Source: an uncultured Marinoscillum sp. (lineage in GTDB: Bacteria; Bacteroidota; Bacteroidia; Cytophagales; Cyclobacteriaceae). Taken from it: a stretch of DNA of 39,044 bases. How positions within the stretch are numbered: position 1 is the stretch's first letter; every line of letters starts with the position of its first letter. The notes below the pieces were generated by a model. It was not told the DNA's origin. It saw only the letters and a list, made by a program, of their open reading frames with translations, and made no database searches. Location of the stretch: assembly GCA_902605755.1 (NCBI GenBank), contig CACLDR010000017.1, positions 1 to 39,044 of the forward strand, read 5' to 3'. Below, piece after piece: positions 1 to 39,044 of the stretch. The translations under genes and the position numbers were made by a program.

Positions 1-57
1 TGTTTGGTTGCAACCAAATAAAATAATACCTAGTAATAGTCCAACAACGCGAAACAT
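1..57 (-). CDS. Lipoprotein, N-terminus only (cut by window edge)
   Basis: Reading on the minus strand from an ATG at 57-55 gives 19 residues, MFRVVGLLLGIILFGCNQT, before the window ends. This is a typical short lipoprotein signal: a basic residue, a hydrophobic stretch, and a lipobox LFGC whose Cys would be lipidated. It lies downstream of susD in the same direction but beyond a strong terminator, so it is probably a separate transcription unit. The family cannot be told from so few residues. Confidence 0.6.
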   Translation of the reverse strand, partial: MFRVVGLLLGIILFGCNQT

Positions 58-161
58 TATAATTATTTTATCCAAATTCAATTTCTCGAGAATGGTAGGC
101 CTTGATTAAGATTTCTTACGTCAATACAGCTTTAGAAAAGAAAATTTAATCCCAATTAATT

Positions 162-200
162 AATAAAGAGGCCCTTAAGCGACTAAAGGGCCTCTTTATT
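162..200 (-). terminator. Hairpin terminator after susD
   Basis: A perfect 15-bp inverted repeat, AATAAAGAGGCCCTT and its complement AAGGGCCTCTTTATT, is separated by a 9-nt loop. It lies 14 bp past the susD stop. The A/T-rich outer stem gives a U-rich tail in either direction, so it could work for both strands. The only gene reading into it here is susD. Confidence 0.85.
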
Positions 201-213
201 CCCCTAGATTTAT

Positions 214-1944
214 TTATTGGTCCCACCAAACACTGGTAGTTTCTACATCAGGTCCTTGACTTGAGACAGCAGCATTATAAAACTCGCTGTTATTGATCTG
301 CTCAGTTGAAGGATAAGTAATCCTTTTAGTGAAGTTATCAGGTCCTCCGTCCGACGCAGTGTATCGACCATCCGGTGCCGCCATTGGAATCAAAACAGGC
401 AAATGCAACCTCCTATGATCTGCCCATGCTTCCCATCCTCCGTCGGGAAATAGTGCGAGATACTTTTGAGTGATTATTTTACCCATCGCATCATCAACGG
501 CAGAACCATTAAAAGACTTTCCGGAACTATTATCAAATGCAACGGTAGTACCATAAGTGTTTTCAACTGAAGAGGCAATATAAGCAGCAGTTGTAGCCGC
601 ATCAACACCGTGGTGAGTCATAGATGCAGTAATACCCAATTCATACCATTCTTTTGCAGTGCCACCTCCGGTACTCCATCCGCGTTGCGCAGCTTCAGCC
701 ATTAAGAAGCAAAGTTCATGATAAGTTAAAATTTCTAAGGGACGCTCCGCATTCGTAGACATCGAAGGACCCATAATGGAAATGTTGCTGAAAACATGCT
801 CAGCTAACGAAGAATTACCCGTGCTCAGACCAGCAGGAACTCCAATCCATCGATTTCGAGTGTCAACTTCAATTGTATCACCAGCAGCATTTGCGACTTT
901 GACACCCTCTGCACCAACCGCAGGGGAAAAGTAAATTGGACCTCTTGGATCTACCACAGACGGAACACCTAATCTAAATTTATTTGCCTTTGGATCAAGA
1001 GAATTTTCGTTCGCTGGCAAATCAAAGCCTTCGTCATCAACAATCATTCCCGTAGTGTCAATAGCTATAGGTTGACCACCCAGTCCGGTCAATAAATTTT
1101 CCATTGATCTACTCATGTGCAAACCTCCCCATCCATAATAAAACGTATAAGGATAAGCAAAGCCCCATCCAAAGTTTGCAGTTCGAGTCACCAGACAATT
1201 ATCATCAGCTGAGGTCATTACGCCACTAGTAATTGCAGCTTCTGCATGCTGCTGAGCAAGCGCCGGGTCAGCTTCAGTTATCCTCATCGCCAGACGTAAT
1301 CTCAGTGAATTGCCAAACTTTTTCCATTTCGCAATATCATCGTCAAAAACGTAATCTTGGCCACTAATTTGCGCTGGGTTGTCAGTGCTTAAGGAGTCAA
1401 CAGCTTCACTGAGCTCATTTAGCATGTCAGCATAAATGAGCTGCTGGTCATCATAGATGGGATTTTCACCAGTTCCGTCTGCTGCACCGAAGTAAGGAAT
1501 ATCACCCCAAATGTCTGTCGCTCTACTGAAAACCCAAACTTTCCATATTCTTGCAATTTGAGTCTCATTAAGAGGTTTTCCAGCGGCAGCACTTGCACGA
1601 CCTAAACGGATTCCCTCGCTTAAATTTGCGATAAATCTACTATGATAGCTTGAATAATAACTACTAATCCATTCGTCATTAGTTACACCCTGCTGGGTGC
1701 TAAATGACTCATTAGCCCAATATTGTGCAAACACGTCATTTGTCAACTGAGTCATTCTTTGGTGCATACCAGGATCCAAAACGGATGCACTAATGACATC
1801 TGCCAAAAGAAAACTTGGAGTAACATTCTCTGGTGTGAATGCATTTGGATTCTTTTGAAGATCAATAAAATCATCAGTGCAAGAAAACATAAATGTCATT
1901 AAACTAACCAGTGCAATTGTTGTATTTTTTATCTGTATTTTCAT
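214..1944 (-). CDS. SusD/RagB-family outer-membrane lipoprotein (SusD-like_2 type)
   Basis: Surface glycan- or peptide-binding lipoprotein that caps its partner SusC channel. The N-terminus is a lipoprotein signal ending in FMFSC (Cys at about residue 22), followed by the acidic CTDDFIDL stretch typical of exported Bacteroidota lipoproteins. The start of the mature part (about 30-60, with NPNAFTPENVTPSFLLADV), the helical middle with DIWGDIPYF (about 144-152), and the late segment with KYLALFPDGGWEAWADHRR (about 495-512) match the SusD-like_2 subgroup. The 576-residue length is normal. It starts 11 bp after the susC stop, so the two are co-transcribed. The substrate cannot be read from the sequence because no dedicated carbohydrate enzymes are adjacent. 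Confidence 0.9.
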   Translation of the reverse strand: MKIQIKNTTIALVSLMTFMFSCTDDFIDLQKNPNAFTPENVTPSFLLADVISASVLDPGMHQRMTQLTNDVFAQYWANESFSTQQGVTNDEWISSYYSSYHSRFIANLSEGIRLGRASAAAGKPLNETQIARIWKVWVFSRATDIWGDIPYFGAADGTGENPIYDDQQLIYADMLNELSEAVDSLSTDNPAQISGQDYVFDDDIAKWKKFGNSLRLRLAMRITEADPALAQQHAEAAITSGVMTSADDNCLVTRTANFGWGFAYPYTFYYGWGGLHMSRSMENLLTGLGGQPIAIDTTGMIVDDEGFDLPANENSLDPKANKFRLGVPSVVDPRGPIYFSPAVGAEGVKVANAAGDTIEVDTRNRWIGVPAGLSTGNSSLAEHVFSNISIMGPSMSTNAERPLEILTYHELCFLMAEAAQRGWSTGGGTAKEWYELGITASMTHHGVDAATTAAYIASSVENTYGTTVAFDNSSGKSFNGSAVDDAMGKIITQKYLALFPDGGWEAWADHRRLHLPVLIPMAAPDGRYTASDGGPDNFTKRITYPSTEQINNSEFYNAAVSSQGPDVETTSVWWDQ

Positions 1945-1955
1945 TCTATAAAATT

Positions 1956-4900
1956 TTAAAATCCTAAATTAATATTAAAGCCATATACTTTCGTTGAAGG
2001 AAAGGCACCATTTTCCCAACCACGAGCGTTAGAAACAGAAAAACTTGTTTCAGGATCAACTCCTGGTACTTCACTCTTAATGAGCCATAAGTTTCTACCC
2101 GTTATTCCAACCGAAATTTTATTAAATGGAGTTGAAGAAACTAGACTTTGAGGTAGCGTATAACTTATATAAGCCTCTCTTAGCCTGATACTTGTAGCAT
2201 CATACATAAATTCAGAGACCACAGGCTCTGCTCCTGCTACTGCGTCCCAATATTGTTGAGAAGTAATTGTATTGGTATTAACCGCTCCATCTTCCGTTAC
2301 CCCCTCAACTAAAAGTCCACCTTCTCGATATGCAACTGTTCCCTGTGCTGTGCCATCACTGTGCATGAAGGCCATTGATTGAGAATAAAATTGACCTCCT
2401 TGCTTCCAATCAATTAAAAACCCAAAATTGATACCGCGATAGGTAAAATCATTTATCAAACCCATTGTAAAGTCTTGTTGAACATTACCCATGAAAGAAT
2501 TTTTATCTGCTGATTTAAGAGGTACACCTGCGGCATCTACAACAATCCTACCATTATCATCACGCTGATAGTCACGACCATAAATATCCCCCCACAGTTC
2601 ACCCTCATCAGCAACTATTCTAATAGCTCGAGAACTTTCGTCACCCTGCAAAAGAAGACGATCGACTCCATCGCTTAATTTGTTCACCGTCATTTGATTT
2701 GATGCATAATTTATCATTATGTTCCATTGAAAATCTGATGTTTGAACTGGTGAACCCGAAACCATAAGCTCAAAACCCTTACTCTCCACTTCACCACCAT
2801 TTATCAATTTGAATTGATATCCCGTTGCTCCAGGAACTGGCAATTGTATGATTTGATCAGTAATTACCTTTGAGTATGCCGCCAATTCAATTCCTATACG
2901 ATTGTTTAGAAGGTTCAAATCAAACCCAAATTCATTTGATGTGACAAATTCTGGTTTAATTTTTGGATCAAATAAAATACTCGGGGTAGATGTTGAAATC
3001 ACATTTAAAAATCCTCGACCGATTGAGTAAGTCGGTGATAATTGATAGGGATCTAAATCTGATGCTCCTTGACTAGTAGCTCCCCTTAATTTAGCAAATG
3101 AAATAATATTTGGAAGGGATATGGCATCAGAGAGCACAAAAGATAAACTAACTGATGGATAAGCGAAAGACCACACATCTTCATCAAGGTTACTTGACCA
3201 ATCGTTTCTGTAAGTCAGATCTAAAAATAGAAGGTCTTTAAATCCAATATTCGCGAACCCATATAATGACCGAATTCTACTCTCTGATTTGTTGCTCTGT
3301 GGTCTGTTGAAACTTCCGTACGACAAATTATAAACACCAGGCAAATCTAATAACCCCGTACTACCTGCAGTTTGAAAAAATGTGTTATGTCTACTGTTTC
3401 CACCAAAATTCAACGCGACATTAAGTTCACCAAACGTTTTGGAAGCAGTCACTAAAAAATCAATATTTGTTTCCGTTGCTCTCGTATTTGAAGCGGTATA
3501 ATTAGAACCATTGTTTCGAGACAAACTTCCTGGATCAAAAACACCATATGCTTTGATATCTTCTAATTGAGCACTCCGAAAATCAGAACCATATCGCGCA
3601 AATGCTTTTAACCAAGGAGCAAAAGTATAATCCAACTTAACCATAGTAAAAACACGATCAGTATTATCCTCGTTCGAATCTTCATTAATTACCCAATAAG
3701 GATTTCTTCTGGTGCTGAAGCTAATTGGACTCCACATATTCATCGTTCCATCTGCCGCCATCCAAGGATCTTGATGTTTAAATTGAATGTTCCTTGGAGT
3801 AGATATGTAGCCTCTGAAAATGTTACTTATACTTCCAGATGTTTCAGGCCTATTATAGACCTCCTCATTATTGTAGCTAATTTTAGCATCTGCCTTGAAC
3901 TTTTCGGTAAGTTGTGCGGTGGTTCTCACAGTTATCATATTTCGCTTCAAAGTACTGTTAGGTATAAGACCTTTGGAATCTAAATTTGTGTAACCTAATC
4001 TAAATGTTGCTTTATCATTTCCTCCTGTAACAGCAACAGAATTTGTAAAGTTCGTTCCAGTTTGCAAGAAATTCTTAAGGTCATCAGGATCGGCAGTAAG
4101 AGGATTATCAGATCCGGTCCAGTCAGTAACTGTTTGTCCACTGATTTTTGGCCCCCAACTTCCTGTGGAAATAGCATCATAAACTCCATTGGCTCCCTGG
4201 GCATATTCATTTTGGATGTCAGGCATCACCAAAGGACTCTCAAAGGTGAAAGAACCACTATAACTAACTCCTAGACCTTTACCTTGAGTTCCTTTTTTAG
4301 TTGTTATCAAAACAACTCCCGTCATACCTCGACTACCATACAATGCAGCAGCTTCGGGACCCTTTAGTATGGTCATCGTTTCGATATCATCAGGATTAAT
4401 GTGTTGAGCACCATTTCCATTATCTGTTGCACCATATTCATTGGTTGAAGTCGCTGTTTGATAGTTATCTATCGGAATACCATCAACAACAAAAAGTGGT
4501 TGATTTTTTCCTGGAGATCCAGTTAAAAAACCTCCACCTCCACGTATTAAAATTCCGGTAGTACCACCTGGACCGTTACCTGTTTTTTGTATATCTACAC
4601 CTGCCACCCTTCCGCTAATATTATTCAAAAAATTAGTCTCGCGTGCGGCAACTATTTTTTCTCCCTTAATCTCCTGAGCAAAATACCCCAGTGATTTCTT
4701 GTCTCGTTCAATCCCTAAAGATGAAACAATAATTTCGCTCATTTGCGTGGCATCTTGCATCATTGTGACGTCTATCACTGATCGCGAACCAACTACTACC
4801 TCTTGAGTTGACATACCAATGAATGAAAAGATTAAGGTACCCCCCGCCTCAGGTAAACTAATAACATACTTACCATCATTATCCGTGACAGAACCTGATG

Positions 4901-5387
4901 TCGTTCCCTTTAGAATTACGTTAACCCCTGGAATTCCTTGATTATCCTCATCTGTCACCATTCCTGTGACAGTGCGCTCTTGCTCAATAGTCAGGATCGC
5001 TTCCGAATTTCCATCGACGCGTCTACTTATTGTAATGTTGTTATTGACCTGTCTAAATTTAGTCTTAGAATCTTTCGAAACTTGCAATAAAATATCAGAA
5101 ACAGCATTTTCACCTGCTTCAATATCTACTAGCTGTTTCAATTCAGATTCTAAGTCAGCTTTATCAATTGCAAACCTAAAATTAGATTTTTCTTCAATCT
5201 GATTAATAATATCATTTACTGTCAAATCATCAGAATTGAGCTCTACTTTTACTTCCCTAACGCTAATATTCTTCTGAGCTCGACCAGTGTTGGCAAGAAC
5301 CAGATTTAAAAATAAAGCTTGGAAAAGTAACCCATAAATTGAGTATTTTGTAATCATAGTTATGGCATTAATTAGTTTTAATTTCAT
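1956..5387 (-). CDS. SusC/RagA TonB-dependent outer-membrane transporter with STN transducer domain
   Basis: Outer-membrane channel importing a polymer or oligomer, energised by TonB. In order: signal peptide (about 1-38); STN domain (about 48-125) that signals to FecR; carboxypeptidase-D regulatory-like domain (about 139-215, beginning TVTGMVTDEDNQGIPGVNV); plug (about 228-365, including PLFVVDGIPIDN and ILKGPEAAALYGSRG); and a long beta-barrel ending in an aromatic residue (GFNINLGF). The 1143-residue length fits the family. The STN domain together with fecI and fecR immediately upstream indicates a transducer that switches on its own operon when substrate binds. The 138-bp gap before it shows no clear TAnnTTTG box, so transcription may depend on the ECF sigma factor. 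The substrate is unknown. Confidence 0.95.
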   Translation of the reverse strand: MKLKLINAITMITKYSIYGLLFQALFLNLVLANTGRAQKNISVREVKVELNSDDLTVNDIINQIEEKSNFRFAIDKADLESELKQLVDIEAGENAVSDILLQVSKDSKTKFRQVNNNITISRRVDGNSEAILTIEQERTVTGMVTDEDNQGIPGVNVILKGTTSGSVTDNDGKYVISLPEAGGTLIFSFIGMSTQEVVVGSRSVIDVTMMQDATQMSEIIVSSLGIERDKKSLGYFAQEIKGEKIVAARETNFLNNISGRVAGVDIQKTGNGPGGTTGILIRGGGGFLTGSPGKNQPLFVVDGIPIDNYQTATSTNEYGATDNGNGAQHINPDDIETMTILKGPEAAALYGSRGMTGVVLITTKKGTQGKGLGVSYSGSFTFESPLVMPDIQNEYAQGANGVYDAISTGSWGPKISGQTVTDWTGSDNPLTADPDDLKNFLQTGTNFTNSVAVTGGNDKATFRLGYTNLDSKGLIPNSTLKRNMITVRTTAQLTEKFKADAKISYNNEEVYNRPETSGSISNIFRGYISTPRNIQFKHQDPWMAADGTMNMWSPISFSTRRNPYWVINEDSNEDNTDRVFTMVKLDYTFAPWLKAFARYGSDFRSAQLEDIKAYGVFDPGSLSRNNGSNYTASNTRATETNIDFLVTASKTFGELNVALNFGGNSRHNTFFQTAGSTGLLDLPGVYNLSYGSFNRPQSNKSESRIRSLYGFANIGFKDLLFLDLTYRNDWSSNLDEDVWSFAYPSVSLSFVLSDAISLPNIISFAKLRGATSQGASDLDPYQLSPTYSIGRGFLNVISTSTPSILFDPKIKPEFVTSNEFGFDLNLLNNRIGIELAAYSKVITDQIIQLPVPGATGYQFKLINGGEVESKGFELMVSGSPVQTSDFQWNIMINYASNQMTVNKLSDGVDRLLLQGDESSRAIRIVADEGELWGDIYGRDYQRDDNGRIVVDAAGVPLKSADKNSFMGNVQQDFTMGLINDFTYRGINFGFLIDWKQGGQFYSQSMAFMHSDGTAQGTVAYREGGLLVEGVTEDGAVNTNTITSQQYWDAVAGAEPVVSEFMYDATSIRLREAYISYTLPQSLVSSTPFNKISVGITGRNLWLIKSEVPGVDPETSFSVSNARGWENGAFPSTKVYGFNINLGF

Positions 5388-5525
5388 ATTTTTATGTTCG
5401 GTTAAATATTTTAATAGCTGGAACTGAGTGATTATTTTCAGAAAATTTGATCTCAGTTTAATATAGAGTCAAAAACCTTGTTTTCGACTTTTATTTTGGG
5501 GTGATGTTGTTTCTTACATATTTTT

Positions 5526-6578
5526 TTAAAATATTATATTTACGGTTTCTCCTTCAATTGTATATTCAAAATTTTTGGAATAACTAATGGTCTGCATCAC
5601 ATTTTCTAATGTCTCATTGTTAAATTCAGAACTAAACTGCCACACTCCTGATTTTTCACCATTCTTAATAATAAATCTTTTACCATACCACCGCTGAAGT
5701 ACTTCAACTACTTCGTTAAAAGTAGCATCTTCGAAATAAATGATTCCGTCTCTCCAACTTAATACCTTTCTAGGATCGAAACTGCCTTGAACCATCTGCC
5801 CACTAGATTTAAAAACACTCAATGATTGACCTGGGTCTAAATAAACCTTTTGATCATTTTTATTTCTTTTGGCTATCCGTCGCACCATCACTTTCCCTTC
5901 GGCCAAAGCAACTTGATGACGATCTGAATTCTTAAAAGCATTAACATTAAATTGAGTCCCGATAGTTGTAACGGCAAACGATGATGTTTGAACGATAAAC
6001 TTTTTTGATTGATCTTTAGCCACATCAAAATAAGCCTCTCCCTTAAGTTTAACCAATCTTTTGTCTCCGGAAAAGTGTTGATCATACTCAATGCTACTTT
6101 TTGAGTTCAACCAAACGATAGTCCCATCGGGAAGATAAATCTGTGACTTTCTTCCTGCATCATTATTTTTTACAATTGTACCAATTTGAACTTTACTTTT
6201 ATCGGCATTATCAATTTTCCTTGAAAAATAGAGACCCGAAATGAAAGCTACAGCAACAAATATGGATGCGACACGCCAAAAATACCGAAAATCTAATTTT
6301 TTAATAAGGCGTGTATTACTGTGAGCATATTTTGACTTTTGACCAAGCAACGTTTTCTCAAATATTTCTTCGTAGCGCTCATCGCTCACTTGATTTTGTT
6401 TGAATTCTATCTTCTGAATTAATTCTTTCGCCAATAAAAATTCTGCTTTTTTATCTGGATTATTTTTGAGCCAAGTTTTCCAGTAACGCTCTGTTTCAGG
6501 TTTTGGACTTATGACCCAATCTCTGAAATTGAGATCCATTAAGAACAGTTCAATCGAATTTTTTTCTTTAGCGGACAT
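5526..6578 (-). CDS. FecR-family anti-sigma factor
   Basis: Inner-membrane protein that holds and releases the FecI-type sigma factor in response to the STN domain of SusC. The sequence shows a cytoplasmic N-terminal part (about 1-100), one membrane segment (about 105-125, VASIFVAVAFISGLYF), a periplasmic FecR domain (about 145-230, beginning YLPDGTIVWLNSKSS and including GTQFNVNAF), and a C-terminal DUF4974-like domain (about 275-350, starting SWRDGIIYFEDATFNEVV). The 350-residue length is normal. It lies 118 bp after fecI and 138 bp before susC, the usual Bacteroidota order. Confidence 0.92.
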   Translation of the reverse strand: MSAKEKNSIELFLMDLNFRDWVISPKPETERYWKTWLKNNPDKKAEFLLAKELIQKIEFKQNQVSDERYEEIFEKTLLGQKSKYAHSNTRLIKKLDFRYFWRVASIFVAVAFISGLYFSRKIDNADKSKVQIGTIVKNNDAGRKSQIYLPDGTIVWLNSKSSIEYDQHFSGDKRLVKLKGEAYFDVAKDQSKKFIVQTSSFAVTTIGTQFNVNAFKNSDRHQVALAEGKVMVRRIAKRNKNDQKVYLDPGQSLSVFKSSGQMVQGSFDPRKVLSWRDGIIYFEDATFNEVVEVLQRWYGKRFIIKNGEKSGVWQFSSEFNNETLENVMQTISYSKNFEYTIEGETVNIIF

Positions 6579-6696
6579 TCCTATTATATCAACAACTAAT
6601 CTTAATATTGAGTATAGTTATATCAAAAGGGCATCACTTTTTTAATTTTTTTTTCTGGTAATAAACAAGTACACTGAACGGATGTGAAATGGTTAC

Positions 6697-7362
6697 TCAA
6701 TAGTAAAAGCACAAGATAACCAATGTAAGGGCAGACTTCATATGATTCAAGGCTTTGTAAATAAGATTTCTGACAGACCGTATATTGGAAAATCCCATCA
6801 ATTTTTTTATCTCCAAATAACTTAGCCCTTCATAATAGAGACAGTAAATGGCTTCTCTTTGTCGATTAGTCAATGTCATTACTGCCTCTTTCAATTTTTT
6901 ATTATTGTCCGTTTTAATCTGCTCAGCAATAATTTTCTGCTCAGTCGAAATTTCGATGTCAAATAATCGAAATTTAGAATTTTCAAAATTTACAGTGTTA
7001 TCATTTATTTTTTTTTTGTAAAGTAAAATTCTTCTTCTCAAGCAGGTAAATAGATAGTTTCGAATAGAAGTTTTTATTGAAATTTTTTTTCTGTTTTCTC
7101 TTAACTCAATAAACATATCTTGAAGCGCATCTTCTATTAAAGATTCATTTTTTGTAAACTGACAACCGTATTGAAAGAGACCTTCAAAATGAGTTTGATA
7201 AATATGACTAAATGCAATTTCCTTACCTTCTTTAAACAATTTCCAGAGTCGAACATCATCCAAAGAATCTAGGGATTCCTTGTTATTTGAAGGTTCAAAA
7301 TTATTTTTTTGAAATGATTTTTTAACTTCTTTTTCAGGTGGTAAAATTAATTTTCGATTCAC
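6697..7362 (-). CDS. ECF sigma-70 factor, FecI type
   Basis: RNA polymerase sigma factor that should activate the downstream fecR-susC-susD genes. Region 2 spans about residues 50-115 (AFSHIYQTHFEGLFQYG, then EDALQDMFIELREN). Region 4 spans about 155-210 (LTNRQREAIYCLYYEGLSYLEIKKLMGF followed by the helix-turn-helix, given here in part). The short hydrophobic C-terminus (VILCFYY) is common in Bacteroidota FecI proteins. The N-terminus has about 35 extra residues before region 2, but no other Met lies between, so this start is kept. The gene is very A/T-rich with long A and T runs, and the upstream side is a gene-free gap. Confidence 0.9.
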   Translation of the reverse strand: MNRKLILPPEKEVKKSFQKNNFEPSNNKESLDSLDDVRLWKLFKEGKEIAFSHIYQTHFEGLFQYGCQFTKNESLIEDALQDMFIELRENRKKISIKTSIRNYLFTCLRRRILLYKKKINDNTVNFENSKFRLFDIEISTEQKIIAEQIKTDNNKKLKEAVMTLTNRQREAIYCLYYEGLSYLEIKKLMGFSNIRSVRNLIYKALNHMKSALTLVILCFYY

Positions 7363-8183
7363 AATGGAATATATTTAAACAATTTTTGAAATTGAAATCT
7401 ATGATATTTTGAAAACGAATCCAAAATTGTATTAATTTAAATCTTGATGCAATCTTAAAAAGGTCATATTACCTCCTCGGTCAATAAATTTCTGATATTT
7501 AGTTTGTGATCCCCAGAAATCTTAAATTTGAAATTTAATTTTATCTTGGCTAAATTGAGCAAATTACATATTTACGAAACAACAAATGAAATAAATCTCA
7601 ATCTTGTCAAGTAGCAAAAAATTATCAAGTATTTCTTAAATTTCGTCCGATAATGATATTCCTGAAGGTAAAATATATTGCTTTCTTTTTAAAATTTTGA
7701 TGTCATATTTTGATGTCACAATTGATTAAATAAGATGATGCAAATCAAAAAAAGTTATATTTGCATACGCAACATTTAAATGATTTGAACGTAAAATAAT
7801 CGTTTTTACAGCAAAATTCTGAATAAACATACCACGTCTGTTCAATAGCAATATTCAGCTAATCCATCGTAATAGGTTTGGCTAAATTCTGAGATCGTGA
7901 AAGCTTTCATTTACCACAAAATGACAATATATGCATAGTTATGTACGCAACTGTTTTAGGATCATAAATAGAATTATAGTCAAATAAACCAAAACTGAAT
8001 AAAACTTCTTCCAAGCGACAGCAAAACATTCAAATTTCTTAAAATCTTTTTTTAAAAAACCCCCAGCTAACGCAAAATAATGAATATATCACCATAATTT
8101 TTTGTACACTATTAAAATGGAATTATTCATGAAAAGTCAATATCTAATAATATCCTTGCACTAGTTTACGAAGGCAATAACAT
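7363..8183. other. Gene-free gap, about 0.8 kb
   Basis: No convincing gene is present. It contains a tandem repeat around 7694-7719 (listed separately). On the minus strand, from about 7980 down to 7740, one frame has long open runs broken by three stops; it could be eroded coding sequence, but I recognise no family. Confidence 0.5.
7694..7719. repeat. Tandem 13-bp repeat ATTTTGATGTCA(T/C)
   Basis: Two directly adjacent copies, ATTTTGATGTCAT then ATTTTGATGTCAC, differing at one base. The core TGATGTCA(CA) recurs in two other gene-free gaps (15184-15198 and 22261-22270). Tandem copies suggest a protein-binding site, but no gene start is close (fecI starts about 330 bp away). Confidence 0.6.
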
Positions 8184-9056
8184 TTAATTAAAATTCTCCT
8201 CCATTAAATAATCATACAAATGTGGATAACCAGATCCTTCTGTGCTATAAACGTCAACATAGTATTCCTCCAAAACAGGCCCTTGATCAGTAATTCTCAT
8301 TGAAGGCTGTTCTTTACTCTCTAAAAACATTTTAATCTCATCAATTTTTTTACAATCAATTAAAAGCTCTGAAAAGCTTTTATTAAAACCAAACTTAACT
8401 ATTTCAGAAACCAATTTATCAGGACTTGGAAAAGTATCATATACAGCTTTCAAAGCCTTTTGATAAACCTCTGGATTAGAATAAAGTCCTTCCCAATAAT
8501 CATCCTCTTTCATCACTCCATTAGGTGATATTGCGGATCGATAAAACTCACGCTCATCTTTGTTTAATGATTGCCATAGGACACTCCTGAATTGTGGTTT
8601 TTCATACCAAATACTAATCTTAGAGTTTACTAAAACTTTCCAAGGAATTCGAATATGACTGTCCGCGCCTTCAATTATGGAAGTTTTAACAATCTTGTAA
8701 TATGAGTTAAATTCAATAAAAAGAAAAACCTTATCTTTATACTTCACTAACAAATAATCGCTGTTATGTATTGTACATTTTTCTATTTCTTTATATGGAA
8801 TTCTAAATTTTTGTTTGCAAGCTTTTTTTAGCCTTTTCTCCAGTGATTTTCCAATTGGATTATGATAAATCATTCTTTTGACAAGGATATGGGATTTTAA
8901 TAGTATTTGTAGATCTTCATTCGCTTCTTGTGGAGTGCCATCATCTATTTGAACATATTTATTTTTATTTTCCTTAAATACACGCAAATAATGAAATTTT
9001 TTGAATACTCTTTTACTTCGTGGTTTAATAATATAACAGCCTATCTCAAGATTCAT
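8184..9056 (-). CDS. Hypothetical protein, unrecognised
   Basis: I do not recognise this 290-residue protein. It has no signal peptide or membrane segment and looks cytoplasmic. The first 150 residues are rich in Lys and Tyr with beta-strand-like alternation (for example DYLLVKYKDKVFLFIEF). The C-terminal third (about 200-290) looks helical and acidic, ending EGSGYPHLYDYLMEENFN. The frame is intact over 873 bp in very A/T-rich DNA, which argues that it is real. It stands alone, with about 0.8 kb of gene-free sequence upstream in the fecI direction and 0.7 kb plus a pseudogene on the other side. This isolation fits a lineage-specific or acquired gene. Confidence 0.6.
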   Translation of the reverse strand: MNLEIGCYIIKPRSKRVFKKFHYLRVFKENKNKYVQIDDGTPQEANEDLQILLKSHILVKRMIYHNPIGKSLEKRLKKACKQKFRIPYKEIEKCTIHNSDYLLVKYKDKVFLFIEFNSYYKIVKTSIIEGADSHIRIPWKVLVNSKISIWYEKPQFRSVLWQSLNKDEREFYRSAISPNGVMKEDDYWEGLYSNPEVYQKALKAVYDTFPSPDKLVSEIVKFGFNKSFSELLIDCKKIDEIKMFLESKEQPSMRITDQGPVLEEYYVDVYSTEGSGYPHLYDYLMEENFN

Positions 9057-9775
9057 TGTGCGAAATTAATTCAGTCTTTCTAAAAACCAAAAATCTGTTA
9101 CGGCAAGAGTATGGGGTTATATCACATTTTTCATTAGACCTTAAGTTCTGATATCTGAATCAATAATTGTGTGAATTAAATATGCAATGATAAAATCGAT
9201 TTTTATCCCTATTCTACTAACAATTCAATAAAAAGATCCTGCACTTACAAACTAACAAAATATATGAACTGACAAGAATTTAACTAAATGTTTTTCAGGA
9301 ATACTTAGAAAATGAATAAGCTTTATTTTGACTTGAGCTAAATGCTCGAAAGATAAAGTTTACTGCGAAATCGGATAATTATAAATATAATCAATCCATT
9401 AGTCCACTAGGGCTGGTAGTAAGCTCAAATGGAAAAAAAACCATTATACACTCTGCTATACAGTAGTAAACTATTTAAACCAATTTTCTAATGCATACGA
9501 ACTAGATAAAGCACATTTAATAAACTCTTCTTTTAACCTTTTATTAAGTCCTTAGTGAAAACAAATAAAACCTATCTTCAAATAAGATCTAAACTATATT
9601 AGGCATACCCGTAATAGAATTACAATAAATTATTAAAGAGTGAAGTAATTCTACAGAAAGTCTTGCATATTCTACAAAAAGTAATATTTTGGTTTTGAAA
9701 AAATTTTATCTCAATTAATTTCGATCTGTATTGTGGTTCACACAGAGTAAAAGCACTCAATTTAAAAAAAGTTAA
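9057..9775. other. Gene-free gap, about 0.7 kb
   Basis: Very A/T-rich. I see no open frame of useful length, tRNA-like fold, strong hairpin or repeat. It lies between the 5' end of the unrecognised gene and the 5' end of the nitroreductase pseudogene, so it would have held the promoters of both divergent genes. Confidence 0.5.
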
Positions 9776-10458
9776 ATGTAATAGAAAAAACAAAGATAAT
9801 CAACGGATTTAAGCATGTAAGATATGCAGACCTAAAATATGCCAATTAGACGATGGAAAAAAATCTTTGGAATGTTACGAGTTAATAAACAAAAGACAAA
9901 CGATTCGAGATCTCTCCACTAAACCTATTAAAAAATCTATATTTGACCGGATCATTCAATGCAGCATCTAACCCTCCCTCAGAGGCAAATAAATAATCGT
10001 GGATTTTTTATACCATTTCTTGTGTCTTCCTAAAAAAAAAATAAGAATAGCGGCTAAAAAAAAGAAAAAGAAAATTAAGACCAACGACTGCCAGATCAAT
10101 GATTGAATGATTTAAAAACCTATGGCTACAGTTTATTACAAATCATTTCTAGTGGATGACCCTTGGTTGATCCTAGTGTTTGAACAAGACATAAATTAGA
10201 AAAAAATAAAAAGTAAAATAATTATCACGTAAAGAAAATTGTCGGCAGTGCTTATAGCTTACTAATTACCGCCATACGTAAGGCCGGATTATCTACCTTG
10301 ACGCTTACTCCTAGCCAAATGAATTTTTAACAAAAGTTCTGAACCGTCTAAAAAATGAGCGGTCATTCCTCTTATTGCCTGTCTGTAATGCTGCCGACCA
10401 TGCTTATATTTCAAATTTAAAACGAAAATCAAATAGAAAAGTCAATGTATATTATTGA
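9776..10458 (+). pseudogene. Decayed nitroreductase-family gene (iodotyrosine-deiodinase-like subgroup)
   Basis: Joining frames over this 0.68-kb stretch recovers nearly a whole FMN-dependent nitroreductase of normal length (about 225 residues). Pieces in order: NGFKHVRYADLKYAN (from 9802); ECYELINKRQTIRDLSTKPI (from 9870); AASNPPSEANK then stop then SWIF (9961-10008), the usual APSGANKQPW site; KKKIRIAA; DDPWLILVFEQ; NYHVKKIVGSAYSLLITAI; RKAGLSTLTLTPSQMNF (about 10285-10330); and NERSFLLLPV with LKRKS at the end. Damage includes in-frame stops at 9847 (TAG) and 9994 (TAA, from CAA), an indel in the A run at 9857-9863, a one-base shift near 9960, further shifts near 10100, 10210 and 10328, and no usable start. 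With this many lesions it is not a sequencing artefact. The family call rests on remembered motifs. Confidence 0.85.
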
Positions 10459-10509
10459 CTTACTCTGATCCACCAAATTTAAAAACTTTATCCAAGAGAA
10501 AATAGATAT

Positions 10510-11988
10510 TTAATTGACCATTTCAGTATAAATACCATTTCGATAAGCGCGACAATACATGGCTCCAGAAAGTACCCTTGGCTTCATAATAGATTTGTTC
10601 AAAAGCATCCGGCAACATTCTTGAATACCTTCAATTATGGACGGATGTGGGTGAATCAGTTCAGCTAACTCTTCTACACCTCTACCATCAGAAATTAATA
10701 ATGCAATCGCCTGTATCGCGCTTGATGAATGTTGACCAACAACCCGCATGCCTAAAATTTTATTATCATCCTCACTAATCATTATTTTGATGAATCCTTC
10801 AGTATTCCGCATGGCAACAGCTCTCGGAATACAGCTATAATCCAAACTTGCCACCCGATAATCAAGACCTGCTGCCTGTGCTTGAAGCTCGTTCATTCCC
10901 ACGCCAGAAACTTCTGGCGCCAAAAACATAATAGTAGAAATATTCTCGTATATTAGCGATCTACTAGGTTCACCAAAAATGCGTTCAACAGCATATCTAC
11001 CCTCTAGTTCACCTACGTTAACCAACGAAATATCTGCGGTTATATCCCCTACTGCATAAATATTTGAGACACTGGTCTGTGTCAATTCATCTACAATTCC
11101 TCTTTTATTAACCTCCAAGCACAATGATTCATCTATGAGATTTTCATAGTTGGGCACGCGACCAACTGAAATCAATGCCCTCTCTACATCAAACACTTCC
11201 GTAGTTCCATTTGAATACTCGAGATTATATTGAACATTCCCCGCAATTACTTTCATATCAGTAAGACGTGAATTTCTATGAATCAATACGCCTCGTTTTT
11301 CTAAACTTTTTTCTACCACCTCAACTACATCTTCGTCCTCAAATGGTAAAATACGATCACCCTTATCTATCAAATGAACTTTTGTTTTACCAAATCCTGA
11401 AAAAATAGTTGCAAATTCACATCCGATCACACCTGCTCCCAAGATTACTATACTTTCGGGAAATTTATTCATACTAGACAATCCATCACTGGTCATCACA
11501 ATTTCTTCATCGATAGGTAGTTGTGGTAATTTCCTCGGGCGGCTTCCCGTAGCCAAAATGATATAATCTGTTTCCAATTCCTTAGAGCTTCCTTTGCATT
11601 CCACAACAACACTATTTTTTGAAACCACCTTAGCCGATCCCTCGATGTATTCAAACAAATCATCATCGAGAACTGTATTAATTTGATCCATATGATCTTT
11701 TAATTGATTTACACGTCCACGAAGGGCTGTATTAACCTCTTCATTTACCTGCTTCATTTGAAAATTTAAATCATGCCCATTTAGACCTGATCCTCGAGCT
11801 CGAAGCATGGAAGCTGCAGTAGATATTTCCCATAAGGTTTTACTCCAAAGAGCTCCATTATGAATACCAGCTCCCCCTAATTTATTTTTTTCTATTAAAG
11901 CTACTCTCTTTTTAAAATCAATTGAACGCATGGCTGCAGCATACCCTGCAGGACCAGCACCAATAACAATCACATCGAATTTTTTCAT
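10510..11988 (-). CDS. Lipoamide-dehydrogenase-like FAD/NAD(P) oxidoreductase lacking the redox disulfide
   Basis: Class I pyridine nucleotide-disulfide oxidoreductase fold: FAD-binding GAGPAGYAA (about 10-18), a second NAD-binding GAGVIGCEFA motif, the FAD motif YAVGDI, and a C-terminal dimerisation domain with HPHPSIIEGIQE, which keeps the His and Glu of the HxHPxxxE motif. The active-site segment reads GGAGIHNGALWSK (38-50), where the family has GGTCLNVGCIPSK, so both redox cysteines are replaced (Gly41 and Ala46). It therefore cannot run normal dithiol chemistry; a transhydrogenase- or diaphorase-type role without the disulfide is possible. It begins 28 bp after hisIE, in the same direction, as the last gene of the his cluster. 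The 492-residue length is normal. Confidence 0.85.
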   Translation of the reverse strand: MKKFDVIVIGAGPAGYAAAMRSIDFKKRVALIEKNKLGGAGIHNGALWSKTLWEISTAASMLRARGSGLNGHDLNFQMKQVNEEVNTALRGRVNQLKDHMDQINTVLDDDLFEYIEGSAKVVSKNSVVVECKGSSKELETDYIILATGSRPRKLPQLPIDEEIVMTSDGLSSMNKFPESIVILGAGVIGCEFATIFSGFGKTKVHLIDKGDRILPFEDEDVVEVVEKSLEKRGVLIHRNSRLTDMKVIAGNVQYNLEYSNGTTEVFDVERALISVGRVPNYENLIDESLCLEVNKRGIVDELTQTSVSNIYAVGDITADISLVNVGELEGRYAVERIFGEPSRSLIYENISTIMFLAPEVSGVGMNELQAQAAGLDYRVASLDYSCIPRAVAMRNTEGFIKIMISEDDNKILGMRVVGQHSSSAIQAIALLISDGRGVEELAELIHPHPSIIEGIQECCRMLLNKSIMKPRVLSGAMYCRAYRNGIYTEMVN

Positions 11989-12016
11989 GATTTCATTTGA
12001 GTCTCACAATATATTC

Positions 12017-12616
12017 TCATTTTGCATGTCTTTCTTTTAATTCATCAATTATCATTTTAAGAGGTATGTCTTTTGCCTCAAGCAGTATTAAATAATGATA
12101 AAGTAAATCAGCTGCTTCTCCAATAAAAAGAGCTTGATGATCATCCTTGGCTTCAATAACCAACTCTATTGTCTCTTCTCCTACTTTTTGCGCAATTTTA
12201 TTAATACCTTTCTGAAACAAATCAGCCGTATAGCTTCCATTTTTAGATGACTTTTTACGTAAGGAAATAATACTTTCAAGGTAGTTAATGAATTTTGTTG
12301 GGTCTTCATTCGTTTCACCAAAACAAGTATCGGCACCCGTATGGCAAGTAGGCCCTTTAGGATTCGCTTTGATCAAAAGCGTATCTTGATCGCAGTCGGG
12401 AATGATTGCTACCACTTCCAAAAAATTACCTGATGTCTCTCCTTTCGTCCATAATCTAGATTTACTTCGACTGTAAAATGTAACTTGTTTTGAAGCGCGT
12501 GTTACTTCCAGGGCCTTTGCATTCATAAAACCTACCATTAGTATTTTATCTGTTTGGGCATCCTGAACTACCACAGGTAACAAACCGTCAAATTTTGTAA
12601 AATTTAATTCTGTCAT
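12017..12616 (-). CDS. hisIE: Bifunctional phosphoribosyl-AMP cyclohydrolase / phosphoribosyl-ATP pyrophosphatase
   Basis: Catalyses steps two and three of histidine synthesis. The N-terminal HisI part (about 1-105) has [19 protein letters not shown] and the metal-binding DCDQD, CHTG and C segments. The C-terminal HisE part (about 107-199) has [20 protein letters not shown] and the [10 protein letters not shown] helix of the MazG-like pyrophosphatase fold. The 199-residue length is normal for the fused form. Its start overlaps the hisF stop by 4 bp (ATGA), indicating translational coupling. Confidence 0.96.
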
Positions 12617-13368
12617 AGTCTCATCAAAATATCACTCAAACTTAAATATTGTTTTAAATCTTTTATCTCAATTTCCTTAAAATGAAATATACTAGCAGCC
12701 AAAACCGCATCTGCACATCCTAAAGTGAAAATATCATGAAAATGCTCATGTTTTCCACCTCCGCCAGAAGCAATCACCGGTATAGTCACATTTTTGGATA
12801 TCTCTTTTGTCAAAGCTATATCAAATCCTGATTTGGTACCATCTCTATCCATAGAGGTCAGCAATATTTCTCCCGCACCTCTTTGGGTTACATCTTGGGC
12901 CCATTCCAAGGACTTGATTAGTGTAGATCTAGTTCCTCCATGAGTGTAGACATAAGAAATACCCCCATCATTTCGGGCATCTATGGCCACCATAATACAC
13001 TGTGAGCCAAAGTTAGCCACCAGTTCATTGATTAAATCTGGCCTTAGAACAGCTGCCGAATTAATCGAAATCTTATCAGCACCGGCCCCTAAGAGGTCAG
13101 ATACATCAGATAATGATGAAATACCCCCTCCTACCGTAAAGGGAATGTGTACTTCGTGAGCTACTTTCCGAACAAGTTCTAAAAGGGTTTTACGTCCTTC
13201 AAGAGTAGCACTGATATCAAGAAAAACCAATTCATCTGCACCCTCATTAGCATAGCGAACTGCCAATTCAACCGGATCTCCCGCATCACGCAAATTTCCA
13301 AAGTTGACCCCCTTGACAGTACGCCCATCTTTAACATCTAAACAAGGAATAATTCTTTTCCTTAACAT
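12613..13368 (-). CDS. hisF: Imidazole glycerol phosphate synthase, cyclase subunit
   Basis: With HisH, converts PRFAR plus glutamine-derived ammonia to imidazole glycerol phosphate and AICAR. This (beta/alpha)8 barrel shows [19 protein letters not shown] (catalytic Asp at about 11), [19 protein letters not shown] (second catalytic Asp at about 130), [13 protein letters not shown] and [10 protein letters not shown]. The 251-residue length is normal. It overlaps hisA by 7 bp and hisIE by 4 bp. Confidence 0.97.
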
Positions 13369-14081
13369 GAAAAAAGAGCCAATTGATCTAAAGTAATCAT
13401 ACCTTCATAAATGGCTTTGCCTGTAATTGCACCATGTATACCCATATCTCTTAATTTTTCTAAATCAGAAATTCTGGTTACCCCCCCACTCGCAATTAAA
13501 TGAATACCTGAGTGACGTTTAAGTATTTTTTCATATAAAGCAAAAGATGGGCCCAGCATCATACCATCCTTGGAAATATCAGTACAGATCACATATTTAA
13601 TTCCTTTTTCAACATAAAAGTCGAGAAACTCCTCCAAACCTAACTTAGTCGCCTTTTGCCAACCTGATACCATAATTTGTCCATTTAAAGTATCTGCGCC
13701 AAGAATGATTCGATCAGAACCAAACTCCGATAACCATGAAATAAATTGAGACTGATCTGTTGCGGCAATAGATCCTCCAATAACCTGTGCTGCGCCATGA
13801 TTAAAAACATTCACTAAATCAGTTCGAGTTTTTACACCCCCACCAAAATCCACTCGAAGTGAAGTTTGTGAAGCAATTTCTTTGAGTATCGATAAATTTA
13901 TAACATTTTTAGCTCTTGCGCCATCTAAATCTACCAAATGAAGTCGATTAATGCCGGCCTCTTCAAAAGATTTAGCAACCACAACGGGATCTTCATGATA
14001 TATTTGTTTTCGCTCATAGTCTCCTTTTATCAATCGAACGCACTTACCGTTAATTATATCAATTGCCGGGATAATTACCAT
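13362..14081 (-). CDS. hisA: ProFAR isomerase (1-(5-phosphoribosyl)-5-[(5-phosphoribosylamino)methylideneamino]imidazole-4-carboxamide isomerase)
   Basis: Isomerises ProFAR to PRFAR in histidine synthesis. The (beta/alpha)8 barrel has [21 protein letters not shown] (catalytic Asp at about 7), [17 protein letters not shown], the second acid in TDISKDGM, and LIASGGVT. The 239-residue length is normal. The start is 1 bp after the hisH stop and the end overlaps hisF by 7 bp. Confidence 0.97.
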
Positions 14082-14082
14082 A

Positions 14083-14664
14083 TTAAATTTTCAAAAAATT
14101 ATCAAGTATTTGAATCCCACAGTCCGAACTTTTTTCTGGGTGTGGTTGAATTGCATAAAAATTATTTTTTTGCAGCGCAACACTAAAACTTCCACCATAA
14201 TCTGCTTGTGCAATGGTTCGATCACATACATTAACATAATAACTATGCACGAAATAAAGATAATCCTGTTCTCTGATCTTAGAAAATAACGGACCTAATA
14301 ATTTTACTATATTATTCCAACCTACATGAGGAACTTTTAAACTTCCCTCAAATCGCTTTACGTTCACTTCAATAATCCCAAGACATTTGGTATTATTTTC
14401 CTCCGTTTGATCACACATAAGTTGCATACCTAAACATATCCCCAGAACCGGTTGTCTCAGTTGAATTAACACTTGATCTAACTTTTTATTTTTTAAATAT
14501 TTCATTGCAGAACTAGCCTCACCTTGACCTGGAAATATTATTTTATCCGCTCTTTGAATTTCTTCATGATCATCTGTAATCGAAGGATCTATACCTAATC
14601 TATTCAATGCGAACTCAAGAGATTGAACATTACCCGCATTGTATTTGATGATAACAACATTCAT
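14083..14664 (-). CDS. hisH: Imidazole glycerol phosphate synthase, glutamine amidotransferase subunit
   Basis: Class I glutaminase that feeds ammonia to HisF. It shows YNAGNVQSLEFAL at the start, FPGQGEASSAM, the nucleophile in GICLGMQLMCD, the HVGWNN segment, and the His-Glu pair in QPHPEKS. The 193-residue length is normal. It is the first gene of this cluster in the reading direction. In many Bacteroidota hisG-hisD-hisC-hisB precede it, but here the upstream 0.79 kb holds none of them. Confidence 0.96.
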   Translation of the reverse strand: MNVVIIKYNAGNVQSLEFALNRLGIDPSITDDHEEIQRADKIIFPGQGEASSAMKYLKNKKLDQVLIQLRQPVLGICLGMQLMCDQTEENNTKCLGIIEVNVKRFEGSLKVPHVGWNNIVKLLGPLFSKIREQDYLYFVHSYYVNVCDRTIAQADYGGSFSVALQKNNFYAIQPHPEKSSDCGIQILDNFLKI

Positions 14665-15453
14665 ATATTTTGAATTAACCTAGTTCTTTCATTTTAAAAG
14701 CTAAGATAATTGGTAACAACTCATTTTACTTATATAAATCATTTAAGGTATGCATCTATCTTACCAAATCAGAGATCAAATCATAAAAAAAGCCAATACT
14801 GCGGATAACAAAATAAAGTTCTAATAATACTTTTTATCAAAAATTAAGATACATAATTCTTTTCAAGTCAAACTCAAACCGACTTACCTCTTCAGATGAA
14901 TAATATGGGGTTTCACCCAAGACAATAAGACTCTTACGGCCTAAATCTTCAGTTGGTCTTTTCCTCTGATCAATCTAAATTTTACGATAAACCAATAAAT
15001 TTCCAAAATTAATTTAAGCAGCTTTGTTATTAAAATAAGTCAAGCTCAAGTAACGTTATCCTGATAAAAATTTAGAAAAATATTTATGAAAAAAGGAGCA
15101 CAGACAAGACATAATGATACATATTTGGTTAATCCAAATATTAAAAAATGCTTTTTTTTCAAAAAAGTAGTCATAGAAAATTTTTGATGTGACATCAATT
15201 CAAAAAATTACGGTCAGAGCGAAACCTTATTACACCGCTTAGAGCTAAAACTGGGTAGATAAATCTAATTTTTCATTTAAACTCATGCATTGTGGAATTT
15301 CTTGTTAATAGAAATAAATTGTTTCAAGGCCCTTTAAATTAATCATACTTTCTAACTTTCGCAATTATACTACTTGGCGACTGTACAAAATCTGCCAAAC
15401 TTCAAAGTCCTCTACTCATATCGATTACATTCCGGTTGCATGATCATTAATTA
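14665..15453. other. Gene-free gap between trpA and hisH, about 0.79 kb
   Basis: No intact gene. On the minus strand at about 14975-14840 a frame is open for about 40 codons (including GRKSLIVLGETPYYSSEEV) before a stop, which looks like a coding remnant of unknown family. There is a hairpin at 15121-15141 (ATATTTGG, loop TTAAT, CCAAATAT) and a perfect palindrome at 15184-15198. No His-rich leader peptide is visible upstream of hisH. I looked for hisB or hisC remnants and found none I could defend. Confidence 0.5.
15184..15198. repeat. Palindrome TTGATGT-G-ACATCAA
   Basis: A perfect 7+1+7 palindrome with the same TGATGTCACA core as the tandem repeat at 7694-7719 and the single site at 22261-22270. 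A symmetrical 15-bp site of this kind would suit a dimeric regulator. It lies about 270 bp past the trpA stop and 520 bp before hisH. Confidence 0.6.
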
Positions 15454-16224
15454 CTAATTAACAATGGATCCAACAAATGAAATAATAGCTTCATCGGAAG
15501 CGTCTTTACTCAATTGATTTATGAAAGCACTTCCTATGATTGCACCTGAAGCATATTTACATGCATTTTTAAAGGTTTCTTTGTTAGAAATACCAAATCC
15601 TATCAATCTTTCAATTGACAAGTTCATCTTTTGAATACGGACAAAATAATCTACTTGTTCTTGAGAAACATTTTGTTTGGCTCCGGTAATACTCGCAGAG
15701 GATACCATATAAACGAAGCCTTTAGAAACTTCATTAATTCGTAAAATCCTCCGCTCGGAAGTTTGAGGCGTTATCAAAAAAATATTATAAATACCATATT
15801 CCTCAAAAGTTCGTTGGTATGTTTCCACATATTCTTGCATTGGCAAATCGGGTATAATGACACCATCGATACCCACTTCTTTACAGTCCTGGCAAAATTT
15901 ACCAAAGCCGTATTGAAGTACAGGGTTAATATAACCCATTAATATAACAGGGATCGAAATATATTTTCTCAAATCCTGCAACTGAACCATAAGCAACTTG
16001 AGTGACATCCCTGCATCTAAGGCCTTTTGGGAAGAGTCTTGAATAGTAGGACCATCAGCAATTGGATCAGAATAAGGAATTCCTATTTCGATCATATCCG
16101 TGCCTGCCGTTTGAAGAACTCGAGCAATTCTCAAAGTATCATCAATCTTTGGATAACCTGCCGTAAAATAAATACTTAAAACATTCTTTTTTTTACTAAA
16201 AAATACTTCATTGATTCTGTTCAT
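15454..16224 (-). CDS. trpA: Tryptophan synthase alpha subunit
   Basis: Cleaves indole-3-glycerol phosphate to indole, which is channelled to TrpB. The TIM barrel shows DMIEIGIPYSDPIADGPTIQ with the catalytic Glu and Asp, GVIIPDLPMQE, the YMVSSASITGAK segment, and GFGISNKETF at the phosphate site. The 256-residue length is normal. It is the last gene of the trp operon, starting 12 bp after trpB. No strong terminator follows it. Confidence 0.97.
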   Translation of the reverse strand: MNRINEVFFSKKKNVLSIYFTAGYPKIDDTLRIARVLQTAGTDMIEIGIPYSDPIADGPTIQDSSQKALDAGMSLKLLMVQLQDLRKYISIPVILMGYINPVLQYGFGKFCQDCKEVGIDGVIIPDLPMQEYVETYQRTFEEYGIYNIFLITPQTSERRILRINEVSKGFVYMVSSASITGAKQNVSQEQVDYFVRIQKMNLSIERLIGFGISNKETFKNACKYASGAIIGSAFINQLSKDASDEAIISFVGSIVN

Positions 16225-16236
16225 AGTCCATCCTCA

Positions 16237-17427
16237 TCAATATTTACCCCAAGAAATGTAAGTATCTAAATCTTTATCACCCCTGCCTGATACATTGATG
16301 ACCACTACCTGATCTTTTACCTCAAATTTGTCAAGGGCAGAAATAGCATGTGCTGTTTCAATAGCTGGAATAATGCCTTCCAAACGGCTTAAATCAATAC
16401 CGGCATGCATAGCTTCTTCGTCAGTCACGGCACAAAAATGTGCTCTTCCTGAATCAAAAAGATGAGCATGAATGGGTCCAATACCTGGATAATCTAATCC
16501 AGCCGATATGGAATAGGGTTCTGTCACCTGTCCGTCAGCGGTCTGCATCAATAATGTTTTACTCCCGTGAAGAATTCCTTCGGTACCTAAAAAAGTTGTC
16601 GCTGCGGATTTTTTATGATCAATACCCAAACCCGCTGCTTCCGCAGCTACTAATTGTACACTGGAGTGATTTAAATAATGATAAAAGGCTCCAACTGCAT
16701 TACTGCCTCCTCCGACACAGGCAATAACCATATCTGGAAAATCTCTACCTATTTGTTCGTTTAATTGGAATTTAATCTCCTTACTGATCACAGATTGAAA
16801 CCTAGCCACTAAATCTGGGTATGGATGAGGCCCCACTACCGACCCAATAATGTAATGGGTATCTGTCGGGTTATTAATCCAATGCCTCATTGCTTCATTG
16901 GTGGCATCTTTAAGAGTTTTGCTACCCGATTCAGCTGAACGAATATCAGCACCTAAAATCTTCATTCTTTCTACATTGGGTCGTTGTCTCAGCATATCTA
17001 CAGCACCCATATAAATAATACATTCCATACCCATCAAAGCACAAACAGTCGCAGTCGCTACCCCATGCTGCCCTGCTCCAGTTTCAGCTATTATTTTTTT
17101 TTTATGCAATGCCTTAGCCAATAAAATTTGACCAATCGTATTATTAATCTTATGTGCTCCTGTATGACATAAATCTTCTCTCTTTAGGAATATTTGTGCT
17201 TGATACTTTTCAGACATACGCTCTGCCAAATATAACGGAGTAGGTCTTCCAACATAATCTCGCAAGAGGTAATCAAATTCTTTTTTAAAACTTGACTTAC
17301 TCATTATTTCTAGGTAATTTTCTTGAAGTTCCAATATATTTGGCAAAAGCATTTCAGGCACATATGCACCACCATACTTACCATAATATCCACTACTATT
17401 TACTTTATATTTTTCTTGACTTGTCAT
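16237..17427 (-). CDS. trpB: Tryptophan synthase beta subunit
   Basis: PLP enzyme joining indole and serine to make tryptophan. Visible motifs are [16 protein letters not shown] near the N-terminus, [18 protein letters not shown] with the PLP-binding Lys, [13 protein letters not shown], the phosphate-binding GGGSNAVG, and SGRGDKD near the C-terminus. The 396-residue length is normal for TrpB1. The start overlaps the trpF stop by 4 bp and trpA follows 12 bp later. Confidence 0.98.
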
Positions 17428-18032
17428 AATATTTTTTTTAATTCTCTCAATAATTCAATGTTTTTCATTCCCGGATAATCTTCAAACTTACTGTTCACAT
17501 CAATGCCTATAAATCCTGGATGATTGATAGAATTCAGCTTTTTTAAACTTTCTAATGAAAGGCCTCCACTAAGCCAAAAAGGCTTTGAACTGGGACTATC
17601 ATTTAAAATTTTCCATTGAAACTTCTTACCCGATCCACCGTATTCATCCGATAACGTGTCGTACAAGAAATAATCTGCATTCTGCTCAAAGGCTAACAAT
17701 TGATCTACATGTAATTGATGTTTAATTCTAAATACCTTAATTACTTTCACCCCCAAATTTTTGACCTCCGCAAGGTACGAAATTGACTCATCTCCGTGTA
17801 ACTGCACATAATCTAAACCAAATGTTTTCACCTTTGCTTTCAATGAATTTAATGGTTCATTGACAAATACCCCAACCTTTTGAGTACTCTGGAAATTAAT
17901 TCCTTCTAATGTGAGGGTCTCCACGAACCTTTTTGATTTGGAATAGAATATAAATCCCATTAAATCGGGTTTTAAGGCTAATACAGATTGAATATTGGTT
18001 ACTTCGCACATGCCACATACTTTAAGTTTCAT
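17424..18032 (-). CDS. trpF: Phosphoribosylanthranilate isomerase
   Basis: Amadori rearrangement step of tryptophan synthesis. The start [13 protein letters not shown] carries the catalytic Cys, then [41 protein letters not shown], and [16 protein letters not shown] at the end, including the catalytic Asp. The 202-residue length is normal. It overlaps trpC by 11 bp and trpB by 4 bp. Confidence 0.96.
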
Positions 18033-18825
18033 CCGTCAATGATTTTATATTTTCAACAAATTCAGAGCAGTGTTTGCCGGGATTCTGGGTCTTCATAAAA
18101 CATTCCCCAATCAAAAATCCTTCATACCCAAAACCAATCAAATCAACAACTATCTGTGGCTCATCTATTCCACTTTCTGAAACCTTGACAAAATCATTCG
18201 GTATTTGGGGTGCTAATAACTTAGATACACCTACTGAAGTCTTAAAGGTAGTTAAATCTCTGTTGTTAACACCCAACAAATCAATATAAGGATTTAAACT
18301 ATTGTCCAGCTCAGTTTGATTGTGTACCTCTAATAAAACTTCTAAACCCAAGCTTTTCGCCAAAGTCCCCAAGGCAGTAAGTTCTCTTTTTGTTAAAGCT
18401 CCAGCGATCAATAAAATCACATCGGCTCCCTTAGCTTTAGCCTCTATAATTTGATATTCATCTATGATAAAATCTTTACGAAGTATAGGACAGTTTTCAT
18501 GCTTCCTTACCGTTTGCAAATCCTCAAGAGAGCCACCAAAATAATTTTCATCAGTTAAAATGGAAACTCCCGAGACTCCTGCTTTAACATAATCACGGGT
18601 CACCTCTTCAATAGATGACCAATCATTAATTATCCCTTTAGATGGACTTTTTCGTTTAAACTCTGATATTATACCAATTGATTCAGGTTGTCGAATCTGG
18701 TTTGCCAAAGAAAAGGTCTTTCTAGAAAAATAAGGTTGCATTTCAAGTGTAACAATAGGTTGGACAATTTTCTTCGTGGCTACCTCTTGCTTTTTATTTT
18801 CAATGATCTTATCCAAAATACTCAT
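18022..18825 (-). CDS. trpC: Indole-3-glycerol phosphate synthase
   Basis: Ring-closing step of tryptophan synthesis. The barrel shows IISEFKRKSPSKGIIN with the catalytic Lys, SILTDENYFGGS, LRKDFIIDEYQI with the second Lys, LLEVHNQTEL, LLGVNNRDLTTF, and SESGI near the end. The 267-residue length is normal, and it is not fused to TrpF. It follows trpD after 3 bp and overlaps trpF by 11 bp. Confidence 0.97.
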   Translation of the reverse strand: MSILDKIIENKKQEVATKKIVQPIVTLEMQPYFSRKTFSLANQIRQPESIGIISEFKRKSPSKGIINDWSSIEEVTRDYVKAGVSGVSILTDENYFGGSLEDLQTVRKHENCPILRKDFIIDEYQIIEAKAKGADVILLIAGALTKRELTALGTLAKSLGLEVLLEVHNQTELDNSLNPYIDLLGVNNRDLTTFKTSVGVSKLLAPQIPNDFVKVSESGIDEPQIVVDLIGFGYEGFLIGECFMKTQNPGKHCSEFVENIKSLTDET

Positions 18826-18828
18826 CTC

Positions 18829-19821
18829 TCAATTATTAATCTCCAAAAATTTACTAAATGCCTGATTGGCTTTACCAGATACCAAAGATACTCGAGCTTC
18901 CTCTAACCCAGTATTAAAAGGCAACCCATTGATAGTGGAAATTGCTAATCCTGCATTAGCGATGACAACATTATTTTGCGCGGTAGTCCCTTTACTACCA
19001 AGAATTTTTTCAAATAACTTTGCTGACGATTTGATATCTTTTCCTCCTACCAAATCAGCAGCTTCTAAATAAGATAACCCAAGTAAATTCGGTGTGCCTA
19101 TTGCCTCTCCCTTATGGGAAATATACTTGAAATTTCCGGTTAAAGAAATCTCATCATAACCATCCAAGGAATGAACAATAAGAAATTTTTTCTCCGTATT
19201 CTGATATAAATAACCATATAAACGCGCTAATTGGAGGTTAAATACGCCTATCATCTGATTGGTGGGAGCAGCAGGATTAACCATAGGCCCTAGCATATTA
19301 AAAAATGTTTTTACTCCCAATTCTTTACGAATAGGTGCCACATTTTTCATTGCAGGGTGGAACATAGGTGCATGTAAAAATGCAATCTTACTTTGATCAA
19401 AACTTTTCATGATACGCCCCACATCATTAGAAAATTTACAACCTAAATATTCCAAAACGTTGGAAGATCCGCACACCGATGAAACACCATAATTTCCATG
19501 CTTGGCCACATGATATCCTGCTCCAGCAACTACAAATGAAGCCAAGGTGGAAATATTGAAAGTATCCTTTCCATCTCCTCCCGTACCGCAAAGATCAATG
19601 GCATTATATCCTTCAGCAGGGATTTTTACACAAAGTTCAAGCATTGCATCTCGAAAACCGGAAAGCTCATCTACAGTTATATTTCGCATCATAAAAACCG
19701 TCATAAATGCTGCCATTTGACTTGAATTGTAATATCCTGAGGCAAGATTTATTAAGATTTCTCGGGCCTCTCCTTTTTCAAGTGATTGGTAGTTAAATAA
19801 CTTATTAAGAATGTTTTTCAT
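18829..19821 (-). CDS. trpD: Anthranilate phosphoribosyltransferase
   Basis: Transfers phosphoribose from PRPP to anthranilate. Clear motifs: DLCGTGGDGKDTFNISTLAS (PRPP site), AKHGNYGVSSVCGSSNVLE, and FFNMLGPMVNPA. The 330-residue length is normal. The start overlaps the trpG stop by 4 bp; trpG and trpD are separate proteins. Confidence 0.97.
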   Translation of the reverse strand: MKNILNKLFNYQSLEKGEAREILINLASGYYNSSQMAAFMTVFMMRNITVDELSGFRDAMLELCVKIPAEGYNAIDLCGTGGDGKDTFNISTLASFVVAGAGYHVAKHGNYGVSSVCGSSNVLEYLGCKFSNDVGRIMKSFDQSKIAFLHAPMFHPAMKNVAPIRKELGVKTFFNMLGPMVNPAAPTNQMIGVFNLQLARLYGYLYQNTEKKFLIVHSLDGYDEISLTGNFKYISHKGEAIGTPNLLGLSYLEAADLVGGKDIKSSAKLFEKILGSKGTTAQNNVVIANAGLAISTINGLPFNTGLEEARVSLVSGKANQAFSKFLEINN

Positions 19822-20396
19822 TTTCCTGAATGTTCTAACCAGTTAATAATCATTTTTTTCCCATGTGAAGACATAACAGACTCAGGATGAAATTGAAGTC
19901 CGCGAACATTGTAGTGCTTGTGTTTAATCGACATCACACATTGGTCTGAATCTTCTGAAGTAACGATGAGATCCTGAGGAAAATTTTTATTAGAAATAGC
20001 CCATGAATGATATCTGCAAGCCTTGAAAGAATCTGGAACAGACTGGAATATTGAGTCTGGCTTTTTTAAAAAGACATCAGTAACTACCCCGTGATAAACT
20101 TCATCCAAATTATACAATTTTGCACCGTAAGCCTCTCCAATAGCTTGATGACCCAAGCATACGCCTAAAATGCTCTTGGTAGCCCCATATTTCCTAATAA
20201 TTTCACCCATTATTCCTGCTTCTTTCGGAATTCCTGGACCAGGAGAGAGTAAGATACAATCATATTCCCCGACCTCGTCAATAGAAATTTTGTCATTTCT
20301 AAAAATTGCTATATCCTTTTTTAACCCTAGCGTTTTTAGAATATGAACTAGATTGTATGTAAAGCTATCGTAGTTATCTAACACTAATATTTTCAT
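19818..20396 (-). CDS. trpG: Anthranilate synthase component II (glutamine amidotransferase)
   Basis: Glutaminase subunit supplying ammonia to TrpE. It starts with LVLDNYDSFTYNLVHIL and has LLSPGPGIPKEAG, the nucleophile in GVCLGHQAIGEAYG, and the His-Glu pair in QFHPESVMSSHG. The 192-residue length is normal. It overlaps trpE and trpD by 4 bp each. It could also serve 4-amino-4-deoxychorismate synthesis as a shared subunit, which cannot be told from sequence. Confidence 0.96.
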   Translation of the reverse strand: MKILVLDNYDSFTYNLVHILKTLGLKKDIAIFRNDKISIDEVGEYDCILLSPGPGIPKEAGIMGEIIRKYGATKSILGVCLGHQAIGEAYGAKLYNLDEVYHGVVTDVFLKKPDSIFQSVPDSFKACRYHSWAISNKNFPQDLIVTSEDSDQCVMSIKHKHYNVRGLQFHPESVMSSHGKKMIINWLEHSGK

Positions 20397-21799
20397 TTTC
20401 GCCTTGAATTCAATTTTGCCATCTCCATTGCCTTTTCAAGAGCTGCCAACTTATTATAAACTTCTTGCACCTCATTTTCTGGAACAGATTTAGAAACAAT
20501 ACCCGCACCCGCTCTGAAAATCAGTTTTCTTCTTTGACTTAAAAAAGTACGAATCATGATGGCATGATTAAAACCTCCTTGAAAATCCATAAAACCAATA
20601 GCACCACCATAATATCCTCGTGCACTTTTTTCGTATATCCCTATCAACTCCATTGCTCGATGTTTTGGTGCCCCAGATAGGGTTCCTGCCGGAAAAGTAC
20701 TTGCAACAACATCTAAAGAATCTGAGGCTTTATTCAACTTTCCCGTCACCTTACTAACGAGGTGAATAACATGAGAATAATACTGAACTTCTTTATAAGT
20801 CTCAACGGTGACATCAGAGGTGAACTTACTCAGGTCATTACGAGCTAAATCTACCAGCATTATGTGTTCAGAATTTTCTTTTGGATCTTCTAAAAGCTTT
20901 CTCGCCAAATCAGCATCAGCTTCATCATCTCCTGTCCTTCGAAAAGTACCTGCAATAGGATAAATAATCGCTTTTTCAGGGTTAATAATTATCTGTGCTT
21001 CTGGTGATGACCCAAAAATTTTATATGCCCCGAAATCAAAATAAAATAAATATGGAGATGGATTGATTGACCTTAATGCCCTGTAGACTTGAAATTCATC
21101 ACCCTTAAACAATGACTCAAATTGTCGTGAAAAGACAACCTGAAACACATTGCCCAATTTACAATGATCGATACCTTTTTTAACCATTTCTAAAAACTCA
21201 TCATCTGTATGGTTAGAAGTTATCTCACCCTCCATGTCGAACGTATACGAAGGAGTTGTTTGCTTGTGTAAGCATTCTATAATCCTTTGAATATCATTAT
21301 TGGACCCATTTAAGTAAGTTTTTACTACGTGACATTGATTTTTAAATTGATCAAAAATAATCAGGTACTTATATAACGAATACCTGATCTCTGGTATCTC
21401 TTGCAGAGTTGAAGTTGACTCTCGTATTTTAACTTCTTCGAAATGCACCACAGCATCATAATTTATATAACCAAAGAGACCAGTTTCGATGTATTTTGCC
21501 TTTGTCTTTTTATATTCAAATGAAGATTTAAATTTTTTAAGTGCCTTCAAGGGATCGCTCGTGAACTCCTCATTTGAACCATCAGGATAGGCACACCTCG
21601 AGATTCCTTGATGGGTCTCAAAAGTAGCTATTGGATCGCAGCAAATATAAGAATAGCTATCCTCTTCGCCATGATAATCAGAACTCTCAAGTAAGAGCAC
21701 GTTTGCAAATTGATCTCGGAGCTTCAAATAAGCAGAGACTGGAGTAATAATATCTGCTAAAAAGCTCGATTCAGTAATTTTTAAAGGATATTTTTTCAT
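20393..21799 (-). CDS. trpE: Anthranilate synthase component I
   Basis: Converts chorismate to anthranilate. The N-terminal LLLESSDYHGEEDSYSYI carries the LLES motif that forms the tryptophan feedback site in this family, which favours TrpE over PabB. The C-terminal chorismate-binding domain shows FQVVFSRQFES, IFGSSPEAQI, YPIAGTFRRTGDD, LVDLARNDLSKF, and FPAGTLSGAPKHRAMELI. The 468-residue length is normal. It is the first structural gene, 12 bp past the T run of the attenuator hairpin, and is preceded by a Trp-containing leader peptide. Confidence 0.97.
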   Translation of the reverse strand: MKKYPLKITESSFLADIITPVSAYLKLRDQFANVLLLESSDYHGEEDSYSYICCDPIATFETHQGISRCAYPDGSNEEFTSDPLKALKKFKSSFEYKKTKAKYIETGLFGYINYDAVVHFEEVKIRESTSTLQEIPEIRYSLYKYLIIFDQFKNQCHVVKTYLNGSNNDIQRIIECLHKQTTPSYTFDMEGEITSNHTDDEFLEMVKKGIDHCKLGNVFQVVFSRQFESLFKGDEFQVYRALRSINPSPYLFYFDFGAYKIFGSSPEAQIIINPEKAIIYPIAGTFRRTGDDEADADLARKLLEDPKENSEHIMLVDLARNDLSKFTSDVTVETYKEVQYYSHVIHLVSKVTGKLNKASDSLDVVASTFPAGTLSGAPKHRAMELIGIYEKSARGYYGGAIGFMDFQGGFNHAIMIRTFLSQRRKLIFRAGAGIVSKSVPENEVQEVYNKLAALEKAMEMAKLNSRRK

Positions 21800-21811
21800 A
21801 ATTATTAAGTC

Positions 21812-21840
21812 AAAAAAAAGCCTGCTGTGAACAGCAGGCT
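21812..21840 (-). terminator. trp attenuator terminator hairpin
   Basis: On the minus strand a perfect stem, AGCCTGCTG pairing with CAGCAGGCT around a 4-nt loop, is followed directly by eight T (eight A at 21812-21819 on the plus strand). It lies between the Trp leader peptide and trpE. An intrinsic terminator just ahead of the first gene of a biosynthetic operon is the hallmark of attenuation. The leader segment GGCTT at the second Trp codon could pair with GAGCC at the start of the 5' arm, a possible antiterminator; I have not folded it. Confidence 0.85.
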
Positions 21841-21866
21841 CTATGTTTTTTTACAAAAGGGTTCGC

Positions 21867-21923
21867 TCACAAATTAAATCTTTGTTTACCAAGCCATCTC
21901 CAATAAGTTTTTTCTAAATTCAT
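21867..21923 (-). CDS. trpL: trp operon leader peptide (Trp-Arg-Trp)
   Basis: A minus-strand ATG at 21923-21921 opens an 18-codon frame, MNLEKTYWRWLGKQRFNL, ending in TGA at 21869-21867. It has two Trp codons separated by one Arg, 26 bp before the terminator hairpin of the trpE leader. In classical attenuation, slow decoding of Trp codons when charged tRNA-Trp is scarce prevents terminator formation. The link to regulation is inference from position and composition. No strong Shine-Dalgarno sequence is seen, which is usual in Bacteroidota. Confidence 0.75.
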   Translation of the reverse strand: MNLEKTYWRWLGKQRFNL

Positions 21924-22765
21924 TCAGAGGCTAAGAAAGTGTAATAATTGCAAAGAAACAAATTGATGTTATTTTTTTTATCATTATTCATGTTATATCT
22001 GAATTAGTAATTGGATTATAATTATGCCCTTTTAAGCGGTTATTTTTTCCTTTCATTCGATTATACTCATAAATTCAAGTCATGTAAATTATTAGCTATT
22101 TTCTCACACAATTAATAAAACTAGATTTAAAAATTAGAGATCATTGAAAAGATAGGTTTGGAATGCAGAATCAATATTATCCATGTAAAAGCTCTAATAT
22201 CTTCTCAAAGTGGATTGAAAACTCATATTTTTTTAACAAAAGAAATATTTTGAGAATATCTGATGTCACATACTAAACTCATAAAAATTGACGGAAAAAT
22301 TATCAAAAATTTAATTTTAAAAAATCTGACTAAAATTACGATTTTAAATCTATTTGATCTTGCACACTTGGCCTAAATATGCATTATAACGGAATTGGTA
22401 ACGATTAGGGATATTTGAAGGTGTTATAAATAAGTAGTACACTGAGTCAATTCAATGCACCCTGACCTTTCATAGACCATCTAACCAAAAATTCTTGGTT
22501 AATGGTATCAGCTAATTATAACTACTAATAGTTTGATTATACTAACATTAAAAGCTACCTATGTATCAAAAATCTTACACATAATGCAATCTTATCGATT
22601 TAAATTATAGATATTGTTAAACTTAGGCGTTACTTTAAGAGTAGTTTAATATGGAATAATTAGCATTTTTTACTTTGTTTATTACTCTTCGGCTTATATA
22701 AATTGAAAAAAGATGTTAATATTTCACTCTACTTTAAAAGCGCTTCACCTAAAAAAAGAATTTAA
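21924..22765. other. Gene-free gap upstream of the trp operon, about 0.84 kb
   Basis: No gene recognised. The trp promoter must lie at the low-coordinate end, but I see no clean TAnnTTTG box. Other items are a 7-bp inverted repeat TAACCAA/TTGGTTA at 22482-22501 and one copy of TGATGTCACA at 22261-22270, the motif found in two other gaps. Confidence 0.45.
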
Positions 22766-22993
22766 AATGATGGATCTAAGATTCCTCAAATTGATTTTCA
22801 AGATAATGTCGCTCTAAATTCCGTCATTTTTTTTGTAAATTGATCAACGATGAGAAAAGTGAATGGGAAAGATTATCCACCAATAGTACTTATTACCTTT
22901 GATGATAAGGTGAGGGAAGATTCACAAGAATGTTTTATCAATTGTTCTGAAAATCGTAGTAAGTTCTTGTGCAGTCAATTACAAAGTTTTTGA
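22766..22993 (+). pseudogene. Possible coding remnant of unknown family
   Basis: After a TAA at 22763 the plus frame stays open for 75 codons apart from one TGA at 22841, ending at TGA 22991-22993. From an ATG at 22850 the last 47 codons are free of stops (including GKDYPPIVLITFDDKV and RSKFLCSQLQSF). The composition looks protein-like. Two segments faintly recall the C-terminal part of prolyl oligopeptidases, but the spacing does not fit, so no family is assigned. It sits 61 bp before the sulfatase gene. Confidence 0.3.
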
Positions 22994-23054
22994 ACAATGA
23001 TAATGAGAAAGATAGCTTTGGGCAAAACCTATAAAATCTATTTATTTTGAACTG

Positions 23055-25124
23055 ATGGAACCTGTGAAAATACCAAGAAAATATATAACACGATTATACC
23101 CAGAATGGGATTCTTCTCTTTGGATAATTTTCTTTACATTATGTCTGACATTTAACGGTTGTACTAATGGAGATAAAAGTCTAGGTAAAACTCAAAGACC
23201 CAACGTAATTTTCATCATGTCTGATGATCACACGTCACAGGCTGTCAGTGCCTATGGTGGTAGACTTTCTAAAATTTCCCCTACATCAAACATTGACAGA
23301 TTAGCCAATGAAGGAATGTTGTTTAAAAATTGCTTTGTAACCAACTCAATATGTACGCCCAGCCGGGCGGCTATTATGACGGGGAAATATGCACATAAAA
23401 ATGGTGTTTATAAATTCACCGCTCTTGATCAAACACAACCTACTTTACCAAAGGCAATGCAGGCAGATGGATATCAGACTGCATTCGTAGGCAAATACCA
23501 CCTTCATTCAAACCCGGTAGGATTGGATTACTTTTCCATCCTTCCAGGGCAAGGTGACTATCATAATCCTGAATTCATAGAAAAGGAAAATGAGCATCTA
23601 AGTGGTTGGGTGCAACAAGGAAAAAAAATACAATATAAAGGTCATTCTTCGGATATAATTGCAAACAAAGCTTTGAATTTTCTTAAAAATGAGACTTCTG
23701 ATGATCAACCCTTTATGCTCTTTTGCCACTTCAAAGCTCCTCATGATACGTGGGATTATGCAGCGCGATACGAGAAATTCTTGGCTGATGTAGAAATACC
23801 CGAGCCAGATAATCTTTTTGATGACTATGAGGGTAGAAGTGATGCGCTTAAGACTCAACTCCAGTTTATAGGAAGTAAATGGGGAGATCATACAAATTTC
23901 GAAAAGCAAACAACTGACTTGGAGGGCAAAGCGAAACGCAAAAAACAATATCAATTGTATATGAAAAAGTACCTTCGATGTGTCAAAGGAGTTGACGATA
24001 ATGTGGGTAGAATATTAGACTATTTGGATGAGTCAGGCTTGGCTGAAAATACGATTGTCATGTATACTGGAGATCAGGGGTTTTATTTAGGTGAGCACGG
24101 ACTATATGACAAGCGTTTTATGTATGAAGAAGGTCTACGCATGCCATTTCTCATTAGGTGGCCAGGAGAGGTAGAGCAAGGATCAACAAGTGATGGCATG
24201 ATATTAAATGTGGACTTTGCCCCGACAATACTGGAGGCAGCAGGTCTACCCACACTTGAAGGAACTCAAGGGAAGAGTTTTATGCATTTACTGAGCGGCA
24301 ATATTCCAACAGACTGGCGAACCTCAATGTACTACAGATATTATTATTCTCATTTTGAAACTGAACCACATTTTGGAATCAGAACTTATGATCATAAACT
24401 TATTTATTTTGACAAAATTGATCAATGGGAATTTTATGACCTGAATAAGGATCGTGCAGAAATGTACAATCAGTATAATAACCCAGCTCATCAAACAATT
24501 ATATCTGATTTAACCGAGGAATTGAGCCGCCTTCAAGTTGATTTAGAAGATGACCCTAAAGATGATGGTAGCAATCCAAATATTGGAGCACTTACTGCCA
24601 GACCTCTATTTCAAACTTCCAATGTTAGCCTAGGATTACAAAATATTTCTGTATTGATGAAATTCCGAACAAAAGTTGGAGGCACTCTTTTTTCAAAATG
24701 TCGGATTGGAGATATTCCCTGGTCTGTAGATTTTGAGCTGAGTGGAATTAAAACATTATTTTTGAGAGAAGGCAATTTGATTTTCAACGATGGCTGGGAC
24801 GATGATACTGAGATGAGAATAGCCCAAAACATGGATGATGGTCAGTATCATACAATTGCCATGACTATTAATAACGGAGTTGTTAGTTTTTATGTTGATG
24901 GCAAACTAAAACTAGCAGTGACCAAATTACTTTCTGAAGACAACATTAAGCATACATTCAACATTGGGGCAGGCATAGATTTTACTGGTTATCAAGGATA
25001 CAATTTTATTGGTGACATTTCGAGTTGTTTGGTCTATGATAAATCGTTAACCGAAAAAGAAGTCCGGGAATTTAATAAAGGTAGTATTTCTTCCGGTAAA
25101 CAATTACTGAATTGGCAAAATTAG
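23055..25124 (+). CDS. Secreted or lipid-anchored type I sulfatase with C-terminal LamG-like domain
   Basis: Hydrolyses sulfate esters, probably on a polysaccharide. The N-terminus has a hydrophobic segment ending FNGC (Cys about 36), so it is probably a lipoprotein, though the 20 residues ahead of that segment make the signal long. The catalytic core begins RPNVIFIMSDDH (metal-binding Asp pair). ICTPSRAAIMTG carries the CxPSR signature whose Cys becomes formylglycine. GKYHLH and MYTGDQGFYLGEHG supply further active-site residues. Residues from about 515 to 680 form a concanavalin/LamG-like domain (HTIAMTINNGVVSFYVDGK), possibly a carbohydrate-binding module. The opening motifs resemble the S1_11 subgroup (GlcNAc-6-sulfatase-like), a tentative call. 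The 689-residue length is longer than a bare sulfatase because of this domain. It stands alone, with no maturase or transporter beside it. Confidence 0.9.
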   Translation: MEPVKIPRKYITRLYPEWDSSLWIIFFTLCLTFNGCTNGDKSLGKTQRPNVIFIMSDDHTSQAVSAYGGRLSKISPTSNIDRLANEGMLFKNCFVTNSICTPSRAAIMTGKYAHKNGVYKFTALDQTQPTLPKAMQADGYQTAFVGKYHLHSNPVGLDYFSILPGQGDYHNPEFIEKENEHLSGWVQQGKKIQYKGHSSDIIANKALNFLKNETSDDQPFMLFCHFKAPHDTWDYAARYEKFLADVEIPEPDNLFDDYEGRSDALKTQLQFIGSKWGDHTNFEKQTTDLEGKAKRKKQYQLYMKKYLRCVKGVDDNVGRILDYLDESGLAENTIVMYTGDQGFYLGEHGLYDKRFMYEEGLRMPFLIRWPGEVEQGSTSDGMILNVDFAPTILEAAGLPTLEGTQGKSFMHLLSGNIPTDWRTSMYYRYYYSHFETEPHFGIRTYDHKLIYFDKIDQWEFYDLNKDRAEMYNQYNNPAHQTIISDLTEELSRLQVDLEDDPKDDGSNPNIGALTARPLFQTSNVSLGLQNISVLMKFRTKVGGTLFSKCRIGDIPWSVDFELSGIKTLFLREGNLIFNDGWDDDTEMRIAQNMDDGQYHTIAMTINNGVVSFYVDGKLKLAVTKLLSEDNIKHTFNIGAGIDFTGYQGYNFIGDISSCLVYDKSLTEKEVREFNKGSISSGKQLLNWQN

Positions 25125-25374
25125 TCTAATAAATCATTTAAGAAAGCAGCAATTAATTTTAAAAATACAATTAAGATTATATCATTCTTGATTTTGTCTT
25201 CTCTAACCGACTAAAAGATTAGATGTAATCTAAAAAGAAAACTTATGAGGATAGGAGAAAAAAGAAGATATTAAAATCCGAAAAATTGATTGAAGAGGAG
25301 AATGCTTAAAGAATGTTACCTTCCTATAACTGTATTTTATTTTACTGTAAAACCACTATTATTACGTACTAAAA

Positions 25375-26073
25375 TTATTTTTTCAATTTTTTTGTTAGTG
25401 GTATCAAATAGCTTAAGCTTAATCCGGTATCCCAATGATTACTCATGTCAGGTATATCTGTTGATCTGTCAACAGAAAACATGATATTACTAAATCCGTA
25501 AGTAATGTATGCATCTATAGAAAGTTTACCGAAACCCATATTTCTTTGGTATCCTAACCCACACTTACCTCCATAAGCAAATGACTTATCCCTTTCAGGA
25601 TCAAAGGTCCAAAAATCAGTCTTTTCACTTTTGTCTTGAGGGTTTTCAGGTACATCGTACTGCAATAAAAAATCCACATAAATACCCAAGAGTAAATAGG
25701 CCTTATTTTTTTGAGATCCAACATAAAAGATAGATTCCAATGGAATATTCAAATAATCCATCTCTGTGCGAACCCTTTGGAGAGTATTTAGGGTATCCAA
25801 ATATTCTTGATCCCAGCCCTTTTCGGTAAAATTTATACTTATTCTGAGACCCGTATTCAGACTTTCTCCATAAGTTTCCGAAAAATATTGAAACATCAAA
25901 CCTCCATGAAACCCTTTGATAGGACGGGAAAGTAAATTGACCCTGTAAATAGTATGCTCAATGTATGAAGAGGACAAATGAGGCCCAACTATGGGCCCTA
26001 TCGACCAATTCCCTTGACCATTACTCCTCTCATTGATAAAAAAAATTAAAACACAAATCAAAAAATACCTCAT
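25375..26073 (-). CDS. Outer-membrane beta-barrel protein
   Basis: The 232-residue protein starts with a signal peptide (about 1-20, ending SNGQG) and continues with alternating, Gly/Tyr-rich strands typical of small Bacteroidota outer-membrane barrels (porin-like, OMP_b-brl class), for example GLRISINFTEKGW, YGGKCGLGYQRNMGFGKLSIDAYITYGF and a C-terminal LSLSYLIPL (quoted in pieces). The function is unknown. It is transcribed away from the SRP RNA and alone. Confidence 0.75.
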   Translation of the reverse strand: MRYFLICVLIFFINERSNGQGNWSIGPIVGPHLSSSYIEHTIYRVNLLSRPIKGFHGGLMFQYFSETYGESLNTGLRISINFTEKGWDQEYLDTLNTLQRVRTEMDYLNIPLESIFYVGSQKNKAYLLLGIYVDFLLQYDVPENPQDKSEKTDFWTFDPERDKSFAYGGKCGLGYQRNMGFGKLSIDAYITYGFSNIMFSVDRSTDIPDMSNHWDTGLSLSYLIPLTKKLKK

Positions 26074-26236
26074 AGTTTGTTTCGATTATCTCTCATTTTA
26101 TACTATTGACCTTTCTGAAATCAAATAAAATAAGAGAAAACGATTCAATGATAGTGATTTTATCCTGAACACCACTTTGATATTCGTAATAATATATTTA
26201 TTTGGAAGTTAGAGTTTAAATGAAAGACAAACTTAA

Positions 26237-26263
26237 TTGATAAATTATTTCGCATTAAATTTG
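26237..26263 (+). promoter_or_regulatory. Promoter of the SRP RNA
   Basis: TAAATTTG at 26256-26263 matches the Bacteroidota -7 consensus TAnnTTTG, with ATTG ending at 26239 at about the right distance (16 bp) for the -33 element. Transcription would start near 26269, exactly where the outer stem of the SRP RNA begins. Confidence 0.6.
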
Positions 26264-26268
26264 CTTTG

Positions 26269-26360
26269 GCAAACGAATACGACCAGCTCCTGTTGAATCC
26301 CCCAGGTCCGGAAGGAAGCAAGGGTAAATGGTTGAAGCGGTGCGATTTTCGTTTGCTTTT
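26269..26360 (+). ncRNA. ffs: Signal recognition particle RNA (small bacterial 4.5S type)
   Basis: The SRP core is clear: CCAGGTCCGGAAGGAAGCAA with the conserved GGAAG tetraloop region (26302-26321), followed by the asymmetric-loop strand GGGTAAATGG. The ends pair as a long outer helix, GCAAACGAA at 26269 with TTCGTTTGC at 26348-26356, followed by TTTT. The size, about 90 nt, fits the small bacterial form. It works with Ffh in co-translational membrane targeting. Confidence 0.95.
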
Positions 26361-26383
26361 ATATAAAAATTAAAAAATTCCTT

Positions 26384-27037
26384 ATGAAATTTTTTGTTGA
26401 TACGGCCAATCTCTCAGAAATAAAAGAAGCCTATGATCTTGGTGTCCTTGACGGTGTAACTACTAATCCATCACTAATGGCAAAAGAAGGTATTACAGGT
26501 TCTGAAAACATCTTGAAACATTACAAAACTATCTGTGATATCGTTGACGACAACGTCAGTGCAGAAGTCATCTCTACTAGTTATAATGAAATAGTGAAAG
26601 AAGGTAAATCTTTGGCTAAAATAGATGATAAAATAGTAGTTAAAGTACCAATGATCAAAGAGGGAATTAAGGCCATAAAAGCATTATCGGTAGAGGGGAT
26701 TAGAACAAACTGCACACTCATCTTTAATGCTGGACAGGCCATTTTAGCTGCAAAAGCAGGCGCTTCCTATGTTTCTCCATTCATTGGCAGATTAGATGAT
26801 ATTGGATTTGATGGTATGCAATTGATAGAGCAAATTGTCCATATTTATGATAATTTCGGATTCGAAACTGAAGTCCTTGCTGCATCTGTTCGCCACAATT
26901 TGCATCTTCTCCAATGTGCTGAAATAGGTGCTGATGTAGTAACATGTCCCCTTCAGGTCATCAAGGGTCTTCTTAAGCATCCCCTTACCGAAAGTGGCTT
27001 GGAAAAATTCCTTGCAGATTATAACAAAGGTAACTAA
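26384..27037 (+). CDS. tal: Transaldolase / fructose-6-phosphate aldolase-like
   Basis: Small class I aldolase of the TalC/Fsa type, acting in the non-oxidative pentose phosphate pathway. The start [15 protein letters not shown] is characteristic, with [13 protein letters not shown], the Schiff-base Lys in [26 protein letters not shown], and SPFIGRLDD. The 217-residue length matches the short subfamily. Whether it is a true transaldolase or an F6P aldolase cannot be decided by eye. It begins 24 bp after the SRP RNA and heads a three-gene run with a small protein and ftsE. Confidence 0.93.
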
Positions 27038-27060
27038 AGAAAATTTTTTCAACATCGAGT

Positions 27061-27264
27061 ATGTATATTATCAAAGTTCGCGGAAAAGCTAAAATCCCCG
27101 ATTATATTCAATTAAGAAATGACAAGTTTGTATTAATTGCTTATTTCCGAGCAGATAGACCTCTTAAAAAATTGGAAAGATTGGGACTTGAGGGGAAAGA
27201 AGAAAAACTGAAATTATTAATTGAGAAAATACCTTTTGGCCGATTAGAGCCTTTTGATTTATAA
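27061..27264 (+). CDS. Small protein between tal and ftsE
   Basis: 67 residues with no signal peptide: beta-like N-terminal half (YIIKVRGKAKIPDYIQLRN), then a charged helical half (RPLKKLERLGLEGKEEKLKLL) ending GRLEPFDL. It lies 23 bp after tal and 6 bp before ftsE in the same direction, so it is almost certainly co-transcribed. I recall similar small proteins beside ftsE in Cytophagales but know no function. Confidence 0.75.
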   Translation: MYIIKVRGKAKIPDYIQLRNDKFVLIAYFRADRPLKKLERLGLEGKEEKLKLLIEKIPFGRLEPFDL

Positions 27265-27270
27265 ATATCA

Positions 27271-27966
27271 ATGGATCAAGAATATATAATTGAAGTTAAA
27301 GAAACTACCATATTTCAGGATGGACAGACTGTACTTGACCATGTTAATTTTAATATTTGCCAAGAAGAATTTGTTTACTTGATTGGCAAAACAGGAAGTG
27401 GAAAATCCTCATTATTGAAAACTTTATATGCAGACTTGCCTTTGGAAATAGGTAATATTCAAATGGTCGGCTATCATCTTCCCAAAATGGGAGAAAGAGA
27501 AATCCCGTTCATGAGAAGAAAAATAGGAATTATTTTTCAAGATTTTGAACTCTTCTATGATCGGACCATCTCAGAAAATTTAGAATTCATCATGCGTTCC
27601 ACAGGCTGGAGAGACAAAGCCAAAATAAAAGTGAGGATGGCAGAAGTACTAATGAGGGTTGGTCTCGGTGGTGTGAATAATAAAATGCCACATCAGCTTT
27701 CAGGTGGAGAACAGCAGCGAGTTGTTATTGCAAGAGCCCTGATCAACGAACCTAAAATATTGATTGCTGACGAGCCTACTGGGAATTTGGACCCCTCAGT
27801 AAGCGAAGATATATTTAAATTATTTCTAGAAATTAACAAATACGGTACCGCTATTTTAATGGCTACCCACAATCATTTTTTCATTCAAAAATATCCAGCG
27901 AGAATTTTGAAATGTACAGATAGAAAAGTACTTGATTCTAACAAAGTAAGTTTCAACCTCTCCTAA
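27271..27966 (+). CDS. ftsE: Cell-division ABC ATPase FtsE
   Basis: ATPase that, with the membrane protein FtsX, couples divisome state to peptidoglycan hydrolysis. It shows Walker A GKTGSGKSSLL (about 39-49), Q-loop FQDFELF, signature LSGGEQQRV, Walker B LIADEPTGNLDP and switch His in MATHNH. The 231-residue length is typical. The small upstream neighbour and the spacing around it fit the Bacteroidota ftsE locus. No ftsX lies here, so its partner must be elsewhere. Assignment over other LolD-like ATPases rests on the overall FtsE-like N-terminus and is good but not absolute. Confidence 0.85.
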   Translation: MDQEYIIEVKETTIFQDGQTVLDHVNFNICQEEFVYLIGKTGSGKSSLLKTLYADLPLEIGNIQMVGYHLPKMGEREIPFMRRKIGIIFQDFELFYDRTISENLEFIMRSTGWRDKAKIKVRMAEVLMRVGLGGVNNKMPHQLSGGEQQRVVIARALINEPKILIADEPTGNLDPSVSEDIFKLFLEINKYGTAILMATHNHFFIQKYPARILKCTDRKVLDSNKVSFNLS

Positions 27967-28137
27967 ATCTAACTATAAAGGAGAAACAGATAATCTTTTT
28001 CAATTAACACTTATTTAATTTCATCTAATTCTTAATTAGCAGGTATAAGGTTTTCAAAATAATTGTCAAATACCCTTTTTATTCCCTATCAAATTCTCGA
28101 TATTGGCGATAATAAAATTTCACCTTTTTTTAAATAA

Positions 28138-28758
28138 ATGCGTAAATGCTTTTTCAGCATCTATTTTTGTTTTTTTCAACATCTGATTATTGCTCAACAA
28201 TCAGATAGTTTAACAAAAAGTAAATCCCAAAATCTAATTCATTTTTTAGAAAATAAATATATTGGCTGGACCACTTTTGCTGGTTTTGATATGGCTCCGG
28301 CAATAGATCATCATCAGAAGCAAATGCGCATTGATGTAGCCTTAACTTATCAGATATTATCTCTCGGAATGACTTATAATTCTCTTTTAGATGAACTTAA
28401 ACAATATGTAATATTTCCAAACGTGCATCGATTAAATGCAAAACAGGGAGGTGTTATTATGGGGATTCGTGCCTTTCATTCTAAATGGATCAACTGCTAT
28501 TTCAAAACAGCTTTCCACTGGGGTCAAATGACTTGGGAAGATCCTTCAACCAAAGAATATACTTTTTCAAGTAAATCTGAATGTTTGAAACCAGAATTTG
28601 AGATCACTATTACTCCCAAATTCTGGCTTCAACTATCTGCAAAACTAGGATACCAAAAAATTGTAAACCTAAATTTACCTTTAGTATATTCCAATGACTT
28701 TTCAGGTCTTTTTTATAGTTACGGCTTAGTTATTAACTTAGGTAATGAAAAATATTAA
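28138..28758 (+). CDS. Exported protein, probably outer-membrane, unknown function
   Basis: 206 residues beginning with a signal peptide (about 1-19, CFFSIYFCFFQHLIIAQQ). The rest alternates aromatic and polar residues (WINCYFKTAFHWGQMTW, FWLQLSAKLGYQKI, YSYGLVINLG), suggesting a small beta-barrel or a periplasmic beta protein. It overlaps the next gene by 14 bp, so the two are translationally coupled and probably act together. Confidence 0.65.
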   Translation: MRKCFFSIYFCFFQHLIIAQQSDSLTKSKSQNLIHFLENKYIGWTTFAGFDMAPAIDHHQKQMRIDVALTYQILSLGMTYNSLLDELKQYVIFPNVHRLNAKQGGVIMGIRAFHSKWINCYFKTAFHWGQMTWEDPSTKEYTFSSKSECLKPEFEITITPKFWLQLSAKLGYQKIVNLNLPLVYSNDFSGLFYSYGLVINLGNEKY

Positions 28759-29824
28759 GCCCCTTTTTCTGTCCATATTGCTGGTCGCATGTATATTTTC
28801 AAATGAAAATTTAGCGCCCGATCAAAAGATCTGGAATTATGGATTACCAAATCAATTTGGTCTTATCAATAAAGAATTTATAAATCTTGATGAAGCTATT
28901 CGAAACGATGAATTTAAAAATATAAATGCATTAATAATTGTAAAAAATGATCAACTCATTTTTGAAAATTACTATTTAGATCAGCAAAGAGAAGATCTCA
29001 ATAACATCGATAATGCAACCAATATCTTGGCATCGATCGCCATTGGAATGGCGATCGATGATGGTTACTTAATTTCAATCGAAACTCCTATAGCGGATTT
29101 ACTACCCGAATATGAAGATGAACTATCTACAGATTCACTAAAAAAAAACATTACCATCGAACAGCTTCTCACCCATCGCAGTGGTTTATCTTGGGACGAA
29201 ATTGTCTCAGAAGATGATTTAAATGGGATGATGGGGACCCATGATTGGGTTAAATATATCCTTGAAAAACCTTTAGATGCTGTTCCCGGTACACGATATA
29301 ATTTGAATTCAGGAGTTGGAATGATACTATCAAAAATCATTCAAAACTTGACTAATGAAAGTCTTTCTTCATATCTGGACCGAAGACTTTTCAAAACCTT
29401 AGAAATAAATAATTGGATTTGGACTACTGATCCATCGGGCACCACAAACGCAACCAACGGTCTACATCTTACGCAACTTGATTTCACAAAAATTGGTTAT
29501 CTTATGATCAAAAATGGATTTTGGAAAGATCAAGTAATTCTATCTGATGATTGGATTTATGAATCTACTAACCCTCAACATCAACCGAGTTATTCTTTCA
29601 GTTTAGGTTATCTCTGGTTTCAATTTATCGAGGACCAAGATAATAGGCCCTTTAACAGAAAACGCACTTTTTATATCCCCGGTGCCACAGGTTATCACCT
29701 TTACATAAACCCTGAAGAAAACCTTATAGTGAGTATAGGTGCAAAAAATTATTTTTATGGGATTTATGGGCCCTCATATTATTTATATATAAGTATAATG
29801 GATCTACATCGAGATACATCATAA
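28745..29824 (+). CDS. Serine beta-lactamase-fold (S12) lipoprotein with lost catalytic residues
   Basis: The fold is that of penicillin-binding-protein-like serine hydrolases: lipoprotein signal with lipobox LVAC (about 16), IGMAIDDGYL (about 100-109), IEQLLTHRSGLSWDE (about 138-152), PGTRYNLNSG (181-190), and a C-terminal GATGYHLYINPEENLIVSIGA-type strand pair (quoted in part). The family SxxK motif, normally SVTK just before IGIAID, reads NATN (90-93), so nucleophile Ser and Lys are both Asn. The Tyr of the usual YNSG appears to be Leu187, with Tyr185 nearby. The frame is intact at 359 residues, so it is probably an expressed non-catalytic member. It is coupled to the preceding exported protein. 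Confidence 0.82.
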   Translation: MKNIKPLFLSILLVACIFSNENLAPDQKIWNYGLPNQFGLINKEFINLDEAIRNDEFKNINALIIVKNDQLIFENYYLDQQREDLNNIDNATNILASIAIGMAIDDGYLISIETPIADLLPEYEDELSTDSLKKNITIEQLLTHRSGLSWDEIVSEDDLNGMMGTHDWVKYILEKPLDAVPGTRYNLNSGVGMILSKIIQNLTNESLSSYLDRRLFKTLEINNWIWTTDPSGTTNATNGLHLTQLDFTKIGYLMIKNGFWKDQVILSDDWIYESTNPQHQPSYSFSLGYLWFQFIEDQDNRPFNRKRTFYIPGATGYHLYINPEENLIVSIGAKNYFYGIYGPSYYLYISIMDLHRDTS

Positions 29825-29997
29825 AAATAAAATACAACTAATTGAGTCGCATAACGATACAATGACTTACTATCATGACTACTAATTTAATAATTCCAAC
29901 TGTTTGAAGCTATTGTGTGTTTTTAAAGTAGTGACGACAATAATTAAAAAACTATTGTACAATATCGTCTTAATCAACACTCTAAAAATTTAATCTT

Positions 29998-30177
29998 ATG
30001 GTTCGAAATAAGGTATCCAAGGGACTCAAAAAGTTATTATCGAAGAACAAGTCTGATCACTTTTCTATTCACCCCGAACCCTTTGTTAATGACCCAAGTG
30101 AAAGGCTCCAGTACATGAAATTATTTAATAGGGCTATAGAAATTGACTCGCTCCAAGAGTTACACCCAATTAAATAA
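29998..30177 (+). CDS. Possible small protein (59 aa)
   Basis: An ATG at 29998 opens a 59-residue frame with a basic start (MVRNKVSKGLKKLLSKNKSD) and a varied, protein-like remainder including EPFVNDPSERLQYMKLFNRA, ending LHPIK. In this A/T-rich setting a stop-free, non-repetitive frame of 60 codons is mildly unusual. There is no signal peptide, no known family and no clear promoter. Confidence 0.4.
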   Translation: MVRNKVSKGLKKLLSKNKSDHFSIHPEPFVNDPSERLQYMKLFNRAIEIDSLQELHPIK

Positions 30178-30419
30178 CAATATATGGATTATTAATCCCA
30201 TCATGATTGTTTCTATGCTTTGGAATTTCTCACTTCTTTTGGCGAACTACGACCTATAAAAAATATCCAAATTTTCTTATAAACTGTTCTTACCAAAACT
30301 AGGCATTAAGGTTAAAATCAGTTTTAAAAAGGTTTATAACAAGTCAGGCTAAAAGATTTTTCAGCAAACTAAAAAGCTAAGTACCTAAGCTTATCACAAT
30401 ATAAAACAATAAATATTTA

Positions 30420-31841
30420 TTATTGTGGTAGGTTTTGATAGATGAGTTCATAATTTTCAATAAAATCAAGAACCTGTTCAACATCTATCTTTTTTGCTAT
30501 TATTTTCCTTTCCTGATCTACCACATAGAGCTGAGGTGTTGTTCTTACATTATATTCCATTCTAAAATTATTTTTATAAGATGGGTCCCCGAGATTCAAC
30601 CAATCTAACTTCTGTTCAATTATAAACTTTTTCCATTTATCTGTATCTGTAATGGTACAAATGGCAATCACCTCTGCTCCTGCCTTCTTTAAATCAGGGT
30701 AGAGTTGCTTTAATATTGGAGTTTTCTTTTTACAATGACCACATTCTGGATCATAAAAAAAGTAAACTAAATACTTCTCCTTCAGTTGATCTAAAGAAAA
30801 TGGCCGCATTGCTGTATCTAACAAATTCATTCTTGGTGCCATTTTCCCAATCAAATTAGGTCTAATAAATTTTAACTCTTCTGCTATTTCAGCCTTCTGA
30901 TCTTCATCCATAAAATCAACTTTATCTGTCAAAAAATATTCATCAGATAAAAACACAGTGACTCCATCCATTCCCATTATTTTAGACTCTTGATATTTGG
31001 TGTACAAGGTCATCAACCAATACCTAAAGCCTTGAGGATGATCTTCAAATTTATCTAGCCAATTTTTAATCTGGATATTGACTGAATCTGCCTGTCGAAT
31101 AACCAGATCATCAAAATATTTCATGACATACCCATGTAATACAGGAGTCCTCATCATACTGGGAGCATCGTCTAAAACATCAAAGTAATGATCTTTATAA
31201 TATTTAAAAGATGCTGTTTTACGGACTTTTAGATCTTCAATATGCTCGAAGTCAGGAATAGTTATCCCTTCAACAATTTTTAAAAAAGAAATGAAAAATA
31301 AATCAGGATAGTCTGAAATTAATGATTCACGAAATTCCTTTGCACTGAGTCCGAGTCTCTCGAGATCTTTAATAATTGAAAGCGAGTCAGTGCCGGCTGA
31401 AGTAGTTAAGCGTTGTGATAATTCAGATTGTTGCTTTTGAACCTCCGCCATTTTATTTTGAAATTTTGCAAATAATTCATTGTCCTTTGATCCTGAAATT
31501 TTTATATCCTTGTATCCAAGTTCTGAATTAATCTTCATTTGAAAAAATTGGTCACTGATAATGAATTCAAAATAAAAGTTTGGGGAGTAAAGAAAATATA
31601 CTCCTTTTTCTAAGGCATAATCCCCTTTTAACTGAAGCATATTATTAACAATTTTAACAGAATCAAGAATTAAACGCTGATTCCCAAAATGATATCCCAC
31701 TACAGTCGAAGAGTCTTTAATTCCTACTATTTCAATACTAATTTCATGCCCTACACGCTGTTCCTTTTTTTGAGCACAACTATAAATAGCCCAAGAAATT
31801 AGCAATACAAACCCGTAAGATTTTAAAAAAATTCTTATCAT
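30420..31841 (-). CDS. Thioredoxin-fold lipoprotein (TlpA/ResA-like, with DUF4369/DUF5106-type N-terminus)
   Basis: Periplasm-facing thiol-disulfide protein. Lipobox IYSC (about 22) follows a hydrophobic signal. About 35-130 look like the beta-rich DUF4369-type region (GNQRLILDSVKI), and about 130-330 a helical DUF5106-type region. The C-terminal thioredoxin-like domain carries CGHC in FYDPECGHCKKKTPIL, and the cis-Pro in RTTPQLYVVD. The 473-residue length fits this multi-domain class. On plus-strand 31868-31875, CAAAATTA reads TAATTTTG on the coding strand, a possible -7 box about 25 bp upstream. The partner is unknown, and it is probably a single-gene unit. Confidence 0.88.
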   Translation of the reverse strand: MIRIFLKSYGFVLLISWAIYSCAQKKEQRVGHEISIEIVGIKDSSTVVGYHFGNQRLILDSVKIVNNMLQLKGDYALEKGVYFLYSPNFYFEFIISDQFFQMKINSELGYKDIKISGSKDNELFAKFQNKMAEVQKQQSELSQRLTTSAGTDSLSIIKDLERLGLSAKEFRESLISDYPDLFFISFLKIVEGITIPDFEHIEDLKVRKTASFKYYKDHYFDVLDDAPSMMRTPVLHGYVMKYFDDLVIRQADSVNIQIKNWLDKFEDHPQGFRYWLMTLYTKYQESKIMGMDGVTVFLSDEYFLTDKVDFMDEDQKAEIAEELKFIRPNLIGKMAPRMNLLDTAMRPFSLDQLKEKYLVYFFYDPECGHCKKKTPILKQLYPDLKKAGAEVIAICTITDTDKWKKFIIEQKLDWLNLGDPSYKNNFRMEYNVRTTPQLYVVDQERKIIAKKIDVEQVLDFIENYELIYQNLPQ

Positions 31842-32360
31842 TTTATTTCTAATATATTTTGACGCCTCAAAATTAAATGGTTTATTGTAGTAAACCTATA
31901 ACTCATATTTAAGTTTTGAATAATTCAAAGAAAAAACTCCCTCACTTGATCATAAAACATCCACCTGTTAGAAATACCTCCACCCTTTTTGATCTAAACA
32001 TTAATAATGTTAATAATATTTACGTTTTAATTTTTGAATGAAAGTTTAATTTGTAGTTTCCAAAGAACTAGTGATCTGAAGCAAGAGACTAGCCCTAAAG
32101 CACTTCTAGATTTACTACTATTTTACCATCACAATCAAATTGGCATCAATGTCACTAGAAATTTAATCAATAAATATTGTAACTATTCCTATAAATATCC
32201 TGAGAAAAGTGAAGTATTTTATCCGATCTTAGTTTAAATAGTTCAAATGAATCATTAACATATCCAAAAACGCAGAGACCCTTATGTAAAAAATAAGACA
32301 TAGCTGGAGTAATAATTGTCATACCTACCTACCTTATAATATAGTTGTGTTTATCATTTG
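31842..32360. other. Gene-free gap, about 0.5 kb
   Basis: No supported gene. A plus-strand frame at 32034-32237 (67 codons from a TTG) has no recognisable content. The gap separates the thioredoxin lipoprotein from the end of a decayed gene. Confidence 0.45.
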
Positions 32361-33474
32361 CTAATGGCTTTTAACGTTTAAATTGCCTGATTTTTTGAAG
32401 CAACTTTCATGGCTAGAGCAATTCCTAGCATTTTCGCTAAACTTATCGAAAAGTTCAACGATAATGTATGCATATACGAATAAACTATTATCACCATCCC
32501 AAAAATAGATTTGAAGTAATTTTCGAATTTATTTTGCGCATTTTATGTATTCATTGTTCAAAGGATCATTTAGACAAATTAAGAATTTGGGAAAATCCTC
32601 AAGAGAGCCTAAATAATAGGCATTGAGTGTAAAATTTGACCAACTTCGATCATTCACAGCATAATCTAACCAACAGGGCTAAAGAGAATTATCTATCAGA
32701 CCTGTTTCATTTGTATAATTATTCAGTAAACCCATTAACCTGTAAGCATTTGGAATAAGTACCCTTACAATTGATGAGTCACTCGAATACAAAAAAAAAT
32801 TTAAAACTACTTACCCACAAACAATAAGAGTCTAGAATTATCACATAGCCATCTAAATTAAGTGGAGCGAAAGATGGCATTATACCATTTGCCTACTGCT
32901 CGTCAGCAACTTGTAAAAGGTTTCTTCTCAGAAGAAGATAATCACCAAAAAAAAAATTAATTATTTCCTAAAGCAACTTAAAACCCTGTTTTGAATATTG
33001 ACGACGCTCATGATAATTATTAGTATAACTATCTGTGGTACACAAATCAATTGTTTTGGTAGATACTTTCATATTCCAAGGGCTATCAATCGATTTTATC
33101 TGACCTTTAGTTTTAAACAGATATGATATTTGATGTTTTCCGACGCCAAATATTTTAATTGGTTAAGATATAATTTCTAATACTATTCCTAAATATCTTG
33201 TGGTTTCCGATAGGTTGCTTCCCAAAAAACACGTTCTCCAGCTAAAATAATTTCATCTTTAAATTCCGAATAAACGATATGATATTTAAACTCATTATTT
33301 AAAAAGTACAGTGCACTCCAAATCTCAACTTTTAATCTAGTAGGTCCAATGATATCTAGTCGTTCCGATCCATTTAATACTTCACAATAATAAAAAAAGA
33401 ATATCCTTTTCCCAGATCTATCAGTAGGAGGAATTATTATGGTCTTTTTTCTACCTCTGTAATCAGAAATAGTT
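32361..33474 (-). pseudogene. Decayed gene of unknown family, about 1.1 kb or longer
   Basis: Minus-strand frames link into a protein-like chain with several lesions. In order: TIIIPPTDRSGKRIFFFYYC and LDIIGPTRLKVEIWSALYF, open from about 33474 to a TAG at 33191-33189; after a shift, PIKIFGVGKHQISYLFKTKG to GFKLL and a TAG at 32970-32968; another shift at a ten-base homopolymer, then MPSFAPLNLDGYVIILDSYC (from 32880); a shift in the T run at 32791-32799; then DYAVNDRSWSNFTLNAYYLG and SLFVYAYIIVELFDKFSENA, with a TAA at 32531-32529 and the final TAG at 32363-32361. The upstream half looks beta-rich, the downstream half helical. It may be one gene or two adjacent ones. I do not recognise the family. 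It may extend upstream toward 33600. Confidence 0.65.
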
Positions 33475-33767
33475 TAGAAATATTTCTAGATATTCATTAT
33501 AATTTTAATAGATTTTGATAATCCGTTTTACTCCCAAAGCTTTTGACCTAACCTTTAAACCCCTTGAATATACCTATTAACTGACCGAGATTTTATAAAA
33601 AAAATTCTAGTAATCCTTTATCGATAGCTATCCAATATTTGGAAAATCAATTAATTTCAATGCAAAGAAAAAGTAGATGACTAACTAGTACTTTGCTGAT
33701 TTTATATTTCTACTAATAATGAAAAAAAGTATATCCAGGAAAAAGAATTTTTGGATCCAATTTTAAA

Positions 33768-34856
33768 TTATTTATACATTTCCTCAAGATCATTTTCAAA
33801 AAGAGTACAATTATTTTTCCTAAAGTCTCTAAAATCAGATGCTGCTGGGTGCTCATCAAAAGGAATAAAATAATTTGTGCTGTCTTTATTTGGACCAAAC
33901 ATCACCCAACTTAGGGCCCCATGATCCAAGGCTTCAAAACCGTTCAGCAGGGTTTTAGAAAACCAGAGGGAATCGGTAAGTCCATTTTGGCCTGTCTCTG
34001 TAATTGCAGCTAATTTATTTTTTTTATATGCTAATTTGTCAATAAACTTTAAGTCATTAATGAAATTAAGCGACGTAATGTGACGTTCTTCTTCATCTTC
34101 TTCATGTACGCTATAACTTACCAAGCCAAAAACATCTACATAATCATCTCCAGGATAACCGAAAAAATACTCTTTATTCATATTCGATTCTTCCATAACA
34201 GATCGATCTGGTGAGTACGCATAAATTATATTATGAACCTTCTTTACATCTTTAAGATAGTCAACGGTAAATTTCCATAATGAAATTAAAGATGCCTCAG
34301 TTCCACTTCCCCACCAAACCTCCTTAACATTATGCCTATCAAAAAGCGTTAATATGACTGGCATGTTTAACTGTGAAAGAAACAGCGCTAATTGGTTCAA
34401 GAGGGTTAAGTATTCCTGATGCAAAGAAGCTCCTGGTAACACATTAGCTACTTGCCATCGGGAAATGTAGGGAATTTTTCGATTCTCTAGGTAAGTCGGG
34501 CGCCAAGACAACGAATTGATGCCACCTCTCGAATATACATCCCGCATCCATGTTTTCATTTGGTCATAGTTGACGGAATCATTATTATATTCATTCTCTA
34601 AAAAATCAATGGCCCATCCATGCAAAGCAGGATAAGATCCTACGGTTTCCCTAACATCTGATCTCCCTTTTTTCGCTCGCCATTTAACACCATAAGCCAT
34701 ATCATTTTGATGACCAATAAAAACTTTCCTCCCATTATTTTTTAAGTTTTGGTATAAATTATTTGTTTTCTTTGATGCTTTCCCATCAATGAGAGTTTGA
34801 GAGAAAACCATCTGTATCAAAATGAGACTAAGACATAGAGTTGTCGTTTTATACAT
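33768..34856 (-). CDS. GH26 (beta-mannanase-like) glycoside hydrolase homologue lacking the acid/base Glu
   Basis: Exported (signal peptide about 1-19, ending MVFSQ), 362 residues. The GH26 fold is clear: FIGHQNDMAYGVKW (about 47-59), RSDVRETVGSYPALHGW (65-81), GGINSLSW (111-118), WWG (181-183), LWKFTVDYLKDVKKVHNIIY (about 193-212), YAYSPDRS, and nucleophile Glu287 in AITETG. In active GH26 enzymes the acid/base motif reads HEH before WFWWG; here it is Asp173-Arg174-His175, so the catalytic Glu is Arg. The usual SWH is also SWR (Arg119). It is therefore probably inactive on normal mannans, a binding protein, or altered in mechanism. It stands alone in a gene-poor stretch, next to a pseudogene. 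Confidence 0.85.
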   Translation of the reverse strand: MYKTTTLCLSLILIQMVFSQTLIDGKASKKTNNLYQNLKNNGRKVFIGHQNDMAYGVKWRAKKGRSDVRETVGSYPALHGWAIDFLENEYNNDSVNYDQMKTWMRDVYSRGGINSLSWRPTYLENRKIPYISRWQVANVLPGASLHQEYLTLLNQLALFLSQLNMPVILTLFDRHNVKEVWWGSGTEASLISLWKFTVDYLKDVKKVHNIIYAYSPDRSVMEESNMNKEYFFGYPGDDYVDVFGLVSYSVHEEDEEERHITSLNFINDLKFIDKLAYKKNKLAAITETGQNGLTDSLWFSKTLLNGFEALDHGALSWVMFGPNKDSTNYFIPFDEHPAASDFRDFRKNNCTLFENDLEEMYK

Positions 34857-35148
34857 ACTTACTCAAGATTAATATGAATAATCTACTGTAAACTTAAGAG
34901 TAAATCATTTAGGCGTATAGAAAATCTATTATTTTTGGCTATCACTCATAATGTTAGATGGCATCCGATTCGTTTTTAAACTTTAATTTTAGATAAAAGT
35001 TATTCAAAAAATACAAACCATATTACTCAGCATAGCATACTACAGTGTCTTCTTTCTGCTCTTAGCCACCTTTCACCTTATCCAATATTTTTGCTATTAT
35101 TTATTAGGTTACAGAGCCCATAGACGGAGTGTCGTTTATCTAAATAGA

Positions 35149-35754
35149 TTGCTAATGTTAATTCAAGGCCTACTATTTACTCGACATCAAATCACTGGTG
35201 AAGAGAAAATTCCCAAGGATCAACCCATTATTGTTGTTTCCAATCATCAAAATATGATGGATATACCACCTCTTATTTGGTATTTCAGACATCAACATGC
35301 CCAATTCATTTCGAAAAAAGAACTTGGCCGTGGTATCCCAAGCATTTCCTTTAACCTTCGAAAAGGAGGTTCTTTGCTGATAGACAGGAATTCTGGAAAC
35401 ACTGCTATCACCCAAATAACGCAATTTGGCAATCAAATCTACAAAAAAAAGTGTGCTATTATTATTTTCCCTGAGGGAACTAGGAGTAATAGTTCCAGCT
35501 TAGGTCCGTTCAAAATGGGTGGACTTAAAGCATTGATTAATGCAATGCCGGATGTCCTTATTGTGCCTTTTGTGGTACATAACAATTACCAGATTTTTGA
35601 AGATGGTACTTTCCCTCTAAAACTAAGAAATCATTTAAATTATAGCATCTTGGACCCATTTAATCCAAAGGACTTAGATGTAGATACCCTAAAAGTTAAA
35701 CTTGAAGACCTTTTTCTCAACGAATTGAATAAATTTACTCAATCATCCCACTGA
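35149..35754 (+). CDS. plsC: 1-acyl-sn-glycerol-3-phosphate acyltransferase (PlsC-like)
   Basis: Membrane acyltransferase making phosphatidic acid. It shows the HxxxxD motif in VVSNHQNMMDIPP, the second block around the Arg in RKGGSLLIDRNSG, and FPEGTRS. The start used is TTG at 35149 (ATG at 35155 also in frame). The same frame is open back to a TAG at 34990-34992, and those 52 upstream codons read as a natural PlsC N-terminus with a membrane helix (YYSVFFLLLATFHLIQYFCY), yet contain no ATG, GTG or TTG. The true start may be the ATA at 34993 or may have been lost. From 35149 the 201-residue protein would lack the anchor. Confidence 0.85.
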   Translation: MLMLIQGLLFTRHQITGEEKIPKDQPIIVVSNHQNMMDIPPLIWYFRHQHAQFISKKELGRGIPSISFNLRKGGSLLIDRNSGNTAITQITQFGNQIYKKKCAIIIFPEGTRSNSSSLGPFKMGGLKALINAMPDVLIVPFVVHNNYQIFEDGTFPLKLRNHLNYSILDPFNPKDLDVDTLKVKLEDLFLNELNKFTQSSH

Positions 35755-35875
35755 CTTCCTTATTATCAATTTTGATTGTTAAAGTGAAAATGACTTTATC
35801 CAAAATTCTCTTTAAAGACTTCACATGATCCTTTCAAATCTGTATTTGAAATTAAATTATAAAACGGAATCATAA

Positions 35876-36901
35876 TTATCTCACATAAACTTTTTTTTCT
35901 TTCACTTTTTTAATGGTTCCCATGGCTGAAAGAACTAATCCCACCGTTTTAACTAACTTTAAAAAATCAGTTACACCCTCGGATGCGACGGCAACCAAAA
36001 GTCCTCCACTGGTCTGGGGATCGGCTAATATAAGTTTTTGGTTTTTGTTTTTTAAATTAACTTTCTCACTATAACTCTCCCAATTCCTTAATGTTCCTGC
36101 GGGACAACATCGTTGATCAATGTAAGATTGCAAATTTGGTAATTTAGGGATGGCGTCAAAATAAATTTCCGCACTGGTTCCAGAGGCCTCACACATCTCA
36201 ATTAAATGACCCAATAAACCAAATCCCGTAACATCGGTCATTGCATGAACACCATCTAATGTGGACAATAAAGTTCCAACATCATTGAGTTGAATCATTG
36301 ATTCCATTGCCAATGCCGCGCTATCTTCTTTCAATAGACCTTTTTTAATAGCAGTAGTAATGATACCGACTCCTAAAGGCTTAGTCAAAAAGAGTATATC
36401 TCCAGGTCTTGCACCTTTGTTCTTTTTTAAATTTTTAACAACTACTGTACCCGTCACGGCCAAACCAAAAATAGGCTCAGGACTGTCGATACTATGTCCC
36501 CCTGCCAAGGGAATATTAGCTTGCTTACATACAAATCGTGCCCCTTCAATTACTTGGTTTGCAACAGAGGCAGGTATATCATTGATGGGCCATCCTAAAA
36601 TAGCTATGGCCATAAATGGGCTGCCTCCCATGGCATAAATATCGCTTATTGCATTTGCAGCAGCAATTCTTCCAAAATCATAGGAATCATCTACGATAGG
36701 CGTAAAAAAGTCAGTGGTACTGATAACTGCCGTCCCATTACCTGTATCAAATACAGCAGCATCATCCCTATCTTGATTTCCGACTAACAAGTTAGGAAAA
36801 GAGTGCTCTTTTTTGTGACCTAAAATATTATCCAATACTTGTGGCGCAATTTTACATCCACACCCGGCTGCATGACTGTATTTTGTTAATTTATAATCCA
36901 T
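35876..36901 (-). CDS. selD: Selenide, water dikinase (selenophosphate synthetase)
   Basis: Makes selenophosphate from selenide and ATP. The start DYKLTKYSHAAGCGCKI carries the catalytic Cys14 and Lys17 (Cys form, not selenocysteine). Other segments include DDAAVFDTGNGTAVISTTDF, the metal-binding GGHSID, TDVTGFGLLGHL, and ADPQTSGGLL near the end. The 341-residue length is normal. It overlaps the end of selU by 11 bp. With no selA, selB or tRNA-Sec here, the selenophosphate is probably used for tRNA 2-selenouridine. Confidence 0.96.
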   Translation of the reverse strand: MDYKLTKYSHAAGCGCKIAPQVLDNILGHKKEHSFPNLLVGNQDRDDAAVFDTGNGTAVISTTDFFTPIVDDSYDFGRIAAANAISDIYAMGGSPFMAIAILGWPINDIPASVANQVIEGARFVCKQANIPLAGGHSIDSPEPIFGLAVTGTVVVKNLKKNKGARPGDILFLTKPLGVGIITTAIKKGLLKEDSAALAMESMIQLNDVGTLLSTLDGVHAMTDVTGFGLLGHLIEMCEASGTSAEIYFDAIPKLPNLQSYIDQRCCPAGTLRNWESYSEKVNLKNKNQKLILADPQTSGGLLVAVASEGVTDFLKLVKTVGLVLSAMGTIKKVKEKKVYVR

Positions 36902-37922
36902 TTTTTATTGCAATAAATATCAATTTTTGAGCAACTTGTTTATCTGTCATTTTTGCCGTATTGATGGAAGTTGCCATCGTAAAGCCGTTGTTCATAGTAG
37001 ATCTGCTGTAAGCCTTATCATAATAACTTAACGCAATTGTACAAGCCCTCTCAGCATCACCAACTTCGATCGCCTCCAAGGCCTCTTTAAGATGTTGTCC
37101 ACCTAATCTTTTCTCAATTTTTTTAAAGGCATTAATTAAATCTCTCTTTTGAAATCGTCCATAATCATTCACAAGGCGATTGATCCGCTGTTTTAAAGTA
37201 CGTTCTATGACAAAAATAGGTGAGTCACGAAATGTTTTGAATACTTCATGTGGAATAAAAGCATGTCCGATAGATTGACTCTCACTTTCAATCCAAATCC
37301 GTTTTTTTAGATCAAAAGCAGAAAAACATTCATAAAGATTATTTTCAAACTGCTCTTGAGTTGGCTGCTGTTCTTGTCCCAACATCCCAAAAACTGAGCC
37401 TTTGTGATTCGCCAAGCCCTCCAAGTCTATAACTTGTTCTTGGAGATCAATGAGTTCATGCAAGATAACCGTTTTACCACTGCCCGTTTTACCGCCCACC
37501 AATATCAAATGCGCAACTTTATCCAAAAGTACTTCTCGTAAATAAGTTCGATACGCTTTATATCCACCTTCCAATATTTGATATGAAAAGCCTGCAGCTT
37601 CAAGTAAAGCAGCCATACTTTGACTTCTTAATCCTCCTCGCCAGCAATGAATTAGTATATTTTTATAAGGGGCTAATCGTTTCGCTTCCTCGACAAAAAA
37701 TCTTAATTTAGGAGCTATAAAATCCAAACCTTTAAGGAATGCGACTTCCCTACTCTTTCGCTTAAATAAGGTTCCCACCCTTACTCTTTCCTCATCAGAA
37801 AAGAGAGGCAGATTGAAAGCTCCTGGAATTTGTCCCTTATTAAATTCTCCAGGTGAGCGTACATCTAAAATAACTCGGTCTTTACGGACCTCCCAAAGTT
37901 CAACAACCTTAATTTTGTTCAT
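36891..37922 (-). CDS. mnmH: tRNA 2-selenouridine synthase
   Basis: Replaces sulfur with selenium at the wobble 2-thiouridine of certain tRNAs (also named selU or ybbB). The N-terminal rhodanese domain (about 1-130) has VILDVRSPGEFNKGQIPGA and the active-site Cys93 in IHCWRGGLRSQS. The C-terminal part has a P-loop GGKTGSGKT (143-151) and the family segments WIESESQSIG and RINRLVNDYG. The 343-residue length is normal. It is the first gene of a two-gene operon with selD, overlapping by 11 bp. Confidence 0.95.
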   Translation of the reverse strand: MNKIKVVELWEVRKDRVILDVRSPGEFNKGQIPGAFNLPLFSDEERVRVGTLFKRKSREVAFLKGLDFIAPKLRFFVEEAKRLAPYKNILIHCWRGGLRSQSMAALLEAAGFSYQILEGGYKAYRTYLREVLLDKVAHLILVGGKTGSGKTVILHELIDLQEQVIDLEGLANHKGSVFGMLGQEQQPTQEQFENNLYECFSAFDLKKRIWIESESQSIGHAFIPHEVFKTFRDSPIFVIERTLKQRINRLVNDYGRFQKRDLINAFKKIEKRLGGQHLKEALEAIEVGDAERACTIALSYYDKAYSRSTMNNGFTMATSINTAKMTDKQVAQKLIFIAIKNGL

Positions 37923-37927
37923 AGTAG

Positions 37928-37935
37928 CAAAGGTA
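37928..37935 (-). promoter_or_regulatory. Possible -7 box of the selU-selD operon
   Basis: CAAAGGTA on the plus strand reads TACCTTTG on the coding strand, matching TAnnTTTG. It ends 5 bp before the selU ATG, so transcription would start at or within a few bases of the start codon (a leaderless or near-leaderless mRNA). No clear -33 TTTG is seen at the expected distance, so support is partial. Confidence 0.35.
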
Positions 37936-37963
37936 GAATTCTAAAAAATAAGGTAAAAAGAGA

Positions 37964-38230
37964 TTAAAGAAAATTATCAACTATACGATATACAGCTATA
38001 ACGGCCAGCTCTCCATGTTTTCCTTTCATAGAATTACCATGCTCCATCCCTAGAATCCCCTGGTGTTCTTTTTTATGAATATGTTTAAAAATGTTATTAT
38101 ATTTTAATGCTCCCGAGGTTGGTTCTTTACGGAAGAGGTTATCTCCAAGCTGAAAGTAAGCTAAGAAGTAATTTATATACGTACACAGAGTTAACAAAAT
38201 GTCCTCCGTAAAGTGAGTAATTAAGCTCAT
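37964..38230 (-). pseudogene. C-terminal remnant of a hydroxypyruvate-isomerase-like gene
   Basis: The last 70 or so residues match the end of the hydroxypyruvate isomerase/TIM-barrel family: AYFQLGDNLFRKEPTSGALK (usually YFQxGDNPGRKEPxTGE), NIFKHIHKKEHQGILGMEHG and GELAVIAVYRIVDNFL. A full enzyme has about 270-300 residues; only 88 can be read here, and the upstream 110 bp to the next gene is too short for the rest. The Pro-Gly after GDN is Leu-Phe and the Glu after TSG is Ala, so conserved positions are also eroding. It ends 41 bp from the selU start. A truncated gene is the best reading. Confidence 0.7.
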
Positions 38231-38340
38231 TTGAATATATCTAGTTTTAATTAAAAATAAGTAAACTATTGGACTCTTTCTGTATGACTTGTGCGTAAAA
38301 AAAATTAATTTAGTAAGTAATTGTACTATTTTTATAAAGT

Positions 38341-38940
38341 ATGAAATTCATCAAGCTTTCAATCTTTTTAATTGCCTTTTCATGCTGTGAGGTAGGATCT
38401 GTATTTGGTCCTAAAATTCCCAAAATTGAAATTGATAGAAAGGACTCTAGCTTAAGTTGGGATAAAAAGGGTAAACGACGTTATAAAGGCAAATTATTTT
38501 CAGGTTATGTCGTTCAGAAAAATAAAAAAAAGATGCTTTTAAGTAAAAATCCCTTCTATTTAGGCCTAAAAGAAGGTAATATGATGGGTTATTATGATAA
38601 TGGTACAAAAAGACATCAAAGGCCCTATCTTAATGGTAAAAAGAATGGAACACATTTAGGTTGGTATTCCAATGGCGCACTCAAATTTGAATATCATTTC
38701 GAAAATGGAAAGAACGTGGGTAACCATAAAGAATGGTATTCAGATGGATCTCCCATGCAAGATCGCAACTATGTTAATGGCCGGGCCATGGGTGCCCAAA
38801 AAGTTTGGCGTAAAGATGGTAAGATAAGAGCTAATTTTGTTATCCGTGAAAATGGTAAAAAGTATGGATTAATGGGCATGAAAAGATGCACTAAGATTGA
38901 TGCAAAAAAACAAATGTTAGACCCCTACAAGACCAATTAA
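38341..38940 (+). CDS. Lipoprotein with MORN_2-type repeats (YwqK-like)
   Basis: 199 residues with a short signal and Cys residues at about 15-16 (FSCC) that could be lipidated. The middle holds repeats of the form GxxxGxxxxWYxxGxxxxxxxYxxG, at about 78-155: YYDNGTKRHQRPYLNGKKNG, WYSNGALKFEYHFENGKNVG, then WYSDGSPMQDRNYVNGRAMG. These are MORN_2 repeats, as in the YwqK family. Function is unknown; the antitoxin label used for some relatives is not supported here. It ends directly before the ATG of the next lipoprotein, so the two form an operon. Confidence 0.85.
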   Translation: MKFIKLSIFLIAFSCCEVGSVFGPKIPKIEIDRKDSSLSWDKKGKRRYKGKLFSGYVVQKNKKKMLLSKNPFYLGLKEGNMMGYYDNGTKRHQRPYLNGKKNGTHLGWYSNGALKFEYHFENGKNVGNHKEWYSDGSPMQDRNYVNGRAMGAQKVWRKDGKIRANFVIRENGKKYGLMGMKRCTKIDAKKQMLDPYKTN

Positions 38941-39044
38941 ATGAAAAATATATTTTGGTTCCTCATTTGTTTTTTTTCTATTACTTTTTGTAATCAAAAA
39001 TCAGAAAATAGAAATCAAAAAATTCCAGAAATCGAACTCCCTTT
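38941..39044 (+). CDS. Lipoprotein, N-terminus only (cut by window edge)
   Basis: ATG at 38941 follows the preceding stop with no gap. The 34 visible residues begin with a signal, MKNIFWFLICFFSITFC, with lipobox ITFC, then a polar NQKSENRNQK and PEIELP. The tight linkage to the MORN-repeat gene shows co-transcription. The PEIELP start of the mature part recalls Bacteroidota SCO1/SenC copper chaperones, but this is a weak guess. Confidence 0.75.
   Translation, partial: MKNIFWFLICFFSITFCNQKSENRNQKIPEIELP

Follow-up and report, generated by a model that had tools for sequence, protein, structure and literature searches.

The window analysed here is the whole 39,044-nucleotide stretch of contig CACLDR010000017.1, from an uncultured Marinoscillum sp. 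It contains, on its reverse strand, a gene for a protein related to the β-mannanases of glycoside hydrolase family 26 (GH26), flanked by genes that accompany it in the other genus regions examined. The features of the locus are as follows, with the residues placed by alignment.

33768..34856, reverse strand: GH26-like gene, 362 aa, with a signal-peptide-like N terminus and the acid/base Glu lost
34785..34856, reverse strand: residues 1-24, hydrophobic N terminus ending in ..VFSQTLID, read by eye
34500..34502, reverse strand: Arg119 (codon CGC), replacing the SWH histidine of subsite -1
34332..34340, reverse strand: Asp173-Arg174-His175, replacing HEH, with Arg174 at the acid/base position
34320..34322, reverse strand: Glu179, replacing the +1 Trp (Glu in eight and Asn in one of nine genus proteins)
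33996..33998, reverse strand: Glu287, the nucleophile position, kept in nine of nine
33891..33896, reverse strand: Gly321-Pro322, replacing Trp-Arg of WRN
30420..31841, reverse strand: DUF4369/AhpC-TSA thioredoxin-like (TlpA-like) gene, the downstream neighbour in the genus
35149..35754, forward strand: PlsC-type acyltransferase gene (PF01553), the divergent neighbour in the genus
35876..37922, reverse strand: two genes, selD and mnmH, read by eye, the upstream neighbourhood in the genus

By profile score the protein belongs to GH26, matching PF02156 with an E-value of 6.3e-21 and 75.5 bits against a curated cut-off of 20.2. The match spans residues 24-262 (positions 2-246 of the 311 in the profile), and the remainder aligns with CjMan26C, the GH26 exo-mannobiohydrolase of Cellvibrio japonicus (PDB 2vx4-2vx7). 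This enzyme, a relative over its full length in both fold and sequence, is also the closest solved structure by sequence (5.6e-61), followed by BoMan26A of Bacteroides ovatus (4zxo, 6.2e-45). The N terminus, as read by eye, is apparently a signal of the signal peptidase I type, without a lipobox Cys, and in many orthologues the corresponding segment ends in ..VLAQSLID.

The preliminary description had read the family HEH motif as Asp173-Arg174-His175, with Arg in place of the acid/base Glu, and this is exactly what alignment with CjMan26C gives: the window motif PVILTLFDRHNVKEVWWG aligns to PIIFRPWHEHNGDWFWWG, and the acid/base stretch FRPWHEHNGDWFWWG of CjMan26C becomes LTLFDRHNVKEVWWG in the window protein. 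Both proteins have the RSDVR, YPGD and TETG stretches, the last of which carries the nucleophile and is identical, while SWH, GLDNY and VWRN of CjMan26C are replaced by SWR, GLVSY and FGPN. Where GH26 enzymes have the HE motif at the end of β4, the window protein thus has DRH, and the genus as a whole D[RQG]H. An alternative alignment that would supply an acid/base Glu was sought and none was found; because the flanking HN and WWG anchors are equally spaced in the window protein and its relatives, no sensible gap placement brings a Glu to position 174, and alignment error was rejected. Sequencing error is likewise unlikely, since the loss of Glu is common to the genus and the window codon, AGG, lies at least two bases from the orthologues' Gln codons CAG and CAA, so that Arg174 is not a single miscalled base. 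Glu287, described from the outset as the retained nucleophile, does align with it and is present in all nine genus proteins.

A structure model predicted with AF2 from a five-row alignment is of medium confidence (pLDDT 66.8, pTM 0.76) and has the eight strands of a GH26-type (β/α)8 barrel. Its best PDB match is again CjMan26C (2vx4; Z 32.4, 319 residues aligned, rmsd 3.0 Å, TM 0.79). In the model, position 174 lies just after strand 4 and Glu287 within strand 7 (residues 282-290), and the accessible text of the BoMan26A paper places the catalytic pair likewise, after strand 4 and in strand 7. The loop at residues 175-184 has a pLDDT below 50, so that the modelled geometry round Asp173 and Glu179 is unreliable.

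Every genus copy found has lost the acid/base Glu, and the Arg in its place is particular to the window. The GH26-like protein occurs as one copy in each of nine of the ten genus genomes (the tenth, G198, is 81% complete), and a PF02156 search of the same ten again found a single GH26 in each of those nine, with no canonical GH26 beside it. Residue 174 is Arg in the window protein, Gln in seven orthologues and Gly in the most divergent member, from genome G167 (about 50% identical), giving the motifs D-R-H, D-Q-H and D-G-H. A close relative with Glu at this position, which would have pointed to a random mutation, was looked for among the nine genus proteins and none has it. The initial emphasis on Arg174 itself is not borne out: since the position varies among Arg, Gln and Gly, Arg is unlikely to be the family's working residue, and its candidacy as a conserved new catalytic residue was rejected.

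Outside the genus, the matches listed from the remaining genera of the family and order comprise 57 distinct GH26 proteins, and every one of them has Glu in the acid/base column. In assembling this comparison, 16 exact duplicates were merged, L017 was dropped as identical to L014 over the compared stretch, and L001, L003 and L064-L071 were omitted as copies of genes already included. Among the matches listed, Glu also occupies the column in 45 of 45 further loci, 44 of them distinct (13 from viral contigs, 2 from the class and 30 from the phylum; L107 equals L133, while L111 and L112 share a core stretch but are not identical). In this second set the nucleophile column is empty in five of the 45 rows (L096, L100, L119, L120 and L130) and the W314 column in more. 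Thus 0 of the 101 distinct outside proteins among the matches listed (57 plus 44) are without the Glu, and its loss in the genus is for this reason not a matter of chance; the outside proteins are the top-ranking loci, no more than 30 per search, a choice that favours canonical members. Searches with a genus profile across 390 family, 390 order and 395 class genomes, which overlap, gave no further clade-like match among the matches listed (E of 1e-75 or better for the class search and 1e-60 or better for the family profile search), with E-values passing from 4.5e-186 for the G167 protein to 4.0e-114 for the best outsider among those listed. A search of viral contigs with the genus alignment found no relative, and a DNA pattern matched 20 of the 105 collected loci, all of them genus copies.

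The changes extend well beyond the acid/base residue. We mapped the pocket columns from published work by motif spacing and alignment, with contact residues and numbering from the accessible text on BoMan26B (PMC6556568); the placement of Asp101 (-2) at residue 82 is tentative. Besides the acid/base Glu, the residues H136, R197, H200, G204, W206, F207, D261, Y263, E291 and W314 (BoMan26B numbers) are invariant in 57 of 57 outside relatives among the matches listed. Seven catalytic-pocket residues shared without exception by these 57 listed relatives are absent from every one of the nine genus proteins: H200 (to Asp), E201, G204, W206 (to Glu or Asn), F207 (to Val or Tyr), D261 (to Val or Lys) and W314 (to Gly). 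Three further residues, Trp at window position 130, Pro at 171 and Arg at 322, are likewise missing from all nine. In the window protein, the changes beyond DRH and SWR comprise the loss of W130 together with P171L, G177V, W179E, F180V, D246V, W321G and R322P, and R170T is private to it, position 170 being Arg in seven orthologues and Asn in G167. Among the nine -1 and +1 contacts H136, R197, H200, G204, W206, F207, D261, Y263 and W314, the window protein keeps Y263 only; seven orthologues also retain R197, and G167 retains H136. All nine retain the nucleophile Glu287 (E291) and the -1 tyrosine Tyr248 (Y263), and Asp173, also invariant in the nine, places a new carboxylate beside the old acid/base position. 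The reading of SWH as SWR stands for the window protein and for eight of the nine genus proteins (Arg at position 119), but not for the most divergent member, G167, which keeps His.

Conservation in the 57 outside proteins reaches 97% or more at 45 columns. The nine genus proteins all retain 32 of these columns and all lack ten; pocket columns make up seven of the ten lost, compared with four of the 35 others (Fisher p = 6e-4). The proposal that the rest of the fold is retained agrees both with the 32 columns kept and with the match of the predicted barrel to CjMan26C. The related proposal, that changes are confined to the catalytic side, is right in that they fall mostly in the pocket, but they lie on both sides of it and beyond the acid/base residue, and so are wider than first read. 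The same fold, nucleophile Glu and -1 Tyr as in the window protein are described for BoMan26A and BoMan26B of B. ovatus; in contrast, their acid/base residues (Glu188 and Glu201) and most of the -1 and +1 contacts named in the accessible text of those papers are replaced in the window protein.

Several lines of evidence bear on whether the gene is being lost by relaxed decay, in which case Arg174 and Thr170 would be recent damage in the lineage of the window. Pairwise Nei-Gojobori dN/dS is 0.135-0.238 (33 of 36 pairs with finite dS; the three pairs without it all involve G167, whose remaining pairs have dS above 2.4), and it follows from this purifying selection that the protein does something. 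The value for the window and its nearest relative, the orthologue in the Flammeovirgaceae MAG MED636, is 0.152, which does not exceed the values among the others. All nine open reading frames are free of internal stops, and the nine proteins form one clade with SH-aLRT 100 in a tree built without the pocket columns (a quick method, with SH-aLRT as its sole support value). In favour of relaxed decay, private changes are more numerous in the window protein (20) than in any other of the eight close orthologues (0-17) and include two in the pocket, R170T and Q174R, where the other seven have none, and the window is without neighbours that its relatives have, namely a sugar transporter (also absent from MED636) and most of an isomerase-like gene. 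However, the enrichment of private changes in the pocket falls short of significance (2 of 10 pocket positions versus 20 of 243 overall, p = 0.19), and we regard decay as very unlikely. The view that this is something other than random decay, advanced at the start, is upheld by the single clade, the presence in nine of ten genomes, the common synteny, the range of dN/dS and the concentration of losses in the pocket. Conservation across the eight close orthologues is about equal in the pocket (8 of 12) and over the mature protein (217 of 342), which, together with the window's private pocket changes, argues against strict demands on residue 174.

The TlpA-like, GH26-like and PlsC genes occur together in all eight genus regions examined, and SelD and MnmH lie beyond PlsC in all seven regions whose contig reaches that far, with extra genes between in some. 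In G167, a PF00884 sulfatase gene with a CAPTR motif (L068, 7813-9573) lies between the TlpA-like and GH26-like genes and overlaps the 3′ end of the latter by 26 bases, with a GH32 gene farther on and a sugar transporter nearby. A tblastn search for a counterpart of this sulfatase gave no significant match in the seven other genus regions examined. In the window its one significant match, at 23130-24482, falls in a separate sulfatase (23055-25124, with a C-terminal Laminin_G_3 domain), and beyond this the window gave just a 13-residue match at 2087-2049 (E 7.6). The spacer between the GH26-like and TlpA-like genes (31842-33767) measures 1.9 kb, against less than 0.6 kb in MED636, and holds no open reading frame longer than 67 aa; that it might be the remains of the G167 sulfatase gene was rejected, as no tblastn match falls there. 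In several relatives the TlpA-like gene is followed downstream by a sugar-transporter gene, which in L067 (12693-13598) is broken into two reading frames; it has no significant match in the window (interval 29825-30419) or in the MED636 region, L071. At 37973-38164 the window holds a 64-residue remnant of a xylose-isomerase-like gene (PF01261), which is full-length in relatives (e.g. L071, 14583-15569), and the GFO/IDH/MocA and FGE-sulfatase genes that adjoin it in relatives have no tblastn match in the window. At 214-7362, about 26-28 kb from the GH26-like gene, a SusD/SusC-like pair is followed by FecR-like and sigma-factor-like genes, as read by eye.

The reading we favour, with somewhat better than even confidence, is that the protein would be a functional, non-mannanase descendant of GH26, most probably a pseudo-hydrolase that is secreted or periplasmic and binds a ligand. 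Here, a protein descended from a GH26 β-mannanase would no longer be a retaining mannanase, and its (β/α)8 barrel would present a rebuilt pocket that may bind a glycan or other putative ligand, not plain β-mannan. We infer all four elements of this reading: non-hydrolysis, ligand binding, the cell location and the nature of the ligand. Hydrolysis of mannan appears very unlikely because sugar-contact residues are gone besides the acid/base Glu. Against a binder stand the average conservation of the pocket among the eight close orthologues, the window's lead in private changes with two of them in the pocket, the medium confidence of the predicted model, whose pLDDT drops below 50 at loop 175-184, and the finding that the precedent described below, GH26B of Segatella copri, bound no glycan that it was offered. 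The invariance of Glu287 in all nine also counts against a pure binder, because a binder need not keep the nucleophile.

That last point leads to a less probable alternative, a changed chemistry in which Glu287 would still act as nucleophile and the acid/base would be either dispensed with, given an activated leaving group, or moved to Asp173 or Glu179. Plant myrosinase has a Gln at the acid/base position and acts on an activated leaving group. This alternative gains from the invariance of Glu287, Tyr248 and Asp173, from the Gln at 174 in seven of the nine, and from the overlap of the G167 gene with the CAPTR-motif sulfatase gene near GH32 and a sugar transporter. Against it, residue 174 varies among Arg, Gln and Gly, residue 179 is Asn in G167, and the -1 and +1 sugar contacts are lost too, so the substrate would have to differ. 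The more specific proposal of a new-chemistry family derived from GH26, in which Glu287 attacks the sugar and Asp173 (or Glu179) with Arg119 (in eight of nine) forms a new catalytic or anion-binding site, perhaps for a sulfated glycan, seems unlikely. The single case of the G167 overlap is a weak lead to a role in sulfated polysaccharides. Highly improbable, finally, is an ordinary, slightly divergent β-mannanase that is slow on mannan. It would fit the retained fold and nucleophile, and in the fungal GH26 enzyme YpenMan26A the engineered change E165Q alone (PDB 6hpf) cut activity about 360-fold according to the accessible text, thus leaving roughly 1/360, and a galactomannan fragment is still seen in subsites -4 to -2 of the crystal structure (PMC6381184). 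YpenMan26A E165Q has Gln at the acid/base as in the seven genus orthologues, but was engineered in the laboratory from an enzyme that is otherwise natural, whereas the genus proteins have lost the contacts (His, Trp, Phe, Asp and Trp) that all 57 relatives among the matches listed possess. In addition, GH130, which accompanies GH26 in the Segatella copri glucomannan locus as described in the accessible text of PMC12704710, was found in only two of the ten genus genomes and not in the window's own (68% complete).

Literature searches on GH26 pseudoenzymes and on marine Flammeovirgaceae GH26 found no paper on the present clade. The precedent is GH26B of S. copri, encoded in PUL 7 (PNAS 2025, PMC12704710), which in the accessible text of that report has lost both catalytic Glu residues, a loss shared by the homologues that its authors name, and neither cleaved nor bound the glycans tested. 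Likened by description, GH26B resembles the genus clade as a GH26 descendant with a conserved catalytic loss and a signal peptide. It is not a close parallel, however, because it keeps neither Glu and bound none of the glycans offered; the genus clade has lost only the acid/base and keeps Glu287, and the window protein does not share the double loss. Its genomic place differs as well: GH26B lies in a glucomannan PUL, as far as the accessible text describes it, whereas the window gene stands beside genes read as plsC, selD and mnmH.

The genus clade, together with S. copri GH26B as likened from its published description, suggests repeated loss of catalytic residues within GH26, and as far as that description goes, the clade is distinct from the precedent in its kept nucleophile and its other genomic place. 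Annotated by family alone, the window protein would pass for a mannanase and the organism for a user of mannan, while the protein probably has a new job, such as sugar binding, and not the cutting of mannan. The nine orthologues, with Gln, Arg or Gly at the acid/base position and the nucleophile kept, form a natural series for the passage of a retaining glycosidase to a binder or a different enzyme.
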